In this document: one piece after another, positions 1-64,000 of the stretch
How positions within the stretch are numbered: position 1 is the first letter of the stretch
Layout: the number at the start of each line of letters is the position of its first letter
NCBI RefSeq assembly: GCF_004295485.1
Contig: NZ_CP036164.1
Location: forward strand, 2,852,001-2,916,000
DNA length: 64,000 nucleotides
Direction: 5' to 3'
From: Janibacter limosus
GTDB taxonomy: Bacteria; Actinomycetota; Actinomycetes; Actinomycetales; Dermatophilaceae
Translations under genes and position numbers: made by a program
Notes under the pieces: model-generated
Told to the model about the DNA's origin: nothing
Database searches by the model: none
Seen by the model: only the letters and a program-made list of their open reading frames with translations

Positions 1-1269
1 GCTGCGGGACACGCGCGCGAGGCTGCGCTGGCGGTAGCGCAGGATCATCCACGCGCCGAAGCCCCACATGAGGAACTGCACGCTCATCGCGATCCGGAAG
101 TCGTTGAGTGTGTAGGTCTCGGGGCCGCCCGGCGCCAGCCGGTCGAGGACCAGACCGATGAGGGCCATCGTCACGAGGGACGCGACGAAACCGCCCATGT
201 TGACCACACCGGACGCGCGCCCGTAGCGCTCGCTGCGGTGGAAGCTGCGCGCGAGGTCGAAGGCGATCATCGAGCCGGGGCCGCCGACGGCGGTGACCGC
301 GACGAGGATGACGAGCAGCCACAGCGGGGACGGGCCCGGCATGGCCAGGACGATCGCCCAGACGAGGGCGATCGCGCCCACGACGGCGAGCGCCATGACG
401 GAGCGGTAGTAGGGGTGACGGCCGGTCCAGCGGCCGATGGTGGGCCCGGCGATGAGCGCGACGAAGGTCATCAGCGTGAGCAGCGTGGACGCCTGCGTCG
501 GGCTCAGCCCCTGCCCCGAGACGAGGAAGGGGTAGCCCCACAGCAGCGCGAAGACCGTCGGGGCGAACTGGGCGGTGAAGTGCACCGAGAGCCCCAGCCG
601 GGTGCCCGGGTCTCGCCAGACCTCGGTGAGGCTCTCCCGCAGGGCGCGGATCTTGATCCGCTCGACCGCGGCCCGCTCGTAGGGCGAGTCCTTGATGAAG
701 AGGACCACGCCGATGAGCAGGAAGAGGCCCAGCGAGGCGGCGATCGTGTAGGTGCGGGTCCAGCCCCAGCTGTGCAGCGCGGCGCTCAGCGGGACCGCCG
801 CGGCGACGGCGCCCATCTGCCCGATCATCCCGGTGACCTGGGTGACGACCGGAGCCTGCCGCACGAGGAACCACAGGGCGACGAGCCGCAGCAGCGAGGT
901 GAAGACCATCGCGTCGCCGGCACCGATGAGGGCGCGGGCCGCGAGGCCGCTCTGGAAGCTCTCGGCGTAGGAGAACCACAGCTGGCCCGCCGTCATGCAG
1001 ACCAGGCCGCTGGCGATGAGGACCTTGGAGCCGTAGCGGTCGAGCAGCACCCCGACGGGGACCTGCATGCCCGCGTAGACGGCCAGCTGCAGCACGGTGA
1101 AGGTGGCCAGCTGGCTGGCGTTGATCCCGAACCGGTCGGCGGCGAGCAGGCCCGCGACGCCCAGCGAGGTGCGGTGGAAGACGGCGAGGACATAGACCGC
1201 CAAGCCCATGCCCCAGATGGCGTAGGCGCGGCGGCGCCCGATGTTGTGCAGCTGGACGGTCCCGGTCAC
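1..1269 (-). CDS. MFS transporter (3' end beyond the left edge)
   Basis: An open frame runs leftward from a GTG at 1269 for 423 codons without a stop and leaves the window, so the C-terminus is missing. The translation is strongly hydrophobic with about ten visible membrane segments. It carries the MFS loop between TM2 and TM3 (VPVGVLLDRYGSK) and the repeated small-residue stretches of the NarK/oxalate-formate type antiporters. The start is chosen because it lies just before the hydrophilic lead-in (TVQLHNIGRRRAYAIWG) of TM1 and no upstream in-frame start fits. It diverges from the nuclease gene on the other side, so the roughly 120 bp between them must hold both promoters. The substrate cannot be read from the sequence; nitrate/nitrite or an organic anion are possibilities. 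Confidence 0.85.
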   Translation of the reverse strand, partial: MTGTVQLHNIGRRRAYAIWGMGLAVYVLAVFHRTSLGVAGLLAADRFGINASQLATFTVLQLAVYAGMQVPVGVLLDRYGSKVLIASGLVCMTAGQLWFSYAESFQSGLAARALIGAGDAMVFTSLLRLVALWFLVRQAPVVTQVTGMIGQMGAVAAAVPLSAALHSWGWTRTYTIAASLGLFLLIGVVLFIKDSPYERAAVERIKIRALRESLTEVWRDPGTRLGLSVHFTAQFAPTVFALLWGYPFLVSGQGLSPTQASTLLTLMTFVALIAGPTIGRWTGRHPYYRSVMALAVVGAIALVWAIVLAMPGPSPLWLLVILVAVTAVGGPGSMIAFDLARSFHRSERYGRASGVVNMGGFVASLVTMALIGLVLDRLAPGGPETYTLNDFRIAMSVQFLMWGFGAWMILRYRQRSLARVSRS

Positions 1270-1388
1270 TGGATAGATGATACGAATCTCTGCAGGGAAC
1301 AGACAATCGCCGTTCCACGCAACGGACCAGCGTCGGCTCTGGCGTGCCTGCCAGCCCAATGCTTTCGGTGGAGCGCTATCTTTCGGCC

Positions 1389-2462
1389 ATGCCCAGCCTC
1401 ACAAGTGTCATCATCGCGTCAGTCGCGACGGCCGCCGTCGGCGTCTCCGGACTCGTCGCCATCGGAGTCACCGCGGGCGACAGGGCAACGGTGGTCAAGA
1501 TCGTCGACGGCGACACCATCGACGTGCAGTACGAAGGTGCGGAGCACCGCGTGCGCCTGCTCAACATCGACACACCAGAGATCGGCGGCGCGGCCAAGGA
1601 CACCGAGTGTCTCGCGACCGAGGCAAAGCGATACGTGCAGGAGCGGATCCCGGTTGGGTCGAGTGTCCGACTCATGTGGGACCGCGACCACGACGACCCG
1701 TATGGCCGCCAGTTGCGCGGGGTGTTCAGCAACGGTCTCGTCAACGCCGACATCGTTCGCAACGGTCTGGCCGTGCCGATGCACATCGACCCCAATGACA
1801 GATACAAGGATGACATCGACGAGGCCTTCGCAGAAGCATCGGCAAACAACCGAGGATTTTTCGATCCCTTGCAGGAGTGCACCCTCGCCGCCAGGACCGA
1901 GCGGGTGGACTCGGCGGCCGCGGCAGGCAACACGAGGACCGCACAGCATGAAGCTGCGGGCCTGCTCGCTCTGCTCGGCGACCCCGACAGTTTCACTGCT
2001 CGCGCCCTGAGCCACTCCGGCCGGGCCACGGCCATCCAGCACCTCATGGATGTCGTCAACAAGCCAGCCAGATCGGCCGCCAAGAAGACATCGAAGCCGG
2101 CGCCCTCACGGACCAGGACGTCAACTCCCGACCACTCCACGACGTCCAAGCGCTCAAGCACGCCACCTTCACCCAAGCCGACGTTGACGACCAAGCCCAC
2201 TGCGAAGCCGACGTCGACACCGAGGGCGACCACTGCGACGCGAACCACGAGGCCTCCGCCGCCGCGGACACAGTCCTCGCCCCCTCCGGCTCCGCCGACC
2301 ACCCACACCCCGCCGCCGGCGCCTGCTCCACGGACGACGAGCACGCCAGCGCCGCCACCTCCGGCCAGCACCCGGCCCAACAACGCTGCCCCGTGCCGTA
2401 GCTATGCTCCGGGCGGTAAGACCTTCACCTACATCGATTGCGACACCCGGCAGCCACTGTGA
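1389..2462 (+). CDS. Secreted or anchored thermonuclease-like (SNase) protein with Pro/Thr-rich tail
   Basis: A 357-residue protein. Residues 1-25 are a hydrophobic signal or anchor (SLTSVIIASVATAAVGVSG). An SNase fold follows at about 28-150, with VDGDTIDV, RVRLLNIDTPE and DPYGRQLRGVF supplying the equivalents of the metal-binding Asp residues, the Arg/Glu pair and the second Arg of staphylococcal nuclease. A poorly conserved stretch and about 100 residues of Pro/Thr/Ser-rich low-complexity sequence lead to a short Cys-bearing end (CRSYAPGGKTFTYIDC) of the kind seen at the C-terminus of actinobacterial secreted nucleases. An ATG at 1344 is in frame, but the ATG at 1389 starts directly at the signal segment and is preferred. 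The role is presumably Ca-dependent degradation of extracellular DNA or RNA. Base composition is a little less GC-rich than in neighbouring genes. Confidence 0.8.
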   Translation: MPSLTSVIIASVATAAVGVSGLVAIGVTAGDRATVVKIVDGDTIDVQYEGAEHRVRLLNIDTPEIGGAAKDTECLATEAKRYVQERIPVGSSVRLMWDRDHDDPYGRQLRGVFSNGLVNADIVRNGLAVPMHIDPNDRYKDDIDEAFAEASANNRGFFDPLQECTLAARTERVDSAAAAGNTRTAQHEAAGLLALLGDPDSFTARALSHSGRATAIQHLMDVVNKPARSAAKKTSKPAPSRTRTSTPDHSTTSKRSSTPPSPKPTLTTKPTAKPTSTPRATTATRTTRPPPPRTQSSPPPAPPTTHTPPPAPAPRTTSTPAPPPPASTRPNNAAPCRSYAPGGKTFTYIDCDTRQPL

Positions 2463-2953
2463 CCACCTCACCCTTCCGCGCCCAACACATAGGGACCGAG
2501 GGCGCCGACTACACCGTCGCCCGCGCCACCCGCGAGGACGTCGCCGACATCGTGGCCCTGTTGCACGACGACGAGATCGGTGCGGGTCGCGAAGGCGTCG
2601 ACCTCGCGCCCTACCTCGCAGCCTTCGACGAGGTCGACGTCGACCCGCAGCAACTCCTGGCGATCGTCCGGGACGAAGGGGGTGCTGCCGCCGGCACCCT
2701 CCAGCTCACCTTCATCCCCGGCCTCTCCCGCGGAGGCGCCAAGCGCCTGGTCGTCGAGGGTGTGCGCGTCCACTCCAGCACCCGCGGCAGCGGCCTGGGC
2801 GCGGCGCTCATGGAGTGGGCGCAGGAGCAGGGGCGATCGCGCGGGGCGACGCTGGTGCAGCTCACGAGTGACAAGCGGCGGACCGACGCACACCGCTTCT
2901 ACGAGCGGCTGGGCTACGAGGCGACGCACGAGGGGTTCAAGCTCGACCTCTGA
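2459..2953 (+). CDS. GNAT-family N-acetyltransferase
   Basis: A 164-residue GNAT domain. The acetyl-CoA binding loop is RGSGLGAALMEWA (pattern R/Q-x-x-G-x-G/A), preceded by beta-strand 4 (RLVVEGVRVHSSTRG) and followed by the C-terminal helix/strand with HRFYERLGYEATHEGFK. The substrate is unknown. The GTG at 2459 overlaps the nuclease TGA as GTGA and is the likely start; an in-frame ATG at 2438 would add seven residues. The overlap suggests translational coupling to the nuclease gene, though no functional link is obvious. Confidence 0.85.
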   Translation: MTTSPFRAQHIGTEGADYTVARATREDVADIVALLHDDEIGAGREGVDLAPYLAAFDEVDVDPQQLLAIVRDEGGAAAGTLQLTFIPGLSRGGAKRLVVEGVRVHSSTRGSGLGAALMEWAQEQGRSRGATLVQLTSDKRRTDAHRFYERLGYEATHEGFKLDL

Positions 2954-2956
2954 CCG

Positions 2957-3025
2957 TTGTGTCACCTGCTTGACACAATCGAGGTGGAGGAGGACGCTTC
3001 GTCTTGTCCCAACCGCCTGACACAA
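2957..3025 (+). promoter_or_regulatory. Inverted-repeat operator and promoter region of the membrane protein/GntR pair
   Basis: A perfect 8-bp inverted repeat, TTGTGTCA (2957-2964) and TGACACAA (2971-2978) with a 6-bp spacer, is followed by a third half-site TGACACAA at 3018-3025, ten bases before the ATG at 3036. TTGACA at 2970-2975 could serve as a -35. Since the second gene of the unit encodes a YtrA-type GntR regulator, autorepression through these sites is the simplest reading. That is inference. Confidence 0.65.
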
Positions 3026-3035
3026 AGGTGCAGCC

Positions 3036-3962
3036 ATGAGCTTGGTTCTCCTCCTCCCCTTCGTCCTCCTCGTCGGGCTGCTCATCGCCGTCGTCGCGTC
3101 CCTGATCACCAGCCGTCGCGCCTCGGTCGTCGGCATCAACGAGCACGTCGATCTCGTCCGACTGGCTCGCCGCGCGCGCTTCTGGCGGCTCGCGGCGCTG
3201 GCCGTGGCCGTGCTCGTGTGCTTCGCCGTGCCGGTGCTCGGGCTCACCGGGGGCGACACGGCGTCGGCCATCGCCCCGGCCTTCGCGGGGACCCTGGTCG
3301 TCGCGGTGATCTGCCTGGGTGAGGCCACCTTCCGCCGGCCGATGACCCTCACCCGTAGCGCCGCCCTGCAGCCACGCAGCGTCCGCGGCCTCGTGCCCCG
3401 GGGCTGGCTGCTCCTGGCGACCGGTGCCCTCGCCGCCCTGACGGCCGCCCTCACCGTCGGGTGGATCACGGGCAGCCCCGACGATCTCGGCAGGGCAGGG
3501 CGTGCCCTCACGGTCGTCTGCGGCGACGTGACGCACACGCGCAGCCCGTGGCCCGGCAGCCACTACGGCACCCCGATCGCGCTCGCCACCGCGGTCAGCG
3601 TGGCCCTCGCGGTGGCGACCTGCGTCGTCATCGCCCGACGGCCCAGCCCCGCGGCCGAGAGCGCTGCGCTCGACACCGGACTGCGCCGGTGGTCGCTCGC
3701 GGCGGTGCTGCAGTCACTGACCCTCGGGGCCTGTCTGACCCTCGTGCCCGTGCTGCTCATCATGGCGATGGGCGCCCGATCGGCCGACTGCGCGCCCGGC
3801 GAGTACGGGCTGCTCGCGACCGTCTCGCTCATCGGCGCTGGCGTGGCCGCGGTGCTCGGGACCGCCGCCCTCGTGGGCCTGTGCAGCGGGCCGGGCGTGC
3901 GCGTGGACGATGTCCCGCCCCCTCAGCGCGGCGACACTGCGCCGGTGGGGGTGCCGCTGTGA
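3036..3962 (+). CDS. Multi-pass membrane protein encoded with a GntR regulator
   Basis: A 308-residue protein with about seven hydrophobic segments, the first at residues 2-27 and the last near 265-290. No family could be recognised from motifs. It has a Cys pair in extracytoplasmic-looking loops (CGDVTH and DCAPGEYG). Its stop overlaps the start of the GntR gene as GTGA, and the unit has an inverted-repeat operator just upstream. YtrA-type GntR regulators usually control their own operon together with a membrane transporter or stress protein, so this is probably the regulated partner. The exact function is unknown. Confidence 0.8.
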   Translation: MSLVLLLPFVLLVGLLIAVVASLITSRRASVVGINEHVDLVRLARRARFWRLAALAVAVLVCFAVPVLGLTGGDTASAIAPAFAGTLVVAVICLGEATFRRPMTLTRSAALQPRSVRGLVPRGWLLLATGALAALTAALTVGWITGSPDDLGRAGRALTVVCGDVTHTRSPWPGSHYGTPIALATAVSVALAVATCVVIARRPSPAAESAALDTGLRRWSLAAVLQSLTLGACLTLVPVLLIMAMGARSADCAPGEYGLLATVSLIGAGVAAVLGTAALVGLCSGPGVRVDDVPPPQRGDTAPVGVPL

Positions 3963-4336
3963 GCGCGGCCGTCACCATCAACCTCGTCGATCCGACTCCG
4001 CCGTACGAGCAGGTGCGTCGCCAGCTGACGACCTTCATCGAGACGGGACAGCTGCAGCCGGGCGATCGGCTCCCTTCGGTCCGGCAGCTCGCGAGCGACC
4101 TCGGCCTGGCCGCAGGCACGGTCGCCCGGGCGTACAAGGAGTTGGAGGGGTCCGGCCTCGTCACGACCCGCCGCGGCGCCGGCACCCGCGTCGCACCCCG
4201 ACCGGAGTCGGCGAGCCCGGCCGCCGTCACGCTCCTCGACGACGCCGCGGAGTCCTACCTCGCGCGGGCAGCCACCCTCGGGGCGACGCCCGAGCAGGCG
4301 GCGCTGGCCCTGGAGCGGGTGACCCGGCGGCGGTAG
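3959..4336 (+). CDS. GntR-family regulator, YtrA subfamily
   Basis: A 125-residue protein with an N-terminal winged helix (about residues 10-78): PPYEQVRRQLTTFIETGQL, GDRLPSVRQLASDLGL and AGTVARAYKELEGSGLV are the classic GntR helices. The tail of about 45 residues is far too short for a FadR or UTRA effector domain, which is the hallmark of the YtrA subfamily. It is translated from GTG overlapping the upstream TGA. It likely binds the TTGTGTCA/TGACACAA sites at 2957-3025 and represses its own operon. Confidence 0.88.
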   Translation: MSAAVTINLVDPTPPYEQVRRQLTTFIETGQLQPGDRLPSVRQLASDLGLAAGTVARAYKELEGSGLVTTRRGAGTRVAPRPESASPAAVTLLDDAAESYLARAATLGATPEQAALALERVTRRR

Positions 4337-4408
4337 CGCCACCTGACGTCGTGGCGCGCGCCCGGTTGCCCTTCTCCGGTCATCCGGGTGCGCAGGACGA
4401 CGACGGGC

Positions 4409-5071
4409 TCAGACCCAGCGGACCAGCAAGTACTGCACGCCGAAGGGGGCTTCCTCGGAGACGAGATCGCCCAGCAGACCTGGGGCGGCAGCAGCGAGCA
4501 CCTGCAGCGCGGGCCGGCCGCGCATCCACAGCCGGTCACAGGTCGCGGGGTCGAGCGCAGCGAGCGCGGGGGTGTCCCCGGCGGCGAGCGCGTCGGCCAG
4601 CTCGCGGGCGAAGGGAGCGGCGTCCGGCTGGAGATGCCCCGGCGCCTTGTCGGTGAGCGTCGCCGGCCCGTCGGCGACGCAGACGAGGAGCGTCGACGGG
4701 CCGTCGGCCAGCTCGCGGCCCAGCTGCGCGCACTCCTGGGGGGTCGCGTCGCTCGCGATGGAGTGCAGGACCAGCTCGCCCCCTCCAGAGGGGGCGAAGA
4801 GGCGGCCGATCTCGACGTCCGTGGGCAGGGCGCCGTCGGGGACGAGGCCGGTGGTGAAGCGGGCCGCACCGGACGGCGCATCGGTCGGCCAGGTGCGGGT
4901 GGACTGCCCCGCGCCGATCACGACGACCCGGGAGGCTCCCTTCGCCGTGGCGGTCGCGTCGACGAGTGCGGCAGCCTGCTCCCGCAGGTCCGCCAGCGGG
5001 TCGGCGGCGCCCCCGATCCCGGGCAGCAGGGCCGGGGCGGCCGGGACGACGACTGCGGCGATGACGCTCAT
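4409..5071 (-). CDS. Class III extradiol dioxygenase B-subunit-like protein
   Basis: A 220-residue protein resembling the actinobacterial family annotated as class III extradiol dioxygenase subunit B-like. It opens SVIAAVVVPAAPALLPGIGG and has an Asp/Glu-rich middle and a C-terminal PFGVQYLLVRW. The metal-binding His pair of true LigB enzymes is not clearly present, so ring cleavage should not be assumed. Its ATG overlaps the folP2 stop as ATGA, making it the third gene of a gpgS-folP2 operon on the minus strand. No specific role is assigned. Confidence 0.7.
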   Translation of the reverse strand: MSVIAAVVVPAAPALLPGIGGAADPLADLREQAAALVDATATAKGASRVVVIGAGQSTRTWPTDAPSGAARFTTGLVPDGALPTDVEIGRLFAPSGGGELVLHSIASDATPQECAQLGRELADGPSTLLVCVADGPATLTDKAPGHLQPDAAPFARELADALAAGDTPALAALDPATCDRLWMRGRPALQVLAAAAPGLLGDLVSEEAPFGVQYLLVRWV

Positions 5072-5928
5072 GCGAGTCCTCGGATCGTGCGGGCCGGCGG
5101 ACGTTCGCCGCGCAGCGTGGCCACCATGTCGAGGACCTGCCGGGTCTCGGCAGCCTCGTGCACGCGGTAGATCCGCGCACCGAGCCAAGCGGAGACCGCG
5201 GTCGTGGCCAGCGTGCCGATGAGGCGCTGGTCGACCGGCTTGTCGAGGGTCTCGCCGACGAAGTCCTTGTTGGACAACGAGACCAGGACCGGCCAGCCGG
5301 TGTCGACCATCTCGTCGAGACGGCGGGTCACCTCGAGGGTGTGGTGGGTGTTCTTGCCGAAGTCGTGAGCCGGGTCGATGACGATCGACTCGCGCGCGAC
5401 GCCGGCCGCGAGGGCCCGCTCGGCGTACCCGAGGACGCCGTCGAGGACCTCGGCCATGACGTCCCGCTCGAAGCCGGTGCGGAAGGGTCGGGTGCGCGGC
5501 TCCACCCCGCCGGTGTGGGTGCAGATGATGGCCGCGTCGTGGCGGGCCGCGACGTCGACGAGGGTGGGGTCGGCGCCGCCCCAGGCGTCGTTGAGGACGT
5601 CCGCGCCTGCGGCACAGACGGCTTCGCCGACCTCTGCCCGCCAGGTGTCGACAGAGATGACGAGCTGCGGGTGCGCCTCGTGCACGCGCGCGACGAGCCC
5701 GACGACGCGGTCGATCTCCTCGGCGACGTCGACCTCGCCACCGGGAGCAGCCTTGACCCCGCCGATGTCGACGATGTCAGCGCCCTGCTCGACGACGAGG
5801 TCGACGCGCTCCATCGCCTTGTCCTCGGCGAAGGTCGCCCCCTTGTCGTAGAAGGAGTCGGGGGTGCGGTTGACGATCGCCATGACGAGCATCGCGTCGT
5901 CGGCGAAGGTGTGTCGGCCGAGCCTCAT
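5068..5928 (-). CDS. folP2: FolP2-type dihydropteroate synthase homologue
   Basis: A 286-residue TIM-barrel protein of the DHPS family: MAIVNRTPDSFYDKG (strand 1 loop), DIVDIGGVKAAPG, VISVDTWRAEV, DVLNDAWGG and the pterin-site Lys/Arg loop near LVSLSNKDFVGETL. The key loop reads NRTPDSF where catalytic FolP1 has NVTPDSFSDGG. This, plus its position directly downstream of gpgS, matches mycobacterial FolP2 (Rv1207 next to Rv1208), which lacks detectable dihydropteroate synthase activity. Its real role is therefore uncertain. It overlaps gpgS and the downstream gene by 4 bp each, indicating a tightly coupled operon. Confidence 0.88.
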   Translation of the reverse strand: MRLGRHTFADDAMLVMAIVNRTPDSFYDKGATFAEDKAMERVDLVVEQGADIVDIGGVKAAPGGEVDVAEEIDRVVGLVARVHEAHPQLVISVDTWRAEVGEAVCAAGADVLNDAWGGADPTLVDVAARHDAAIICTHTGGVEPRTRPFRTGFERDVMAEVLDGVLGYAERALAAGVARESIVIDPAHDFGKNTHHTLEVTRRLDEMVDTGWPVLVSLSNKDFVGETLDKPVDQRLIGTLATTAVSAWLGARIYRVHEAAETRQVLDMVATLRGERPPARTIRGLA

Positions 5929-6881
5929 GCGAGTCCCTCGGAGTAGCCGGTCTGGGTCACGGCCGGGGGCCGCTGGACGAGCGGGACCGGTCGGGTGCGC
6001 CAGCCCCCGTCCCGGGTGAACTGCTCCAGCTCGTCCGCGACGACCTCGACCTCGCGGGGCTCGCCGTCGCGGCGGGCGTGGACGACCGCGAGCAGCTCGG
6101 CGGCCATGACCGCGAGGTCGTGGTCCTTCTGGTGGCGGTGGGCGCGAGCGCCGAGGTCGACCTGGGCTATCGCGCCGAGTCCGAGTCGTCGGTGGGTGTC
6201 GATGAGGGAGGCGATCTCGACGCCGTAGCCGGTGGGCACGGTCAACGACTCCATGAGGGCGCGGCGGGCCGCCCACTCGCCGGCGAGCGGCTGGACGACC
6301 CCAGCCAGATCGGGCCACCACAGGTCGAGGACCGGGCGGGCGACGAGCTCGGTGACGCGGCCCCCTTCGGTGCTCGGGGACTGTCCCGGCACGTCGAGCA
6401 CGCGGTCGTACCAGCCCTTGACGAGCATCGTCGCCGGGTCCGCGGTCAGCGCGCCGACCAGGCCGGTGACGAAGTGTGGTCCCCACTCGGTGAGATCTGC
6501 GTCGACGAAGACGAGGAGGTCGCCAGAGGTGACGAAGAGCGACTTCCACAGCGCTTCGCCCTTGCCGGGGTGGCTACCGAGGTGGGCGGCAATCTCGTCG
6601 GACCGGTGGACCGTGGCGCCCGCGTCGGCGGCCACGGCCGAGGTGTCGTCGTCGGAGTCGGAGTCGATGACGACGAGCTCGCTGACGAGCGGCACGCGCT
6701 CGACGAGCTCGTGACGCAGGCCGGTGACGACCTCGCCGACGGTGGCGGCCTCGTTGCGGGCCGGGATGACGACGGTGACCCGCTCCCCCTTCGCCTCCAG
6801 GCGCTCGACGAGGTCTGCTGCGTCGAAGTCCCCATGGACATGACTGTGCCTGGCGAGCCAGTCACGGGTCGGAGCGCGCAT
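5925..6881 (-). CDS. gpgS: Glucosyl-3-phosphoglycerate synthase
   Basis: A 318-residue GT-A/GT81 glycosyltransferase transferring glucose from NDP-glucose to 3-phosphoglycerate, the first step of glucosylglycerate and methylglucose-lipopolysaccharide synthesis. Visible motifs are VTVVIPARNEAATV, ELVVIDSDSDDDTS, HPGKGEALWKSL, the metal-binding LLVFVDADLTEWGP, and a late HRHQKDH loop. Length matches mycobacterial GpgS (about 320 residues). The ATG at 6881 is chosen because conserved sequence begins soon after it. It is first in a three-gene minus-strand operon with folP2. No gpgP phosphatase is adjacent. Confidence 0.92.
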   Translation of the reverse strand: MRAPTRDWLARHSHVHGDFDAADLVERLEAKGERVTVVIPARNEAATVGEVVTGLRHELVERVPLVSELVVIDSDSDDDTSAVAADAGATVHRSDEIAAHLGSHPGKGEALWKSLFVTSGDLLVFVDADLTEWGPHFVTGLVGALTADPATMLVKGWYDRVLDVPGQSPSTEGGRVTELVARPVLDLWWPDLAGVVQPLAGEWAARRALMESLTVPTGYGVEIASLIDTHRRLGLGAIAQVDLGARAHRHQKDHDLAVMAAELLAVVHARRDGEPREVEVVADELEQFTRDGGWRTRPVPLVQRPPAVTQTGYSEGLA

Positions 6882-6951
6882 GCAGGACAACCTCTCGACG
6901 GGACGGGGCCGTGGCGGCCCCAGCCCATCGTAGGCAGGCATCATGGTGGCC

Positions 6952-7368
6952 ATGCGCCGACTCCTCGCGATGGCCCTGCTGCCGCTACTGCTCGTGGCGA
7001 GCGGCTGCTCGGACCCCGGGTCGGCGCTCTCCCGCGCGGAGAGCACGGGGATCCTCAATGTCGGGGTCGTCGACAACCCGCCGCTGACCGTGCCGGACGG
7101 TGGCGGCGACGTCAGCGGTCCGGCCGCGGACATGATCACCGGCTACGCCGACTCGATCGGCGCCCACCCGAGCTGGCAGGTCGGTGAACTCGACGCGTTG
7201 GCCGCCGCCGTGGACCGCGGCGAGGTGGACGTGATCATCGGCGCCAATAGCCCGACGAAGGGGGTCACCGCCACCGCCTCGTCCGCCACCGGCGGCGTCG
7301 TGCTCGTGGGTGAGCAGGAGGAGCCGCTGAAGGACTCGATCAGTGCGTGGTTGGCGGACCAGGGCTGA
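6952..7368 (+). CDS. Short solute-binding-protein-like lipoprotein
   Basis: A 138-residue lipoprotein. Residues 1-19 form a signal peptide with lipobox LVASGC. The rest resembles the first lobe of a family-3 (amino acid type) solute-binding protein: GILNVGVVDNPPLT, AADMITGYADSIGAHPSW, and ALAAAVDRGEVDVIIGA. Family members are usually 250-300 residues with a second lobe; here it is replaced by about 35 residues ending EEPLKDSISAWLADQG. An ATG at 6943 is also in frame. Two degraded copies of its 3' end lie downstream (9070-9236 and 10108-10272). It may be a binding-protein remnant or a minimal sensor; I cannot say which. Confidence 0.75.
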   Translation: MRRLLAMALLPLLLVASGCSDPGSALSRAESTGILNVGVVDNPPLTVPDGGGDVSGPAADMITGYADSIGAHPSWQVGELDALAAAVDRGEVDVIIGANSPTKGVTATASSATGGVVLVGEQEEPLKDSISAWLADQG

Positions 7369-7495
7369 GCTGCGTCGCGGGCCACGCACCTTCCTGTCTC
7401 GACACGTCGGCTTCGGGAAATGTGGACGTCGGTGACAACGGATGGGGGCTCTGGACGGTCTTATCCATGACCGATGACCGATGCGAGGAGGCGTG

Positions 7496-8011
7496 ATGGC
7501 GTTGCGACGTGACCGTCGAGCCGATGATGAGCGCTTCGCCGAGTTCGTCGACATCGCATCGCCGGGGCTCTTGCACACCGCCTGGCTCCTGACGGGCAAC
7601 CACCACGCCAGCGTCGAGCTGGTGCAGGCCGCCTTGGTCAAGACGTACATGGCCTGGTCCCGAGTGGACCCGGGCACTTCCGTGGCATACGCGAGGAGGG
7701 TGCTGGTCAATCATGCCCACGACACCTGGCGTCGGGGCAGTCGCGAGGTCGGTGTCGATTCCTTCTTCGACGACATCCAGCCGGGCTCCTCGCCGATGGA
7801 CGCGGTCGACAGCCGTGATCTCGTCGTGCGCCTCTTGGCCGACCTACCGACGCGGCAGCGAGAGGTCGTGGTCCTGCGGCACTACTGCGGCATGCCCGAG
7901 AAGGAGGTCGCGGCCACGCTCGGGATCGCCGAAGGAACCGTCAAGTCCCACCTGTCCCGGGGCATGGCCGCACTCCGAACGACCCTCGTCATGGAGAAGG
8001 AGCAGTCATGA
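7496..8011 (+). CDS. ECF RNA polymerase sigma factor (actinobacterial SigE-type)
   Basis: A 171-residue sigma factor. Region 2 is FAEFVDIASPGLLHTAWLL and the helix through AYARRVLVNHAHDTWRR. Region 4 is LPTRQREVVVLRHYCGM followed by KEVAATLGIAEGTVKSHLSRG (recognition helix). It belongs to the small 'SigE family' ECF proteins abundant in Actinobacteria. The ATG at 7496 follows GAGGAG at 7485-7490; a GTG three bases upstream is possible. It overlaps the next gene by 4 bp (ATGA), which probably encodes its membrane regulator. Confidence 0.9.
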   Translation: MALRRDRRADDERFAEFVDIASPGLLHTAWLLTGNHHASVELVQAALVKTYMAWSRVDPGTSVAYARRVLVNHAHDTWRRGSREVGVDSFFDDIQPGSSPMDAVDSRDLVVRLLADLPTRQREVVVLRHYCGMPEKEVAATLGIAEGTVKSHLSRGMAALRTTLVMEKEQS

Positions 8012-9030
8012 GCATCCAGCAGGAGCACGAGCAGGAGCACGACACGCGGGTCGCAGAGCTGCTGAGGGCGGCAGCCCCTGAGTCCCATCACTTCGCCGCC
8101 GACGCGATTCGCGGCGCGGGTCTGCGGCGTCGGCGCGCCCGGATCGCGACCCGGCTCTTGGTCGGCTCGGCCAGCGCGCTCATCCTCGTCGGTGGTGTCG
8201 CCGCCTCCGCCTCGTGGTTGCCGGGCGACAGCAGCATCCTCACCTTGGCCGCGGGCGGAGGCGAGACGACGCTGTCGATCCATCCCGGCACCGAGTCCCC
8301 TGTCACGGCCTACACCGTCACCGGCGAGTCCATGGGCGGCGGTCTGACCAAGGTGACGGTCAGCGACCCGAACTCAGGCGACACCGCCGCCACCTTCACC
8401 GCATCCCCCTCGCAGGCCCTCGCCGGGATCGCGCCCAAGCCCAGCCGGGCCGACGACGGGATGTGGCTGGCCGTCGTCCCCGACCAGGTCGCGCCCGTCA
8501 GCGTCACGACCGGGCCCGGCCAGCGCGTCGGCGAGGTGAAGCTGCCGGGGTCGGACCTCCAGGTCGTGGCTATCAACAGCTCCGAGGACAAGGGTGGGGG
8601 CAAGGCTCCGGTCCTCTACTGGACCGGCCCAGAGGCCGGGTCCACGGATGCCGGCGCACGCTTCGAGCACACACAGTTCACCAGCGGTGCGTTCTCCGGC
8701 TACAACCTGACGTGGTCGCCTGATCTGAAGATCTTGGAGTGGGACAACTCGGACGGAACAGCCGGTGGTGGGTATGACAACTCGAGCCCTCAGGAGCCGA
8801 TCCTCGTCATGGAGAGCGCAGACACACCCGGCCGGCCAGACAAGCTCCTCGTCGCCATCATCCCCGCGGGCGCCCAAGACATCCGCGTCATCGACGGGGA
8901 GCGCAACGCCCCCACGTGGACCAGCCCCATCGGGGACGAGGTGGCCGTCATCGCCGACGTCCGTAGCTACAGCAGCGGAGTCCACTGGACGGTTGGCGGG
9001 AAGGCGCACTCCATGATCAACACCCCGTGA
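8008..9030 (+). CDS. Single-pass membrane protein, putative anti-sigma partner
   Basis: A 340-residue protein with a cytoplasmic N-terminus of about 45 residues rich in charged residues (EHDTRVAELLRAA), one membrane segment near 49-70 (LLVGSASALILVGGVAA), and a long extracytoplasmic domain without Cys. Topology and ATGA overlap with the sigma gene are those of sigma/anti-sigma pairs. The N-terminal part lacks a zinc (HxxxCxxC) signature, so classical ZAS activity is not supported. The ectodomain is not recognised. Confidence 0.7.
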   Translation: MSIQQEHEQEHDTRVAELLRAAAPESHHFAADAIRGAGLRRRRARIATRLLVGSASALILVGGVAASASWLPGDSSILTLAAGGGETTLSIHPGTESPVTAYTVTGESMGGGLTKVTVSDPNSGDTAATFTASPSQALAGIAPKPSRADDGMWLAVVPDQVAPVSVTTGPGQRVGEVKLPGSDLQVVAINSSEDKGGGKAPVLYWTGPEAGSTDAGARFEHTQFTSGAFSGYNLTWSPDLKILEWDNSDGTAGGGYDNSSPQEPILVMESADTPGRPDKLLVAIIPAGAQDIRVIDGERNAPTWTSPIGDEVAVIADVRSYSSGVHWTVGGKAHSMINTP

Positions 9031-9069
9031 TCGTTCGGGCCGTCGCCGACCAGGCTGGGTCCAGAGTGG

Positions 9070-9236
9070 GAAGCCCGCTGCCCCGATCACGGAGTACGCC
9101 GACTCGATCGACTCCCACCCGAGCTGGCGGGGTCACCGTCACGTCGTCGCCCGCGGACGACGGCGTCGTGCTGGTGGGCGAGCAGGAGGAGCCGATGAAG
9201 GACTCGATCAACACGTGGTTGGCAGGCCAGGGCTGA
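9070..9236 (+). pseudogene. Degraded copy B of the 3' end of the 6952-7368 lipoprotein gene
   Basis: It aligns with the end of the lipoprotein gene: TACGCCGACTCGATC, then CCACCCGAGCTGG, then after an internal deletion of about 75 bp GGTCACCG, GTCGTGCT, GAGCAGGAGGAGCCG, AAGGACTCGATCA and finally GGCCAGGGCTGA. No complete reading frame with a signal peptide precedes it. It sits directly after the anti-sigma-like gene. Confidence 0.8.
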
Positions 9237-9242
9237 GGCTGC

Positions 9243-9617
9243 TCAGGCCCGAGCCACCTGCGACACCCGCTGGGGTGAGATCTCCAGCAGCGTCGCTGCG
9301 TCACGGACCGTCAGGCCCGCGCCGAGGACGTCGGTGACAGCTTGAGCCAGCTGCCGGGTCGCTGTCGCACGGGCCTCCTCGGCCTCGTGTCGAAGCCGGA
9401 TTGCCTCGTCCACATCGTGCTGGAGCTCCGGTCGCAGCGACGCACGGACCGACACCTCGACCTCGCTCGGATCGACACCGGTCATGGTCGCGACAGCGTC
9501 AGCGACCATGACCGCCGCCTGGTCGAGACGCTTGACCTGGGTAAAGACACCAGGGAACTCCGGGACCTCGATGGCCCACCAGTCCCCGGATCGAACAACC
9601 TGAGCGGTGACCTTCAC
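9243..9617 (-). CDS. hicB: HicB-type antitoxin with C-terminal HTH
   Basis: A 124-residue protein. The N-terminal half has the HicB fold (VTAQVVRSGDWWAIEVPEF then PGVFTQVKRLDQAAVMVADA); a Glu/Ala-rich helix leads to a C-terminal HTH (LTVRDAATLLEISPQRVSQ). The GTG at 9617 overlaps the HicA stop as GTGA. HicB neutralises HicA and typically represses the operon. The order hicA-hicB on the minus strand fits the type II module. Confidence 0.85.
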   Translation of the reverse strand: MKVTAQVVRSGDWWAIEVPEFPGVFTQVKRLDQAAVMVADAVATMTGVDPSEVEVSVRASLRPELQHDVDEAIRLRHEAEEARATATRQLAQAVTDVLGAGLTVRDAATLLEISPQRVSQVARA

Positions 9618-9805
9618 TGGCGTGCTCCCATCTGTTTGAGGATCGATCGCGCAGTCATCTCGTTGATCTCGGCATGGCGCGGAACCACGCTCGATCGCTC
9701 GCCAATCTCCACCTTGGTGTGGCTGCCGCCCTCGCGGATGACCAAATCGAAGCCCTGACGTCGCGCCTCTGCACGCAGCGCCTTGAGGAGATCTCTACGC
9801 TTCAT
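9614..9805 (-). CDS. hicA: HicA-type mRNA interferase toxin
   Basis: A 63-residue dsRBD-like toxin, the usual HicA size. It starts MKRRDLLKALRAEARRQGF and carries the catalytic His in REGGSHTKVEIG, followed by SVVPRHAEINEMTARSILKQMG. HicA cleaves mRNAs independently of ribosomes; HicB, encoded directly downstream with a 4-bp overlap, is its antitoxin. All landmark residues appear intact, so the pair is probably functional. Confidence 0.88.
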   Translation of the reverse strand: MKRRDLLKALRAEARRQGFDLVIREGGSHTKVEIGERSSVVPRHAEINEMTARSILKQMGARQ

Positions 9806-10107
9806 CAGCGTACTTCCAGTTCGCTAGACAGTTCAAGACAAGGGAGATAGACGGCAGTGTCCGACACCTTCCTCGGTCACCTCACTCTGCCTTCGCACGA
9901 CCTCCGTCGACGGGCACCCGGCCCACCTGTGGAAACTCTTCGGCACGGGCTGCTCGCTGTGGAACGACGAAAGCCGGCCAAGACGTGCGGGCTCAGGACA
10001 TCAGGGGGGCGCTGGGTGCCGCCCTCGCCCGCAGCGCCGACCCTCGACTGCACCTGTGCGGCGAAGTGCCCGCCTGAGTGGGCCCGACCAGATGAGGACT
10101 TGTCCTG
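9806..10107. other. Intergenic stretch with no supported gene
   Basis: About 300 bp upstream of hicA. An 83-codon frame exists on the plus strand (9857-10108), but its translation is Arg/Pro-rich, has no recognisable domain and no credible ribosome site, so I do not call it. The hicAB promoter must lie at its left end. The right end runs into remnant copy C. Confidence 0.5.
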
Positions 10108-10272
10108 ACGGCGGTGGACCGTGGCGAGGTCGACGTGATCATCGGAGCGGACGGCCCGACGAAGGGGGTCACCGCCACCTCATCGTCCGCGGACGGCGGC
10201 GTCGTGCTCGTGGGTGAGCAGGAGCAGCCGCTCAAGGACTCGATCAATGCGTGGTTGGCGGACCAGGGCTGA
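10108..10272 (+). pseudogene. Degraded copy C of the 3' end of the 6952-7368 lipoprotein gene
   Basis: About 165 bp closely matching the last third of the lipoprotein gene: GCGGTGGACCGTGGCGAGGT, GACGTGATCATCGGAGC, CGACGAAGGGGGTCACCGCC, GGCGGCGTCGTGCTCGTGGG, and the same ending through TGGCGGACCAGGGCTGA. It is closer to the parent gene than copy B (no internal deletion) and begins abruptly about 80 codons into the parent. The reading frame is still open but has no start or signal peptide. Confidence 0.82.
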
Positions 10273-10312
10273 ACACAGGGCGACCCCGATCAGCGGAGTG
10301 GGGAGGGTCCGT

Positions 10313-10690
10313 CTAGGACTTCACGAGTTGCTCGGCCCGCTGGTGGGAGACGCCCAATACCGTGCCGATGTCGCGGTAGGTGTACTTGGCAGCGTGGAGC
10401 GTGCGCGCAGCCCTACGGGCCTCCGCCGCGGCATCTCGGTTGGCCTTCTGCGCCTCGCTCCGGAGCTCCTCAGAGTTGCGCATGGCCTCACGCACTTCGT
10501 CAGGGATCACCGGGATGACCTCGATCTCGACCTCGCTCTCGGGGACATCGGCCAAGAAAGCAATGGCCTCACGCATCTCGGCCTCGGCCCGGTCCAGACG
10601 ACGCGTCTGACTCACGGCGCCGACCTCGGACGCCTCGAGCGCCCACCACCCGGACCTCGTGTGCTCTGCAGTGACCCGATACGTCGTCAT
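10313..10690 (-). CDS. HicB-like antitoxin with C-terminal HTH, orphaned
   Basis: A 125-residue HicB-like protein starting at the ATG at 10690: TTYRVTAEHTRSGWWALEA, VSQTRRLDRAEAEMREAIA, an acidic strand (SEVEIEVIPVIP), an Ala/Glu helix and an HTH (KYTYRDIGTVLGVSHQRAEQLV). It shares architecture with the HicB at 9243-9617 but is clearly diverged, so it is not a recent duplicate. Its partner hicA upstream is broken (10691-10827), making this an orphan that could act as a transcriptional regulator or neutralise toxins of other loci. Confidence 0.75.
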   Translation of the reverse strand: MTTYRVTAEHTRSGWWALEASEVGAVSQTRRLDRAEAEMREAIAFLADVPESEVEIEVIPVIPDEVREAMRNSEELRSEAQKANRDAAAEARRAARTLHAAKYTYRDIGTVLGVSHQRAEQLVKS

Positions 10691-10827
10691 CGCCACCCAC
10701 CCCTTCCCGAACTCGTCCGCGAACTGGTCGAAGAACTTGCGGGCGGTCACCTCGTATGCGTCCCATGGTCGAGACCATGGGCCTTCGCCGCCTTGGCGAT
10801 CTTCTTCAGCACCGCGGCGCGCTTCAT
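10691..10827 (-). pseudogene. hicA remnant with internal deletion or frameshift
   Basis: From an ATG at 10827 the minus strand reads MKRAAVLKKIAKAAKAHGLD, matching the N-terminus of HicA, then stops after only 26 codons (10747-10749). A HicA-like C-terminal stretch, EVTARKFFDQFADEFGKGW, follows in another frame and ends against the HicB start. The middle, including the catalytic His loop, is missing. A perfect 9-bp inverted repeat with a 2-bp spacer (CCCATGGTC / GACCATGGG, 10762-10781) sits at the break. Confidence 0.7.
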
Positions 10828-10990
10828 CAGCCTAGTCAACCTACGGACAAGGCAAGTGCGGACTTGAAGACGATGCACGCGCTTCTCTGATTCGGCCAGC
10901 ATGCTGCGTGCGATCGCCTGTTTCGGAGACCTGGGTCAGTTGTGGACAGGGCCTCAAGACACCACGATCTTGTGGACGAGAGACAGACTG

Positions 10991-11063
10991 AGCTGGCGAA
11001 GGGACTTGAACCCTCAACCCCCTGTTTACAAGACAGGTGCGCTACCAATTGCGCCACGCCAGC
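10991..11063 (-). tRNA. tRNA-Thr (anticodon TGT)
   Basis: Read on the minus strand this 73-nt sequence folds as a canonical cloverleaf: acceptor GCTGGCG/CGCCAGC with discriminator T, D-arm GCGC/GCGC, anticodon stem CCTGT/ACAGG with loop CTTGTAA (anticodon TGT, reading ACA), and T-arm GAGGG-TTCAAGT-CCCTT. CCA is not encoded. It lies in the intergenic space downstream of the rpf gene. Confidence 0.96.
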
Positions 11064-11137
11064 GAGGCCCGGACACGAAGACCGGGACCGCGGCATCGTA
11101 GCCCGCGGTCCCGGTCGCGATCGAGTCGGTGGTCGAC

Positions 11138-11863
11138 TCAGAGCACGTTGTTGTTGAGATAGGTCTGCAGTCGGGTGGTGGTCTGCGGGCCCCAGGCGCC
11201 GTCGACGTCGGCGCCGACCTTGCGCTGCAGCGCCTTGGTCGTCATCGGGCCGATGATCCCGTCGGGCGAGGCTCCGACCCGGCGCTGCAGGGCCCGCTTG
11301 TCGGCCGAGTCGAGGTAGCCGTTCATGGGGCGACCGCCCCACTTCTCGATGCCGGCGTTGGTCTTGGGGCCCTGGACACCGTCGACGACGAGCTTGCCGT
11401 CCGTGGAGGTGACCGGCGGACGGGTCGTGTCCCGCGAGGGCCGCTCGGTGCCGGTGTAGGGGTCGACAGCCAGACCGTTGGCGACGGTCAGCCCGGCACG
11501 GACGGAGCACACCGGCCACGCGCCGGGGCCCTGCACCTTGAGCACTTCCTGCGCGATCTCGATCTGCTGCGCCCGAGAGGCGCGGTCAGCGGTGTAGGCG
11601 TACTTCTGCCCGCCGAAGCCCTTCCACGTCTGGAAGGAGAACTGCAGTCCGCCGTAGTAGCCGTTGCCGGTGTTGATCGACCAGTTGTTCGTGGACTCGC
11701 AGGTGGCGACGCGGTCCCAGACCGTGTCGGCCGCACCCGCGGTGGAGGCGACCACGAAGCCACCGGCCACCAGGGAGCCGGCAACGACGGCGCCGCCGGC
11801 GATGCGCAGGCGGCGGCCACGTCTGGAGACGGGCTGGTCCGGGAAGTCATTGGTGCTGAACAT
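11138..11863 (-). CDS. Rpf-like resuscitation-promoting factor with peptidoglycan-binding C-terminus
   Basis: A 241-residue exported protein. Residues 1-46 contain twin-Arg-like charges and a hydrophobic signal (GGAVVAGSLVAGGFVVASTAG). The transglycosylase-like Rpf domain follows: [20 protein letters not shown] with the catalytic Glu in CES, GYYGGLQFSFQTWKGFGG, and [11 protein letters not shown]. The C-terminus holds two to three imperfect peptidoglycan-binding-like repeats ([41 protein letters not shown]). It is expected to cleave peptidoglycan and promote growth resumption. It is a tandem paralogue of the gene at 12119-12913, separated from it by a terminator. The ATG at 11863 precedes the signal; longer in-frame starts lack support. 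Confidence 0.9.
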   Translation of the reverse strand: MFSTNDFPDQPVSRRGRRLRIAGGAVVAGSLVAGGFVVASTAGAADTVWDRVATCESTNNWSINTGNGYYGGLQFSFQTWKGFGGQKYAYTADRASRAQQIEIAQEVLKVQGPGAWPVCSVRAGLTVANGLAVDPYTGTERPSRDTTRPPVTSTDGKLVVDGVQGPKTNAGIEKWGGRPMNGYLDSADKRALQRRVGASPDGIIGPMTTKALQRKVGADVDGAWGPQTTTRLQTYLNNNVL

Positions 11864-12033
11864 GAAGAGTCCTCGTGTCGGCGAAGCACGGGCAGGGGGT
11901 CCCCCGTGCAGGTCCGAGAGCGACGCTAAGGACTCAGCAGTCACACAGACAACACCTGCCACGTAAATACATACCTGTAACTCAAGACCCTTCGTCACCT
12001 CGCGCACCGGCTCCACAACCCCCTCCACGCACG

Positions 12034-12075
12034 TCGAAGGGGGGTCCGCACCGTATGGTGCGAACCCCCCTTCGA
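12034..12075 (-). terminator. Hairpin terminator downstream of the second rpf gene
   Basis: Two 19-nt arms with a single mismatch around a 4-nt loop (GTAT). The outer arms are TCGAAGGGGGGT and ACCCCCCTTCGA. It lies between the stop of the rpf gene at 12119 and the promoter of the one starting at 11863. It has no long U-tract, as is usual for high-GC terminators. It also contains two oppositely oriented copies of the window's over-represented word CGAAGGGRG. Confidence 0.75.
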
Positions 12076-12118
12076 GCAGGTGATGGGCTGGTGGACCAGC
12101 CGGTCAGCCGTGCGTCGC

Positions 12119-12913
12119 TCAGCGAGCGTTGAGGTGGTTCTGGAGGGCCTTGGTGGTCTGCGGGCCCCAGATGCCGTCCTGGGTGGCGCCGACGACCGAC
12201 TGCAGCGCAGTGGTGGTCTTCGGGCCGATGATGCCGTCCTGGATCGTGCCGACCTTGGCCTGGAGGGCCTTGACGTCGGTGGCGCTCAGGACGCCGTCCT
12301 GGGCGGTGCCGACCCAGCTCTCGATGCCGGCGTTGGTCTTGGGACCACGGATCCCGTCGACGACGAGCGCGCCAGCGGCCGGGGTGCGGACCTCGGAGCG
12401 CGAGGGGGCCTGCGGGGCCGGAGCGGCCTGCGGGGCCGGAGCCTGCGCCTTGGGGGCGGGGGCCGGGGCCGGCTTGGGGGCCGGGGCCGGCGCCGGTGCG
12501 GTCGAGCCGCCACCGGTCATGCCGTTGGCCTTGGTCAGGCCGGCCTTCTGCGAGCAGACGGGCCACGCGCCGGGACCCTGCGTCTGCAGCACCTTCTGCG
12601 CGATCTCGATCTGCTGGGCCTTGCTGGCCTGGTTGGCGTTGGCCGCGTACTTGCCACCACCGAAGCCCTGCCACGTCTGCGTGGTGAACTGCAGGCCGCC
12701 GTAGAAGCCGTTGCCGGTGTTGATCGACCAGTTGCCACCGCTCTCGCACGCGGCGACGGCATCCCAGACGTTGGAGTTGGTGGAGGCGGACGCGCTCTGC
12801 GCGGTCGCCATCGAGCCGAGAGCGACCGACGCGCCGGCCACGGCCACGCCGGCGATGCGGCGGCGGGCCGGCGAGGACTTCTCAACCATGGAGTGCTTGG
12901 GGGAGTAGAACAT
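12119..12913 (-). CDS. Rpf-like resuscitation-promoting factor, Pro/Ala-linker form
   Basis: A 264-residue exported protein. A signal peptide of about 42 residues ([20 protein letters not shown]) precedes the Rpf domain: [20 protein letters not shown] (catalytic Glu in CESGGNW), [20 protein letters not shown] and [16 protein letters not shown] Pro/Ala/Lys low-complexity linker (about residues 140-185) leads to three peptidoglycan-binding-like repeats ([38 protein letters not shown]). GGAAGGA lies 11 bases before the ATG at 12913. The domain layout equals that of its downstream neighbour with a longer linker, so the two likely arose by duplication and act in the cell wall. Confidence 0.9.
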
Positions 12914-13056
12914 TCGGTGGTGATTCCTTCCACGAGGTTCAGGGGGGCTTCGTGGTGAAGCTGCCAGAAGGTCTGGCGTCATTCGCGGACGGCGGGAACG
13001 TTACCTTCCCGTGACCTAACGAGTCAAACAGAGGTCAGCAGGACCCCTGCGCGGAG

Positions 13057-14702
13057 TCAGACGATGTCCCAGCCATCGTCGTCCCGACCCACGCCGTCCT
13101 GCGCCACCGTGGCCCGGCGCCGTTGTGCCACAGGGGCATCCAGTGGGGCGGCGAGCCGATCACCCAAGGTGTTGCCCGTGGCCACGGCCATGATCACGCC
13201 GAAGGCGCCGAGCACGCTGAAGAGGCCGGCCGTCGAGTTGGCCCCGTCGGCGACGGTCGACTGGCTGCTCATGTGATAGAGCCCGATGAAGATCGCCAGA
13301 CCGGGGTAGAGGCCGAAGGATGCCGGCACGGACAGCGTCAGTGCTGGCGCGTCCATCCGCAGCGCGACGTAGCGCGCGAGGAAGCCGATGGCCACGGCTG
13401 CGACACCGGTCGCGGTGACCCGGCCGATACCCAGGTGCACGAGACCGGCCGCGGTCGCGACACCGATGGTGCACAGGACCGCCGAGGGGAGCATCATGCG
13501 CCGGCTCCCCTGCAGGGTGATCGAGCCCGCGAGGCCGATGAGCGCCGACCCACCGAGGACCAGCGGCAGGCTGGCCGAGGCCCAGGCGAGCTTGTCCAGC
13601 GGCGGTGGGGTGAGCCCCAGGTCGAGCAGCTCGCCGAGCTGGAGCGACAGTCCCAGCCCACCCGCGACACCGACGATCAGGCCGAAGGTGTGCAGCAGCA
13701 CGGCGAAGAGTCGGGCCGTGCCCGTGACGGGGAAGCCCGACAGCACGTCCTCCATCGCGGAGATCAGGGTGCGCGAGGGCAGCAGGGCGACGATCCCACC
13801 GGCGACGATGAAGGCGAAGTCCGCCGGTGAGATCGGTATCAGGTCGTAGGTGCCCAGGATGTAGGAGCTGAAGGCGATCAGCGTGGCCGTGGCCCCACCG
13901 AGCGCCCCGAGGTAGAAGTCGGGCAGGTTGAGCCGGTGGACGAGCCCGGCCAGCAGGATCGTCACGCAGGCCGCGACCGCGGCCACGACGACACCCGGCA
14001 GGCTCGCGCCGAGGATCAGCGCGACACCACCGGCGACACCACCCTCGGCGAGGGTGACGAACCAGTGCGACCACATGCGGGGGGCGCGGGAGATCTCGCG
14101 CAGCTGGGTGTCGGCCTGCTCGACGTCGATCTCGCCGGAGACCAGGTCGTCGACGAGGGCGTGCGTCATGGCCAGTCGCGCGTAGTCCAGTCGTGGCTGG
14201 CGCACGACCCGCAACCTCGAGATCGTCTGGCCCGACGTCGTGCGGCACTGCAGGTGCATCGACTGCATCGTCAGGTCGACGTCGAGGTCCTCCAGACCGG
14301 CGGCCACGCAGACCGCGATGGTCGCGGACTCCACGCCGGCCGCGCTGGACCCGGAGCGCAGCATCAGCTCGGCCACCCGCAGGGCCAACTCCATCGCGTG
14401 GGCGGCGGCACGCTCCTCGGCGACGGCTCGGGTGACACGCGGGTCGCGGTAGGGAGTGCCGCGCAAGGAGCCACGCAGCGGGATCGTCTCGGTCGGCTGC
14501 TCGCCGCGCAGCGTCGGACGCCGCCTGGGCTTGGGCTGCGGGTGCTGGGGGATCGCACCGGTCTGCGGCTCGCTGCGCCGCTCTGGTCGGCGGCGCGGCT
14601 TCGGGGACGGACCCTGGGGCTGGGCACCGGCGTCGCCCTCGACGCGTTGCGCCGGCCGGCGCCTCGGCCTCGAGCCGTGGGGAGGGGGCGGAGGCGGCGT
14701 GG

Positions 14703-14706
<4 letters not shown>
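13057..14706 (-). CDS. ThrE-family threonine/serine exporter
   Basis: A 549-residue membrane protein. An unusual N-terminal tail of about 95 residues is rich in Pro, Arg and Gln (PPPPPPHGSRPRRRP). A DUF1212-type N-terminal half follows, with conserved MELALRVAELMLRSGSSAAG and ISRLRVVRQPRLDYARL, then about ten membrane segments including the DUF3815-type C-terminal half. ThrE exports threonine and serine in corynebacteria. Its ATG overlaps the stop of the upstream Ser/Thr kinase gene (ATGA), so the kinase and the exporter are probably co-translated; the basic, disordered N-terminal tail is a plausible phosphorylation region, which is inference. Confidence 0.88.
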
Positions 14707-16457
<1,751 letters not shown>

Positions 16458-16527
16458 GCCCCCAAGAGTAGAAGGCTTCGCATGGGAGGTGTCGGAGCAT
16501 CGCCTGTATGCCTCCTGAGGGATCGAC

Positions 16528-16956
16528 CTACTGGGTGATGTAGGCCTCGAGCTGGTCGCGCTCGGCCGCCAGGTCGCGGATGCGGTGCGCCACGACGTCA
16601 CCGATGCTCACGATGGCCACGAGCTTGCCCTCCCGCACCACGGGGACGTGCCGGATGCGGCGCTCGGTCATCTGGGTCGCGAGGTCCCTGACCTCGTCGT
16701 GCTCGCCGCAGGTGTGGACCTGAGCCGTCATGATCGCGCTCACCGGGCCCTCGAGGACCGAGACGCCGTCACGATGGATACCCCGCACCACGTCGCGCTC
16801 GGAGACGATGCCGTCGACGCTGCCCTCACCAGAGGAGACCACCACGGCACCGATGCGGTGCTCCGCCAGCAGGGCGAGGAGCTCGCCGACGGAGGAGTCC
16901 GGCGTCACGGTCACGACGTCGGTGCCCTTGTTGCGCAGCACATCCGAGATCTTCAT
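16528..16956 (-). CDS. Tandem CBS-domain protein
   Basis: A 142-residue stand-alone pair of CBS motifs: residues 1-58 (DVVTVTPDSSVGELLALLAE then GAVVVSSGEGSVDGIVSERD) and 70-128 (VHTCGEHDEVRDLATQM then RHVPVVREGKLVAIVSIGDV). Small proteins of this layout (mycobacterial Hrp1 type) sense adenine nucleotides or redox state, but the ligand here is unknown. It stands alone on the minus strand, divergent from otsA, with about 85 bp shared for promoters. Confidence 0.85.
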   Translation of the reverse strand: MKISDVLRNKGTDVVTVTPDSSVGELLALLAEHRIGAVVVSSGEGSVDGIVSERDVVRGIHRDGVSVLEGPVSAIMTAQVHTCGEHDEVRDLATQMTERRIRHVPVVREGKLVAIVSIGDVVAHRIRDLAAERDQLEAYITQ

Positions 16957-17042
16957 GTATCGACGTTAGTCGTCCGGGAGCATCAGGGGAAGGGTTGACG
17001 GGTACATAGGGTGGACCCAACAACCTCCGGAGGTGCACACCC

Positions 17043-18479
17043 GTGCCACGCCAACGCACATTCGACCTCGTCATCGCCGCCAACAGACTGCCGGTCGACC
17101 GCGTCGTCACCCCCGATGGGCGCAGCGAGTGGCACCGCTCCCCCGGCGGTCTGGTCACCGCCATGGACTCGGTGATGCGGGGACGCGAGGGCGCCTGGGT
17201 CGGGTGGGCGGGCGAGGCAGGTGAGGCTCCCGCTCCCTTCGAGGAGTCGGGCATGTGGCTGCACCCCGTGCCCCTCTCGGAGGAGGAGCTCACGACCTTC
17301 TACGAGGGCTTCAGCAACGACACCCTGTGGCCGATCTACCACGACGTCATCGTGCCGGCCCACTTCCACCGTGAGTGGTGGCAGGACTACGAGCGGGTCA
17401 ACGAGCGCTTCGCCGAGGCCGTGTGCAAGGTCGCGGCGAAGGGGGCGAAGGTCTGGATCCACGACTACCAGCTCCAGCTCGTCCCGGCGATGGTGCGCGC
17501 GCTGCGGCCCGACCTGCGCATCGGCTGGTTCAACCACATCCCCTTCCCCCCGGTCGAGCTCTTCGCCCAGCTGCCGTGGCGCTCGCGGATCATCGACGGG
17601 CTCCTCGGTGCCGACTACCTGGGCTTCCAGCGGGCCACGGACGCGCAGAACTTCGTCCGGGCCGCCCGCCAGCTCGACGGCCGCGCGACGCGCGGCGACA
17701 CCGTGACGACCCAGGACGCCGACGGCACGGACCGGGTGGTGCGCGCCTCGGCGGTCCCCATCAGCATCGACTACGTGGGCCTCGAGGAGCTGGCCAAGAG
17801 CGACGCCGTCCAGGCCCGCGCCGCGGAGATCCGCACCTCCCTGGGCGACCCCGACATCGTCCTGCTGGGGATCGACCGCCTCGACTACACCAAGGGCATC
17901 CGCCACCGCCTCAAGGCCTACGAGGAGCTGCTGGCGCAGGACACCTTCCGGCCGCCCGAGGTGACCTTCGTGCAGGTGGCGACCCCGAGCCGTGAGCGCG
18001 TGGGGGCCTACAAGGACCTGCGCTCCGAGGTCGAGGCGACGGTCGGGCGGATCAACGGCACCTACTCCGCGCTCGGCTCCCCCGCCGTGCACTACCTGCA
18101 CCAGAGCTACCCGCGTGACGAGATGGCCGCGCTCTTCCAGGTGGCGGACGTCATGCTCGTCACCCCGCTGCGCGATGGCATGAACCTCGTGGCCAAGGAG
18201 TACGTCACCTGCCGGCACGACCTGGGCGGCGCGCTGGTGCTCAGCGAGTTCACCGGAGCCTGGCACGAGCTGCAGCAGGCCTTCGTGTGCAACCCGCACG
18301 ACATCGAGGGGCTGAAGCAGACCATGCTGCGCGCCATCAGCACCGACCCCAAGGACAAGCGTCGCCTCATGCGCGCCTCCCGCCGTCGCGTGGCCGAGCA
18401 CGACGTGCAGCGGTGGGCCGACCGCTTCCTCACCAACCTCGAGATGGCACCCGAGCGACCCCCGGCGAAGGGGGCCTGA
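17043..18479 (+). CDS. otsA: Trehalose-6-phosphate synthase
   Basis: A 478-residue GT20 enzyme making trehalose-6-phosphate from an NDP-glucose and glucose-6-phosphate. Visible motifs are LVIAANRLPVDR, SPGGLVTAMDSVM, WIHDYQLQLVPAMVR, GWFNHIPFPP, IDRLDYTKGIRHRL and the nucleotide-sugar loop LRDGMNLVAKEYV. Length equals that of bacterial OtsA. The GTG at 17043 follows a clear GGAGGTG ribosome site at 17026-17034. OtsB starts 3 bases after the stop. Confidence 0.95.
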   Translation: MPRQRTFDLVIAANRLPVDRVVTPDGRSEWHRSPGGLVTAMDSVMRGREGAWVGWAGEAGEAPAPFEESGMWLHPVPLSEEELTTFYEGFSNDTLWPIYHDVIVPAHFHREWWQDYERVNERFAEAVCKVAAKGAKVWIHDYQLQLVPAMVRALRPDLRIGWFNHIPFPPVELFAQLPWRSRIIDGLLGADYLGFQRATDAQNFVRAARQLDGRATRGDTVTTQDADGTDRVVRASAVPISIDYVGLEELAKSDAVQARAAEIRTSLGDPDIVLLGIDRLDYTKGIRHRLKAYEELLAQDTFRPPEVTFVQVATPSRERVGAYKDLRSEVEATVGRINGTYSALGSPAVHYLHQSYPRDEMAALFQVADVMLVTPLRDGMNLVAKEYVTCRHDLGGALVLSEFTGAWHELQQAFVCNPHDIEGLKQTMLRAISTDPKDKRRLMRASRRRVAEHDVQRWADRFLTNLEMAPERPPAKGA

Positions 18480-18481
18480 CG

Positions 18482-19234
18482 GTGCCCGTCCCCCAGGAGG
18501 TCACCTCCGCCCTGGCCGCCGTCGCGGCCCTGCCGCGGCTGCTCGTGGCGACGGACTTCGACGGGGTGCTCGCTCCCTTCGTCCTCGACCCGATGGACTC
18601 CCGGGCCCAGCCGGGCACCATCGAGGCACTCACCGACCTCGCTGCGGCACAAGGCACCTGGGCAGCCGTCGTGTCGGGGCGCGACCTGGCCACCCTCGAG
18701 CAGCTGACGGGACTGGCCGGCTCGGCCGTCACCCGCATCGGCAGCCACGGCGGCGAGTCCAGCGCGGGGACCGTCCTGCCCGAGGGCACCGCCGAGGCCG
18801 TCGCCGGGCTGCGCGAGCGGGTCGAGCGGGCGGTCGCCGACCGCGACCCGAGGATCCGCCTAGAGCACAAGCCGACGGCCGTGGTGCTGCACACCCGGGG
18901 CCTGCCCGCCGAGGTCCTGCCGGTCGCTGCGGCGATCGCCACCGAGGCGGCGACCCAGGAGGGCGTCACCCACCTCGCGGGCAAGGGGGTCCACGAGCTG
19001 AGCGTGGTGCGCGCCGACAAGGGCACCGCGCTGCGCGCCCTGGCCGCCACCCTCGAGGTGGACGCCACCGTCTACCTCGGCGACGACGTGACCGACGAGC
19101 ACGTCTTCACCGTGCTGGGCCCCGACGACGTGGGGATCAAGGTCGGGCCCGGCGAGAGCGCCGCCCGGCTGCGCGTGGACGACTGCACGCACGTGCCCGA
19201 GGTGCTGGCCGCGCTGTCCTCCCTTCGCTCCTGA
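18482..19234 (+). CDS. otsB: Trehalose-6-phosphate phosphatase
   Basis: A 250-residue HAD-superfamily phosphatase. Motif I is DFDGVLAPF (nucleophile and acid/base Asp), VVSGRDLATLEQL is motif II, ELSVVRADKGTALRALA supplies the Lys, and YLGDDVTDEHVF is motif IV. It completes the OtsAB trehalose pathway. It starts at GTG 18482 immediately after otsA; the ribosome site would lie in the otsA 3' end (CGAAGGGGG). Confidence 0.93.
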   Translation: MPVPQEVTSALAAVAALPRLLVATDFDGVLAPFVLDPMDSRAQPGTIEALTDLAAAQGTWAAVVSGRDLATLEQLTGLAGSAVTRIGSHGGESSAGTVLPEGTAEAVAGLRERVERAVADRDPRIRLEHKPTAVVLHTRGLPAEVLPVAAAIATEAATQEGVTHLAGKGVHELSVVRADKGTALRALAATLEVDATVYLGDDVTDEHVFTVLGPDDVGIKVGPGESAARLRVDDCTHVPEVLAALSSLRS

Positions 19235-19284
19235 GGTTGGGCCACACTGGGCGGATGGGCCCGTCGGGCCCGGAGGGAGGAGCC

Positions 19285-20532
19285 ATGCCCCTGGACATCT
19301 CCGCTGCCCAGCCCGATCCGGCACTGCTCGACCTGCCGTGGTCGACCCCGCTGGAGGACTGGCCCGCCGACCTGCTGGCGGCCCTGCCACGCGGCATCTC
19401 CCGCCACGTCGTGCGCTTCGCCCACCTGTCCGGCGGGATCGTCGCGGTCAAGGAGATCAAGGCCGACATCGCGCGCAACGAGTACCGGCTGCTGCGCCAG
19501 CTGCGCCGCCTCGACCTGCCGTGCGTCATCCCGCTCGCCGTCGTGACCGGCCGCACCGACGCCGACGGGCAGCCCCTGGACGCCTGCCTCGTCACCCGGC
19601 ACCTGCAGTTCTCCCTCCCCTACCGCGTCGTCTTCGGCCAGCACCTGCGCGAGGACACCGCGATCCGCCTCGCCGACGCCCTCGCCGCGCTCCTCGTCCG
19701 GCTGCACATGACCGGCTTCTTCTGGGGTGACGTGTCGCTGTCCAACACCCTCTTCCGCCGCGACGCGGGCGCCTTCTCCGCCTATCTCGTCGACGCCGAG
19801 ACGGGCGAGCTGCACGACAGCCTGAGCGACGGGCAGCGCGAGCACGACCTCGACCTGGCCCAGACCAACATCGCCGGCGAGCTGATGGACCTCGCCGCCG
19901 GCGGCTACCTCCCCGAGGGGCTCGACCCGATCGACGTCTCCGCCGACCTCATCGACCGCTACCGGGGCCTGTGGCAGGAGCTCACCGGCGACGAGTGGTT
20001 CGACTCCGGCGAGCGCTGGCGGGTCGACGAGCGGATCCGGCGGCTCAACCTGCTCGGCTTCGACGTCGACGAGCTGGCCATCACCACCGACCTCGACGGC
20101 ACGCACCTGCGGATCCAGCCCAAGGTCGTCGACGCCGGGCACCACAGCCGCCGGCTGCTGCGCCTCACCGGCCTCGACGTGGAGGAAAACCAGGCCCGCC
20201 GCCTGCTCAACGACCTCGACTCCTACCGTGCGGCCACCGACCGGCAGGGCGACGACGAGTCGCTCGTCGCCCACGACTGGCTCACGCGGGTCTACCAGCC
20301 GACGGCCGCGGCCATCCCCAGCGAGCTGCGCGCCAAGCTCGAGCCGGCGGAGATCTTCCACGAGATCCTCGAGCACCGTTGGTACATGGCCGAGCGGGTC
20401 GGGCACGATGTCCACATCAGGGACGCGATCAGGGACTACCTGCGCGAGGTCCTGCCGAGCAAGCCGGACGAGCAGGCGGTCCTCGGGACCGACACCCAGA
20501 TGCTGCCCACCACCGACGAGGAGACGAGATGA
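19285..20532 (+). CDS. DUF4032 (LPS-kinase-like) protein
   Basis: A 415-residue protein of the actinobacterial DUF4032 family. The N-terminal 200 residues have a kinase-like layout: a Lys in GIVAVKEIKADI, HMTGFFWGDVSLSNTLFR in place of the HGDxxxxN catalytic loop, and YLVDAETGEL where a DFG Asp is expected. The C-terminal half is alpha-helical and acidic. Whether it phosphorylates anything is unknown. GGAGGGAGGAG lies just before the ATG at 19285, the strongest ribosome site seen here. It overlaps the RDD gene by ATGA and follows otsB by 50 bp. Confidence 0.8.
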   Translation: MPLDISAAQPDPALLDLPWSTPLEDWPADLLAALPRGISRHVVRFAHLSGGIVAVKEIKADIARNEYRLLRQLRRLDLPCVIPLAVVTGRTDADGQPLDACLVTRHLQFSLPYRVVFGQHLREDTAIRLADALAALLVRLHMTGFFWGDVSLSNTLFRRDAGAFSAYLVDAETGELHDSLSDGQREHDLDLAQTNIAGELMDLAAGGYLPEGLDPIDVSADLIDRYRGLWQELTGDEWFDSGERWRVDERIRRLNLLGFDVDELAITTDLDGTHLRIQPKVVDAGHHSRRLLRLTGLDVEENQARRLLNDLDSYRAATDRQGDDESLVAHDWLTRVYQPTAAAIPSELRAKLEPAEIFHEILEHRWYMAERVGHDVHIRDAIRDYLREVLPSKPDEQAVLGTDTQMLPTTDEETR

Positions 20533-21107
20533 CCGAGGCCGTGCCGAGCGCGCCCCTGCCCCCGAGCGGCAGCGACCCGAGCAGGCCGGGCTCACGGGCG
20601 TGGGTGGAGCAGCGGTACGGCCGCTCCGCGGCCTTCGCCGACCGGATCCTCCCGGGGATCCTCGACGGGCTGCTCCCCTCCGCCGCTGGCTTCATCCCCC
20701 TGGTGCTGGGGATCATCAGCATCGTGGCGGGGGTCCCCGACAGCTACGCCTGCGGCGCGTACTACGACGAGACCTGCAGTGTCCCCGGGTCCGGCTCCGG
20801 CGTCCTGATCGGCCTGGGCATCCTGCTCGTCCTCCTCAGCGTCGTCGCCAGCCTCGCCGTCGTCGCGTGGAACCGCGTGTGGCGCGTGACCCGGACCGGT
20901 CAGAGCCTCGGCAAGAAGGTCACCGGGCTCAAGGTCATCGACGCCGAGTCGGGCGCCAACCCCCAGCTCGGCCCGGCCGCGCTGCGTGAGCTCGTCCACC
21001 AGTTCGCCGGCATCATCAGCTGGATCTGGATGCTCGTCGACGACGACGACCGCACCCTCGCCGACATCGTGGGCAAGACGCACGTCATCCAGGTCCCCAA
21101 GGACTGA
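20529..21107 (+). CDS. RDD-family membrane protein
   Basis: A 192-residue protein with about four membrane segments. The RDD signature is split as AAFADRILPGILDGLL (Arg-Asp region) and GQSLGKKVTGLKVIDAESG, with WIWMLVDDDDRTLADIVGKT at the end. An insertion between TM1 and TM2 carries a Cys pair (YACGAYYDETCS) that could form an extracytoplasmic disulfide. Function of RDD proteins varies; none is assigned. It is translationally coupled to the DUF4032 gene. Confidence 0.82.
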   Translation: MTEAVPSAPLPPSGSDPSRPGSRAWVEQRYGRSAAFADRILPGILDGLLPSAAGFIPLVLGIISIVAGVPDSYACGAYYDETCSVPGSGSGVLIGLGILLVLLSVVASLAVVAWNRVWRVTRTGQSLGKKVTGLKVIDAESGANPQLGPAALRELVHQFAGIISWIWMLVDDDDRTLADIVGKTHVIQVPKD

Positions 21108-21149
21108 GGCGGGCGCCCCACCCGACTCAGGATTCTCGGGTCACCCGAT

Positions 21150-21196
21150 AAACCTCGCCTTCGCACGAGTATCAAACTCTTGCAAAGGCGAGGTTT
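21150..21196. terminator. Bidirectional terminator between the RDD gene and rlmB
   Basis: A perfect 12-bp inverted repeat, AAACCTCGCCTT and AAGGCGAGGTTT, with a 23-nt loop that itself contains a short GAGT/ACTC pairing. The A-rich and T-rich outer edges give a short U-run in both directions. It sits between convergent genes ending at 21107 and 21223. Confidence 0.85.
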
Positions 21197-21222
21197 CTCT
21201 TGTCGAGCTGCCGAGCCAGACG

Positions 21223-22170
21223 TCAGCGCTGCTCGGCGCGCAGACGAGCGATCTCGTAGAGCGTGACGCCCGCGGCGATGCCGGCGTTGAGCGACTCGGT
21301 GGCGCTGCTCATCGGGATCGAGACGATCTGGTCGCAGGTCTCGCGGACCAGGCGTGAGAGGCCCTTGCCCTCGGACCCGATGACGACGACGAGCGGTGAG
21401 GTGGCCAGGTCGAGGCCCGGCAGCTCCACGTCGCCCTCCATGTCGAGGCCGATGACGAAGAACCCGGCCTTGCGGTAGTCCTCCAGTGCGCGCACGAGGT
21501 TGGCCGCCTGGGCGACCGGGATGCGCGCGGCGGCGCCTGCCGAGGTCTTCCACGCGGACGCCGTCATCCCGGCACTGCGCCGCTGCGGCACGACGACACC
21601 GTGACCGCCGAAGGCCCCCACCGAGCGCACGATGGCGCCGAGGTTGCGCGGGTCGGTGATGCCGTCCAGCGCCACGACCAGCGGGACACCGGGGATCTGG
21701 GAGTCCACGAGGTCCGAGGGGTGCGCGTACTGGTAGGCCGGTACCTGCGCCGCCAGTCCCTGGTGCACGGCCCCGTCGGTCAGTCGGTCGAGCTCGCTGC
21801 GGGGGGTCTCCATGATCGGGATGCCCGCCTCGGCCGCGATCGTCAGCGACTCACGGACGCGGTCGTCGCTGTCGATGCGGTTGGCGATGAACATCGTCGT
21901 GATGGGCACCTCGGTGCGCAGCGCCTCGACGACGGAGTTGCGTCCGGCGATCATCTCGGTCGACGCCTTCTTGCGGCCCCCGGTCGGCCGGTTGGTCCCC
22001 CGCTTGGCGCCGGCGGACTTGTCGTAGGCCTTGTGGTTGGGGCGCTCGGCGGCCTTGGGCGTCGGGCCCTTGCCCTCGAGCCCACGGCGACGCTGGCCCC
22101 CGGAGCCGACCTGCGGCCCCTTCTTGGACGAGTTGCGCACCGCTCCGCGGCGTGAGCTGTTGCCAGCCAT
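21223..22170 (-). CDS. rlmB: 23S rRNA (guanosine-2'-O)-methyltransferase RlmB
   Basis: A 315-residue SpoU-family methyltransferase. The N-terminal 70 residues are Arg/Lys/Gly-rich and disordered, longer than in E. coli RlmB and typical of Actinobacteria. Then comes the substrate-binding domain ([13 protein letters not shown]) and the SPOUT knot: [32 protein letters not shown] and [13 protein letters not shown]. It starts one base inside the cysS stop (TGATG), as in the conserved cysS-rlmB pair. Confidence 0.93.
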
Positions 22171-23603
22171 CAGTGGTCCTTCCTGGTGAGGCTCCACCGC
22201 GCACCGCGCGGCGTGTCCTCGATGGTGATTCCCGCGGCGACGAGCGCGTCACGGATCTGGTCTGCGGTCTCGAAGTCGCGCGCGGCACGGGCCTTGGCGC
22301 GGGACTCGACCTGGAGCTGCACGAGGGCGTCGAGGGCCTGGGTGAGCTCGTCCTCACGGCTACCACCGGCCCCACCCCACGTCGCGGACAGCGGGTTGAT
22401 GCCCAGGACGTCGGTCATGGCGATGACCGTGGCGGCGATCTCGGCAGCCTCGTCCCGGCCCCCTTCGTCCAGCGCCGTGTTGCCCTCGCGGACGGTGTCG
22501 TGGATGACCGCGAGCGCGCCCGCGACACCCAGGTCGTCGTCCATCGACGCGGCGAAGGCCGCCGGCAGCTCGACGCCCGGGTCGGCCTCGACGGCGCCCT
22601 GGCCCGGCAGCGCCCGGCGTAGGAAGCCCTCGATCCGCTCGATCGCGGCGCCGGCCTCCTCCAGCGAGCCCGGGTGGTACTCGATCATCGAGCGGTAGTG
22701 GGCCGCGGTGAGGAAGTAGCGCACGGTCAGCGGGTCGTACTCCTGCACGAGGTGCTGGACCTCGAGGGCGTTGCCGAGGGACTTGCCCATCTTCTCGCCC
22801 TTGACCGTCACCCAGCCGTTGTGCAGCCAGTAGCCGGCGAAACCGAGACCGGCCGCGCGGGACTGGGCCTGCTCGTTCTCGTGGTGGGGGAAGCGCAGGT
22901 CGATGCCGCCGCCGTGGATGTCGAAGGTGTCGCCGAGGTACTTGCGGGCCATCGCGGAGCACTCGAGGTGCCAGCCGGGGCGGCCCTCGCCGTAGGGGGT
23001 GGGCCAGTTGGCGGTCGCGGGCTCCTCGGGCTTGCGGCCCTTCCACAGGGCGAAGTCACGAGGGTCGCGCTTGCCGCGCGGGTCCGCGTCGTCGGCCGCG
23101 ACCATGTCGTCCAGGCCCTGGTTGGACAGCTCGCCGTAGTCGGCCCAGCTCTTGACGTCGAAGTAGACGTCGCCGCTGCCGTCGGCCGCTGCATAGGCGT
23201 GGCCGCGCTCGACGAGCGTCTCGACGAGGTCGACCATCTCGGTGATGTGGCCGGTCGCGCGCGGCTCGTAGGTGGGGGGCAGCACGCCGAGCAGGTCGAG
23301 GGCCTCTGTGGTGTAGCGCTCGTTGCGGTAGCTGAGCGCCCACCACTCCTCGTCGGCCTCGCCGGCCTTGCGCAGGATCTTGTCGTCGATGTCGGTCACA
23401 TTGCGCACGAGGGTGACGTCGTAGCCGTGGCCACGCACCAACCAGCGCCGCAGGACGTCGAAGGAGACGGCGAATCGCAGGTGCCCGATGTGCGGCGCGC
23501 CCTGCGTCGTGAGCCCGCAGATGTACATCCCCACCCGGCCGGGGGTCACGGGGACGAAGTCGCGCTGGGCGCGCGTGGCGGTGTCGAAGAGCTGCAGGGT
23601 CAC
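22170..23603 (-). CDS. cysS: Cysteinyl-tRNA synthetase
   Basis: A 477-residue class I synthetase. HIGH motif in [13 protein letters not shown], zinc ligands [16 protein letters not shown] and [10 protein letters not shown], and KMSKS as EKMGKSLGN. The C-terminal anticodon-binding domain is present. The GTG at 23603 is used because conserved sequence ([14 protein letters not shown]) begins at once. It is distinct from MshC, which uses a similar fold for mycothiol synthesis: the full C-terminal domain and the length support CysS. Confidence 0.93.
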
Positions 23604-23715
23604 GGGGTCAAGGCTAACGGGCGGGCGGCATACCCCGTGCCCCGTGACGCCGCACACGGCCGAGGTGACGCTCTTGGTCGGCGCCGTGGTGATCGCGCTG
23701 CTGGTCCGAGGCGGC

Positions 23716-24345
23716 TCACTCGCCCCGGTCGAGCCACTCCTGCAGGTGGGGCGCCTCGGCCGCGATCGTCGTGTCGTCGCCGTGCCCGGTGTGCACAACG
23801 GTCTGCGAAGGGAGGGTCAACAGCTTGTCGCTGATCGACGCCACGATCGTCGGGTAGTCGGAGTACGACCGCCCGGTCGCGCCGGGCCCACCGTTGAAGA
23901 GGGTGTCACCGGAGAAGACGACGCCCAGCTCGGGCGCGTACAGGCAGCAGGCGCCCGGCGCGTGGCCCGGGGTGTGCAGCACCTGCAGGTCGGTACCGGC
24001 GACGGTGATGATCTGCCCGTGGGCGAGCGCACCGTCGGGGGCGCGGTCCGGGTAGGTCATCTGCCACAGCGGGGCCTCGTCGGGGTGCAGCCAGATCGGG
24101 GCCCGCTTGGCGTCGGCGACATCGGCGGCCGCGTTGACGTGGTCGTTGTGGGCGTGCGTGCTCACGACCGCCAGCAGCGCGCGCTCACCGATCGCCTCGA
24201 GGATCGGGGCGGCCTCGTGGCCCGCGTCGATGACGATGCACTCGCTGTCGTCACCGACGACCCAGACGTTGTTGTCGACCTCCCACGAGCCGCCGTCGAG
24301 CTCGAAGGTGCCGGAGGTGATGACCTTGTCGATGCGGGCGGTCAC
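23716..24345 (-). CDS. MBL-fold hydrolase paired with MscR (probable S-formylmycothiol hydrolase)
   Basis: A 209-residue metallo-beta-lactamase-fold protein. The dinuclear zinc site is visible: [35 protein letters not shown] and VVHTGHGDD. It follows mscR with a GTGA overlap, the same pairing as Rv2259-Rv2260 in M. tuberculosis. Given that pairing it may hydrolyse S-formylmycothiol or another mycothiol thioester; the substrate is inferred only from context. It lies between ispF and cysS, interrupting an otherwise common gene order. Confidence 0.8.
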
Positions 24346-25430
24346 AGGACCACGACCGAGCGCAGGACCTCGCCGCCGTGCATCTTGTCGAAGGCCGACT
24401 CGATGTCACCCAGGCCGATCCGCTCGGTGACGAAGGCGTCGAGGTCGAAGCGTCCCTGGCGGTAGAGGTCGACGAGCATCGGGAAGTCGCGGCTGGGCAG
24501 GCAGTCGCCGTACCAGCTGGACTTCAGGGCACCGCCGCGACCGAAGATCTCGATCATCGGCAGGGTGACCTCCTTGTCCGGCGTGGGGACGCCGACGAGG
24601 ACGACCCGACCAGCGAGATCCCTTGCGTAGAAGGCCTGCTCGTAGGTCTCGGGCAGGCCGACCGCCTCGACGACGACGTCCGCGCCGAAGCCGCCGGTGA
24701 GCTCACGGATGCGCTCGACGGTGTCCTCGCTGCTCGCGTCGACGGTGTGCGTGGCGCCGAAGCCCTTGGCGATCTCGAGCTTCCGCTGGTCGCGGTCGAC
24801 GGCGATGATCGTCGTCGCGCCGGCGACCTTGGCCCCCGCGATGGCGGCGTTGCCGACGCCACCGCAGCCGATGACGGCGATCGACTCGCCGCGGGTGATC
24901 TCACCGGTGTTGACCGCGGCACCGAAGCCGGCCATGACGCCGCAGCCCAGCAGGCCCACGGCGGCCGCGTCGGCCTCGCCGTCGACCTTGGTGCACTGAC
25001 CGGCGGCGACGAGCGTCTTCTCCGCGAAGGCCCCGATGCCCAGGGCCGGGGTCAGCTCCTCGCCGGTGTCGGCGAGGGTCATCTTCTGCGTGGCGTTGTG
25101 CGTGTCGAAGCAGTACTGCGGCTTGCCCTTCAGGCACGCCCGGCACTGACCGCACACCGCGCGCCAGTTGAGGATGACGAAGTCGCCCGGCTCGACGTCG
25201 GTGACCCCCTCACCGACGGACTCGACGACGCCGGCCGCCTCGTGCCCGAGGAGGAAGGGGAACTCGTCGTTGATCCCGCCCTCGCGGTAGTGCAGGTCGG
25301 TGTGGCAGACCCCGCAGGAGTGCACCTGGACGACGGCCTCCCCCGGCCCCGGCGCGGGGACGACGATGTCGACGACCTCGACATCGGCCCCCTTCGAGCG
25401 AGCGATGACTGCCTTGACGGTCTGCGACAT
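24342..25430 (-). CDS. mscR: S-(hydroxymethyl)mycothiol dehydrogenase
   Basis: A 362-residue zinc-dependent class III alcohol dehydrogenase oxidising the formaldehyde-mycothiol adduct (also a candidate S-nitrosomycothiol reductase). The catalytic zinc site is [14 protein letters not shown] and [12 protein letters not shown]; the structural zinc is [15 protein letters not shown]; the Rossmann loop is [11 protein letters not shown], followed by IIAVDRD, favouring NAD. Mycothiol dependence is consistent with mshA and mshD elsewhere in the window. The ATG at 25430 sits just before conserved sequence. It is divergent from a winged-helix gene. Confidence 0.88.
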
Positions 25431-25599
25431 GACGCGACTCCCTTCGGTGGTGGGCCGGCCGGCCCGGTGCACTGTGTGGTGCCATCGTGGCGCACGAGAC
25501 GAAGGGAGGACAGCCCAGGCCTCCCCGTGGTCGCCCACGGCCCCGGTCCTCCGCGCGACCGACCGCTTTCCGCTGAGGCAAGTCGCCTACCCTGAGGGC

Positions 25600-25917
25600 A
25601 TGCCTCGCCCGATCTTCGACCCCGTGGTGCACCAGCCGCAGCGGTTGCAGATCTGCGCCCTGCTGGCCCCGACGCGCGGGCTCCCCTTCGCCGAGGTGCG
25701 TGACGAGGTGGGCCTGTCGGACTCCGCGCTGAGCAAGCACCTGCGCTCGCTCGAGGCGGAGGGTTACGTCTCGATCGCGCGCCAGCTCACGCAGGGCCGG
25801 CGCACCACCCACGTGACCCTGACCCACGCCGGCCGTGAGGCGCTGTGCGGCCACGTGTCGGAGCTGCAGCGACTCGCCCGCCTCGTGTCCCCGCGTCCGC
25901 GCGTGCGCTTCTCCTGA
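25600..25917 (+). CDS. Winged-helix transcriptional regulator
   Basis: A 105-residue single-domain wHTH protein: [38 protein letters not shown] (recognition helix), [16 protein letters not shown] and the wing [17 protein letters not shown]. This is the HTH_27/MarR-like fold common in small actinobacterial regulators. It diverges from mscR across about 170 bp that contain the palindrome GGGCCGGCCGGCCC, so control of mscR is possible but not shown. Confidence 0.82.
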
Positions 25918-25942
25918 GCCGCGGCACATAGGCTTCGATGCC

Positions 25943-26266
25943 ATGGGCCTGGACCATCGACTCACCTTCCTCCTCCAACAGCTCGCGTGGGACCTGCCGG
26001 TGCTCGTCATCACCGTGGCCGCCGGCGTGGTCGTCGTGCTGCGCCGTGACGGCGGGCCGTGGTGGAAGCTCGCCCTCGCGGGTCTCGTCGCGATCGCTGC
26101 CGGCCAGCTGGTGGGCACCTTCGGGTTCTTCGCGGTCTCCGGCCTGGACGGCGGATATCGCTACTCCTGGGTGGCGTCCCTCCCGGCCCTCCTGCTCAAC
26201 CTCGCTGGCCTCGGGCTGCTCGCCGCCGGCGCGATCAGCGGGCGCCGCGCGCCCACCCCGCGATGA
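25943..26266 (+). CDS. Small membrane protein
   Basis: A 107-residue protein with three hydrophobic segments (about residues 18-33, 43-66 and 75-98) and a short Arg-rich tail. No recognisable family. Its stop overlaps the start of the glutamine amidotransferase gene (ATGA), and it begins 25 bases after the wHTH gene, so the three are probably one transcription unit. Confidence 0.65.
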   Translation: MGLDHRLTFLLQQLAWDLPVLVITVAAGVVVVLRRDGGPWWKLALAGLVAIAAGQLVGTFGFFAVSGLDGGYRYSWVASLPALLLNLAGLGLLAAGAISGRRAPTPR

Positions 26267-26961
26267 GCCTCCTCGTCGTCCAGCACCAGGACTCCTGCCC
26301 GCCGGGTCGGATCGGCCAGTGGCTGACCGAGGCCGGCGTCGAGCTCGACATCCGCCGGCCCTACGCCGGCGACCAGCTGCCGCACGACCTGACGGGCCAC
26401 GACGGCCTGCTCGTCCTCGGCGGCGAGATGAGCTGTCGCGACGACGAGCTCGCCCCGTGGCTGCCTGCCGTGCGTAAGCTCATCCGCACCGCGGCGAAGG
26501 GGGCGACCCCCACGCTGGGCATCTGCCTGGGTCACCAGCTCGCGTCGCTCGCCCTCGGCGGCGAGGTCGCCGTCAACCCACGGGGCCGCACCGTCGGCGT
26601 CCTGACCGTCGAGCCCACGTCGGACCTGGCCCAGGACTCCCTCTTCGCCACGACGCACGGCGGACCCGTCGTCCAGTGGAACAACGACGCCGTCACGCGC
26701 CTGCCCGACGGCGCCGTGCGCCTGGCCGACAACGAGCGCGGCGACCTGCTGCTGGCCCGCCTCGCCCCGACCGTCTGGGGCGTGCAGGGTCACCCCGAGG
26801 CCGACCTGACCATCGTCACCGGCTGGACGGTCAAGGACTCGGGGACCCCGGCCGTCGCCGACCTCGACCTGCCGGCAGTCCTCGGTGCGGTCGCGGACGC
26901 GCAGCCGCAGGTGGACGCGACCTGGCGCCCGGTGGCGCAGGCCTTCGCCGCGCTGCTCTGA
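26263..26961 (+). CDS. Class I glutamine amidotransferase domain protein
   Basis: A 232-residue stand-alone GATase. Nucleophile Cys in TLGICLGHQLASLALGG and the His-Glu pair in WGVQGHPEADL complete the triad. The N-terminal strand SLLVVQHQDSCPPGRIGQWL is typical of the GuaA-like type-1 GATases of unknown substrate (GMP synthase-like domain). No synthase partner is adjacent. It ends only 3 bases from the ispF stop on the opposite strand, leaving no room for a terminator between them. Confidence 0.82.
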   Translation: MSLLVVQHQDSCPPGRIGQWLTEAGVELDIRRPYAGDQLPHDLTGHDGLLVLGGEMSCRDDELAPWLPAVRKLIRTAAKGATPTLGICLGHQLASLALGGEVAVNPRGRTVGVLTVEPTSDLAQDSLFATTHGGPVVQWNNDAVTRLPDGAVRLADNERGDLLLARLAPTVWGVQGHPEADLTIVTGWTVKDSGTPAVADLDLPAVLGAVADAQPQVDATWRPVAQAFAALL

Positions 26962-26964
26962 CGC

Positions 26965-27474
26965 TCAGTCGGCCACGACGAGGGCGGTGGCGATCGCGGC
27001 CGCGCCCTCACCCCGACCCGTCAGACCCAGCCCGTCGGTCGTCGTCCCGCTGACGCTGACGGGGGCACCGCACGCGCTGGACATCACCTGCTGGGCCTCA
27101 TCACGCCGGGTCCCGATCTTCGGGCGGTTGCCGATGACTTGCACCGCGATGTTGCCGATCTCGTACCCGGCCTCGCGCACCAGCCGGGCGGCCTCGGTGA
27201 GCAGGGTGACTCCCGAGGCGCCGGAGAGCTCCGGCCGACCGGTCCCGAAGTGCTGCCCCAGGTCGCCGATCCCCGCCGCCGCGAAGAGCGCGTCACAGGC
27301 GGCGTGGCAGGCGACGTCGGCATCCGAGTGCCCCTCGAGCCCGACCTCGCCGGGCCAGAGCAGGCCGCCGACCCAGAGCTCACGCCCCGAGTCGGCCGCA
27401 GCGAAGGCATGGACGTCGACACCGATCCCGGTCCGCGGCAGCCGGTCGACCCTGCCGGCGTCATTCACAGTCAT
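26965..27474 (-). CDS. ispF: 2-C-methyl-D-erythritol 2,4-cyclodiphosphate synthase
   Basis: A 169-residue MEP-pathway enzyme. Metal ligands in GIGVDVHAF and [24 protein letters not shown]; the C-terminal substrate loop [18 protein letters not shown]. It makes MEcPP for isoprenoid precursors. In many actinobacteria ispF follows ispD directly; here they are separated by a convergent flavin monooxygenase gene and a repeat array. Confidence 0.94.
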
Positions 27475-27495
27475 GGCGACAGTCTCCCAGCCGGG

Positions 27496-28581
27496 ATGGA
27501 GTCCGGGCGCGTCGGCGTTGCACCCACCGTGGAGGCTCTCGACTCGATCGTCATCGGCGCCGGGCAGGCAGGGCTGTCCACGTCCTTCCACCTACGGCGC
27601 CTCGGGATCGGGCACGTCGTGCTCGACGCGAATGAGGGCCCGGGTGGCGCGTGGCAGCACCGATGGGACTCGTTGACCATGGCCGATGTCCACGGCGTCG
27701 CGGACCTGCCCGATGCCGCGGCGCCCGGCGGGTCGCACGACCGCGCCAGCGAGGTCATCGCCTGCTGGTTCGACGACTACGAGGAGACCCACGACCTGCC
27801 GGTCCTGCGACCCGTGCGCGTGGACTCGGTCACGAACGACGACGGCCTGCTCGTCGTGCACTCGGGGTCGCGCACCTGGACCACGCGGACACTGGTCAAT
27901 GCGACGGGGACGTGGACCCATCCCTTCGTCCCGACCTACCCGGGCCAGCGCGACTTCACCGGGGAGCAGTGGCACACGGTCGCCTACCCGGGAGCGGAGC
28001 ACTTCCGCGGCAAGCGCGTCGTCGTGGTCGGCGGCGGGGCCTCGGCGGTCCAGCTCATCGGGGAGATCGCACCCATCGCCAACGTCACCTGGGTGACCCG
28101 GCGGCCGCCGGTGTGGAGCGAGGAGTTCTCCGGCAGGGAGGCGATCGAGCTCGTCGAGCGCCGCGTGCGCGAAGGGAGACCCCCCGCCAGCGTCGTCTCG
28201 GTCACCGGCCTGCGCCTGCGGCCGCAGGAGATGGCCGCGGCGCGCACCGGGGTCTACGAGCGGCGGCGTGCGATGTTCGAGCGGATCGAGAGGGACGCCG
28301 TGCGCTGGGCCGACGGCAGTGTCGAGCGGGCCGACGCGATCCTCTGGGCGACCGGCTTCCGCCCGGCCGTGCGCCATCTCGCGCCCCTGGGACTGCGCAG
28401 CCCGCAGGGCGGGATCGCGCTGCTCCCGGGCACTCGGGACGTGCAGACCTCCGTCACGAGCGCTCTCGACCCTCGGGTCCAGCTCGTGGGCTACGGCCCG
28501 TCGGCGAGCACGATCGGTGGCAACCGGGCCGGCCGCGCCGCAGCCTTGGCCGTGCGCCACCACCTGGCCGCACGACCTTAA
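27496..28581 (+). CDS. Flavin-containing monooxygenase-type oxidoreductase
   Basis: A 361-residue flavoprotein. FAD-binding Rossmann motif [18 protein letters not shown], a second nucleotide-binding motif [16 protein letters not shown] and the FMO/BVMO signature ILWATGFRP. It resembles the CzcO/YUCCA-like small FMOs; the substrate is unknown. A GTG at 27529 is an alternative start nearer the FAD motif and would leave a less cramped 54-bp gap to the divergent ispF. Its stop codon TAA (28579-28581) lies inside the core of the first 31-bp repeat. The gene is an insertion in the ispD-ispF unit. Confidence 0.85.
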
Positions 28582-28683
28582 GGAGATGCGGCTGGCCTGC
28601 GCACGACCTTAAGGAGATGCGGCTGGCCTGCGCACGACCTTAAGGAGATGCGGCTGGCCTGCGCACGACCTTAAGGAGATGCG
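28569..28683. repeat. 31-bp tandem repeat array 1 (four copies)
   Basis: Four identical copies (28569, 28600, 28631, 28662) of a 22-bp dyad, CGCA-CGA-CCTTAAGG-AGA-TGCG, separated by the 9-bp linker GCTGGCCTG. The outer arms and the 8-bp core are palindromic; the two inner triplets are not. It fills the whole gap between the convergent monooxygenase and ispD genes, and the TTAA of the first and last copies supplies the TAA stop codon of each. The same dyad recurs in array 2 at 41094-41239. Confidence 0.97.
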
Positions 28684-29342
28684 GTCAGGAGTCGCTCGGC
28701 CCGGGCCAGGTCGTCCGGCGTCGTCACCTTGAGCGCCCGGTGATCGCCCTCGACCACGAGCACGTCGTGCCCCAGTGCCTCGACGAGCGCTGCGTCGTCG
28801 GTGGCTGCGGCGCCGGCGGCGTGTGCGGCCGTGAGCACCGATCGGACGAAGCCCTGCGGGGTCTGCACCGCCCGCAGCGACTCCCGCAGCGGGGTGTCGA
28901 CGATGAGCCCGCCCGCGTCGACGACCTTGACGGTGTCGACGACCGCGACCCCGGGCACCGCACCGGCCACGCCAGCGGCCAGGGCTGCGAGCACCCGCTC
29001 GAAGACCGCGACGGGTGTCAGGCACCGGGCCGCGTCGTGGACGAGCACCCGCTCGACCCGGTCGGACAGCGCGGCCAGACCTGCCGAGACCGACTCGGAG
29101 CGTTTGGCCCCTCCCGGCACGACCACGGCCCGGGCGCCCGACAGGTCGAGGCCCGCCACGATCGAGCGCGCCTCGTCGACCAGCTCCCGCGGGACGACCA
29201 CGACGACCTCACCGGGCCTGGCGGCGAGCACCCCGCGCAGCGCATGCTCGAGGATCGTCACCCCCGCCAGCTCGACGAAGGCCTTGGGTCGCTCGGCTCC
29301 CAACCGCGTGCCCGACCCGGCAGCGACGACGACGACGCCCAC
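28671..29342 (-). CDS. ispD: 2-C-methyl-D-erythritol 4-phosphate cytidylyltransferase
   Basis: A 223-residue MEP-pathway nucleotidyltransferase: VVVVAAGSGTRLGAERPKAF (CTP loop), VLVHDAARCLTP, LRAVQTPQGF and ATDDAALVEALGHDV. The start is uncertain: no ATG is available; the GTG at 29342 puts the protein right at the first strand, but it lies inside a 16-bp inverted repeat (29330-29367) and has no good ribosome site. Translation coupled to carD from an unusual codon further upstream is possible. The last codons and TAA come from repeat array 1. Confidence 0.88.
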   Translation of the reverse strand: MGVVVVAAGSGTRLGAERPKAFVELAGVTILEHALRGVLAARPGEVVVVVPRELVDEARSIVAGLDLSGARAVVVPGGAKRSESVSAGLAALSDRVERVLVHDAARCLTPVAVFERVLAALAAGVAGAVPGVAVVDTVKVVDAGGLIVDTPLRESLRAVQTPQGFVRSVLTAAHAAGAAATDDAALVEALGHDVLVVEGDHRALKVTTPDDLARAERLLTASP

Positions 29343-29367
29343 ACCGTGATCGGTGTGGGCGTCGTCG
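29330..29367 (-). promoter_or_regulatory. 16-bp perfect inverted repeat over the ispD start
   Basis: Arms CGACGACGCCCACACC (29330-29345) and its exact complement (29352-29367) flank a 6-nt loop. Read as minus-strand RNA this forms a very stable hairpin starting 30 nt after the carD stop and covering the proposed GTG start of ispD. There is no U-run, so it could act as a terminator/attenuator or as a cover over the start; which is unknown. Confidence 0.75.
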
Positions 29368-29397
29368 ATGGTGGTCGTGCTCGTCAGGACAGCGTCC

Positions 29398-29880
29398 TCA
29401 CGATGCGAGGACCTCGTCGAGGATGACCTCGGCCTTGTCCTCGTCGGTCTTCTCGGCGAGCGCGAGCTCGGAGACGAGGATCTGGCGCGCCTTGGCCAGC
29501 ATCCTCTTCTCACCGGCGGACAGGCCGCGGTCCTTCTCGCGGCGCCACAGGTCGCGCACGACCTCTGACACCTTGATGACATCGCCGGAGGCCAGCTTCT
29601 CGAGGTTGGCCTTGTAGCGCCGCGACCAGTTGGTCGGCTCCTCGGCGTGCGGCATGCGCAGCACCTCGAAGACTCGGTCCAGCCCCTCCTTGCCCACGAC
29701 ATCGCGGACGCCCACGAGGTCGCAGTTCTCGGCGGGCACCTCGATGGTCAGGTCTCCCTGGGCCACCTTCAGCTTGAGGTACTGCTTTTCCTCACCCTTG
29801 ATCTTGCGCATCTTGATCTCTTCGATCAGAGCAGCCCCATGGTGGGGGTACACGACCGTCTCGCCGACCTTGAAAACCAT
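29398..29880 (-). CDS. carD: CarD-family transcriptional regulator
   Basis: A 160-residue RNA polymerase-binding protein. The Tudor-like RNAP-interaction domain is residues 1-60 ([38 protein letters not shown]) and the DNA-binding helical domain begins at [17 protein letters not shown] with the conserved Trp (TNWSRR). It stabilises open complexes, notably at rRNA promoters. Length and sequence are near those of mycobacterial CarD, and carD upstream of ispD is conserved. Confidence 0.96.
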
Positions 29881-30035
29881 GTGGAGATTTCCCCTTTCGC
29901 GACCTCCAGATTACCACGGCGTGTCGTACGTCGCACAGTCGCCCGACGGGCCAGAATGCCCCGTCGCGTGCGCGCGGGGAGAACATGCGCACACTCACGA
30001 CGAAGCGGCCCCGGGCTCCGGCTAGGCTGTGCCCC

Positions 30036-30551
30036 GTGAAGCGCAACCTCCTCACCCGCACCCCTGTCATCGCTCTGGCCGCGGCCCTGGCGGCCGGCAC
30101 GGCTGGCTGCACGGTCACCTCCCCCTTCCAGACGGCCGAGACCGCCTCCCTCGGCGACGGCGTCCCCGTCGACCTCGACTCCGCCCAGGTGCGCAACTTC
30201 GCCCTGGTCAGCGGTGAGAAGGGGGGCGACGCCACCGTCATCGGCGCCGTCGAGAACGTCAGCGGCAAGGAGCTGACCCTCACCGTCGCGATCCCGGGCG
30301 GCAGCAAGGCCGAGACCAAGGTCCCGGCCAACGCCACCGTCTCCCTCAGCGAGGACACCAAGGTGACGCTGACCAAGGTCGACGTCCCACCGGGCGACAT
30401 GATCACGCTCGAGGTCAGCGACGGCACCGAGTCCACCCCGGTGCTCACCCCGGTGCTGGACCCGACCGGCTACTACGAGGACTTCGCCCCCAAGGGCTGG
30501 ACCCCCACCCCGACGCCCAGCGCCTCTGAGGGCGAGGGCGAGGGCCACTGA
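30036..30551 (+). CDS. Lipoprotein of unknown function
   Basis: A 171-residue putative lipoprotein with signal ALAAALAAGTAGC (lipobox AGTAGC). The mature part is a beta-rich domain (ATVIGAVENVSGKELTLTVA then VSLSEDTKVTLTKVDVPPGD) that resembles bacterial extracytoplasmic Ig-like or PCuAC-like folds but without metal ligands. An acidic Glu/Gly-rich tail ends it. It starts at GTG 30036 and is divergent from carD. Confidence 0.75.
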   Translation: MKRNLLTRTPVIALAAALAAGTAGCTVTSPFQTAETASLGDGVPVDLDSAQVRNFALVSGEKGGDATVIGAVENVSGKELTLTVAIPGGSKAETKVPANATVSLSEDTKVTLTKVDVPPGDMITLEVSDGTESTPVLTPVLDPTGYYEDFAPKGWTPTPTPSASEGEGEGH

Positions 30552-30570
30552 GCCACTCCCCCTTCGTCGC

Positions 30571-30606
30571 CAAGAGGCCGGCACCCTGACGGGTGTCGGC
30601 CTCTTG
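30571..30606. terminator. Bidirectional hairpin terminator
   Basis: Arms CAAGAGGCCGGCACCC and GGGTGTCGGCCTCTTG (one mismatch) around TGAC, between the convergent lipoprotein gene (ends 30551) and regX3 (ends 30626). Confidence 0.85.
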
Positions 30607-30625
30607 CGTGCTCTTGGGCAGGAGC

Positions 30626-31306
30626 TCAGCTCTCGAACTTGTAGCCCAGCCCCCGCACGGTGACGATGTGCACGGGCTTGGCCGGGTCGGGCTCGATCTT
30701 GGCGCGCAGCCGCTTGATGTGCACATCGAGCGTCTTGGTGTCGCCGACGTAGTCACTGCCCCACACGCGGTCGATGAGCTGTACCCGGGTGAGTACCCGA
30801 CCGACATTGCGCAGGAGCATCTCGAGCAGCTCGAACTCCTTGAGCGGCAACGAGATCTGCGTCCCCGCGACGGAGACGACGTGGCGGTCGATGTCCATGC
30901 GCACCGGCCCCCCCTCGATGGTGGCCGGGAGCAGCTCCTCCGGCTCACTGTTGCGGCGCAGCACCGCCTTGATGCGCGCCAGGAGCTCACGCGAGCTGTA
31001 GGGCTTGGTGACGTAGTCGTCCGCGCCGATCTCCAGCCCCACGACCTTGTCGATCTCGCCGTCCTTGGCCGTGAGCATGATGACCGGGACGTTGGAGCGC
31101 TGGCGGATCGCCCGGCAGACGTCGATGCCCGACAGCCCGGGGAGCATGAGGTCGAGCAGGACGAGGTCCGCGCCGTCCGCGTCGAAGGCGGTGATGGCGT
31201 CGGGGCCGGTCTCGGCGACGGCGACGTCGTACCCCTCCTTGTTGAGCAGGTAGGACAACGGGTCGGAGAAGGACACCTCGTCCTCGACCACGAGGATGCG
31301 GGTCAT
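30626..31306 (-). CDS. regX3: Response regulator RegX3 (PhoP-type, phosphate)
   Basis: A 226-residue OmpR/PhoB-family regulator. Receiver domain residues 1-118: acidic pocket VVEDE, phospho-acceptor in LVLLDLMLPGLSG, conserved Thr in MLTAKDGE and Lys in VTKPYSSREL. The winged helix follows: LPLKEFELLEMLLRNVGRVL, GDTKTLDVHIKRLRAKIE and VTVRGLGYKFE. It is encoded after senX3 with an ATGA overlap, matching mycobacterial senX3-regX3. It is expected to bind PHO-box-like GTTCACC repeats such as those at 32563, 46447 and 49778. Confidence 0.95.
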   Translation of the reverse strand: MTRILVVEDEVSFSDPLSYLLNKEGYDVAVAETGPDAITAFDADGADLVLLDLMLPGLSGIDVCRAIRQRSNVPVIMLTAKDGEIDKVVGLEIGADDYVTKPYSSRELLARIKAVLRRNSEPEELLPATIEGGPVRMDIDRHVVSVAGTQISLPLKEFELLEMLLRNVGRVLTRVQLIDRVWGSDYVGDTKTLDVHIKRLRAKIEPDPAKPVHIVTVRGLGYKFES

Positions 31307-32490
31307 GAGCGGGACTCCTTGGGGGTGACGGGGATGGCGGGGATGGTGGTCATGGGGCCGTCGGGCTCCAGCGGGTCGACCGCGACGGGCAGGCGGATGG
31401 TGAAGGTGGAGCCGTGGGCGCCGTCGCTCCACACCTGGACGTCGCCGCCGTGGTTGGCGCAGATGTGCTTGACGATCGACAGGCCGAGCCCGGTCCCCCC
31501 GGTCGACCGGGAGCGGGCCATGTCCAGACGGTAGAAGCGCTCGAAGATGCGTGTCTGCTCGTGCTCGGGGATGCCCGGGCCCTGGTCGGTCACGGCGATC
31601 TCGACGGTGCCCTCGTGCAGTCGCGCCCCGACCCCGACCGCCGTGTCGGGGTCGGAGTAGGAGATGGCGTTGCCGACGAGGTTGCGCACCGCGGTGATGA
31701 GCATGTCCTCGTCGCCGCGCACGTAGAGGTCCTCGGCGACCTTGTCGGTCAGCGTGATGTTCTTCGCCTCGGCCGCGATGCGCAGGTGCTCCAGCGCCAG
31801 CGCCACGACGTCCTCGACCTCGACGATCTGCGGGTCCTGGAGCACGGGGGTGCCCTGCAGCCGGGAGAGCTCGACGATCTCCTTGATCAGGCTCGACAGG
31901 CGGACGGCCTCGCCCTGCATCCGACGCGCGAAGCGGTCGACGGCCTCGGGGTCGTCCTTGGCGTCCATGACGGCCTCGGCGAGCAGGGAGATGCCCCCGA
32001 CGGGCGTCTTGAGCTCGTGGCTGACGTTGGCGACGAAGTCACGTCGGGTCTCCTCGACGCGGCGCCCCTGGGTCTGGTCGTCGACGAGCAGGAGCAGGTG
32101 CTTGGCGCCGAGCGGAGCGATCCGCGCGGCGACGTAGATGACGGACGAGATCCCGGGCCGGGACAGCTCGAGGTGGGTCTCGCGGATCACCCCGTCACGG
32201 ACGACCTGCGCGACCATGCGCAACAGCTCGGGCTCGACGAGGCGGGAGCCGCGCACGAGGCCGTAGGTGATGGCTGCGGGTGAGGTCGTGACGACGCCAC
32301 CGTCGCGATCGAGCACGACCCCTGAGGACCTCAGTACCGCCAGGACGTCACCGACACCACGAGGGATCTCGGGTTCGGGCTCGGGTGGGACGGCGCGCTC
32401 CCGGTCGCTCATGGCGATTGCCGCCCACACGAGGAAGCCGATGAGCAGACCGGCGGCGCCACCGAGAATTGCCGCGGTCGTTGGCTGCAC
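31303..32490 (-). CDS. senX3: Sensor histidine kinase SenX3
   Basis: A 395-residue kinase with one membrane segment near residue 5-27, a PAS-like region (about 45-145), and the HisKA/HATPase core: H-box FVANVSHELKTPVGGIS, N-box RNLVGNAISYSD, G1 DQGPGIPE, F-box FERFYRLD and G2 GGTGLGLSIV. It senses phosphate status with PhoU and Pst. The GTG at 32490 starts just before the TM; an ATG at 32520 is an alternative. Partner regX3 is translationally coupled. Confidence 0.93.
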   Translation of the reverse strand: MQPTTAAILGGAAGLLIGFLVWAAIAMSDRERAVPPEPEPEIPRGVGDVLAVLRSSGVVLDRDGGVVTTSPAAITYGLVRGSRLVEPELLRMVAQVVRDGVIRETHLELSRPGISSVIYVAARIAPLGAKHLLLLVDDQTQGRRVEETRRDFVANVSHELKTPVGGISLLAEAVMDAKDDPEAVDRFARRMQGEAVRLSSLIKEIVELSRLQGTPVLQDPQIVEVEDVVALALEHLRIAAEAKNITLTDKVAEDLYVRGDEDMLITAVRNLVGNAISYSDPDTAVGVGARLHEGTVEIAVTDQGPGIPEHEQTRIFERFYRLDMARSRSTGGTGLGLSIVKHICANHGGDVQVWSDGAHGSTFTIRLPVAVDPLEPDGPMTTIPAIPVTPKESRS

Positions 32491-32562
32491 GTCACCGAGA
32501 GTACTTCTCCCACGAGGCATGCTGGGACCGGGATGCACCTACGACGGCGCGGTCCCGCGATG

Positions 32563-32595
32563 TTCACCTGTGCTCTGCAAGGTGTTCACAAGGGT
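32563..32595. promoter_or_regulatory. PHO-box-like site between senX3 and phoU
   Basis: Three 11-bp units in tandem: GTTCACCTGTG (32563), a poorer middle unit CTCTGCAAGGT, and GTTCACAAGGG (32585). Spacing of exactly 22 bp between the GTTCAC cores fits the direct-repeat architecture bound by PhoP/RegX3-type regulators. It lies 50 bp before phoU and about 75 bp from the senX3 start on the other strand, so it may serve either or both. Confidence 0.65.
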
Positions 32596-32644
32596 CGCGT
32601 TGACTGCGCTGGGACTCAGCCCGACCACCACCGAAGGGGGCGCC

Positions 32645-33319
32645 ATGCGTCAGATTTTCCACGACGAGCTCGAGCAGGTCGCCACCGATCTCGTCTCGAT
32701 CGCCGAGCTCGTCAGCACCGCCATCCGGCAGGCCACGACGGCACTCCTCGAGGCCGACGTCCAGCTGGCCGACCGCGTCATCGAGCAGGACCAGGCGATC
32801 GACCTGCGGCGCAACGACATCGACGCCCGTTCGATCGACCTGCTGGCCCGTCAGGCACCCGTGGCCAGCGACCTGCGCACCGTCGTCGCGTCGATGCGCA
32901 TGTCGGGTGACCTCGAGCGCATGGGTGACCTCGCCCGGCACGTCGCCCAAATCGCGCGCATGCGCTACCCCGAGCACGCCGTCCCCGAGGACCTGAGCGC
33001 GACCTTCGAGCGGATGGGCGGGATCGCTGGGCGGATCATCGACCACATCGTCGAGGTCATCACCACCCAGGACCTCGACGCGGCCCGCGACATCGAGCAG
33101 ATCGACGACGAGCTGGACGCGCTCCACCGGGAGATGTTCACCACGCTCGCCGAGGGCTCGTGGCAGCACGGGACGACGAGCGCCGTCGACGTCGCGCTGC
33201 TCAGCCGCTACTTCGAGCGCTTCGGCGACCACGCGGTGACGGTCGCTCGCCGCGTCGTCTTCCTCGTCACCGGCGAGGCCGGCTCGATGGAGCCCCACGA
33301 GGACACCGACCTCCGCTGA
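32645..33319 (+). CDS. phoU: PhoU/PhoY phosphate-signalling regulator
   Basis: A 224-residue protein made of two PhoU three-helix repeats with the metal-binding acidic patches: SGDLERMGDLARHVAQIARM in the first and SRYFERFGDHAVTVARRVVF in the second (E-x-x-x-D patterns). It mediates negative control of the Pst/SenX3-RegX3 pathway. Divergent from senX3, with a PHO-box-like site between them. Confidence 0.93.
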   Translation: MRQIFHDELEQVATDLVSIAELVSTAIRQATTALLEADVQLADRVIEQDQAIDLRRNDIDARSIDLLARQAPVASDLRTVVASMRMSGDLERMGDLARHVAQIARMRYPEHAVPEDLSATFERMGGIAGRIIDHIVEVITTQDLDAARDIEQIDDELDALHREMFTTLAEGSWQHGTTSAVDVALLSRYFERFGDHAVTVARRVVFLVTGEAGSMEPHEDTDLR

Positions 33320-33330
33320 GCGGCGCCCGT

Positions 33331-33377
33331 CCACGCAGCAGGCCCGTCGACGCGATGTCGGCGGGCCTGCTGCGTGG
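33331..33377. terminator. Bidirectional terminator between phoU and gpmA
   Basis: Perfect 16-bp arms CCACGCAGCAGGCCCG (33331-33346) and complement (33362-33377) around a 15-nt loop, between convergent stops at 33319 and 33399. Confidence 0.87.
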
Positions 33378-33398
33378 GCGCGGGATGTCGGACGTGGA

Positions 33399-34130
33399 CT
33401 ACTTGCCCTGGTTGGCGACCGCGGACGCCTCTGCGGCAGCGGCCTCCGGGTCGAGGTAGACCGCCGGGCGGGTCGGCATGAAGTCCTCGCCGAGGTCGTA
33501 GACGAGCGGCATGCCGGTCGGGATGTTGAGCCCCGTGATGTCCTCGTCGCTGATCCCGTCGAGGTGCTTGACGAGCGCGCGCAGCGAGTTGCCGTGTGCG
33601 GTCACCAGCACCGTGCGGCCGGCCGCGAGGTCCTCGCGGATGGGCCCCTCCCAGTAGGGCATCAGCCGCTCGATGACGTCCTTGAGGCACTCGGTGCGCG
33701 GGACCTCGATGCCGGCGTACCGCGGGTCGTCGGTCTGGGCGTACTCGTCGTCCGGCTCGATGGCCGGCGGCGGGGTGTCGAAGCTGCGGCGCCAGAGCAT
33801 GAACTGCTCCTCGCCGTAGGTGTCCCGGGTCGTGGCCTTGTCCAGGCCCTGCAGCGCTCCGTAGTGGCGCTCGTTGAGCCGCCAGTCGCGGCGCACCGGG
33901 ATCCAGTGGCGGTCGGCGGTGTCGAGCGCGATGTTGGCGGTGGTGATCGCGCGGCGCAGCAGCGAGGTGTGCACGACATCCGGCAGGAGCCCGGACTCCT
34001 TGATCAGCTCACCACCGCGCACCGCCTCGGCACGGCCCTTGTCGATGAGGTCGACGTCGACCCACCCGGTGAAGAGGTTCTTCTCGTTCCAGTCGGAGCG
34101 GCCGTGACGGAGCAGGATCAGTGTCGACAT
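33399..34130 (-). CDS. gpmA: 2,3-bisphosphoglycerate-dependent phosphoglycerate mutase
   Basis: A 243-residue dPGM. Phospho-His motif [33 protein letters not shown], catalytic Glu in VPRTECLKD region and second His in [19 protein letters not shown]. Glycolytic interconversion of 3- and 2-phosphoglycerate. Next to phoU and senX3 as in mycobacteria (gpm1). The ATG at 34130 is taken; a second ATG two codons upstream is possible. Confidence 0.95.
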
Positions 34131-34152
34131 GGGCACAGGATAACGACGGCAC

Positions 34153-34704
34153 TCACTCGGCGGGCTGGTCGCCCGGCCGCTCGAGCACCGAGCGGAAGGC
34201 CTCGAGGTTGCGCAGGGACTCGCCCCGCGAGACGCGCCAGTCCCACTCCTTGTGCATCGAGGAGCGGAAGCCCAGCAGCAGCAGCTCGTTGAAGGGCGCG
34301 TCGGCCGCGTCGAGGACGACCCCCAGCACCTGGTCGACGACGTCGTCGGTCACGGCACGAAGGGGGATCCTCCCCCCGACGTAGACGTCACCCGAGGCGT
34401 CGACGGAGTAGGACAGCAGCGGCATGCGCAGGTTGCGCCGCAGCAGGTGGCGGTAGAACTCCTCGTGGTTCTCGTCCGCGTTGCGGATGACGAAGGCCGA
34501 CACCGACAGGGCCTTGTCGCCCACGACGAGCGAGACCACCGTCTTGAGCTTCTTCTCCCCCGGCAGGGTGACGACGAGCTCGCCGTCGCGGGCGCCGAGC
34601 TCGTGCTCGAGCTCGGCCTCGGTGACCACGCGGGTCACCACCTCGAGGGCACGCGTCGTCTCGGTCCGGTCGGTCCGGTCGGTCCGGTCGGTCCGGTCGG
34701 TCAT
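34153..34704 (-). CDS. YbjN-domain protein
   Basis: A 183-residue YbjN-family (type III secretion chaperone-like fold) protein, the equivalent of the gene between mshA and gpm1 in mycobacteria. Recognisable parts are [40 protein letters not shown] and [20 protein letters not shown]. The N-terminus has a fourfold Asp-Arg-Thr repeat from a 9-bp tandem DNA repeat (about 34667-34700), which could expand or contract in frame. It overlaps mshA by one base (TGATG). Confidence 0.82.
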
Positions 34705-35993
34705 CAAGCCACCTCCATGGGTTGGCGGGCGGTGGGATCGGTCAGGCCGGCGCGGTCGGCGACCGCACCGGTGTAGACGTCGAGCAGACGGTCCACGGTC
34801 GCGGACCACCCGAACCCCTCGGCGTGGCGGCGGGCCCGTGCCCGCAGGTCGTCCGCGCGCGCGGGGTCGTCGAGCACGGCGAGGAGCTCGTCGGCCCAGA
34901 CGTCGGGATCGTGCCCCTGGACGAGGACCCCCGCGTCGCCGACGGCGGTCGGCAGGCCACCGACCTCGGCGGCGAGGACGACCGCGCCGGACGCCTGCGC
35001 CTCCACGGCCACGAGGCCGAAGGACTCGGTGTAGGACGGGACGGTGACGATGTCGGCGGCGCGGTACCAGTCGGCCAGCTCGGTGCGGGACACCGGGGCG
35101 GCCAGGTGCAGCACGTCGGCCACCCCGAGTTCCTCCCCCAGCTGCCCGAGCCGGTCGGGCGCGGCCAGACCGCGACCGGAGGCGCCACCCAGGACGGCGA
35201 CCACGAGCCGGTCGCGCAGCTCGGGCCGACGCTCGAGCAGGCGCGCGGCCGCCCGGACGAGGACGTCCGGGGCCTTGAGCGGCTGGATCCGCCCGACGAA
35301 GAGCAGCACCACGGCGTCGTCGGGCAGGCCCACGCTCGCCCGGGCCGCGGACCGGTCGCCCGGGACGAAGCGCTCGAGGTCCACGCCCGGGGGGACGACG
35401 ACGACCGTGCCCGGGTCCGCGTCGTAGTACTCGACGAGCTCGAAGGCCTCCTGGTCGGTGTTGGCGATGAGCCGGTCGGCGATCTCGACGACCTGGGCCT
35501 CACCGATCTCCCGACCGGGCGGCTCGGGGACGTCGTCCTGGGCAAGCTGGCGGTTCTTGACCCGGGCCATGGTGTGCATCGTGTGCACGAGCGGGACCTG
35601 CCACCGCTCGGCGACCAACCAGCCCACCTGCCCGGAGAGCCAGTAGTGCGAGTGGGCGACGTCGTAGTGCCCGGCCGGGACGCGGGCGATCTCGCGCATG
35701 ACGCCGGCGGCGAAGGCGCACAGCTGCCCCGGCAGGTCCTCCTTGACCAGGCCCTCGTAGGGGCCCGCGTCGATGTGCCGCACCAGGACACCGGGGAAGA
35801 GCTCGACGACGTCGGGCAGGTCCGCCGCGGTACGTCGGGTGAAGATCTCCACCTCGATGCCCCGGCGGGCCATCTCGCGGGCCGACTCGACGACGTAGAC
35901 GTTGAGCCCTCCGGCGTCACCGGTGCCGGGCTGCGCCAGCGGTGAGGTGTGCACGCTGATCATCGCCACCCGTCGGATGCGCTGCTCGATCAC
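34704..35993 (-). CDS. mshA: D-inositol-3-phosphate glycosyltransferase (mycothiol step 1)
   Basis: A 429-residue GT4 glycosyltransferase joining UDP-GlcNAc and 1L-inositol-1-phosphate. N-terminal [73 protein letters not shown] and the C-terminal donor motif [16 protein letters not shown]. It begins the mycothiol pathway; mshD lies at 45576. GTG 35993 overlaps the upstream stop (GTGA). Confidence 0.94.
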
Positions 35994-36763
35994 TCCTGCA
36001 CCGTCCTGCGATAGCTCGTCATCGTCACAGTCTCTCTCGGGGACCACGCGTGCAGGTCGGTGTGGCCCATCCGTCGCAGGTCGACCCCGCGGTGGCTGCC
36101 CTGCGGCCCAACCCCCACGATGACACCCAGCTCCGTCGTGTAGGCGTCGGTCACCGGCGGGGCGCCGCCACCGACCCACCACGCGCGCTTGCGCAGCAGC
36201 CGGTCGGGCAGACCGGGCGCACGGCCACGGGTGCCCAGCTCCTGGGCCGAGTGCACGACGACGGCGTCGGCTCCCTTCGCCTCGGCGGTCACGACCAGGC
36301 GGGCCCCCTCGAGACGCACGACGATCGTGGCGGGCAGGCTCCCTTCGGAGCTGGTGAGGCGACCCGACCAGGTGACCTCACCGGGCTTGATCGACAACCG
36401 GTCGATGTCGAGGTTGCTCATGACGGCCGAGATCTGCTCGACGCGGTCGCCGCCGCTGCCCTCGACCTCGCCGAGGAGCGCGGACATGGGCGATCCGCCT
36501 CGCACGGTGCGGAAGAGCAGGGTCGAGCCGTTGGTCACGCGCAGGCCCGTCTCGTCCAGCTGGACCGCGCGGCCGGCCCCCAGCGTGACGACGCCCCGCG
36601 CCTCGGGGGCGACGACGAGCAGACCGGGCTGCACCGGGCGGATGCCGGAGTCGCGGCCGAGCGCCGGGGGCACCCAGATGATCGCGGCCAGCACCAGGGC
36701 ACCGGTCAGCGAGAGGAGCAGGGACACCATGCTCCAGCTCACCCGTCGGTCAGTGCGCCACAC
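35990..36763 (-). CDS. Membrane-anchored protein of unknown function upstream of mshA
   Basis: A 257-residue protein with one N-terminal membrane segment (residues 11-35, [20 protein letters not shown]) and an extracytoplasmic beta-rich domain ([40 protein letters not shown]). No family was recognised. It overlaps mshA by 4 bp and is probably co-transcribed with mshA, ybjN-like and perhaps gpmA. It may be specific to this lineage. Confidence 0.7.
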
Positions 36764-36802
36764 GGTGCCAGCCTAGTTCGCGGCAGGACCTACGCTGCCG
36801 GG

Positions 36803-37624
36803 GTGCCCAGCCCGCGCCCCCTCGGCAACATCACCCGAGGGACGACCAACCCCAACCGCCTGCGCCGATGCGACCGGTGGCTCGTGGCGACCCACCGCGA
36901 CCGCCTGACGAAGGGGGAGCTGCCGCACCTCGTCGATCTCGGCCACGGCGCCTCCGGGGTGACCACGGTCGAGTGGGCCGACCGGGTGCGCGCGGTGCGG
37001 CCCGACGTCCACGTCACCGGCCTGGAGATCGACCCGGAGCGGGTCGCGACCGCTCAGGCCTGGGCCCGGCCGGGGGTCGACTTCGCGCTCGGCGGCTTCG
37101 AGGTCCCCCTGCCGCAGGGGCGAGCGGCGCGGGTGATCCGCGCCTTCAACGTCCTGCGCCAGTACGACGAGGCCGAGGTCGAGGAGCCGTGGCGGCGGAT
37201 GACCGGGCGTCTCGAGGAGCACGGCGTCCTCGTCGAGGGCACCTGCGACGAGCTGGGCCGGCTCGGCAGCTGGCTCACGCTGGACGCCCACGGGCCGCAG
37301 ACCCTGACCCTCTCGTGGCGGCTGCGCGACCTCGACGCCTCCCGCCTGCCCTCCGTCGTGGCCGAGCGCCTGCCCAAGGCGCTCATCCACCGCAATGTCC
37401 CGGGTGAGCCGGTCCACGACCTGCTCCGGCTCCTGGACGACGCGTGGCGGCGGGCCACCCCCTTCGCGCCGTACGGGGCCCGCCAGCAGGCGGTCGCGGC
37501 ATTCGGCGAGGTGGCCACGCAGGTCGCCGTCATCGGCAGGGCGGAGCGCTGGCGGCTGGGTGAGCTGACCGTGCCGTGGAGCGTCGTCGCGCCCCGCAGC
37601 GGTCCGCTGGCTCAGCGCTGGTAG
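36803..37624 (+). CDS. Class I SAM-dependent methyltransferase-like protein
   Basis: A 273-residue protein with Rossmann motif I in HLVDLGHGASGVTTVEWADR and motif II acidic residue in VTGLEIDPERVATAQ, then ARVIRAFNVLRQYDEAEVEE as a motif IV-like region. Substrate unknown. The GTG at 36803 begins 40 bp from the divergent gene at 36763. Its 3' end overlaps the convergent cupin gene by 13 bp. Confidence 0.8.
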   Translation: MPSPRPLGNITRGTTNPNRLRRCDRWLVATHRDRLTKGELPHLVDLGHGASGVTTVEWADRVRAVRPDVHVTGLEIDPERVATAQAWARPGVDFALGGFEVPLPQGRAARVIRAFNVLRQYDEAEVEEPWRRMTGRLEEHGVLVEGTCDELGRLGSWLTLDAHGPQTLTLSWRLRDLDASRLPSVVAERLPKALIHRNVPGEPVHDLLRLLDDAWRRATPFAPYGARQQAVAAFGEVATQVAVIGRAERWRLGELTVPWSVVAPRSGPLAQRW

Positions 37625-37977
37625 TCGTCCTCGAGCCGGACGATGTCGTCCTCGTCGAAGGTGCCGTAGCCGATCTCGAGGACGCGGCCGGGACGGTCGG
37701 TGGAGTTGCCCATGCGGTGCACGGCGCCCTGCTCGACCCACACCCGCTCGCCCGGCTGGGCGCTCCACGTCTCGTCACCGACGGTCACGTCGATCGGGCC
37801 GTCGAGGACCTGCCAGAACTCCGCCCGGCGCTCGTGGGTCTGCAGCGACAGCCGGTGGCCCGGGTCGACCGTGATGATCTTGACGGTCGTCGGCTCGTTG
37901 AGGGTGAACTGCTCGAAGCCGCCCCACGGACGGTTCGAGACGAACATGCCCTCACGGGGGTCCGGCAGGCTGGTCAC
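37612..37977 (-). CDS. Cupin, phosphomannose isomerase type II-like domain
   Basis: A 121-residue single-domain cupin. RPWGGFEQF, HRLSLQTHERRAEFWQVLDG (metal His residues and Glu) and GERVWVEQGAVHRMGN are those of the C-terminal isomerase domain of bifunctional mannose-1-phosphate guanylyltransferases. As a stand-alone domain it could be a mannose-6-phosphate isomerase, but that is not certain. Confidence 0.82.
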   Translation of the reverse strand: MTSLPDPREGMFVSNRPWGGFEQFTLNEPTTVKIITVDPGHRLSLQTHERRAEFWQVLDGPIDVTVGDETWSAQPGERVWVEQGAVHRMGNSTDRPGRVLEIGYGTFDEDDIVRLEDDYQR

Positions 37978-38025
37978 GAGTTGTCCCCTCGGGTGGCGAT
38001 GAAGTGCCTCGTCATTGTGCCCGAC

Positions 38026-38319
38026 TCAGCGCCGTCGACCGAGGACCTCGTCGATCGCCGGCCGCACGTCGGCGAGGTAGACCCCGGCGATGACGATGCC
38101 GATGATCGCCAAGAAGCCGATACCCCCGAGTGCGGCCACACCCATGAGCGTCGCGATCGCCAGGGCCGCGACCCAGAAGGTCTTGGTCTGCTTGCCGGTC
38201 GCGGCGAAGGCGTCCTGACGCTGCCGGACGGCGTGGGCGAGGGCGAAGACCTCCGCGCCGAGGGCGAGGAGGCCGAGCACGAGGACGATGAGGCCCTGGA
38301 CGTTGCTGAGGATCTGCAC
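38026..38319 (-). CDS. DUF2516 membrane protein
   Basis: A 97-residue protein with two to three membrane segments (GLIVLVLGLLALGAEVFAL, FWVAALAIATLMGVAAL) and tail YLADVRPAIDEVLGRRR. It matches the small DUF2516 family, whose mycobacterial member (Rv0476) sits next to hbhA; here too it is near an HbhA-like gene but with dtd and an asparaginase in between. Confidence 0.85.
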   Translation of the reverse strand: MQILSNVQGLIVLVLGLLALGAEVFALAHAVRQRQDAFAATGKQTKTFWVAALAIATLMGVAALGGIGFLAIIGIVIAGVYLADVRPAIDEVLGRRR

Positions 38320-38328
38320 CCGCCCAGC

Positions 38329-38757
38329 CTAGGCGGGCACGTCGACGACGAGCGTCACCGGACCGTCGGCGTGGATGTCGATCGCCATGTCGGCGCCGAA
38401 CCGCCCCGTGGCGACCTCGATCCCGCGCTCCCGCAGACCATCGGCCACCGCGTCGACGAGCGGCTCGGCGACCGGCCCGGGTGCGGCGGCGCTCCACGAC
38501 GGGCGCCGACCCTTGCGCACGTCGGCGTGCAGGGTGAACTGGCTGACGACGAGCACTGCCGCGCCGCAGTCGGTCACCGAGGTCTCGTCACGCATGATCC
38601 GCAGCTCGGCGATCTTGCGCACGGTCGTCGCGACCTCGGGCGTGCCGTCGTCGTGGGTCACCCCGACGAGCGCGACCAGACCGGGGCCGATCTCGCCGAC
38701 GACCTCGTCGTCGACGACGACGCGGGCGGAGGTCACCCGCTGCAGGACCGTCCTCAC
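38329..38757 (-). CDS. dtd: D-aminoacyl-tRNA deacylase
   Basis: A 142-residue DTD1-type proofreading enzyme. RTVLQRVTSARVVVDDEVVG at the N-terminus, the conserved SQFTLHADVRKGRRPSW and the Gly-cis-Pro segment DGPVTLVVD. It removes D-amino acids (and Gly mischarged on tRNA-Ala). GTG start overlaps the stop of the asparaginase gene (GTGA). Confidence 0.93.
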   Translation of the reverse strand: MRTVLQRVTSARVVVDDEVVGEIGPGLVALVGVTHDDGTPEVATTVRKIAELRIMRDETSVTDCGAAVLVVSQFTLHADVRKGRRPSWSAAAPGPVAEPLVDAVADGLRERGIEVATGRFGADMAIDIHADGPVTLVVDVPA

Positions 38758-39743
38758 GAGGCGGTGAGGTCGAGCACCTCGACGGCGCCGACCGGGCGGC
38801 CGTGGCCGAGGACCGGCTGGTCGGCGAGCTCCCGCAGACCGGGGGTGTCGACGCCCAGCGCGAGGAGCGCGTGGGCGAGGAGCGCTCGGCGCGCCCGCGG
38901 TGTCGGGGCACCGTCGGCGACCTTGATCGCGATCCCGCGACCGTCGGCCAGCCCGGCGGCGTAGACGGACTCGGCGCCGTCCTTGGCGATCAGGCCGGGG
39001 ACCGCCTGCATGAACTGCGTGACGTCGCGGCCCGTGCCGCCGACCATCTGGGGGGCCGTGCGCATGGCGTCGGCGATCCTCCCTTCGTCGGTGGTCGGCT
39101 CGGCAGCCGCCAGCGCACCGAAGGAGCTCGCCAGGCCGACCAGCGGTACGGCGAAGAGCGGTGCGCCGCAGCCGTCCACGGTCGTGTGGCTGACCTCGCC
39201 GACGACCTGCGCGGTCGTCGCGCGGATCGCCTGCTGGAGGGGGTGGTCGACGTCGAGATAGCTCTCGATCGGCCAGTCGTTGACCCTGCAGGTGACCAGC
39301 ATGCCGGCGTGCTTGCCGGAGCAGTCCTGGGCGACGGGGACCGGCTCGGTGCCGGCCGCGAGCCAGCGCGCGTGCTCGAGCTCGCCGATCGGCAGCGCCG
39401 GGGTGTTCTGCAGCGCCCCGAGGTCGAGACCGACCGTGGCGAGGATCTCGGCGACGGCGTCGCGGTGGAAGTCCTCCGCGGAGTGGCTCGAGCACACGAG
39501 GGCGAGCAGGTGCGGAGGCAGGTCCAGCCCGTGCCGGACCATCGCGAGGGCCTGGATCGGCTTGAGGGAGGAGCGCGGCAGGACCGGGTCGTCCACCCGG
39601 CCACGGCGAAGGGGGGTCCCCGCCACCGGGTCGGTGGCGACGAGGGTCGCTCGGTGGGCGGACTCGACGAAGCCCCCGCGGGTCACGTGGACCAGCACGG
39701 GGGCGTCGTCGAGACTGGTGGTGTCGGGCGCCTGGGCGGTCAT
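38754..39743 (-). CDS. L-asparaginase II-family protein
   Basis: A 329-residue Asparaginase_II (Rhizobium etli type) protein, unrelated to the classical bacterial type I/II asparaginases. VLVHVTRGGFVESAHRATLV, RSSLKPIQALAMVRHGLDLP, SSHSAEDFHRDAV, QDCSGKHAGML and TTVDGCGAPLFAVPL are conserved blocks, including the SxxK-like and CSGKHA zinc/catalytic loops. Predicted product is aspartate plus ammonia. Co-translated with dtd. Confidence 0.88.
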   Translation of the reverse strand: MTAQAPDTTSLDDAPVLVHVTRGGFVESAHRATLVATDPVAGTPLRRGRVDDPVLPRSSLKPIQALAMVRHGLDLPPHLLALVCSSHSAEDFHRDAVAEILATVGLDLGALQNTPALPIGELEHARWLAAGTEPVPVAQDCSGKHAGMLVTCRVNDWPIESYLDVDHPLQQAIRATTAQVVGEVSHTTVDGCGAPLFAVPLVGLASSFGALAAAEPTTDEGRIADAMRTAPQMVGGTGRDVTQFMQAVPGLIAKDGAESVYAAGLADGRGIAIKVADGAPTPRARRALLAHALLALGVDTPGLRELADQPVLGHGRPVGAVEVLDLTAS

Positions 39744-39841
39744 CCACCCGAGGCTACCGCTCACCAGAGCGTCAGCTGCTGCGCGTCAGGCGCAGCCGCG
39801 TGATCTCGGTTCCTGAGGTGCGAGGTACGAGCCTCGAAGGG

Positions 39842-40468
39842 TCAGTCGCCGACCTTCTCGGCGGCCGTGTCGGCAGCCTTGGCCGTCTGGGCGGCGGTGG
39901 TCTTGGCGGCCGTGGCGGTCGACTTGGTCGCGGTGCGGGTGCGGGTCGCGGCCTTCTTGGCGGTGGTGCGGGTGCTCTTGGCGGCCGTGGTGGTGCGCTT
40001 GGCGGAGGTGGAGACGGCCTTCTTCGCCTTGGCGGTGTCGACCTTGACGTCGACGTCCACGGAGTCCTTGACGGCCTCGGCGGCCTTGACGGCCTCCTTG
40101 CGACCGATGGTCAGGGTGCGCTTGGCGGACGCCTCGACGTCAGCGACGGCCTTGCGGACGGTGGTGACGACACCCTTGCCCAGCGCGACGGTGGCCTCGG
40201 CCTGGCCGACGAGGTCCTTGGTGGCCTTCTGGTTCTTGATGCGGGTGACGAGCGACTCGCCGCGCTTGGTCAGGTCGGCGTAGTACGCCTGGGCGTCGGC
40301 CGGCGCGGCCTTGACGCGGGCCTGGACCTTCTTGGGCTCCAGCTCGGCGCGCAGGGCGGCGATCTGGGTGGTGTACCCCCGGAAGGTCTCGACGGTGAGG
40401 TCGGTGGCGCCGATGGTGGCGTAGGTCTGGTCGGTGACGACCTTCTTGACGGTGGTGGTGACGCTCAT
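39842..40468 (-). CDS. HbhA-like protein with histone-like Lys/Ala/Thr-rich tail
   Basis: A 208-residue protein. Residues 1-125 form a long amphipathic helical region (VETFRGYTTQIAALRAELE, AYYADLTKRGESLVTRIKNQ) resembling mycobacterial heparin-binding haemagglutinin, including the 'YxxLxxRGE' segment. Residues 130-208 are a Lys/Ala/Thr/Arg-rich tail. The neighbour order XRE regulator - HbhA is that of Rv0474-Rv0475. The equivalents bind DNA or heparin and may sit in the envelope. No signal peptide is seen. Confidence 0.78.
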   Translation of the reverse strand: MSVTTTVKKVVTDQTYATIGATDLTVETFRGYTTQIAALRAELEPKKVQARVKAAPADAQAYYADLTKRGESLVTRIKNQKATKDLVGQAEATVALGKGVVTTVRKAVADVEASAKRTLTIGRKEAVKAAEAVKDSVDVDVKVDTAKAKKAVSTSAKRTTTAAKSTRTTAKKAATRTRTATKSTATAAKTTAAQTAKAADTAAEKVGD

Positions 40469-41019
40469 GAGGTTCTCCTTGGGGTGGTACTCGTCGATGA
40501 CGAGGTCGTGGCTCCACGTCCGGCGCGTGCCGGCGTGGACTTCGAGCCCGACGACGCTGCCGAACCCTTCGTGCTGCCCGCGGACTTCTTCTTCGCGGTG
40601 GTCTTGGTGGCGCCCTTCTTGGCGGCGCGCTTGGGTGCCGTGGTCGCGGACCCGCCGACGAAGGACTCGTAGATCTCGAGCATCGTCTGGCGCTGGCGCG
40701 ACGTGAGGGCGGGGTCGGCCGCGATGGCCGCCCGGGTCGTGGCCGCGGCCTCGGCGGCCGCGTCCTTGGGGTCGAGGAGCCCGGCCTGGACGTAGAGGGT
40801 CTCGGCCGAGATCGACAGGCCCTTGCCGATCTGCTGGAGGATCTCGGCGCTCGGCCGCTTGATCCCCCGCTCGATCTGGCTCAGGTAGGGGTTGGAGATC
40901 CCGGCGATGGCGGACAGCTGTCGCAGGGACAGCTTCTTGGTGAGTCGCTGCTCGCGCAGGTAGTCACCGAGGTTGTTGCCCAGGTTGCCCGGGAGGGCGT
41001 CCAGCGGGTTCTTCGACAT
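40465..41019 (-). CDS. XRE-family regulator with Lys/Ala/Thr-rich tail
   Basis: A 184-residue protein. The HTH_3 domain spans residues 15-75 (LGDYLREQRLTKKLSLRQLS, AGISNPYLSQIERGIKRPSA, ILQQIGKGLSISAETLYVQ). A helical middle (LTSRQRQTMLEIYESFVGG) leads to a basic low-complexity tail rich in Lys, Ala, Thr and Ser, like that of the protein encoded downstream. It overlaps the HbhA-like gene by ATGA. Array 2 of the 31-bp repeat ends 75 bp before its start codon. Confidence 0.88.
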   Translation of the reverse strand: MSKNPLDALPGNLGNNLGDYLREQRLTKKLSLRQLSAIAGISNPYLSQIERGIKRPSAEILQQIGKGLSISAETLYVQAGLLDPKDAAAEAAATTRAAIAADPALTSRQRQTMLEIYESFVGGSATTAPKRAAKKGATKTTAKKKSAGSTKGSAASSGSKSTPARAGRGATTSSSTSTTPRRTS

Positions 41020-41030
41020 GTCCTCATCAT

Positions 41031-41057
41031 GCTTGCCGTAGTTAGCACTTTGCAAGC
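41031..41057 (-). promoter_or_regulatory. Inverted repeat in the XRE promoter
   Basis: GCTTGC (41031-41036) and GCAAGC (41052-41057) flank 15 bp containing TTAGCACTTTG, 12 bp upstream of the XRE ATG. An A/T-rich island in a GC-rich neighbourhood suggests the promoter is here; binding by the XRE protein itself is an inference. Confidence 0.45.
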
Positions 41058-41093
41058 CACAGGCAGCATCTGTGGCCAGGGTCTCAACGCAAC

Positions 41094-41239
41094 CGCACGA
41101 CCTTAAGGAGATGCGGCTGGCGTGCGCACGACCTTAAGGAGATGCGGCTGGCGTGCGCACGACCTTAAGGAGATGCGGCTGGCGTGCGCACGACCTTAAG
41201 GAGATGCGGCTGGCGTGCGCACGACCTTAAGGAGATGCG
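41094..41239. repeat. 31-bp tandem repeat array 2 (five copies)
   Basis: Five identical copies (41094, 41125, 41156, 41187, 41218) of the same 22-bp dyad as array 1 (CGCA-CGA-CCTTAAGG-AGA-TGCG), with linker GCTGGCGTG. The linker differs from array 1 (GCTGGCCTG) at one base in every copy. The array lies between the end of ygfZ (41289) and the XRE promoter, both on the minus strand, so unlike array 1 it is between co-oriented genes. Confidence 0.97.
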
Positions 41240-41288
41240 GATTCAGGTGTGCGGGCGTACTGGCGGGGGGCGAAGGGGGGTGGTTGGG

Positions 41289-42308
41289 TCAGCGGGGGAC
41301 GATCGCGGTCTGTGCCGCAGCCACATCGGGCGCGACGAGCAGGTCGGCCACGTCGTCGGTGTTGCGCTTGAGCATCGCGAGCGCGATCGGGCCGTCCTCG
41401 TGGTGCCGACCGACGGAGGTGATCCGCCCGACGACCTTGTCGCCGAGGGAGACCTCGGCCCCGACCTCGGGGAGGGTGTGTCCCGACCCGTCGAGGTGGA
41501 GGAAGGCCAGCCGGCGCGGCGGGCGACCGAGGTTGTGGACGCGAGCGACCGTCTCCTGACCGCGGTAGCACCCCTTGTGCAGGTGAACGGCGGTGCGCAG
41601 CCAGTCGACCTCGTGAGCGATCGTGCGGTGGTCGCTCTCGGCGCCCAGCCGTGGGCGCCAGGCGGCGATCCGCAGGGCCTCTGCGGCCCAGGTGCCGACC
41701 AGCTCGCGGTCGCCCACCGCGGCGGCGACCTCGTCGACCGGGACGATCACCTCGCGCCACCGGCGGCCGTGCGCCGGGTGGTCCTGCGGCTCGGGACCGT
41801 AGAGCGCGGTGTCACCGACCACGCGCGGCCACGCGTCGACCCACGTCGGAGGCTCGCCCTCTCCCCCTTCGCGGTCGATGCTCTCCCCCAGGACGGCGAA
41901 GCGGTCGGACACGTCCGCGACCTCGACCCGGAGCATGAAGCGCATCGAGTCCAGCCAGGCAGTCAGCGCAGGCGCCGTCCCGGGCTCGACCGTGATCCAC
42001 GTCGTCTCGCCGTCGTCGACGAGGTGCAGCGCGTGCTCGACATGCCCCTTGGGGGTGAGGACGAGCGACTCGGCGGAGGTGCGGGGCGCCAGCCCGGCCA
42101 GCTGCTGGGTGGTGAGGGAGTGCAACCACGACAGCCGGTCCGCTCCGGTGACCGTGACGACCCCCCTGTGGGAGAGGTCCACGACGCCCAGCCCCTCGGA
42201 GAGCAACCGCTGCTCGCGCATCGGGTCCCCGTAGTGCGCGGCGACGCCTGAGTCGATCCCGTCGCCGGGGACGGCGCCGGGGGCCTGCAGCAATGAGGAA
42301 GCGGTCAT
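41289..42308 (-). CDS. ygfZ: Folate-binding YgfZ/GcvT-like protein
   Basis: A 339-residue aminomethyltransferase-like protein. LSHRGVVTVTGADRLSWLHS near the N-terminus and the YgfZ signature KGCYRGQETVARVHNLG with its Cys. YgfZ proteins bind tetrahydrofolate and support Fe-S cluster enzyme maturation. Monocistronic-looking, divergent from the LCP gene. Confidence 0.92.
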   Translation of the reverse strand: MTASSLLQAPGAVPGDGIDSGVAAHYGDPMREQRLLSEGLGVVDLSHRGVVTVTGADRLSWLHSLTTQQLAGLAPRTSAESLVLTPKGHVEHALHLVDDGETTWITVEPGTAPALTAWLDSMRFMLRVEVADVSDRFAVLGESIDREGGEGEPPTWVDAWPRVVGDTALYGPEPQDHPAHGRRWREVIVPVDEVAAAVGDRELVGTWAAEALRIAAWRPRLGAESDHRTIAHEVDWLRTAVHLHKGCYRGQETVARVHNLGRPPRRLAFLHLDGSGHTLPEVGAEVSLGDKVVGRITSVGRHHEDGPIALAMLKRNTDDVADLLVAPDVAAAQTAIVPR

Positions 42309-42363
42309 GACCCCAATCTACGACGTACAGGTGGAGCCCAAGCCGGCCGCATAGCATGTGCCC

Positions 42364-43371
42364 ATGCTCGAAGACTTCGAGGACACCGACGACACCGTCG
42401 ACGCCTCCCCCCGCCGCCGCTCCGGTCGACGCCGCATGGGCTTCGGACGGCGCCTGATCGTGTCCGTCCTGGCCTTCCTGCTCCTCGTCGTCATCGGGGT
42501 CGGCGGCTACGGCTGGTTCCTCAGCAGCAAGGTCGACAACAACCTCAAGCGCGACAACCTCCTGGGCAGCTCGGCCGACCAGAAGAAGACGGCGAAGGGC
42601 GAGGAGCTGGTCAGCGACAAGGGCACCAACTACCTGCTCATCGGCTCCGACGCGCGCCCCGGCGACACGGGGAGCCGCTCCGACGTCATCCAGCTGGTGC
42701 ACGTCTCCGAGGACCGCAAGGACGTGTGGATCATCCACTTCCCCCGCGACCTCTACGTGCCGATCCCCGGCCACGGACAGGACAAGATCAACGCGGCGTA
42801 CGCCTACGGCCAGTCGCCGCTGCTCGTGCAGACCATCCAGGACCTCGTCGGGGTGAAGATCAACCACGTCGCCAAGACCGACTTCGAGGGCTTCAAGAAC
42901 CTCACCGACGCCCTCGGTGGCGTCACCGTCAACAACCAGCAGGCCAGCCCCAAGTACCCCGAAGGCCAGGTCCGACTCAACGGGACCCAGGCCCTGGAGT
43001 ACGTCCGCGAGCGCAAGACCCTCTCCGAGGGAGACATCTCACGAGGCCAGCGCCAGCAGGCCTGGCTCAAGGCGATGATGTCCGAGACCCTCCAGCCGAG
43101 CGTCCTGCTCAACCCCGGCAAGCTGGGCGGCGTCATCGACGCGGGCACCAAGCACACGACGGTCGACAACACCCTCAGCGCAGGCACGATCCGCAGCGAG
43201 GCGATCAAGATGCGCGGCGTGCGTGGCGGCAACATCCACTTCATCACCGCGCCCTTCAGCGGCTTCGGGACCGCCCCCAACGGCGGGTCCATCGACATCC
43301 TCGACACCCAGGGCATGGCCGAGCTCAGCGACGCCCTGCGCACGGACGACCTGGAGTCCTACAACCCCTGA
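42364..43371 (+). CDS. LytR-CpsA-Psr (LCP) family glycopolymer transferase
   Basis: A 335-residue type II membrane protein: cytoplasmic acidic/basic N-terminus, TM at about 30-52, LCP domain from residue 85 with NYLLIGSDARPGDTGSRSDV, DVWIIHFPRDLYVPIPGHG, KINAAYAYG and ALEYVRERKTLSEGDISRGQRQQ holding the Asp/Arg residues that bind polyprenyl pyrophosphate. It should attach wall glycopolymers to peptidoglycan. Confidence 0.93.
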   Translation: MLEDFEDTDDTVDASPRRRSGRRRMGFGRRLIVSVLAFLLLVVIGVGGYGWFLSSKVDNNLKRDNLLGSSADQKKTAKGEELVSDKGTNYLLIGSDARPGDTGSRSDVIQLVHVSEDRKDVWIIHFPRDLYVPIPGHGQDKINAAYAYGQSPLLVQTIQDLVGVKINHVAKTDFEGFKNLTDALGGVTVNNQQASPKYPEGQVRLNGTQALEYVRERKTLSEGDISRGQRQQAWLKAMMSETLQPSVLLNPGKLGGVIDAGTKHTTVDNTLSAGTIRSEAIKMRGVRGGNIHFITAPFSGFGTAPNGGSIDILDTQGMAELSDALRTDDLESYNP

Positions 43372-43378
43372 GCCCGGT

Positions 43379-43400
43379 CCACGGGCCCCAGGGCCCGTGG
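43379..43400. terminator. Hairpin between LCP and nitrobindin genes
   Basis: Arms CCACGGGCCC and GGGCCCGTGG two bases apart, between convergent stops at 43371 and 43428. Short but very GC-rich; no U-run. Confidence 0.65.
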
Positions 43401-43427
43401 GCTGCTCGAGCCCGCTCGAGCCAGCGG

Positions 43428-43922
43428 TCAGTCGACGCGCTTGAGCTCAGCCGACAGGTGGCTGGTGAGCGGCTGCCCCATCGCCGCCATGTCCATGACC
43501 CACATGAGGTTGGAGTTGACGAGGCCGTACATCCGCTTGGCCGCGGTGTACTCCTTGGCGTGCGGGCTGCGGATCACCCCGTCGGTCTGCACCTCGATGC
43601 GGCCGGGCTCGACGGTGCCGTAGTACATCTCGACGATGCCGGTGGGGTGGGTGAGGAGCAGCTCCGCTCCCCCTTCGCCGCCGGGCCGCCAGAAGCCGAG
43701 CTCGGTGCCGGAGGGGCGCACCTTGTTGCCCGCGTCGTCGAGGATCCACGACTGGCTCTCCCACCGCAGGAAGGGCCGCTCGTCGTGGGTCACGACGATC
43801 TCCTGACCGAAGTTGGCCGACTCGATCGTCGGGTAGCCGAGGACTCCAGCGCCCTCCCACCGGCCGACGAGCCAGGCCAGGGGGGCGATGTCAGGGTGGA
43901 TGGTGGGATCGAGGGTGAACAC
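43428..43922 (-). CDS. Nitrobindin-family (FABP-like, peroxynitrite isomerase) protein
   Basis: A 164-residue beta-barrel protein. IHPDIAPLAWLVGRWEGAG carries the family GxWxGxG signature, then ESQSWILDD, ELGFWRPGG, VEMYYGTVEPGRIEV and the late heme-proximal region of the nitrobindins. Mycobacterial homologues bind heme and isomerise peroxynitrite to nitrate. Starts with GTG. Confidence 0.87.
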   Translation of the reverse strand: MFTLDPTIHPDIAPLAWLVGRWEGAGVLGYPTIESANFGQEIVVTHDERPFLRWESQSWILDDAGNKVRPSGTELGFWRPGGEGGAELLLTHPTGIVEMYYGTVEPGRIEVQTDGVIRSPHAKEYTAAKRMYGLVNSNLMWVMDMAAMGQPLTSHLSAELKRVD

Positions 43923-43974
43923 CCGCCCATCGTAGGGGGACGCTGCTGCTGCGCCGCGATCCGTGCTGCAGCTG

Positions 43975-44814
43975 CTAGGTGAGCGGGAGGCGCGCCACGA
44001 GGTGCACCAGGGGCGCCACGACGAGGACCGACGCCGCGCCGGCCGCCACGGCCCCGAGCACGCCGTCGATCGCCGGCAGCTGGGCCATCGCCCGACGCAG
44101 CGAGACCGCCGCGCCCGCACCGACGACCCCGAGCAGGGCTGGCCACGCAGCGAGACCGCCGCCGATGACGGCATTGGCCAGGACGGCCGCCAGGCCGCCG
44201 ACGAGCATGGCGGCGGGCACCAGCCAGCGGACCGCGCGAGGGCGCTCGAGGACGAGGTCGACGAGGGCAGCGACCGCCAGGGCGACGCCGACGACGACCA
44301 CCGGGCCGCCACCGCCGACGAAGTCCGTGCTGACGAAGAGACCTCCCCCGCCGACGAGGAGCAGGCCGAGCGACGTGACGGCGAGGTCCTGCGCCAGGTG
44401 CACCCGCGCCGAGGCCCGGACCAGGGGGTGCAGGCACATGGCGACCACGCCCAGGGCGAGGGCCGCCGGGACGTGCTCGAGATAGGGCTCCTCGTCCTGG
44501 AGGAGCAGAGCCGCACCGAGCGCCAGCGCCGTCACGACGAGGACGAGTCCCATCCCGACCTGACTGCGGGAGCCCGCGAGTCGGGGCCAGCCGACCCCCA
44601 CGACGAGGCCGGCGACGACGACGGAGACGATCTCGAGCACCCGCTCGCCGGACCCGGCGGCGGCCGCGAGGAGCAGGGCGACGACGACCGTCGCAGCGAC
44701 CACGACCGGCCGGGCACGCGCAGTGGGCGCCGTGGCGTCGCTCTCGGTCCCAGCGGCGCGCAGGGCGCGCCGAGAGGCGCGGGACTCGTGCGGAGCAGGA
44801 AGGTCGGTGGTCAC
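43975..44814 (-). CDS. Multi-pass membrane protein of unknown function
   Basis: A 279-residue protein with a charged N-terminus of 35 residues and about eight hydrophobic segments rich in Val, Ala and Gly ([34 protein letters not shown]). No motif recognised. Divergent from the glnR-like gene with only 42 bp between starts. Confidence 0.75.
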
Positions 44815-44856
44815 GTGGTGAGGGTATCCGGGAGCTGCCGCATATTCTTGCGACTG

Positions 44857-45576
44857 ATGGCCAGACTCCTGCTCCTGACAGATGACCTGGCGCCCAGTGC
44901 CTCGGTCCTGCCGGCACTCGGGCTGCTGGGGCATCAGGTGCGCACTCTGCCCGCCGAGGCATCCACCGTCATGGACCTCCCCGACGTCGACGTCATCCTC
45001 GTCGACGCGCGCGTCGAGCTGGCCCAGGCGCGCTCCCTGTGCCGGGTGCTGCGGACCGCCGAGGTCACCGCACCCGTCATCGCGATCCTCACCGAGGGCG
45101 GGCTCACCGCGGTCAACGCCGAGTGGCCCGTCGAGGACATCCTGCTGGACCGGGCCGGACCCGCCGAGGTCGAGGCGCGCCTGCGCCTGTCGATGACCCG
45201 GGTCGTGGCACCCTCGGAGGACGACGAACGCATCGTCGCCGGAGACCTGGTGATCGACGAGAGCGCCTACTCCGCGCGGCTCGGCCCCCGACTGCTCGAC
45301 CTGACCTACAAGGAGTTCGAGCTCCTCAAGCACCTCGCCCAGCACCCCGGACGCGTCTTCACCCGCGCCCAGCTCCTGCAGGAGGTCTGGGGATACGACT
45401 ACTACGGAGGGACCCGCACCGTGGACGTCCACGTCCGGCGCCTGCGCGCCAAGCTCGGCAACGAGCACGAGCAGCTCATCGGCACGATCCGCAATGTCGG
45501 CTACCGCTTCGTCGTGGTCCGCGACGACGCGGACGTCGACGACACCAGCGGCAGCGTCGCGGCGGTGGACTCGTGA
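44857..45576 (+). CDS. GlnR-like OmpR-family response regulator
   Basis: A 239-residue orphan regulator. The receiver-like N-terminus ([33 protein letters not shown]) keeps one Asp but lacks the normal acidic pocket and the Thr/Lys switch residues, as in GlnR. The DNA-binding domain is [35 protein letters not shown] and [13 protein letters not shown]. Together with mshD directly downstream it reproduces the order Rv0818 (glnR)-Rv0819 (mshD), so control of nitrogen genes is likely. Confidence 0.85.
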
Positions 45577-46481
45577 TGGCGACGATCACCCCCTTCGCCC
45601 GCCTGTCGGCCGACCACGTCGAGCAGGTGCGCTCCGCTGCGGACGCGGCCGCGTCCGTCGACGGCGTCGAGCCGCTCAGCGAGGCCTTCGTCCTCGCCCT
45701 GCCGCGCGAGGGCGAGCACCTCCTCGCCCTCGACGGCACCTCGGTGATCGGCTACGCGTCGACCGTCGCCGACGGCTCCCTCGAGGCCTTCGTGGCACCC
45801 GACCACCGCACGAAGGGGGTGGGGGCCGCCCTGCTGGGCACGTCCCTGCAGCGTCGACCCGACGCCCGGCCGTGGGCTCACGGCGACCTCCCTGCCTCAC
45901 GGGCCCTCGGCGAGCGGCTGGGACTTCAGGTCGTCCGGGAGCTGCTCGTCCTCTCCCGACCCGTGCAGCCGGGAGACGAGCAGGACCCGCCGCTCCCCGA
46001 CGGCTTCGCGCACCGCACCTTCCGTCCCGGCAGCGACGAGCAGAGGCTGCTGGCCGTCAACTCGGCCGCCTTCGTCGACCACCCCGAGCAGGGGTCGCTC
46101 GACGACGCGGGGCTGGCCGAGCGGATGGACCAGCCGTGGTTCGACCCCGACGGGGTGATCCTCCTGGAGAGGGCTGCGGACGACGGCCCTCTGGTCGGGT
46201 TCCACTGGACCAAGATCGACCCGCCGGGCGGCCCCGTCGGCGAGGTCTACGTCGTGGGCGTGCACCCCGACCTGCACGGCCGGGGGCTCGCGGGCCCCCT
46301 GACCCGACTCGGCCTGGCCCACCTGGCCCGTCGCGGCGTCACCGAGGTCGAGCTCTACGTCGAGGCCGACAACACCCCCGCGCTGGCGACCTACGGGCGG
46401 GCCGGCTTCGGGCGCAAGGCCGTCCACGTCATGTACGCACCGTCGCGTTCACCAGAGGTTCACGACCAAGTGCAAGGATGA
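45576..46481 (+). CDS. mshD: Mycothiol synthase (acetyltransferase)
   Basis: A 301-residue tandem-GNAT protein; the last mycothiol step, acetylating Cys-GlcN-Ins. The N-terminal GNAT (residues 1-135) is degenerate, while the C-terminal one holds [38 protein letters not shown] and [18 protein letters not shown]. It begins one base inside the glnR-like stop (TGATG; a GTG three bases upstream also fits). A PHO-box-like site for ppk is embedded in its last codons. Confidence 0.92.
46447..46468 (+). promoter_or_regulatory. PHO-box-like direct repeat before ppk
   Basis: Two adjoining 11-bp units, GTTCACCAGAG and GTTCACGACCA, inside the 3' end of mshD and ending only 9 bp before the ppk ATG at 46478. 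The perfect 11-bp spacing is that of PhoP/RegX3 boxes. Because no start codon exists downstream in ppk, activation from here would need a nearly leaderless transcript; repression is an alternative. Confidence 0.65.
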
Positions 46482-48757
46482 TCGACATGGTGGACGCCGA
46501 CGCCGCACATGCCTTCCCCGCCCCGCAGGCCGGGACGGTCACCGGCGACGTCTCCATCTCCTCCTCGTCGCCCGCCGCAGCCAGCGAGCTGCGCGCCCGA
46601 GCGGCCAACGGCCGCTTCGTCCGCACGGCCCATCACGACGGGGCCGACCCGTCCGCCCTGCCGAGCGACCGCTTCCTCGACCGGGAGATCAGCTGGCTGC
46701 AGTTCAACGAGCGCGTCCTGCAGCTGGCCGCCGACTCGTCCGTGCCGCTGCTCGAGCGGGCGCGCTTCCTGTCGATCTTCTCCAGCAACCTCGACGAGTT
46801 CTTCATGGTCCGCGCCGCCGGGCTCAAGCGGCGCATCGCGACGGGCATCGCCGTGCGCAGCCCCTCCGGGCTGGAGCCGCGCGAGGTCCTCGAGCAGATC
46901 TCGCGGGTGGCCCACGAGCTGTCGGCCATGCAGACCCGCATCTTCGACGACAGCGTGCGGCCCGCGCTCGTGGACGAGGGGATCAGCATCGTGCGCTGGA
47001 GCGAGGTCGAGGCACCCGAGCAGGAGCGCCTCGGCGACCTCTTCAGCCACGAGATCTACCCGGTGCTCACTCCCCTGGCCGTCGACCCGGCCCACCCCTT
47101 CCCCTACATCTCCGGGCTGTCCCTCAACCTCGCGGTGATCCTGATCAACCCCAAGACGGGCAAGGAGCACTTCGCGCGGATCAAGATGCCGCCCTCGCTC
47201 CCGCGCTTCCTCAAGGTGCGTCGAGCCTCCGCGTCGGTCACCGAGGACCTCTTCGAGGCCCAGTTCGTCCCGCTCGAGGACGTCATCGCCGCGCACCTCG
47301 ACCAGCTCTTCCCCGGCATGGAGGTGCACGAGCACTACTCCTTCCGGGTCACCCGCAACGAGGACCTCGAGGTCGAGGAGGACGACGCGGAGAACCTCCT
47401 GGCGGCCCTGGAGAAGGAGCTGACCCGGCGCCGCTTCGGCCCACCGGTCCGCCTCGAGGTCGAGGAGGACCTCGACGACCACGTCATGGAGCTGCTCACC
47501 CGGGAGCTGGGCGTCACCGAGGACGAGGTCTACCGGCTGCCCGCACCGCTGGACCTGCGAGGTCTCGACGAGATCGCCGACATCGACCGGACCGACCTGC
47601 ACTTCCCCCCCTTCGTCGCCCGCACCAACCCCGACCTCGCCCCGGAGGAGTCCTCCAAGGCCGCCAACCTCATCGAGCGGATCGCCCACCAGGACGTGCT
47701 CCTGCAGCACCCCTACGACTCCTTCTCCACCTCGGTGCAGGCCTTCCTCGAGCAGGCCGCCGCCGACCCGCAGGTCCTCGCGATCAAGCAGACGCTCTAC
47801 CGCACCAGCGGTGACAGCCCGATCGTCGACGCGCTCATCGATGCGGCCGAGGCCGGCAAGCAGGTGCTCGCGGTCGTCGAGATCAAGGCGCGCTTCGACG
47901 AGCAGAACAACATCGAGTGGGCCCGCAAGCTCGAGCACGCCGGCGTCCACGTCGTCTACGGGATCGTCGGGCTGAAGACCCACTGCAAGCTCGCGCTGGT
48001 GGTCCGGCAGGAGCCGGACGGGCTGGCGCGCTACTGCCACGTCGGGACCGGCAACTACAACCCCAAGACGGCACGGCTCTACGAGGACGTGGGGCTGCTG
48101 ACATCCGACCCGGTGGTCGGCCAGGACCTCACCCGCCTCTTCAACCAGCTCTCCGGCCTGGCGCCGCGCAGCAAGTTCAAGCGGCTCCTCGTCGCGCCCC
48201 GCAGCATCCGGGACGGGCTGCTCGACCGGATCGACAAGCAGATCCACCGGCAGGTCCAGCACGGTGACGGACGCATCGCCTTCAAGGTCAACTCCCTCGT
48301 CGACGAGGCCACGATCGACGCGCTGTACCGGGCCAGCATCGCTGGGGTCCGGGTCGACATCTGGGTGCGCGGCATCTGCGCCCTGCGCCCCGGCGTCGAG
48401 GGGCTCAGCGACAACATCCGGGTCCACTGCGTGCTCGGGCGCTTCCTGGAGCACTCGAGGATCTTCCTCTTCGGGACCGGCGACGGCCGCGAGGCGTGGT
48501 TCGGCTCGGCCGACCTCATGCACCGCAACCTCGACCGGCGGGTCGAGGCCATGGTCCGCATCGTCGAGCCGCGCCACGTCGAGCAGCTCTTCGACCTCGT
48601 CGCCCGCGGGATGTCCGGCGACTACGGCCACTGGTCGCTCGACGGCGCCGGTCGGTGGACCCGGGTCCACCAGGCCCCCGACGGCACGCCCCTGCCCGAC
48701 ATCCAGGAAGCCCTGATCGCGATGCACGCCCAGCGGCGTCGCAAGGCGCGGCGTTGA
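46478..48757 (+). CDS. ppk: Polyphosphate kinase 1
   Basis: A 759-residue PPK1. After about 60 variable residues come [36 protein letters not shown], the catalytic domain with [35 protein letters not shown], the autophosphorylated His region [20 protein letters not shown] and [13 protein letters not shown] at the C-terminus. It reversibly makes polyphosphate from ATP. The ATG at 46478 overlaps the mshD stop (ATGA); the in-frame ATG at 46487 is the alternative. Confidence 0.95.
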
Positions 48758-49716
48758 GCGCGGCCACCGTCCTGGCCGCAGGAACCCTGCCGTGGCGGCG
48801 CCGACGTGGGCGCCTCCAGGTCGCGCTCGTCCACCGACCCCGCTACGACGACTGGTCGTGGGCCAAGGGCAAGCTCGAGCGCGGCGAGAGCTTCCCCGCC
48901 GCCGCGGTCCGCGAGACGCTCGAGGAGACCGGGCTGCGCGTGCGGCTGGGCCATCCGCTCCCGACCACGACCTACACCGTGGGCTCGGCGTCGGGCACTG
49001 CCGTCAAGGAGGTGCGCTACTGGGCCGCGGAGGTCACCGGAGGTGACGGGGGCCTCGTCCACGAGGTCGACGCCGTCGACTGGGTCGAGGCCGACGCCGC
49101 CCCGGAGCGGCTGACCTACCAGCGTGACCGGGCCCAGGTGGAGGCACTACGGGCCGCTGCCGCCACCGGCACCCTCACGACCTGGTCCCTGGCGGTCCTG
49201 CGGCACGCCAAGGCCCGCTCACGCTCCTCGTGGTCCGACGACGACTGGCTGCGTCCGCTGAGCCCGCAAGGCCGTGCGCAGGCAGCCGAGCTCGTCCCGC
49301 TGCTCGACGGGTACGGGATCCAACGCCTCGTGAGCAGCCCCTCCACCCGCGCCAGCGACACCCTCGCGCCCTACGCCACGGCAAGCGGCGGCAAGCTCCG
49401 ACTCAAGCCCGGGCTGTCCGAGGAGGGCTACGCCGAGGACCCCGCACGCGCGGGTCACCACCTCGACCGGCTCCTCGTGCGCGGTGTCCCCGCGTGCCTG
49501 TGCAGCCATGGACCCGTGCTGCCGGACCTCGTCGCCCGGCTCCTCGAGCGGGTCGACCCGGCGTTGGCCCCGGGCGTGGTCGCGCAGTCCGTCATCGAGG
49601 AGGTCGTCCGCGACGGACTGGCGAAGGGGGAGGCCCTCATCGCCCACGTCGTGGGCACCGGCGAGGACGCCCGGGTCGTCGCCGCCGAGCGGCACCTCCT
49701 CCTCGACCGCGGGTGA
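48754..49716 (+). CDS. mutT1: MutT1-type Nudix hydrolase fused to histidine phosphatase
   Basis: A 320-residue two-domain protein. Residues 1-145 are Nudix, with box [20 protein letters not shown] (pattern GX5EX7REUXEE satisfied) and TGLR after it. Residues 150-320 are a SixA-like histidine phosphatase: [15 protein letters not shown] with the RH catalytic pair, [13 protein letters not shown] and [13 protein letters not shown]. This is the mycobacterial MutT1 (Rv2985) layout, which removes 8-oxo-GTP and also acts on diadenosine polyphosphates; there too it neighbours ppk1. A TTG start gives a TTGA overlap with ppk; no ATG or GTG fits before the first strand. Confidence 0.92.
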
Positions 49717-49777
49717 CGCACCCGCCCATACCCCGGGTGTGACGCACCCGCGACCTGACCACGCACTGTGCAGGTGC

Positions 49778-49821
49778 GATTCACCGAGTGTTCACCGATT
49801 GCGAGCCGTCCGGTCACCGAG
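49778..49821 (+). promoter_or_regulatory. PHO-box-like array upstream of pstS
   Basis: Four consecutive 11-bp units: GATTCACCGAG (49778), TGTTCACCGAT (49789), TGCGAGCCGTC (49800, weak) and CGGTCACCGAG (49811). Three of four share the TCACCGA core in register. It lies 95 bp before the pstS start, a suitable place for RegX3 activation. Two short GGGTG/CACCC hairpins (49708-49751) just upstream may end the mutT1 transcript. Confidence 0.75.
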
Positions 49822-49915
49822 CGTCCCTACGTTCGTCAACGTACGACCACGGCGGTCGCGGCGGGCTGCCCTCGTCGCGCGTTCGTGTCCACCCCCTCAG
49901 AGAGGTCTGACAGAC

Positions 49916-51034
49916 GTGACTCGTTCCACCCGCAGCCGCAAGGTCCTCACCGGTACCGCTGCCCTCGCCCTCACCTTCTCGATGGCCGCGTGTGGCGCGG
50001 GCAACGAGGACAGCTCCTCCTCCTCGTCCTCCGACGGTGGCTCCGACGCCGCCGCCGTCTCCGGCACCATCAAGGGCGCCGGCGCCAGCTCCATGGAGAA
50101 GGCCCAGAACGAGTGGATCGCCGACTTCACCGAGGTCGCTCCCGACGCCACCGTCGAGTACGCGCCTGACGGCTCCGGCACCGGCCGCGAGAAGTTCATC
50201 AACGGCGCCGTGAACTTCGCGGGCACCGACTCCGCGATGGACGACGAGGAGATGGCCTCCGCCAAGGAGAAGGGCTGCACGGGCGAGACCATCCAGTTCC
50301 CGACCTACGTCTCCCCGATCGCCGTCGCGTTCAACCTCAAGGACGTCGACAGCCTCAACCTCAGCGCCCCGGTCATCGCCGACATCTTCTCCGGCAAGAT
50401 CAAGACCTGGAACGACCCGGCGATCGCCAAGGAGAACGAGGGCGTCAAGCTCCCCGACACCAAGATCACGCCGGTCAACCGCTCCGACGAGTCGGGCACC
50501 TCCAAGAACTTCTCCTCCTACCTCGCCGAGGCAGCCCCGGAGAAGTGGAAGCACGAGCCCGACGACGTGTGGCCGATCAAGGGTGGCGAGGCCGCCAAGG
50601 GCACCTCCGGTGTCGTCGACACGATCGGCGCCGGCGAGGGCAACATCGGCTACGCCGATGCCTCCCAGATCGGTGACCTCACGGCCGCCAAGATCAAGGC
50701 CGGCAAGGAGTTCATCGAGTACAGCCCCGAGGCTGCCGCCAAGATCCTCGAGAGCGCCAAGCGGGTCGACGAGACCAGCAAGACCAACTACGCCGTCGAG
50801 CTCGACCGCGGCAACGCGGGCGAGGGCGTCTACCCGGTCGTCCTGGTCTCGTACGCCGTCGCCTGCACGGACTACAAGGACCCGGAGGTTGCCAACACGG
50901 TGAAGTCCTACCTCGAGTACGCGATCTCCGAGGACGGCCAGAAGGCGTCCACCGACGCTGCCGGTTCCGCCCCGCTGAGCGAGGCCGCCACCAAGGCTGC
51001 CACCGACGCTCTCGGTCAGATCAAGACCGACTGA
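49916..51034 (+). CDS. pstS: Phosphate ABC transporter, substrate-binding lipoprotein PstS
   Basis: A 372-residue lipoprotein: signal VLTGTAALALTFSMAAC (lipobox SMAAC), a Ser-rich linker (SSSSSSSDGG), then the PstS domain: GAGASSMEKAQNEWIADF, EYAPDGSGTGREKFINGAVN, FAGTDSAMDDEEM, TPVNRSDESGTSKNFSSYL. The Ser and Arg/Asp phosphate ligands are visible in DGSGTGR and RSDESGTS. High-affinity phosphate capture; first gene of pstSCAB. Confidence 0.96.
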   Translation: MTRSTRSRKVLTGTAALALTFSMAACGAGNEDSSSSSSSDGGSDAAAVSGTIKGAGASSMEKAQNEWIADFTEVAPDATVEYAPDGSGTGREKFINGAVNFAGTDSAMDDEEMASAKEKGCTGETIQFPTYVSPIAVAFNLKDVDSLNLSAPVIADIFSGKIKTWNDPAIAKENEGVKLPDTKITPVNRSDESGTSKNFSSYLAEAAPEKWKHEPDDVWPIKGGEAAKGTSGVVDTIGAGEGNIGYADASQIGDLTAAKIKAGKEFIEYSPEAAAKILESAKRVDETSKTNYAVELDRGNAGEGVYPVVLVSYAVACTDYKDPEVANTVKSYLEYAISEDGQKASTDAAGSAPLSEAATKAATDALGQIKTD

Positions 51035-51062
51035 CCAGCTTGACCCCCAGGGTCGACCCGAT

Positions 51063-51095
51063 CGGCCCTGTGGCTGCAGTGCAGTCGCAGGGCCG
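51063..51095 (+). terminator. Hairpin between pstS and pstC (likely partial terminator)
   Basis: CGGCCCTG (51063) pairs with CAGGGCCG (51088-51095), with inner pairing around CTGCAGTGCAG. Lies 29 bp after the pstS stop inside the operon, so it probably trims transcription to make more pstS than pstCAB, as in other pst operons. Confidence 0.6.
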
Positions 51096-51118
51096 TTCGG
51101 CTTGTCGCCCCACCCCTT

Positions 51119-51129
51119 CCCCCCCCCCC
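51119..51129 (+). repeat. Run of 11 cytosines upstream of pstC
   Basis: A C11 tract, interrupted on the left by CCCCTT, 20 bp before the pstC GTG and directly before GAAGGAAG, the probable ribosome-binding site. It is the longest homopolymer I noticed in the window. Confidence 0.9.
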
Positions 51130-51149
51130 GAAGGAAGCAGCAGGCGAAC

Positions 51150-52109
51150 GTGAGCAGCACCTCAGCAGTGGACCCGAAATCGACCGCCAGCGGTCTCCGG
51201 TCCGGCCGACGCTACGGCGACAGCATCTTCAGCGCGCTGTCCGTGTCCGCCGGAGTCGTCATCCTCCTCGTCCTGGTGGGCGTGACCTTCTTCCTCTTGT
51301 TCGGGGCGAAGGATGCCCTCCTCGCGGACTCCAGCGAGGTGCGCGGCGGCAACGGTCTCGTCGCCTACGTCGGGCCCCTCATCTTCGGGACATTGCTGTC
51401 GTCGATCATCGCGCTGATCATCGCCGTGCCGCTCTCCATCGGCATCGCGCTCTTCATCAGCCACTACGCCCCTCGGCGCTTGGCTGCCGGCCTGGGCTAC
51501 GTCGTCGACCTGCTCGCTGCCGTCCCCTCGATCATCTTCGGTCTCTGGGGCATGCAGATCGCACAGAGCGCGGTGCCCTCCTTCGAGTTCCTCAACGAGT
51601 ACCTCGGCTGGATCCCACTCTTCTCCGGGTCCGTGACCACCACGGGCCGCACGATGCTCATGATCGGCATCGTCCTGGCGATCATGATCCTGCCGATCAT
51701 GACGGCTGTGAACCGCGAGGTCTTCCTGCAGACCCCTCGCCTGCACGAGGAGGCCTCCCTGGCCCTGGGCGCGACGCGCTCCGAGATGATCCGCCAGACG
51801 GTTCTTCCCTTCGGGCAGTCCGGCATCGTCTCCGGCGCCATGCTGGGCCTCGGTCGGGCGCTCGGCGAGACGATGGCCGTCGCCATCATCCTGTCCGCCA
51901 GCGGTGGCGGATACTCGTGGGAGCTGCTCACCTCCAACACGCCCGGCACCATCGCCGGTGACATCGCGCTGAACTTCCCCGAGTCCTTCGGCATCGAGCG
52001 CAGCACGCTCTTCGTCTCGGGTCTGGCGCTCTTCGTCGTCACCTTCCTCGTCAACATGTTCGCCCGGTGGATCGTCTCCCGCCGTTCCGAGTTCTCTGGA
52101 GCCAACTGA
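51150..52109 (+). CDS. pstC: Phosphate ABC transporter permease PstC
   Basis: A 319-residue permease with six membrane segments. The EAA coupling loop is LHEEASLALGATRSEMIRQTVLPFG, and the family-typical AAVPSIIFGLWGM and GLGRALGETMAVAIIL are present. GTG at 51150 follows GAAGGAAG. Its stop overlaps the pstA start (TGATG). Confidence 0.95.
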   Translation: MSSTSAVDPKSTASGLRSGRRYGDSIFSALSVSAGVVILLVLVGVTFFLLFGAKDALLADSSEVRGGNGLVAYVGPLIFGTLLSSIIALIIAVPLSIGIALFISHYAPRRLAAGLGYVVDLLAAVPSIIFGLWGMQIAQSAVPSFEFLNEYLGWIPLFSGSVTTTGRTMLMIGIVLAIMILPIMTAVNREVFLQTPRLHEEASLALGATRSEMIRQTVLPFGQSGIVSGAMLGLGRALGETMAVAIILSASGGGYSWELLTSNTPGTIAGDIALNFPESFGIERSTLFVSGLALFVVTFLVNMFARWIVSRRSEFSGAN

Positions 52110-53170
52110 TGACCGCCACCACGCACGACGACGTCCAGGCTGACGGGCGCCTGGAGCAGCCCGTCCGCTGGGCCATCCTCGCCGGGTCCGCCATCGCCGC
52201 GATCGCCCTGCTGGCCGTCGTCGGGGGGCTCAACCCGCTGAGCGTCATCCTCGTCGGCGCCGTGATCTACTGCATCGCCATCTACGTCGCATCGCGCGCC
52301 GTCGAGGGGGCACGTCACGCCACGGACCGCCTGGTCACGGGCGTCGTCACGACGACCTTCCTGCTGGCCATGGTGCCGCTCGTCTCGGTCATCTGGACGA
52401 TCGTGTCCAAGGGCCTGGACCGGCTCGACCCGGAGTTCTTCACCTACTCGATGCGGGGCGTCGGCTCCGGCGACGTCGGCGGCGCCTACCACGCGATCAT
52501 CGGCACCGTCATCACGACCGGCATCGCGACGCTGATCTCCGTGCCGATCGGCCTCTTCGCCGCGATCTACCTCACGGAGTACGGCAACAAGGGCGTCCTC
52601 GCCCGCGGCCTGACCTTCTTCGTCGACGTGATGACGGGAATCCCGTCCATCGTCGCCGGCCTCTTCGCCATCGGCTTCTTCACGATGATGCTCGGTGACG
52701 AGGCCTACCAGGCCGGCATCGTCGGCGCCGTCGCGCTGGCGGTCCTGATGATCCCCACGGTGGTCCGCTCCAGCGAGGAGATGCTCCGGCTCGTCCCCAA
52801 CGAGCTGCGCGAGGCCAGCTACGCCCTGGGCGTCTCGAAGTGGCTGACCATCGCCAAGGTGGTGCTGCCGACCGCCATCGCCGGCCTCGCCACCGGCATC
52901 ACCCTGGCCATCGCCCGCGTCATGGGCGAGACCGCGCCGCTGCTCATCACCATGGGGGCGTCGCGTGCGGTCAACTTCAACCCCCTCGAGGGGTCGATGT
53001 CGGCGCTGCCGCTCTTCGCCTACAGCTCCTACGCCAACCCGGGCACCAACAAGGAGGACAGCATCGCAGCTGCCTGGACGGCCGCCCTCGTCCTCATGGC
53101 CCTCGTCATGATCCTCAACATCGCTGCCCGGCTGATCTCCAAGTTCTTCGCCCCCAAGACCGGTCGCTGA
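52109..53170 (+). CDS. pstA: Phosphate ABC transporter permease PstA
   Basis: A 353-residue permease. An N-terminal extension with two membrane segments precedes the standard domain: [39 protein letters not shown], the EAA loop [22 protein letters not shown] and [13 protein letters not shown]. It pairs with PstC to form the phosphate channel. Confidence 0.95.
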
Positions 53171-53193
53171 CGCGACAGACAAGGAACCACATC

Positions 53194-53973
53194 GTGTCCA
53201 AGCGCATCGACGTCAAGAACCTCGACATCTACTACAGCGACTTCCTGGCGGTGAAGGACGTCTCCGTCACCATCGAGCCCCGGTCGGTCACGGCGCTCAT
53301 CGGCCCCTCGGGCTGCGGCAAGTCGACCTTCCTCCGCTCGCTCAACCGCATGCACGAGGTCATTCCCGGCGCCCACGTCAAGGGCGAGGTCGTCATCGAC
53401 GGGGAGAACCTCTACGGCAAGGGCGTCGACCCGGTGATGGTCCGCCGCAAGGTGGGCATGGTCTTCCAGAAGCCCAACCCCTTCCCCACCATGTCGATCC
53501 GCGAAAACGTGCTGGCCGGCGTCAAGCTCAACAACAAGCGGATCAAGCGGTCCGACGCCGACGAGCTCGTCGAGACGAGCCTGCGCGGCGCCAACCTGTG
53601 GAACGAGGTCAAGGACCGGCTCGACAAGCCGGGCTCCGGCCTCTCCGGCGGCCAGCAGCAGCGTCTGTGCATCGCCCGCACGATCGCGGTCAAGCCCGAG
53701 GTCGTCCTCATGGACGAGCCGTGCTCGGCGCTCGACCCGATCTCCACGCTCGCGGTCGAGGACCTCATCGCGGAGCTGAAGGAGAACTACACGATCGTCA
53801 TCGTGACGCACAACATGCAGCAGGCGGCCCGCTGCTCCGACCGCACCGGCTTCTTCAACATCGAGGGCACCGGCAAGCCGGGTCAGCTGGTGGAGTTCGC
53901 CGACACGCAGCACATCTTCAACAACCCGTCCGAGAAGGCCACGGAGGACTACATCTCCGGCCGCTTCGGCTGA
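53194..53973 (+). CDS. pstB: Phosphate ABC transporter ATPase PstB
   Basis: A 259-residue ABC ATPase of the usual size: Walker [22 protein letters not shown]-loop [16 protein letters not shown], signature [16 protein letters not shown], Walker [17 protein letters not shown] and the switch His in [16 protein letters not shown]. It starts at GTG 53194, 24 bp after pstA, with AAGGA upstream. Completes pstSCAB. Confidence 0.97.
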
Positions 53974-54012
53974 CGGACGACCGCCCCCCTTCGTCGGGGG
54001 CTGGCAGGACGG

Positions 54013-54055
54013 CCGACGGCCGACGGACCCGCAGGGGGGATCCGTCGGCCGTCGG
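54013..54055. terminator. Bidirectional terminator between pstB and pit
   Basis: 15-bp arms CCGACGGCCGACGGA and complement around a 13-nt loop, between convergent stops at 53973 and 54075. A smaller CCCCC-TTCGTC-GGGGG hairpin lies just before it (about 53984-54000). Confidence 0.85.
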
Positions 54056-54074
54056 TCGTTGCGCGGGTGGTGGC

Positions 54075-55076
54075 TCAGACGCCGAAGACCGCCATGCCGA
54101 TCCACATGCAGATCGCCGCGGACAGGCCCGCGCCGGGGAAGGTGAGGATCCAGGCGCCGACGATGTTCTTGGCGACGCCCCACCGGACGGCCTTGAGCGA
54201 CTTCGTCGAGCCGACGCCCATGATCGCCGCGGTGATCGCGTGCGTCGTGGAGATCGGTGCCTTGAGCATCGTCGCGACGTAGAGGATCGACGCCGCGGTG
54301 ACCTCGGCGGCGAAGCCCTGCGGCGGGTCGAGGTGGATGATGCCGCGACCCAGCGTGCGCATGATCCGCCAGCCACCGGCGTAGGTACCCATGGAGATCA
54401 CGACCGCGGACATCACGAGGACCCACAACGGGATGCTGTCGTCGCCGCTGGGGTGGTGGCCGGAGACGGTGAGGGCCAGGACGACGACACCAGCGGTCTT
54501 GGCGGCGTCCTGCATGCCGTGACCGAAGGCCATGGCGGCCGCGGAGCCGGTCTGCGCCATCCGGAAGCCGCGCTTGGTGCGGCCGGGGTTGGCGTCGTGG
54601 AACAACCGCAGGATCAGCTTCATCACCAGGAAGCCGACGATGATGCCGACCACGGGCGAGATGAGCATCGGGACGATGACCTTCTCGAAGATGCCCATCC
54701 ACTTCACCGCCGCCCCGGCGACGAGCGCTGCCCCGCCGAGACCGCCGATGAGGGCGTGCGACGAGGACGAAGGGAGGCCCAACCACCAGGTGAGGAGGTT
54801 CCAGCCGATGGCGCCGAGCAGTGCCGCACCGCAGAGCACGAGGCCCAAGTTGCCATCCGGGGCGTCGATGATGCCCTTGCCCACGGTCTCGGCAACCTTG
54901 GCACCGAAGAAGGCACCGAAGAGGTTGGCCACCGCGGCCATGGCGAGCGCGGCGCGGGGGGTCAGTGCCCGGGTCGAGACCGAGGTCGCGATCGCGTTGG
55001 CCGCGTCATGGAAGCCGTTGGTGTAGTTGAAGCCCATCGCCAGCACGGTGACGAGCGCAACAGGAAGCCACTCCAC
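54075..55076 (-). CDS. pit: Low-affinity inorganic phosphate transporter (Pit family)
   Basis: A 333-residue PiT permease with about ten membrane segments. The two inverted family signatures are AMGFNYTNGFHDAANAIAT near the N-terminus and AMAFGHGMQDAAKTAGVVVL in the second half. It imports metal-phosphate using the proton gradient. It follows the DUF47 gene by 5 bp. Starts at GTG. Confidence 0.94.
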   Translation of the reverse strand: MEWLPVALVTVLAMGFNYTNGFHDAANAIATSVSTRALTPRAALAMAAVANLFGAFFGAKVAETVGKGIIDAPDGNLGLVLCGAALLGAIGWNLLTWWLGLPSSSSHALIGGLGGAALVAGAAVKWMGIFEKVIVPMLISPVVGIIVGFLVMKLILRLFHDANPGRTKRGFRMAQTGSAAAMAFGHGMQDAAKTAGVVVLALTVSGHHPSGDDSIPLWVLVMSAVVISMGTYAGGWRIMRTLGRGIIHLDPPQGFAAEVTAASILYVATMLKAPISTTHAITAAIMGVGSTKSLKAVRWGVAKNIVGAWILTFPGAGLSAAICMWIGMAVFGV

Positions 55077-55081
55077 GAGCG

Positions 55082-55708
55082 TCAGGACTCCTTGATGACG
55101 ATGCTCTCGACCCGGTGCGCCACCGTCTCGAAGCAATCTGCCGCCTGCTCGAGACGCTCGATGATGTCCTTGTGCTTGATGACCTCGATCGGATCGGTCA
55201 CCGCCCCGCCGAAGAGGTCACGAAGCAGCGTTCGGTAGATGACGTCGCCCTCGTTCTCCAGGCGGTTGATCTCCACCCAGTACTCGGGCAGCTCCTTCAT
55301 CGTGGCCAGCCGCGGCATGGCGTCGGCCGTCAGCTGGGCCATCCGCACGATCACCTCCATCTGAGCGGTGATGTCCGGCATGAGGCCATTCATCCGGTAG
55401 AGCACCACCATCTGGCCGGCCGCCTCGATCGCGTCGGTGCAGTCGTCCAGGGAGGCGGCGAGCTCGACGATGTCACCGTGGTCGAAGGGGGTGACGAAGC
55501 TGGTGTTGACCTTGCGGATGATGGCGTGGGTCGCCTCGTCCGCCTCGTGCTCGATGTCCTTCAGGCGAGGCAGCAGCACCTCGCGCTCGGTGGTGTCCGC
55601 CGCCAACATCTGGGTGAGGAGCCCAGCCGCCGCGACGCACTGACGAGCACTGTCGGCGAGCAGCTGGAAGAACGCATCGTCCCGGGAGGACGGTTTCAAG
55701 ATGCCCAC
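55082..55708 (-). CDS. DUF47 PhoU-like Pit accessory protein
   Basis: A 208-residue all-helical PhoU-related protein: LPRLKDIEHEADEATHAIIR with the metal-binding E-x-x-x-D pattern, SLDDCTDAIEAAGQMVVLYR and KDIIERLEQAADCFETVAHR. DUF47 proteins are encoded with PiT transporters and control their activity. First gene of a two-gene minus-strand operon. Confidence 0.9.
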   Translation of the reverse strand: MGILKPSSRDDAFFQLLADSARQCVAAAGLLTQMLAADTTEREVLLPRLKDIEHEADEATHAIIRKVNTSFVTPFDHGDIVELAASLDDCTDAIEAAGQMVVLYRMNGLMPDITAQMEVIVRMAQLTADAMPRLATMKELPEYWVEINRLENEGDVIYRTLLRDLFGGAVTDPIEVIKHKDIIERLEQAADCFETVAHRVESIVIKES

Positions 55709-55963
55709 GGGCGTCGTACTCCGGTTCAGGTGAGGGAGCAGGGTCAGGACACAGCGTAGGACCGACTGGACACCATTGCGTCATCGGGCGTTCACCGCGT
55801 GGGCCCCTGGAGTGCACCGGGTCGGGAGCGCCTCACGGCGCACGGCCGCTCGTGGCGGCGAATTTTGGGACCCGGGGCTACCGCGACCCGGTGCACCTGC
55901 TCAGCCTAACGGCGAGCAAGGTCACCTTCATTCCCCAGGGTGGCCCGCGTCGGACCAGCAGAG
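55709..55963. other. Intergenic region upstream of the DUF47-pit operon
   Basis: It holds one PHO-like core GTTCACC (55790-55796, inverted relative to the operon) without the second unit, plus short GGTGCACC-like repeats (about 55812 and 55892). A pit operon promoter must be here on the minus strand; nothing else is supported. Confidence 0.4.
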
Positions 55964-56566
55964 TCAGTGGAGCGCGCCCTGCCGCCACAGGCGGGCGCTG
56001 GCCTCGAGGTCCTCCGCGGTCGTCACCATCGCCGCCGCAGCGTCCAGGTCACCGTCCTCGAGGTGCGCCCGCCCGGTGGCCACGACCCGGCAGAAGGCCG
56101 CCGCCCGCTCGAGGGCCACGGCCAGGTCGCCGTCGAAGACACCCCCGAGGATCCGGTCGGACAGGTCGCGCACCTCCTCGGTGCCGGGCGGGTCGACGAC
56201 CCCGGCGATCACGTGGCTGACCTGGGCGACGACCAGCCCCGACGCGTACTCGCGGGCGGCCACCTCCGGGTTGCGCTGGATCCACGCCCGGAGCACGTAG
56301 ACGCGCCACAGGGCACCGGGCAGGCTGCGGGCCGGACGGCCCGCCCAGAGCTGCGCCAGGGTGTCGATGCCGAGGTCCTCGACGAGCCGCACGAGACGGG
56401 CCGTCGTCACCGGCGAGGAGTCACCCCGGCCGGCGTCGATGACCGTCTGGGCTGCGGTGTGGGCCGCCTCGGCCGCCTCTGCGGGGTCGGGGAGGGTGCC
56501 GCCGTGGGCCTCCATGGCGTCGGGCCCGAAGTGGAGCGGCCGGCGGGGCTTGCCCGGCTCTGCCAC
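55964..56566 (-). CDS. Conserved hypothetical protein
   Basis: A 200-residue, mostly helical cytoplasmic protein (ARLVRLVEDLGIDTLAQLWA, WRVYVLRAWIQRNPEVAARE, VALERAAAFCRVVATGRAHL). No motif recognised. It starts 3 bases after the stop of the enoyl-CoA hydratase-like gene and is probably co-transcribed with it. GTG start. Confidence 0.72.
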   Translation of the reverse strand: MAEPGKPRRPLHFGPDAMEAHGGTLPDPAEAAEAAHTAAQTVIDAGRGDSSPVTTARLVRLVEDLGIDTLAQLWAGRPARSLPGALWRVYVLRAWIQRNPEVAAREYASGLVVAQVSHVIAGVVDPPGTEEVRDLSDRILGGVFDGDLAVALERAAAFCRVVATGRAHLEDGDLDAAAAMVTTAEDLEASARLWRQGALH

Positions 56567-56569
56567 GAC

Positions 56570-57310
56570 TCAGGCCTTGTTACGGGTGAGGAGGGCTCGC
56601 ACGAGGGTGACCGCCTCGGACTGGGACAGCTCGGTGCGCGAGGTCTCCCACGAGGCGTGCAGCAGGCGTCGCATCTCGGAGTTGGCCCACAGGTGCTCGC
56701 CACCGAGGTTGTCCGCGGCGTCCTTGAGGGCGGCCGCGACGTCGCCGTCGGGCGCCAGCTCTGCGATCCCCCAGTCGTCGGCGGTCGACGCATCGAGGGT
56801 GCGGCCGCCCAGCCCGAAGGACAGCGCCCGCTGCTGGCCGATCGCCCGCGGCAGCAGCCAGGCCAGGCCCGGGTCGGGTGCACCCGTGCCGCCCTTGGGA
56901 GCGACGCAGAAGGTCGCGTCCTGGGCGCAGAAGGCCAGGTCACCCGCCAGCACGAGCCCCAGGCCCGAGCCCATGGCCCGGCCGTGCACGCCGACGAGGA
57001 CGAGCTTGCTCGAGGAGTTGAGCAGCGAGAAGAGCTCCTCGAGCGCTGCCGCGAGCTCGAAGACCGCCGTCGTCGGGTCGTCGGCAGCCTCGGCGTCGGT
57101 CGTGTCCGAGCCGAGGCAGAAGTCCTCGCCGTTGGCCGTCAGCGTGAGGATGTCGACATAGGGGTCGCCGAGGGCTCGCTCGACCTGCTCGCGCAGGGCG
57201 CGGGCCATGTCGAGATCGAGCGCGTTGCCGGCCTCGGGCCGGTCCAGGACGATTCGGGCGAGGCGGTCAGATGCTTCATACGTAACTCCCACGTCCACAA
57301 CCTTAGCCAT
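56570..57310 (-). CDS. Enoyl-CoA hydratase/isomerase-family protein
   Basis: A 246-residue crotonase-fold protein: RIVLDRPEAGNALDLDMARA, LTANGEDFCLGSDT (oxyanion Gly), and HGRAMGSGLGLVLAGDLAFC (second oxyanion Gly). The two catalytic Glu residues of true hydratases are not evident: AxGSGLGLV is followed by APKGGTGAPDPG, with Asp/Pro where Glu is usual. It could be an isomerase or another crotonase. Downstream of the btuCDF operon by about 50 bp. Confidence 0.85.
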   Translation of the reverse strand: MAKVVDVGVTYEASDRLARIVLDRPEAGNALDLDMARALREQVERALGDPYVDILTLTANGEDFCLGSDTTDAEAADDPTTAVFELAAALEELFSLLNSSSKLVLVGVHGRAMGSGLGLVLAGDLAFCAQDATFCVAPKGGTGAPDPGLAWLLPRAIGQQRALSFGLGGRTLDASTADDWGIAELAPDGDVAAALKDAADNLGGEHLWANSEMRRLLHASWETSRTELSQSEAVTLVRALLTRNKA

Positions 57311-57357
57311 CGCATCGCCCGGAGCCCATGCCCGCTGCGGGGCCCCGTCGCCCGTGG

Positions 57358-58401
57358 TCACGGCTGGAGGTCGTGCTCGGGGCGGATGCCGCTCGCGGGG
57401 ACGAGGCCGTCCTCCTCCAGCGCGGCACGCAGCTGCTCGGCGGCGTCGATGTTGAGCGGGCTGCTCGTCCACGCCGGGATCGGCAGGTTGAGATAGCGCT
57501 TCTCCTTGACGGCCGGCAGGTCCTTGGTCGCGGGGTTGGACTCCAGGACCTTGACCTTGTCGCGGAAGCTCTGCCCCTCGTAGTCGACGAAGGCGAAGAA
57601 GTCCGGCTTGGAGGAGACGAGCTGCTCCCACGAGACCTCGGTCCACGTGTCCTTGACCCCCGCCGTGGCATTGGCGCCACCAGCGGCCTCGATGATCGCC
57701 TGCGGTGCGCCCTGGGAGCCGGAGGTGAAGATCTGCTTGGTGCCGGAGTCGAAGAGGAAGACCGTCGGCGGGCGCGTGGCCTGCGGGGCGTCCTCCAGGG
57801 CGGTGCGGCGCGCGGTGATGTCGGCGTTGACCCGCTCGGCGGCGTCCTCGCGCCCGGTGATCACACCGAGGTTGTCGATGTCCTCCCGCAGCGCGTCCCA
57901 CGGCGGCATGGTGCCGCGCCGCCCGTCGGGCTGCCGGCAGCTCTCGGACAGGACGTAGCCGGCGATGTCGCGGTCGGCGAGCAGCTCGGGGGTGAGCTTG
58001 GTGTCCTCGGAGTACCCGTAGTTCCACCCGGCGAGCACCACGTCGGGTCGTCGGGCGATGACATTCTCCATCGTCGGGTAGTCGGGGGTCGCCTGCGTGA
58101 GGCCGGCGAGCGAGTCCGCACCGTAGACCCGCGACAGCGGCCCGCGGGCGTCGTCGAGCCCGACCACGCCAGCGACCTGGTCCGCGGCCCCGAGGGCGAG
58201 CACCATCGCGAGCAGGTTGCCGTCGCCGCCGACGTACATCCGCTGGGCGGGGGTGGGGAAGGGGGTGTCCACGCCGCAGTTGGTGACGGACACCTCGCTC
58301 GACGCAGCCGTAGACCGGGCGCCGGCGTCGGCGCTGCAGGCGGCGAGCAGACCGGCGACGAGGACGAGCGCGGCTGCGCGAGCAGGACGAAGGGGGTTCA
58401 T
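57358..58401 (-). CDS. btuF: ABC transporter substrate-binding lipoprotein (BtuF-like)
   Basis: A 347-residue lipoprotein: signal AAALVLVAGLLAACS, then a type III binding-protein fold with VAGVVGLDDARGPLS, VIARRPDVVLAGWNYGYSED and QGAPQAIIEAAGGANATAG. The fold is shared by siderophore and B12 binders; the cobalamin riboswitch in front of the operon points to B12 or a related corrinoid. ATGA overlap with the ATPase gene. Confidence 0.85.
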   Translation of the reverse strand: MNPLRPARAAALVLVAGLLAACSADAGARSTAASSEVSVTNCGVDTPFPTPAQRMYVGGDGNLLAMVLALGAADQVAGVVGLDDARGPLSRVYGADSLAGLTQATPDYPTMENVIARRPDVVLAGWNYGYSEDTKLTPELLADRDIAGYVLSESCRQPDGRRGTMPPWDALREDIDNLGVITGREDAAERVNADITARRTALEDAPQATRPPTVFLFDSGTKQIFTSGSQGAPQAIIEAAGGANATAGVKDTWTEVSWEQLVSSKPDFFAFVDYEGQSFRDKVKVLESNPATKDLPAVKEKRYLNLPIPAWTSSPLNIDAAEQLRAALEEDGLVPASGIRPEHDLQP

Positions 58402-59198
58402 GCTGGGACCTTCCGTGGGGCGGGGACGGGCGCACCGGGCCCGAGGACGAGGTGGACGCGGCCGGTTGCCGGGTCGGTGAGCTGGGTGGCGGGGACGTCG
58501 AAGACGTCGTGCACGGTCGCCGGGGTCAGGACGTCGGCGGGCTGCCCGACGGCGTGCACGGCCCCGGCGTGGAGGACCGCCACGGCGTCGAAGTGCGCGG
58601 CCGCGAGCTGCAGGTCGTGCACGGCCGCGATGACGGTGCACCCGAGCGCGCGCAGCGTCTCCAGCAGCTGGATCTGGTGATGGACGTCCAGGTGGTTGGT
58701 CGGCTCGTCGAGGACGAGCAGATCGGCCCCCTGGGCGATGCCGCGGGCGAGCAGCACGCGGCGTCGCTCCCCGCCCGAGAGGTGCTGGCAGGGCCGGTCG
58801 ACCTTGTCGGCCATCCCGACGAGCTCGAGGGCCTCCATGACGAGAGGGGCCTCCCCCTTCGCGTCGACGGCCCACGGTGGCCGGTGCGGGATGCGGCCCA
58901 TCGCAACCATCTCGCCGACGAGCAGGTCCTCGGGAGGCCCGTCCTCCTGCGGCACGTAGGCGACGCGGGTGGCGCGCTGGCGCGGGGTGAGGGTCCGCAG
59001 GTCGACCCCGTCGATCGCGACGGTCCCGGCGGCGGGCGGGCGCAGCCCGACGAGGGCCCGGACGAGGGTGGACTTGCCGCTGCCGTTGCGCCCCACGAGG
59101 GCGAGCATCGACCCGCGGGGGACGTCGAGGTCGACACCACTGACGATCGTGTGACCCCCGACGGCGGCGGCGAGGCCGCGGCTGGACAGGTGGCTCAT
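58398..59198 (-). CDS. btuD: ABC transporter ATPase (BtuD/FecE-like)
   Basis: A 266-residue ATPase: Walker A LVGRNGSGKSTLVRALVGL, Q-loop VAYVPQEDGPPE, signature LSGGERRRVLLARGIAQG, Walker B LLVLDEPTNHLDVHHQ and His in VIAAVHDLQLAA. Second gene of btuCDF, with ATGA overlaps at both ends. Confidence 0.9.
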   Translation of the reverse strand: MSHLSSRGLAAAVGGHTIVSGVDLDVPRGSMLALVGRNGSGKSTLVRALVGLRPPAAGTVAIDGVDLRTLTPRQRATRVAYVPQEDGPPEDLLVGEMVAMGRIPHRPPWAVDAKGEAPLVMEALELVGMADKVDRPCQHLSGGERRRVLLARGIAQGADLLVLDEPTNHLDVHHQIQLLETLRALGCTVIAAVHDLQLAAAHFDAVAVLHAGAVHAVGQPADVLTPATVHDVFDVPATQLTDPATGRVHLVLGPGAPVPAPRKVPA

Positions 59199-60253
59199 CC
59201 CTCTCCTCCTGAGTAGGTGTAGTGGCGCCGGCCGAGCAGGAGCAGGAAGACCGGGGCGCCGACGAGCCCGGTGACGACGCTCAGCGGGATCTCCTGGGGA
59301 CGCACGGCGACGCGCGCCGCGACGTCGACCCAGAGCATGAAGAGTGCGCCGCCGACGGCCGCGACCGGCAGGACGCAGCGGTGCCGGGCGCCGACCACGA
59401 TGCGGGCCAGGTGCGGCACGACGAGCCCGACGAAGCCGATGCCGCCGGACACCGCGACGAGCACGCCGACGAGGACGGACACGAGGACGAAGAGCGTGAT
59501 CCGCAGCGCCGCCACCGGGACGCCGAGCGAGGCGGCGACCTCGGGGCCCGCGGCGAGCGCGTCGAGCCACGAGTGGAGGGCCATGAGGACCGCGACAGCG
59601 AGCGACACGGCGATCACCGAGGGCAGGACCTGGGCCCACACCGACCCCGAGAGGCTGCCGAGCAGCCAGAAGAGCACCGACTGGGTGGCCCGGGGGTCGG
59701 CGCTGTAGAAGACGAGGAAGCTCGACACGGACGAGAAGGCCGCCGACATGACCACCCCCGTCAGGACGAGGCGAAGGGGGGTGATCCCGCCCTGGGCCAT
59801 CGAGATCCCGAAGACGAGCGCGGTCGCCACGAGGGCTCCGCCCAGCGCGCCGAAGGACAGCGCCCAGATCCCCAGGCCGCTGAGCGCCCCGAGGACGATG
59901 ACGAGCGTCGCGCCGACCCCTGCACCCGAGGAGACCCCGAGCAGGTAGGGGTCGGCGAGCGGGTTGCGCACGAGGGTCTGCATGCAGGCGCCCGCGATGG
60001 ACAGGCCGGCGCCGACGACGAGGGCCATGAGCACGCGCGGTGCGCGCAGCTCCCAGACGATCGTGTCGTAGGTGGGGTCGGCGCCCCGGCCGCCGGTCAG
60101 GCGGGCCTGCAGCACGTCGACGACACCGGAGATGGTGAGCGGCTCGGAGCCGAGGGCGAGCGAGACGACGGCGCTGACGGCCGTGGCCACCAGCAGGGTG
60201 AGGACGAGGGGTCCGGTCGGCAGGTGCCGTCCCCCGGGACGGTCGTGGGACAC
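59195..60253 (-). CDS. btuC: ABC transporter permease (BtuC/FecCD-like)
   Basis: A 352-residue FecCD-type permease with about ten membrane segments: ELRAPRVLMALVVGAGLSIA, CMQTLVRNPLADPYLLGVSS, GAGVGATLVIV and GIGFVGLVVPHLARIVVG. The GTG at 60253 follows GGAGA. First gene after the cobalamin riboswitch. Confidence 0.9.
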   Translation of the reverse strand: MSHDRPGGRHLPTGPLVLTLLVATAVSAVVSLALGSEPLTISGVVDVLQARLTGGRGADPTYDTIVWELRAPRVLMALVVGAGLSIAGACMQTLVRNPLADPYLLGVSSGAGVGATLVIVLGALSGLGIWALSFGALGGALVATALVFGISMAQGGITPLRLVLTGVVMSAAFSSVSSFLVFYSADPRATQSVLFWLLGSLSGSVWAQVLPSVIAVSLAVAVLMALHSWLDALAAGPEVAASLGVPVAALRITLFVLVSVLVGVLVAVSGGIGFVGLVVPHLARIVVGARHRCVLPVAAVGGALFMLWVDVAARVAVRPQEIPLSVVTGLVGAPVFLLLLGRRHYTYSGGEG

Positions 60254-60297
60254 GAAGGTCTCCAGTGCATCGGGGGCCTGATCGCGAGGCCCGGTCG

Positions 60298-60462
60298 GAT
60301 GGGCGAGCCAGCAGGTTTTCGGACTCGGGGTCGTCCCGACGGGGTTCCTTCCCGGGCTGGTTGCCCAGTGGTGCACACCCCGTCAGTCACCCATACCGCT
60401 GCGCGACAGCTCCGGACTCTCACCGGATTCCCTCTGCACTGGTGTGCGTCTGACTCGGGGTC
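60298..60462 (-). promoter_or_regulatory. Cobalamin riboswitch
   Basis: On the minus strand this leader contains the conserved elements in order: GAGGGAATCCGGTGAGAGTC (P3 region), CGGAGCTGTCGCGCAGCGGT, GTGACTGACGGGG, CCACTGG, CAGCCCGGGAAGG, and the B12 box GTCCGAAAACCTGCTGGC near 60307-60327. It ends about 45 nt before the btuC start, so ligand binding would block initiation or extend termination. Ends are approximate. Confidence 0.93.
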
Positions 60463-60546
60463 GACCCTACGCCACGCTCCTTCGGCCGGGCCGACTCCCT
60501 TCGTCCTCCGTAGACTGCGACGACTGATCGGCCGAAGGGGACGGAC

Positions 60547-62228
<1,682 letters not shown>

Positions 62229-62232
<4 letters not shown>

Positions 62233-63434
62233 CCCGCGCAGGAGCCGGCGCCGACCGCTGACGTGGCACGCACGCCGTCCTCGACCACGGGGCGGGTCTC
62301 GTCGAGGGTGAGGACATAGCCCGTGCCGTCGTCGCTGACGGACTTGGCGAAGACCGTGCCGACGACCTGGCCCGAGGGTGACAGGAGCGGGCCGCCGGAG
62401 TTGCCGTGCTCCACCCGGGCACTCACGGCGTAGATGTCGCGCGTCACCCCGGGCGCGCCGTCGATCGAGGTCCCCCGGGCGTTGGTGCGCTCGCGCACGC
62501 GGCCGGCCTCGACGTCGTAGGGACCGCCGAGGGGGAAGCCCGCGACCGCGACGGAGTCACCTCGCGTCAGGTCCGGCCCCGAAGGGAGGGGCGCGGCCTG
62601 CAGCGCGGGGACCGCCAGGACGGCGACGTCCCGGCCCGGGTCGAAGGCGACGACGGTCGCCGCGAGGGCAGGACCGGTGCCACCGACCCGGACCATGGGG
62701 CTGCTCGTCCCGGCGACGACGTGCGCATTGGTGACGACCCGCTGCGGCGCGGCGACCCACCCGCTGCCCGACGAGCCGCGACCGCAGGCCGGGGCCAGCG
62801 CGGTGACCTCGACGACCGACGCCGCGGCCGCCTCGACACCCCGTCCCGCGACGACCCCGGGCTCGGGCGGCTCGACCGCGCGGATGGGTTCGCGCCCGAT
62901 GCCGGAGAAGACCCGTGGCAGCCCGTCGGTGGCCAGCCGCTGATAGGCACTCGACAGTGCCCGGTCGGCACCGGCCGGCATGGCCCGGTCGATCTGCTGC
63001 AGGACGCGTGAGCCGGTGAGCCAAGCGGGGGCAGGCGCGGGGTGGGCGGCGACCACGGCTCCGGCCATCAGCCAGACGACGGTCGATCCCACGACCAGCG
63101 CGGCGACCCCACCGAGCAGCGAGTCGACGAGCCGGGTGGGGCCGTGGGTGACCCGGGTGCGCCAGCGAGCGCCGGCCAGGGCGCCGATGCTCTGCCCGAT
63201 GCCGGCCGCGACGATCGTCCCGACGACGAGGAGTGCGACCCGTGCCACCGGGTCACCCGCGGTCGCCGACCACCGGGCGAAGACCCCCGGCAGCCCCCAC
63301 AGGGCGAGCAGCCCACCCGCGACCATCCCGACGATGGACAGCAGGCCGGCGACGAGGCCGGAGCGGTACATGCCGATCGCGTAGGCGGCGAGCACGAGCA
63401 GCAGGACGAGGTCCAGGATCGTCGAGTCGGTCAT
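62229..63434 (-). CDS. marP: MarP-like membrane serine protease
   Basis: A 401-residue protein with four N-terminal membrane segments (colicin V production-type domain, residues 5-125) and a trypsin-like protease domain: His in VTNAHVVAG, Asp in GRDVAVLAVP and Ser in VEHGNSGGPLLSPSG. Two Cys (CGRGSSGSG and the C-terminal GSCAG) may form the disulfide that activates mycobacterial MarP (Rv3671c). MarP is needed for acid and oxidative stress resistance there. An ATG two codons upstream is possible. Confidence 0.9.
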
Positions 63435-63589
63435 GTGCACGCTCCTCGGGGCGGGTCGCCGCGAAGGGAGCGGCGCGCACCCAACCCATCACACCCTGCT
63501 GGGAGAGGGCTGTCGGGTGGGCGATCGGGTGGTGGTCCACACCCGATCCTGGTGACATCAGGGCCTCTGCACAGCCCACATCGGGCGGC

Positions 63590-64000
63590 TCACCCAAGGG
63601 TCGCGGCGAGGGCCAAGCGGTCCAAGTGCTCCTGCGCGTTCTCGACGCTGAGCGCGGAGGGGTCGGTGGCGCAGATCTTGACCATGCGCCTCAGACGTCC
63701 CCGGTCCTTTTTTGTCAGGGTCTCGTCGCGGAAGTCGCTGGCAGCGATGAGACCTGCGAGGACGACGAAGTCTGCGCAGTGCCTCCCGCTTGCGCCACCA
63801 CTGCCGAGGTCGACCCGCGCGGCAGCCTTCCCCACGAGGGCCCCGACCAGGTTGGGGCGGCGCATGGCGCCAACCCGTCCCGCGACGTCCACCTGGACCT
63901 GAGCGCTACGAGCCAGCGCTTGGGTGGTCCCCGGCGCCGCGACTGTGGGCGCTCCTTGGATGCCGCCTCGCGAGCCTGCACGTTCGCCGACCCCTTCGGG
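63590..64000 (-). CDS. Nucleotidyltransferase-like (AbiEii-related) protein, 5' end beyond the right edge
   Basis: The last 136 codons of a gene entering from the right. The translation (TVAAPGTTQALARSAQVQVD, VGAMRRPNLVGALVGKAAA, GRHCADFVVLAGLIAASD, LTKKDRGRLRRMVKI) resembles the C-terminal half of actinobacterial AbiEii/nucleotidyltransferase-like proteins, often annotated as hypothetical and paired with a regulator as a toxin. The catalytic GS-x10-DxD part would lie outside the window. Family assignment is tentative. Confidence 0.5.
   Translation of the reverse strand, partial: PEGVGERAGSRGGIQGAPTVAAPGTTQALARSAQVQVDVAGRVGAMRRPNLVGALVGKAAARVDLGSGGASGRHCADFVVLAGLIAASDFRDETLTKKDRGRLRRMVKICATDPSALSVENAQEHLDRLALAATLG

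Follow-up and report, generated by a model that had tools for sequence, protein, structure and literature searches.

The gap between a flavin-dependent monooxygenase-like gene (fmo) and ispD of Janibacter limosus holds four identical 22-bp palindromic units, and similar tandem arrays recur at gene ends throughout the chromosome. The array is best read as a member of a REP-like, RAYT-less, mainly head-to-tail gene-end family that is probably bound as DNA by a putative dimeric protein. Of the readings weighed, a DNA-bound dimer at gene-end arrays is placed first (probability about 0.42), a selfish or neutral repeat second, and an RNA hairpin third.

The Array Between fmo and ispD

The DNA analyzed is a 64-kb stretch (the window) of J. 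limosus assembly GCF_004295485.1, contig NZ_CP036164.1, positions 2,852,001–2,916,000; the genome it comes from is designated G000. Genes were called by a codon-usage script, and Pfam was used to assign product families. The features concerned are as follows (window positions).

27250..28581, plus strand: flavin-dependent monooxygenase-like gene, start codon uncertain (ORF; Pyr_redox_3 and FMO-like Pfam hits)
28569..28590, no strand: unit 1, A half CGCACGACC + core CCTTAAGG + B half GGAGATGCG (exact match)
28579-28581, plus strand: TAA stop of the monooxygenase gene, supplied by the core of unit 1
28600..28621, no strand: unit 2, identical to unit 1
28631..28652, no strand: unit 3, identical to unit 1
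28662..28683, no strand: unit 4, identical to unit 1
28671-28673, minus strand: TAA stop of ispD, supplied by the core of unit 4
28671..29342, minus strand: ispD, ending in unit 4 (PF01128, E-value 1.7e-61)
41094..41239, no strand: second array, five units, period 31, between minus-strand genes at 40465-41019 and 41289-42308

The repeat CGCACGACCTTAAGGAGATGCG occurs four times at 28569-28683 with a period of 31 bp, as three full 31-bp repeats and a last 23-bp part, and the 22-bp unit follows the plan YGCA-N3-8-bp core-N3-TGCR. The first-pass annotation had described four exact copies whose outermost members provide the stop codons of both genes, and this description holds: all four units are identical, the TAA of the monooxygenase gene lies in the first core, and that of ispD in the last. 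Both products end in proline, as had been stated (..LAARP for the monooxygenase and ..LLTASP for the ispD product). An assembly artefact, which the same annotation had named as fatal to its observation, is very unlikely, since the assembly consists of one contig with 99.99% completeness and the same family is found in independent assemblies of other species.

The core CCTTAAGG is present nine times in the window, four times between fmo and ispD and five times at 41094-41239, compared to 0.05 occurrences expected from dinucleotide shuffles. The entire 3.545-Mb genome contains 206 copies of CCTTAAGG versus seven of the backward control word, which bears out the earlier suggestion of an amplified element, and its DNA dyad is likewise supported. 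Most of these copies are arranged in tandem arrays with a period of about 31 bp, which comprise from one to nine and mostly from two to six units in the 48 stretches and the window that were read. The reading of arrays is complete up to 1.516 Mb (first 100 of the 206 cores) and relies on sequence matches beyond that point, where some arrays are left unread; in total, 172 CTTAAG units were read and 53 clusters tabulated.

Unit Structure and Spacing

Two half-sites make up the unit, A (CGCACGACC) and B (CGCATCTCC or CGCATTTCC), and 155 of the 172 CTTAAG units are AB, six BB, four AA, and seven other. The feet CGCA and TGCG are conserved to 90-100% per position, and the middle triplets pair poorly in the 155 AB hybrids. 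Variant cores, CTCAAG or CTTGAG, adjoin intact ones. Within arrays, the orientation is mainly head-to-tail, with a few mixed cases (e.g., L013 and L039), and among the 17 tandem gaps the A-to-B orientation is that of the genes in ten, the opposite in six, and tied in one. Based on the poor pairing of the triplets and on the direction of the arrays in tandem gaps, a DNA-bound dimer was placed ahead of the other readings.

The centre-to-centre spacing in G000 is 30-32 bp in 153 of 168 adjacent pairs and 40-42 bp in eight, and the relatives have spacings of 31-32 and 42-43 bp. The spacing scan of G000 and the relatives found no pair at 33-39 or 44-50 bp, while a plain count of CTTAAG yields one spacing of 35 bp, in L039, where the last unit carries an extra base. 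Outside 29-33 bp, 19 distinct spacings were recorded, 14 of which fall into the 40-43-bp class. The clustering at 30-32 and 40-43 bp suggests that the units lie on one helical face, to which one 109-bp and one 35-bp spacing are misfits; a helical period of 11 fits equally well as 10.5, and the 40-43-bp class could instead represent a second ancestral unit length.

Position Relative to Genes

Enrichment of the arrays between convergent genes and at gene ends, which the first-pass annotation had proposed looking for, is evident. Among the 50 clusters outside genes, 29 lie in convergent, 17 in tandem, and four in divergent gaps, compared to a background of 15-16% convergent pairs (11/68 gene pairs in the window and 55/371 in 400 kb of the relative G011). 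For the counts of orientation and distance, the three in-gene clusters were dropped, and the IS transposase genes at L015, L020, L030, and L035 were not taken as neighbours. The fully covered part of the genome, up to 1.516 Mb, accounts for 31 clusters (16 convergent, 11 tandem, and four divergent). In G011, a unit was found in 17/109 convergent gaps (20-200 bp), 1/126 divergent gaps, and 5/164 tandem gaps, the last from a half sample.

The contact between genes and arrays is close at 3' ends. Out of 75 3' ends facing an array, 19 have their stop codon in the first core, and in another 38 it lies 0-16 bp short of the array; by comparison, 19 of 25 facing 5' ends are at least 50 bp away. Wherever a gene end runs into an array (19 cases), its stop codon is in the first core, compared to about one third predicted for a random frame; the frame is thus selected or inherited. 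In 22 of the 29 convergent gaps, the sequence outside the array amounts to 25 bp at most on either side; thus, the array usually makes up the entire gap.

The annotation had set arrays at random positions inside genes against its own reading. With 50 of 53 clusters outside genes, the gene-end placement stands in the main; the three clusters inside genes show that the rule has exceptions. These arrays lie inside reading frames that run through them with no stop.

L015:9460-9553: array inside a reading frame, in an ABC-transporter gene
L054:1669-1774: array inside a reading frame
L011:1606-1717: array inside a reading frame

An in-gene cluster with 42-bp spacing keeps the reading frame, and one with CTTGAG cores carries no stop. 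The in-frame array of L054 is also conserved in G011, where its period is again 42 bp.

Dialects and Shared Sites in Related Genomes

In 11 of the 16 Janibacter genomes, the general pattern GCANNNNCYYRRGNNNNTGC is at least twice as frequent as its backward control. In the other five (G002, G003, G005, G006, and G010) it is at or below the control, which indicates that the array family is dispensable. The sequence of the unit differs between genomes in the form of dialects.

G011: CATTGCC-CTAG/ATAG
G008: CATTSCC-CTAG
G009: CAAAACC-CTAG
G007: CAGGAGCC-TAAG-CAGTTGC
G001: CAACTGCC-CGGG
G012: CATTTCC-CCGG

Several forms may occur in one genome, e.g., G000 has six CCTAGG-type units, one of them beside a CTTAAG unit in L022. 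Beyond the genus, doublets of CCTTAAGG were found in only five of 186 genomes of the family, four of them Janibacter and the fifth with a single hit in unrelated surroundings. The CCTAGG form was detected in six of 396 genomes of the order, of which only two, both among the three Janibacter genomes in that set, had more than a single copy. A two-unit pattern with a period of 28-30, which does not capture the typical 31-32, was present in seven of 186 family genomes, all of them Janibacter. So far, and for the searched core patterns, the array family is limited to the genus.

The gap between fmo and ispD was compared in 13 relatives, leaving out G001 (alignment confined to the ispD side) and G015 (contig begins inside the array). 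A similar palindrome is present in eight of them, with divergent feet in G010, and none was seen in G002, G003, G004, G005, and G014. In G011 and G010, both fmo and ispD also stop inside the palindrome core. The earlier alternative, insertion of the repeat across both gene ends or trimming of the genes to the repeat, is therefore too simple. Since other palindromes occupy the orthologous gaps, the site seems to predate the CTTAAG dialect, and variation is confined to a few C-terminal residues.

Sixteen G000 array sites could be aligned in 1.2 Mb of G011, and an element is present at 12 of them. Six carry G011's own dialect (L025, L026, L028, L056, W1, and W2), and six retain A/B halves with mostly altered cores (L019, L023, L024, L051, L054, and L055), the CTTAAG core being kept at L019 only; the remaining four sites (L009, L010, L021, and L027) are empty in G011. 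At L054, the spacer and the 42-bp period are kept and all cores differ; at L051, edge units and spacer are kept; at W2, both outer unit boundaries match, with different triplets and core. One gap contains units in five species (G007, G008, G009, G011, and G014). Four forms are clearly distinct among them, the units of G008 and G011 being alike except for a single core base. Sampling of six relatives gave 66 mutually dependent element-to-gap comparisons, with a unit in 32 and none in 34; G005 had a unit in one of 13. The simplest history would be that an ancestral element was present at the site and that its sequence was afterwards rewritten in parallel with the rest of the genome. At L025, L026, and L056, where the boundaries mismatch, separate arrivals at a common hot spot may have occurred instead.

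Long inverted repeats were seen by eye in G005 and G014 at gaps that hold arrays elsewhere (L231 and L236, orthologous to the gap of the window array at 41094-41239 and to that of another array element). They are possibly another gene-end element.

Alternative Explanations

The spacers between units are mostly 8-10 bp long and usually common to an array and different between arrays; accordingly, local tandem duplication seems to be how arrays grow, and the exact sharing of three among 40 spacers between loci points to some transfer. Such growth and sharing would be in line with selfish or neutral REP-like repeats, spread by duplication, conversion, or a transposase and situated at 3' ends as the least harmful place. 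The very uneven copy number within Janibacter and the uptake of insertion sequences by the arrays also speak for this explanation, as does the finding, reported in PMC3733652, that REPs elsewhere are likewise found no more than 20 bp from convergent 3' ends. It is nevertheless somewhat unlikely: the sites are common to species while their sequence changes in concert, a similar 31/42-bp spacing is found in several dialects, and first-core stops are far above the random expectation.

The transcribed units might alternatively function as RNA hairpins, i.e., as bidirectional intrinsic terminators or as stabilizers of mRNA 3' ends. AA and BB units, as well as the G011 and G009 dialects, are predicted to form perfect stems of 10 bp closed by a 4-base loop, and the preference of the first-pass annotation for a protein site over an RNA hairpin is weakened to that extent; the part of it that stands relies on the 30-32/40-43-bp spacing and on the poor triplets of 155/172 units. 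These AB hybrids fold at only -7.2 kcal/mol, compared to -18 to -19 kcal/mol for AA and BB units, hybrids of the same type occur in G007 and G014, and RNA function leaves the 31/42-bp spacing unexplained. The predicted RNA folding of whole arrays is strong (mean z of -6.0 and -7.2 for the two strands), values that are inflated by repetitiveness. No T-run after the units was noticed by eye in the G000 stretches read. A crude stem finder gave a stem score of at least 8 in 3/6 unit-free convergent gaps of the window and in 25/92 of those of G011, and the same score in 17/159 tandem and 8/125 divergent gaps of G011. As inverted repeats are present in some other convergent gaps, the arrays may stand in for terminators. 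Overall, the hairpin explanation is improbable.

It is very improbable that the repeats are mainly targets or scars of insertion sequences, even though all seven ISL3-type transposase genes of G000 lie inside CCTTAAGG cores. Six identical ISL3-type copies are inserted in these cores with 8-bp duplications, and a second ISL3-type element behaves likewise. In G008, a transposase-bearing insertion, which we take to encode an IS481-like protein, occupies a CCTAGG core. On the other hand, ISL3 elements of G006, G008, G013, and G015, counted only where their ends were located, generated 8-bp duplications (e.g., CGAAAAGG, ATTTAAGT, and GGTTTCGT) at A/T-containing targets, in five cases outside any palindrome. 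In G000, only six of about 50 arrays bear an ISL3 element (L035, L015, L023, L030, L052, and L020, one of them with two copies), and G011 carries the array family and gave no ISL3 match. Given the targets outside palindromes, together with G011, insertion sequences were rejected as the origin of the arrays, which look like A/T-centred sites that attract insertions within a G+C-rich genome and not like products of the insertion sequences.

Comparison with Known Repeats

The literature describes REP elements as extragenic palindromes near 3' ends, often between convergent genes (PMC3733652), and as targets of insertion sequences (PMC1525189). The IS families named in the latter text include IS3, IS110, IS4, IS256, and IS5, with ISL3 absent from it. 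The Janibacter arrays share with REP/BIME the short imperfect palindromes, tens to hundreds of copies, the extragenic location near 3' ends, often convergent, the attraction of insertion sequences, and the division into species-specific families; as a palindromic repeat of 20-40 bp with many extragenic copies, they are represented by 206 cores and by 50/53 clusters outside genes. In contrast to REP/BIME, which have a GTAG or CGTC tag at one foot and mostly form head-to-head dimers, the Janibacter units have the feet CGCA and TGCG, a 4-base loop or no loop, and a mainly head-to-tail arrangement with a period of about 31 or 42 bp. A Y1/RAYT transposase (PF01797) was found in none of 16 Janibacter genomes, with the control positive in 5/14, and a transposase of this kind was rejected as the driver. 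Having no tag, no Y1 transposase, and no paired orientation, the family was filed as a RAYT-less variant in REP-like places. CGTC-tagged REPs are likewise palindromic repeats without a dedicated transposase, but differ, according to PMC3733652, in the tagged foot and tail consensus, the mostly head-to-head dimers, and the rarity of clusters.

Several other systems were considered, of which the arrays of cooperative-dimer operators or iterons, with dyad sites at near whole helical turns, resemble the unit spacing. They belong to one origin or promoter, whereas dozens of chromosomal gene-end loci are involved here and the binder is putative. CRISPR arrays have unique spacers of 25-40 bp, in contrast to the mostly 8-10 bp shared within an array here. 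Searches against phage and plasmid records gave no match at an E-value of 1e-5, and no exact 20-mer was found in viral contigs; a phage or plasmid origin was rejected on these grounds. An Rfam search of the window at gathering scores detected only a cobalamin riboswitch (RF00174, 60293-60469, minus strand) and tRNA, with no match to the arrays, and no description of this array family was recognised among the matches listed in open-licence literature.

DNA uptake sequences are known as short words with a dialect for each species, and two of them in inverted orientation can lie at gene ends. They differ from the Janibacter half-sites, which show no enrichment on their own in the window: CGCATCTCC is found only in arrays (9/9), and CGCACGACC occurs six times outside arrays, near the 3.9 expected. 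Based on these counts, the idea that the half-sites are uptake or Chi-like words scattered through the sequence was rejected for the window. As a separate observation, the 9-mer CGAAGGGGG is present 33 times in the window compared to 0.98 expected (e.g., at 2674, 4441, 12035, and 58388), 189 times in 400 kb of G011 versus five for the reversed control, and likewise in five other Janibacter samples, including the array-poor G005. This Chi-like or uptake-like word has no strong strand bias.

The genes beside the densest cluster of arrays (L015 and L016) code for an aminotransferase, a holin-like membrane protein, an AbiEi/REase-like protein, an E1 dehydrogenase, a solute-binding protein, and ABC transporters, among which Pfam singled out no driver gene. 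At L016:3359-4288 (minus strand), an AbiEi-antitoxin-like part is combined with an MTES_1575 nuclease-like part (just under the cut-off), between two arrays in divergent gaps.

Proposed Function and Significance

Under the DNA-bound dimer reading, each unit would be a site for a dimeric protein that recognizes two slightly different half-sites, and neighbouring dimers would align on one face of the helix. The bound array, extending from stop to stop, would most likely form a direction-independent block that ends transcription of both genes, a role at converging transcription ends to which the location of the arrays points, and the TAA or TAG of the core would additionally terminate translation. 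The dialects may shift in concert because the sites follow the specificity of the binder and/or because tandem duplication and gene conversion spread the units. The full account, in which a genus-specific binder marks inherited gene-end sites, phased arrays stop transcription and translation in both directions, and the dialect is rewritten in concert at fixed positions with no RAYT-type transposase, is put forward as rather doubtful; it would amount to rapid co-evolution, in a bacterium, of a single binder with its dispersed set of sites.

If true, the family would be an actinobacterial counterpart of REP elements in which many sites are kept and the sequence dialect is swapped between sister species. 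Concerted evolution of dispersed non-coding repeats that have no known transposase would then become directly testable, and the arrays would offer a test of gene-end palindromes as selfish elements versus working end-of-gene signals. It would also explain why stop codons and insertion sequences are found within the repeats.
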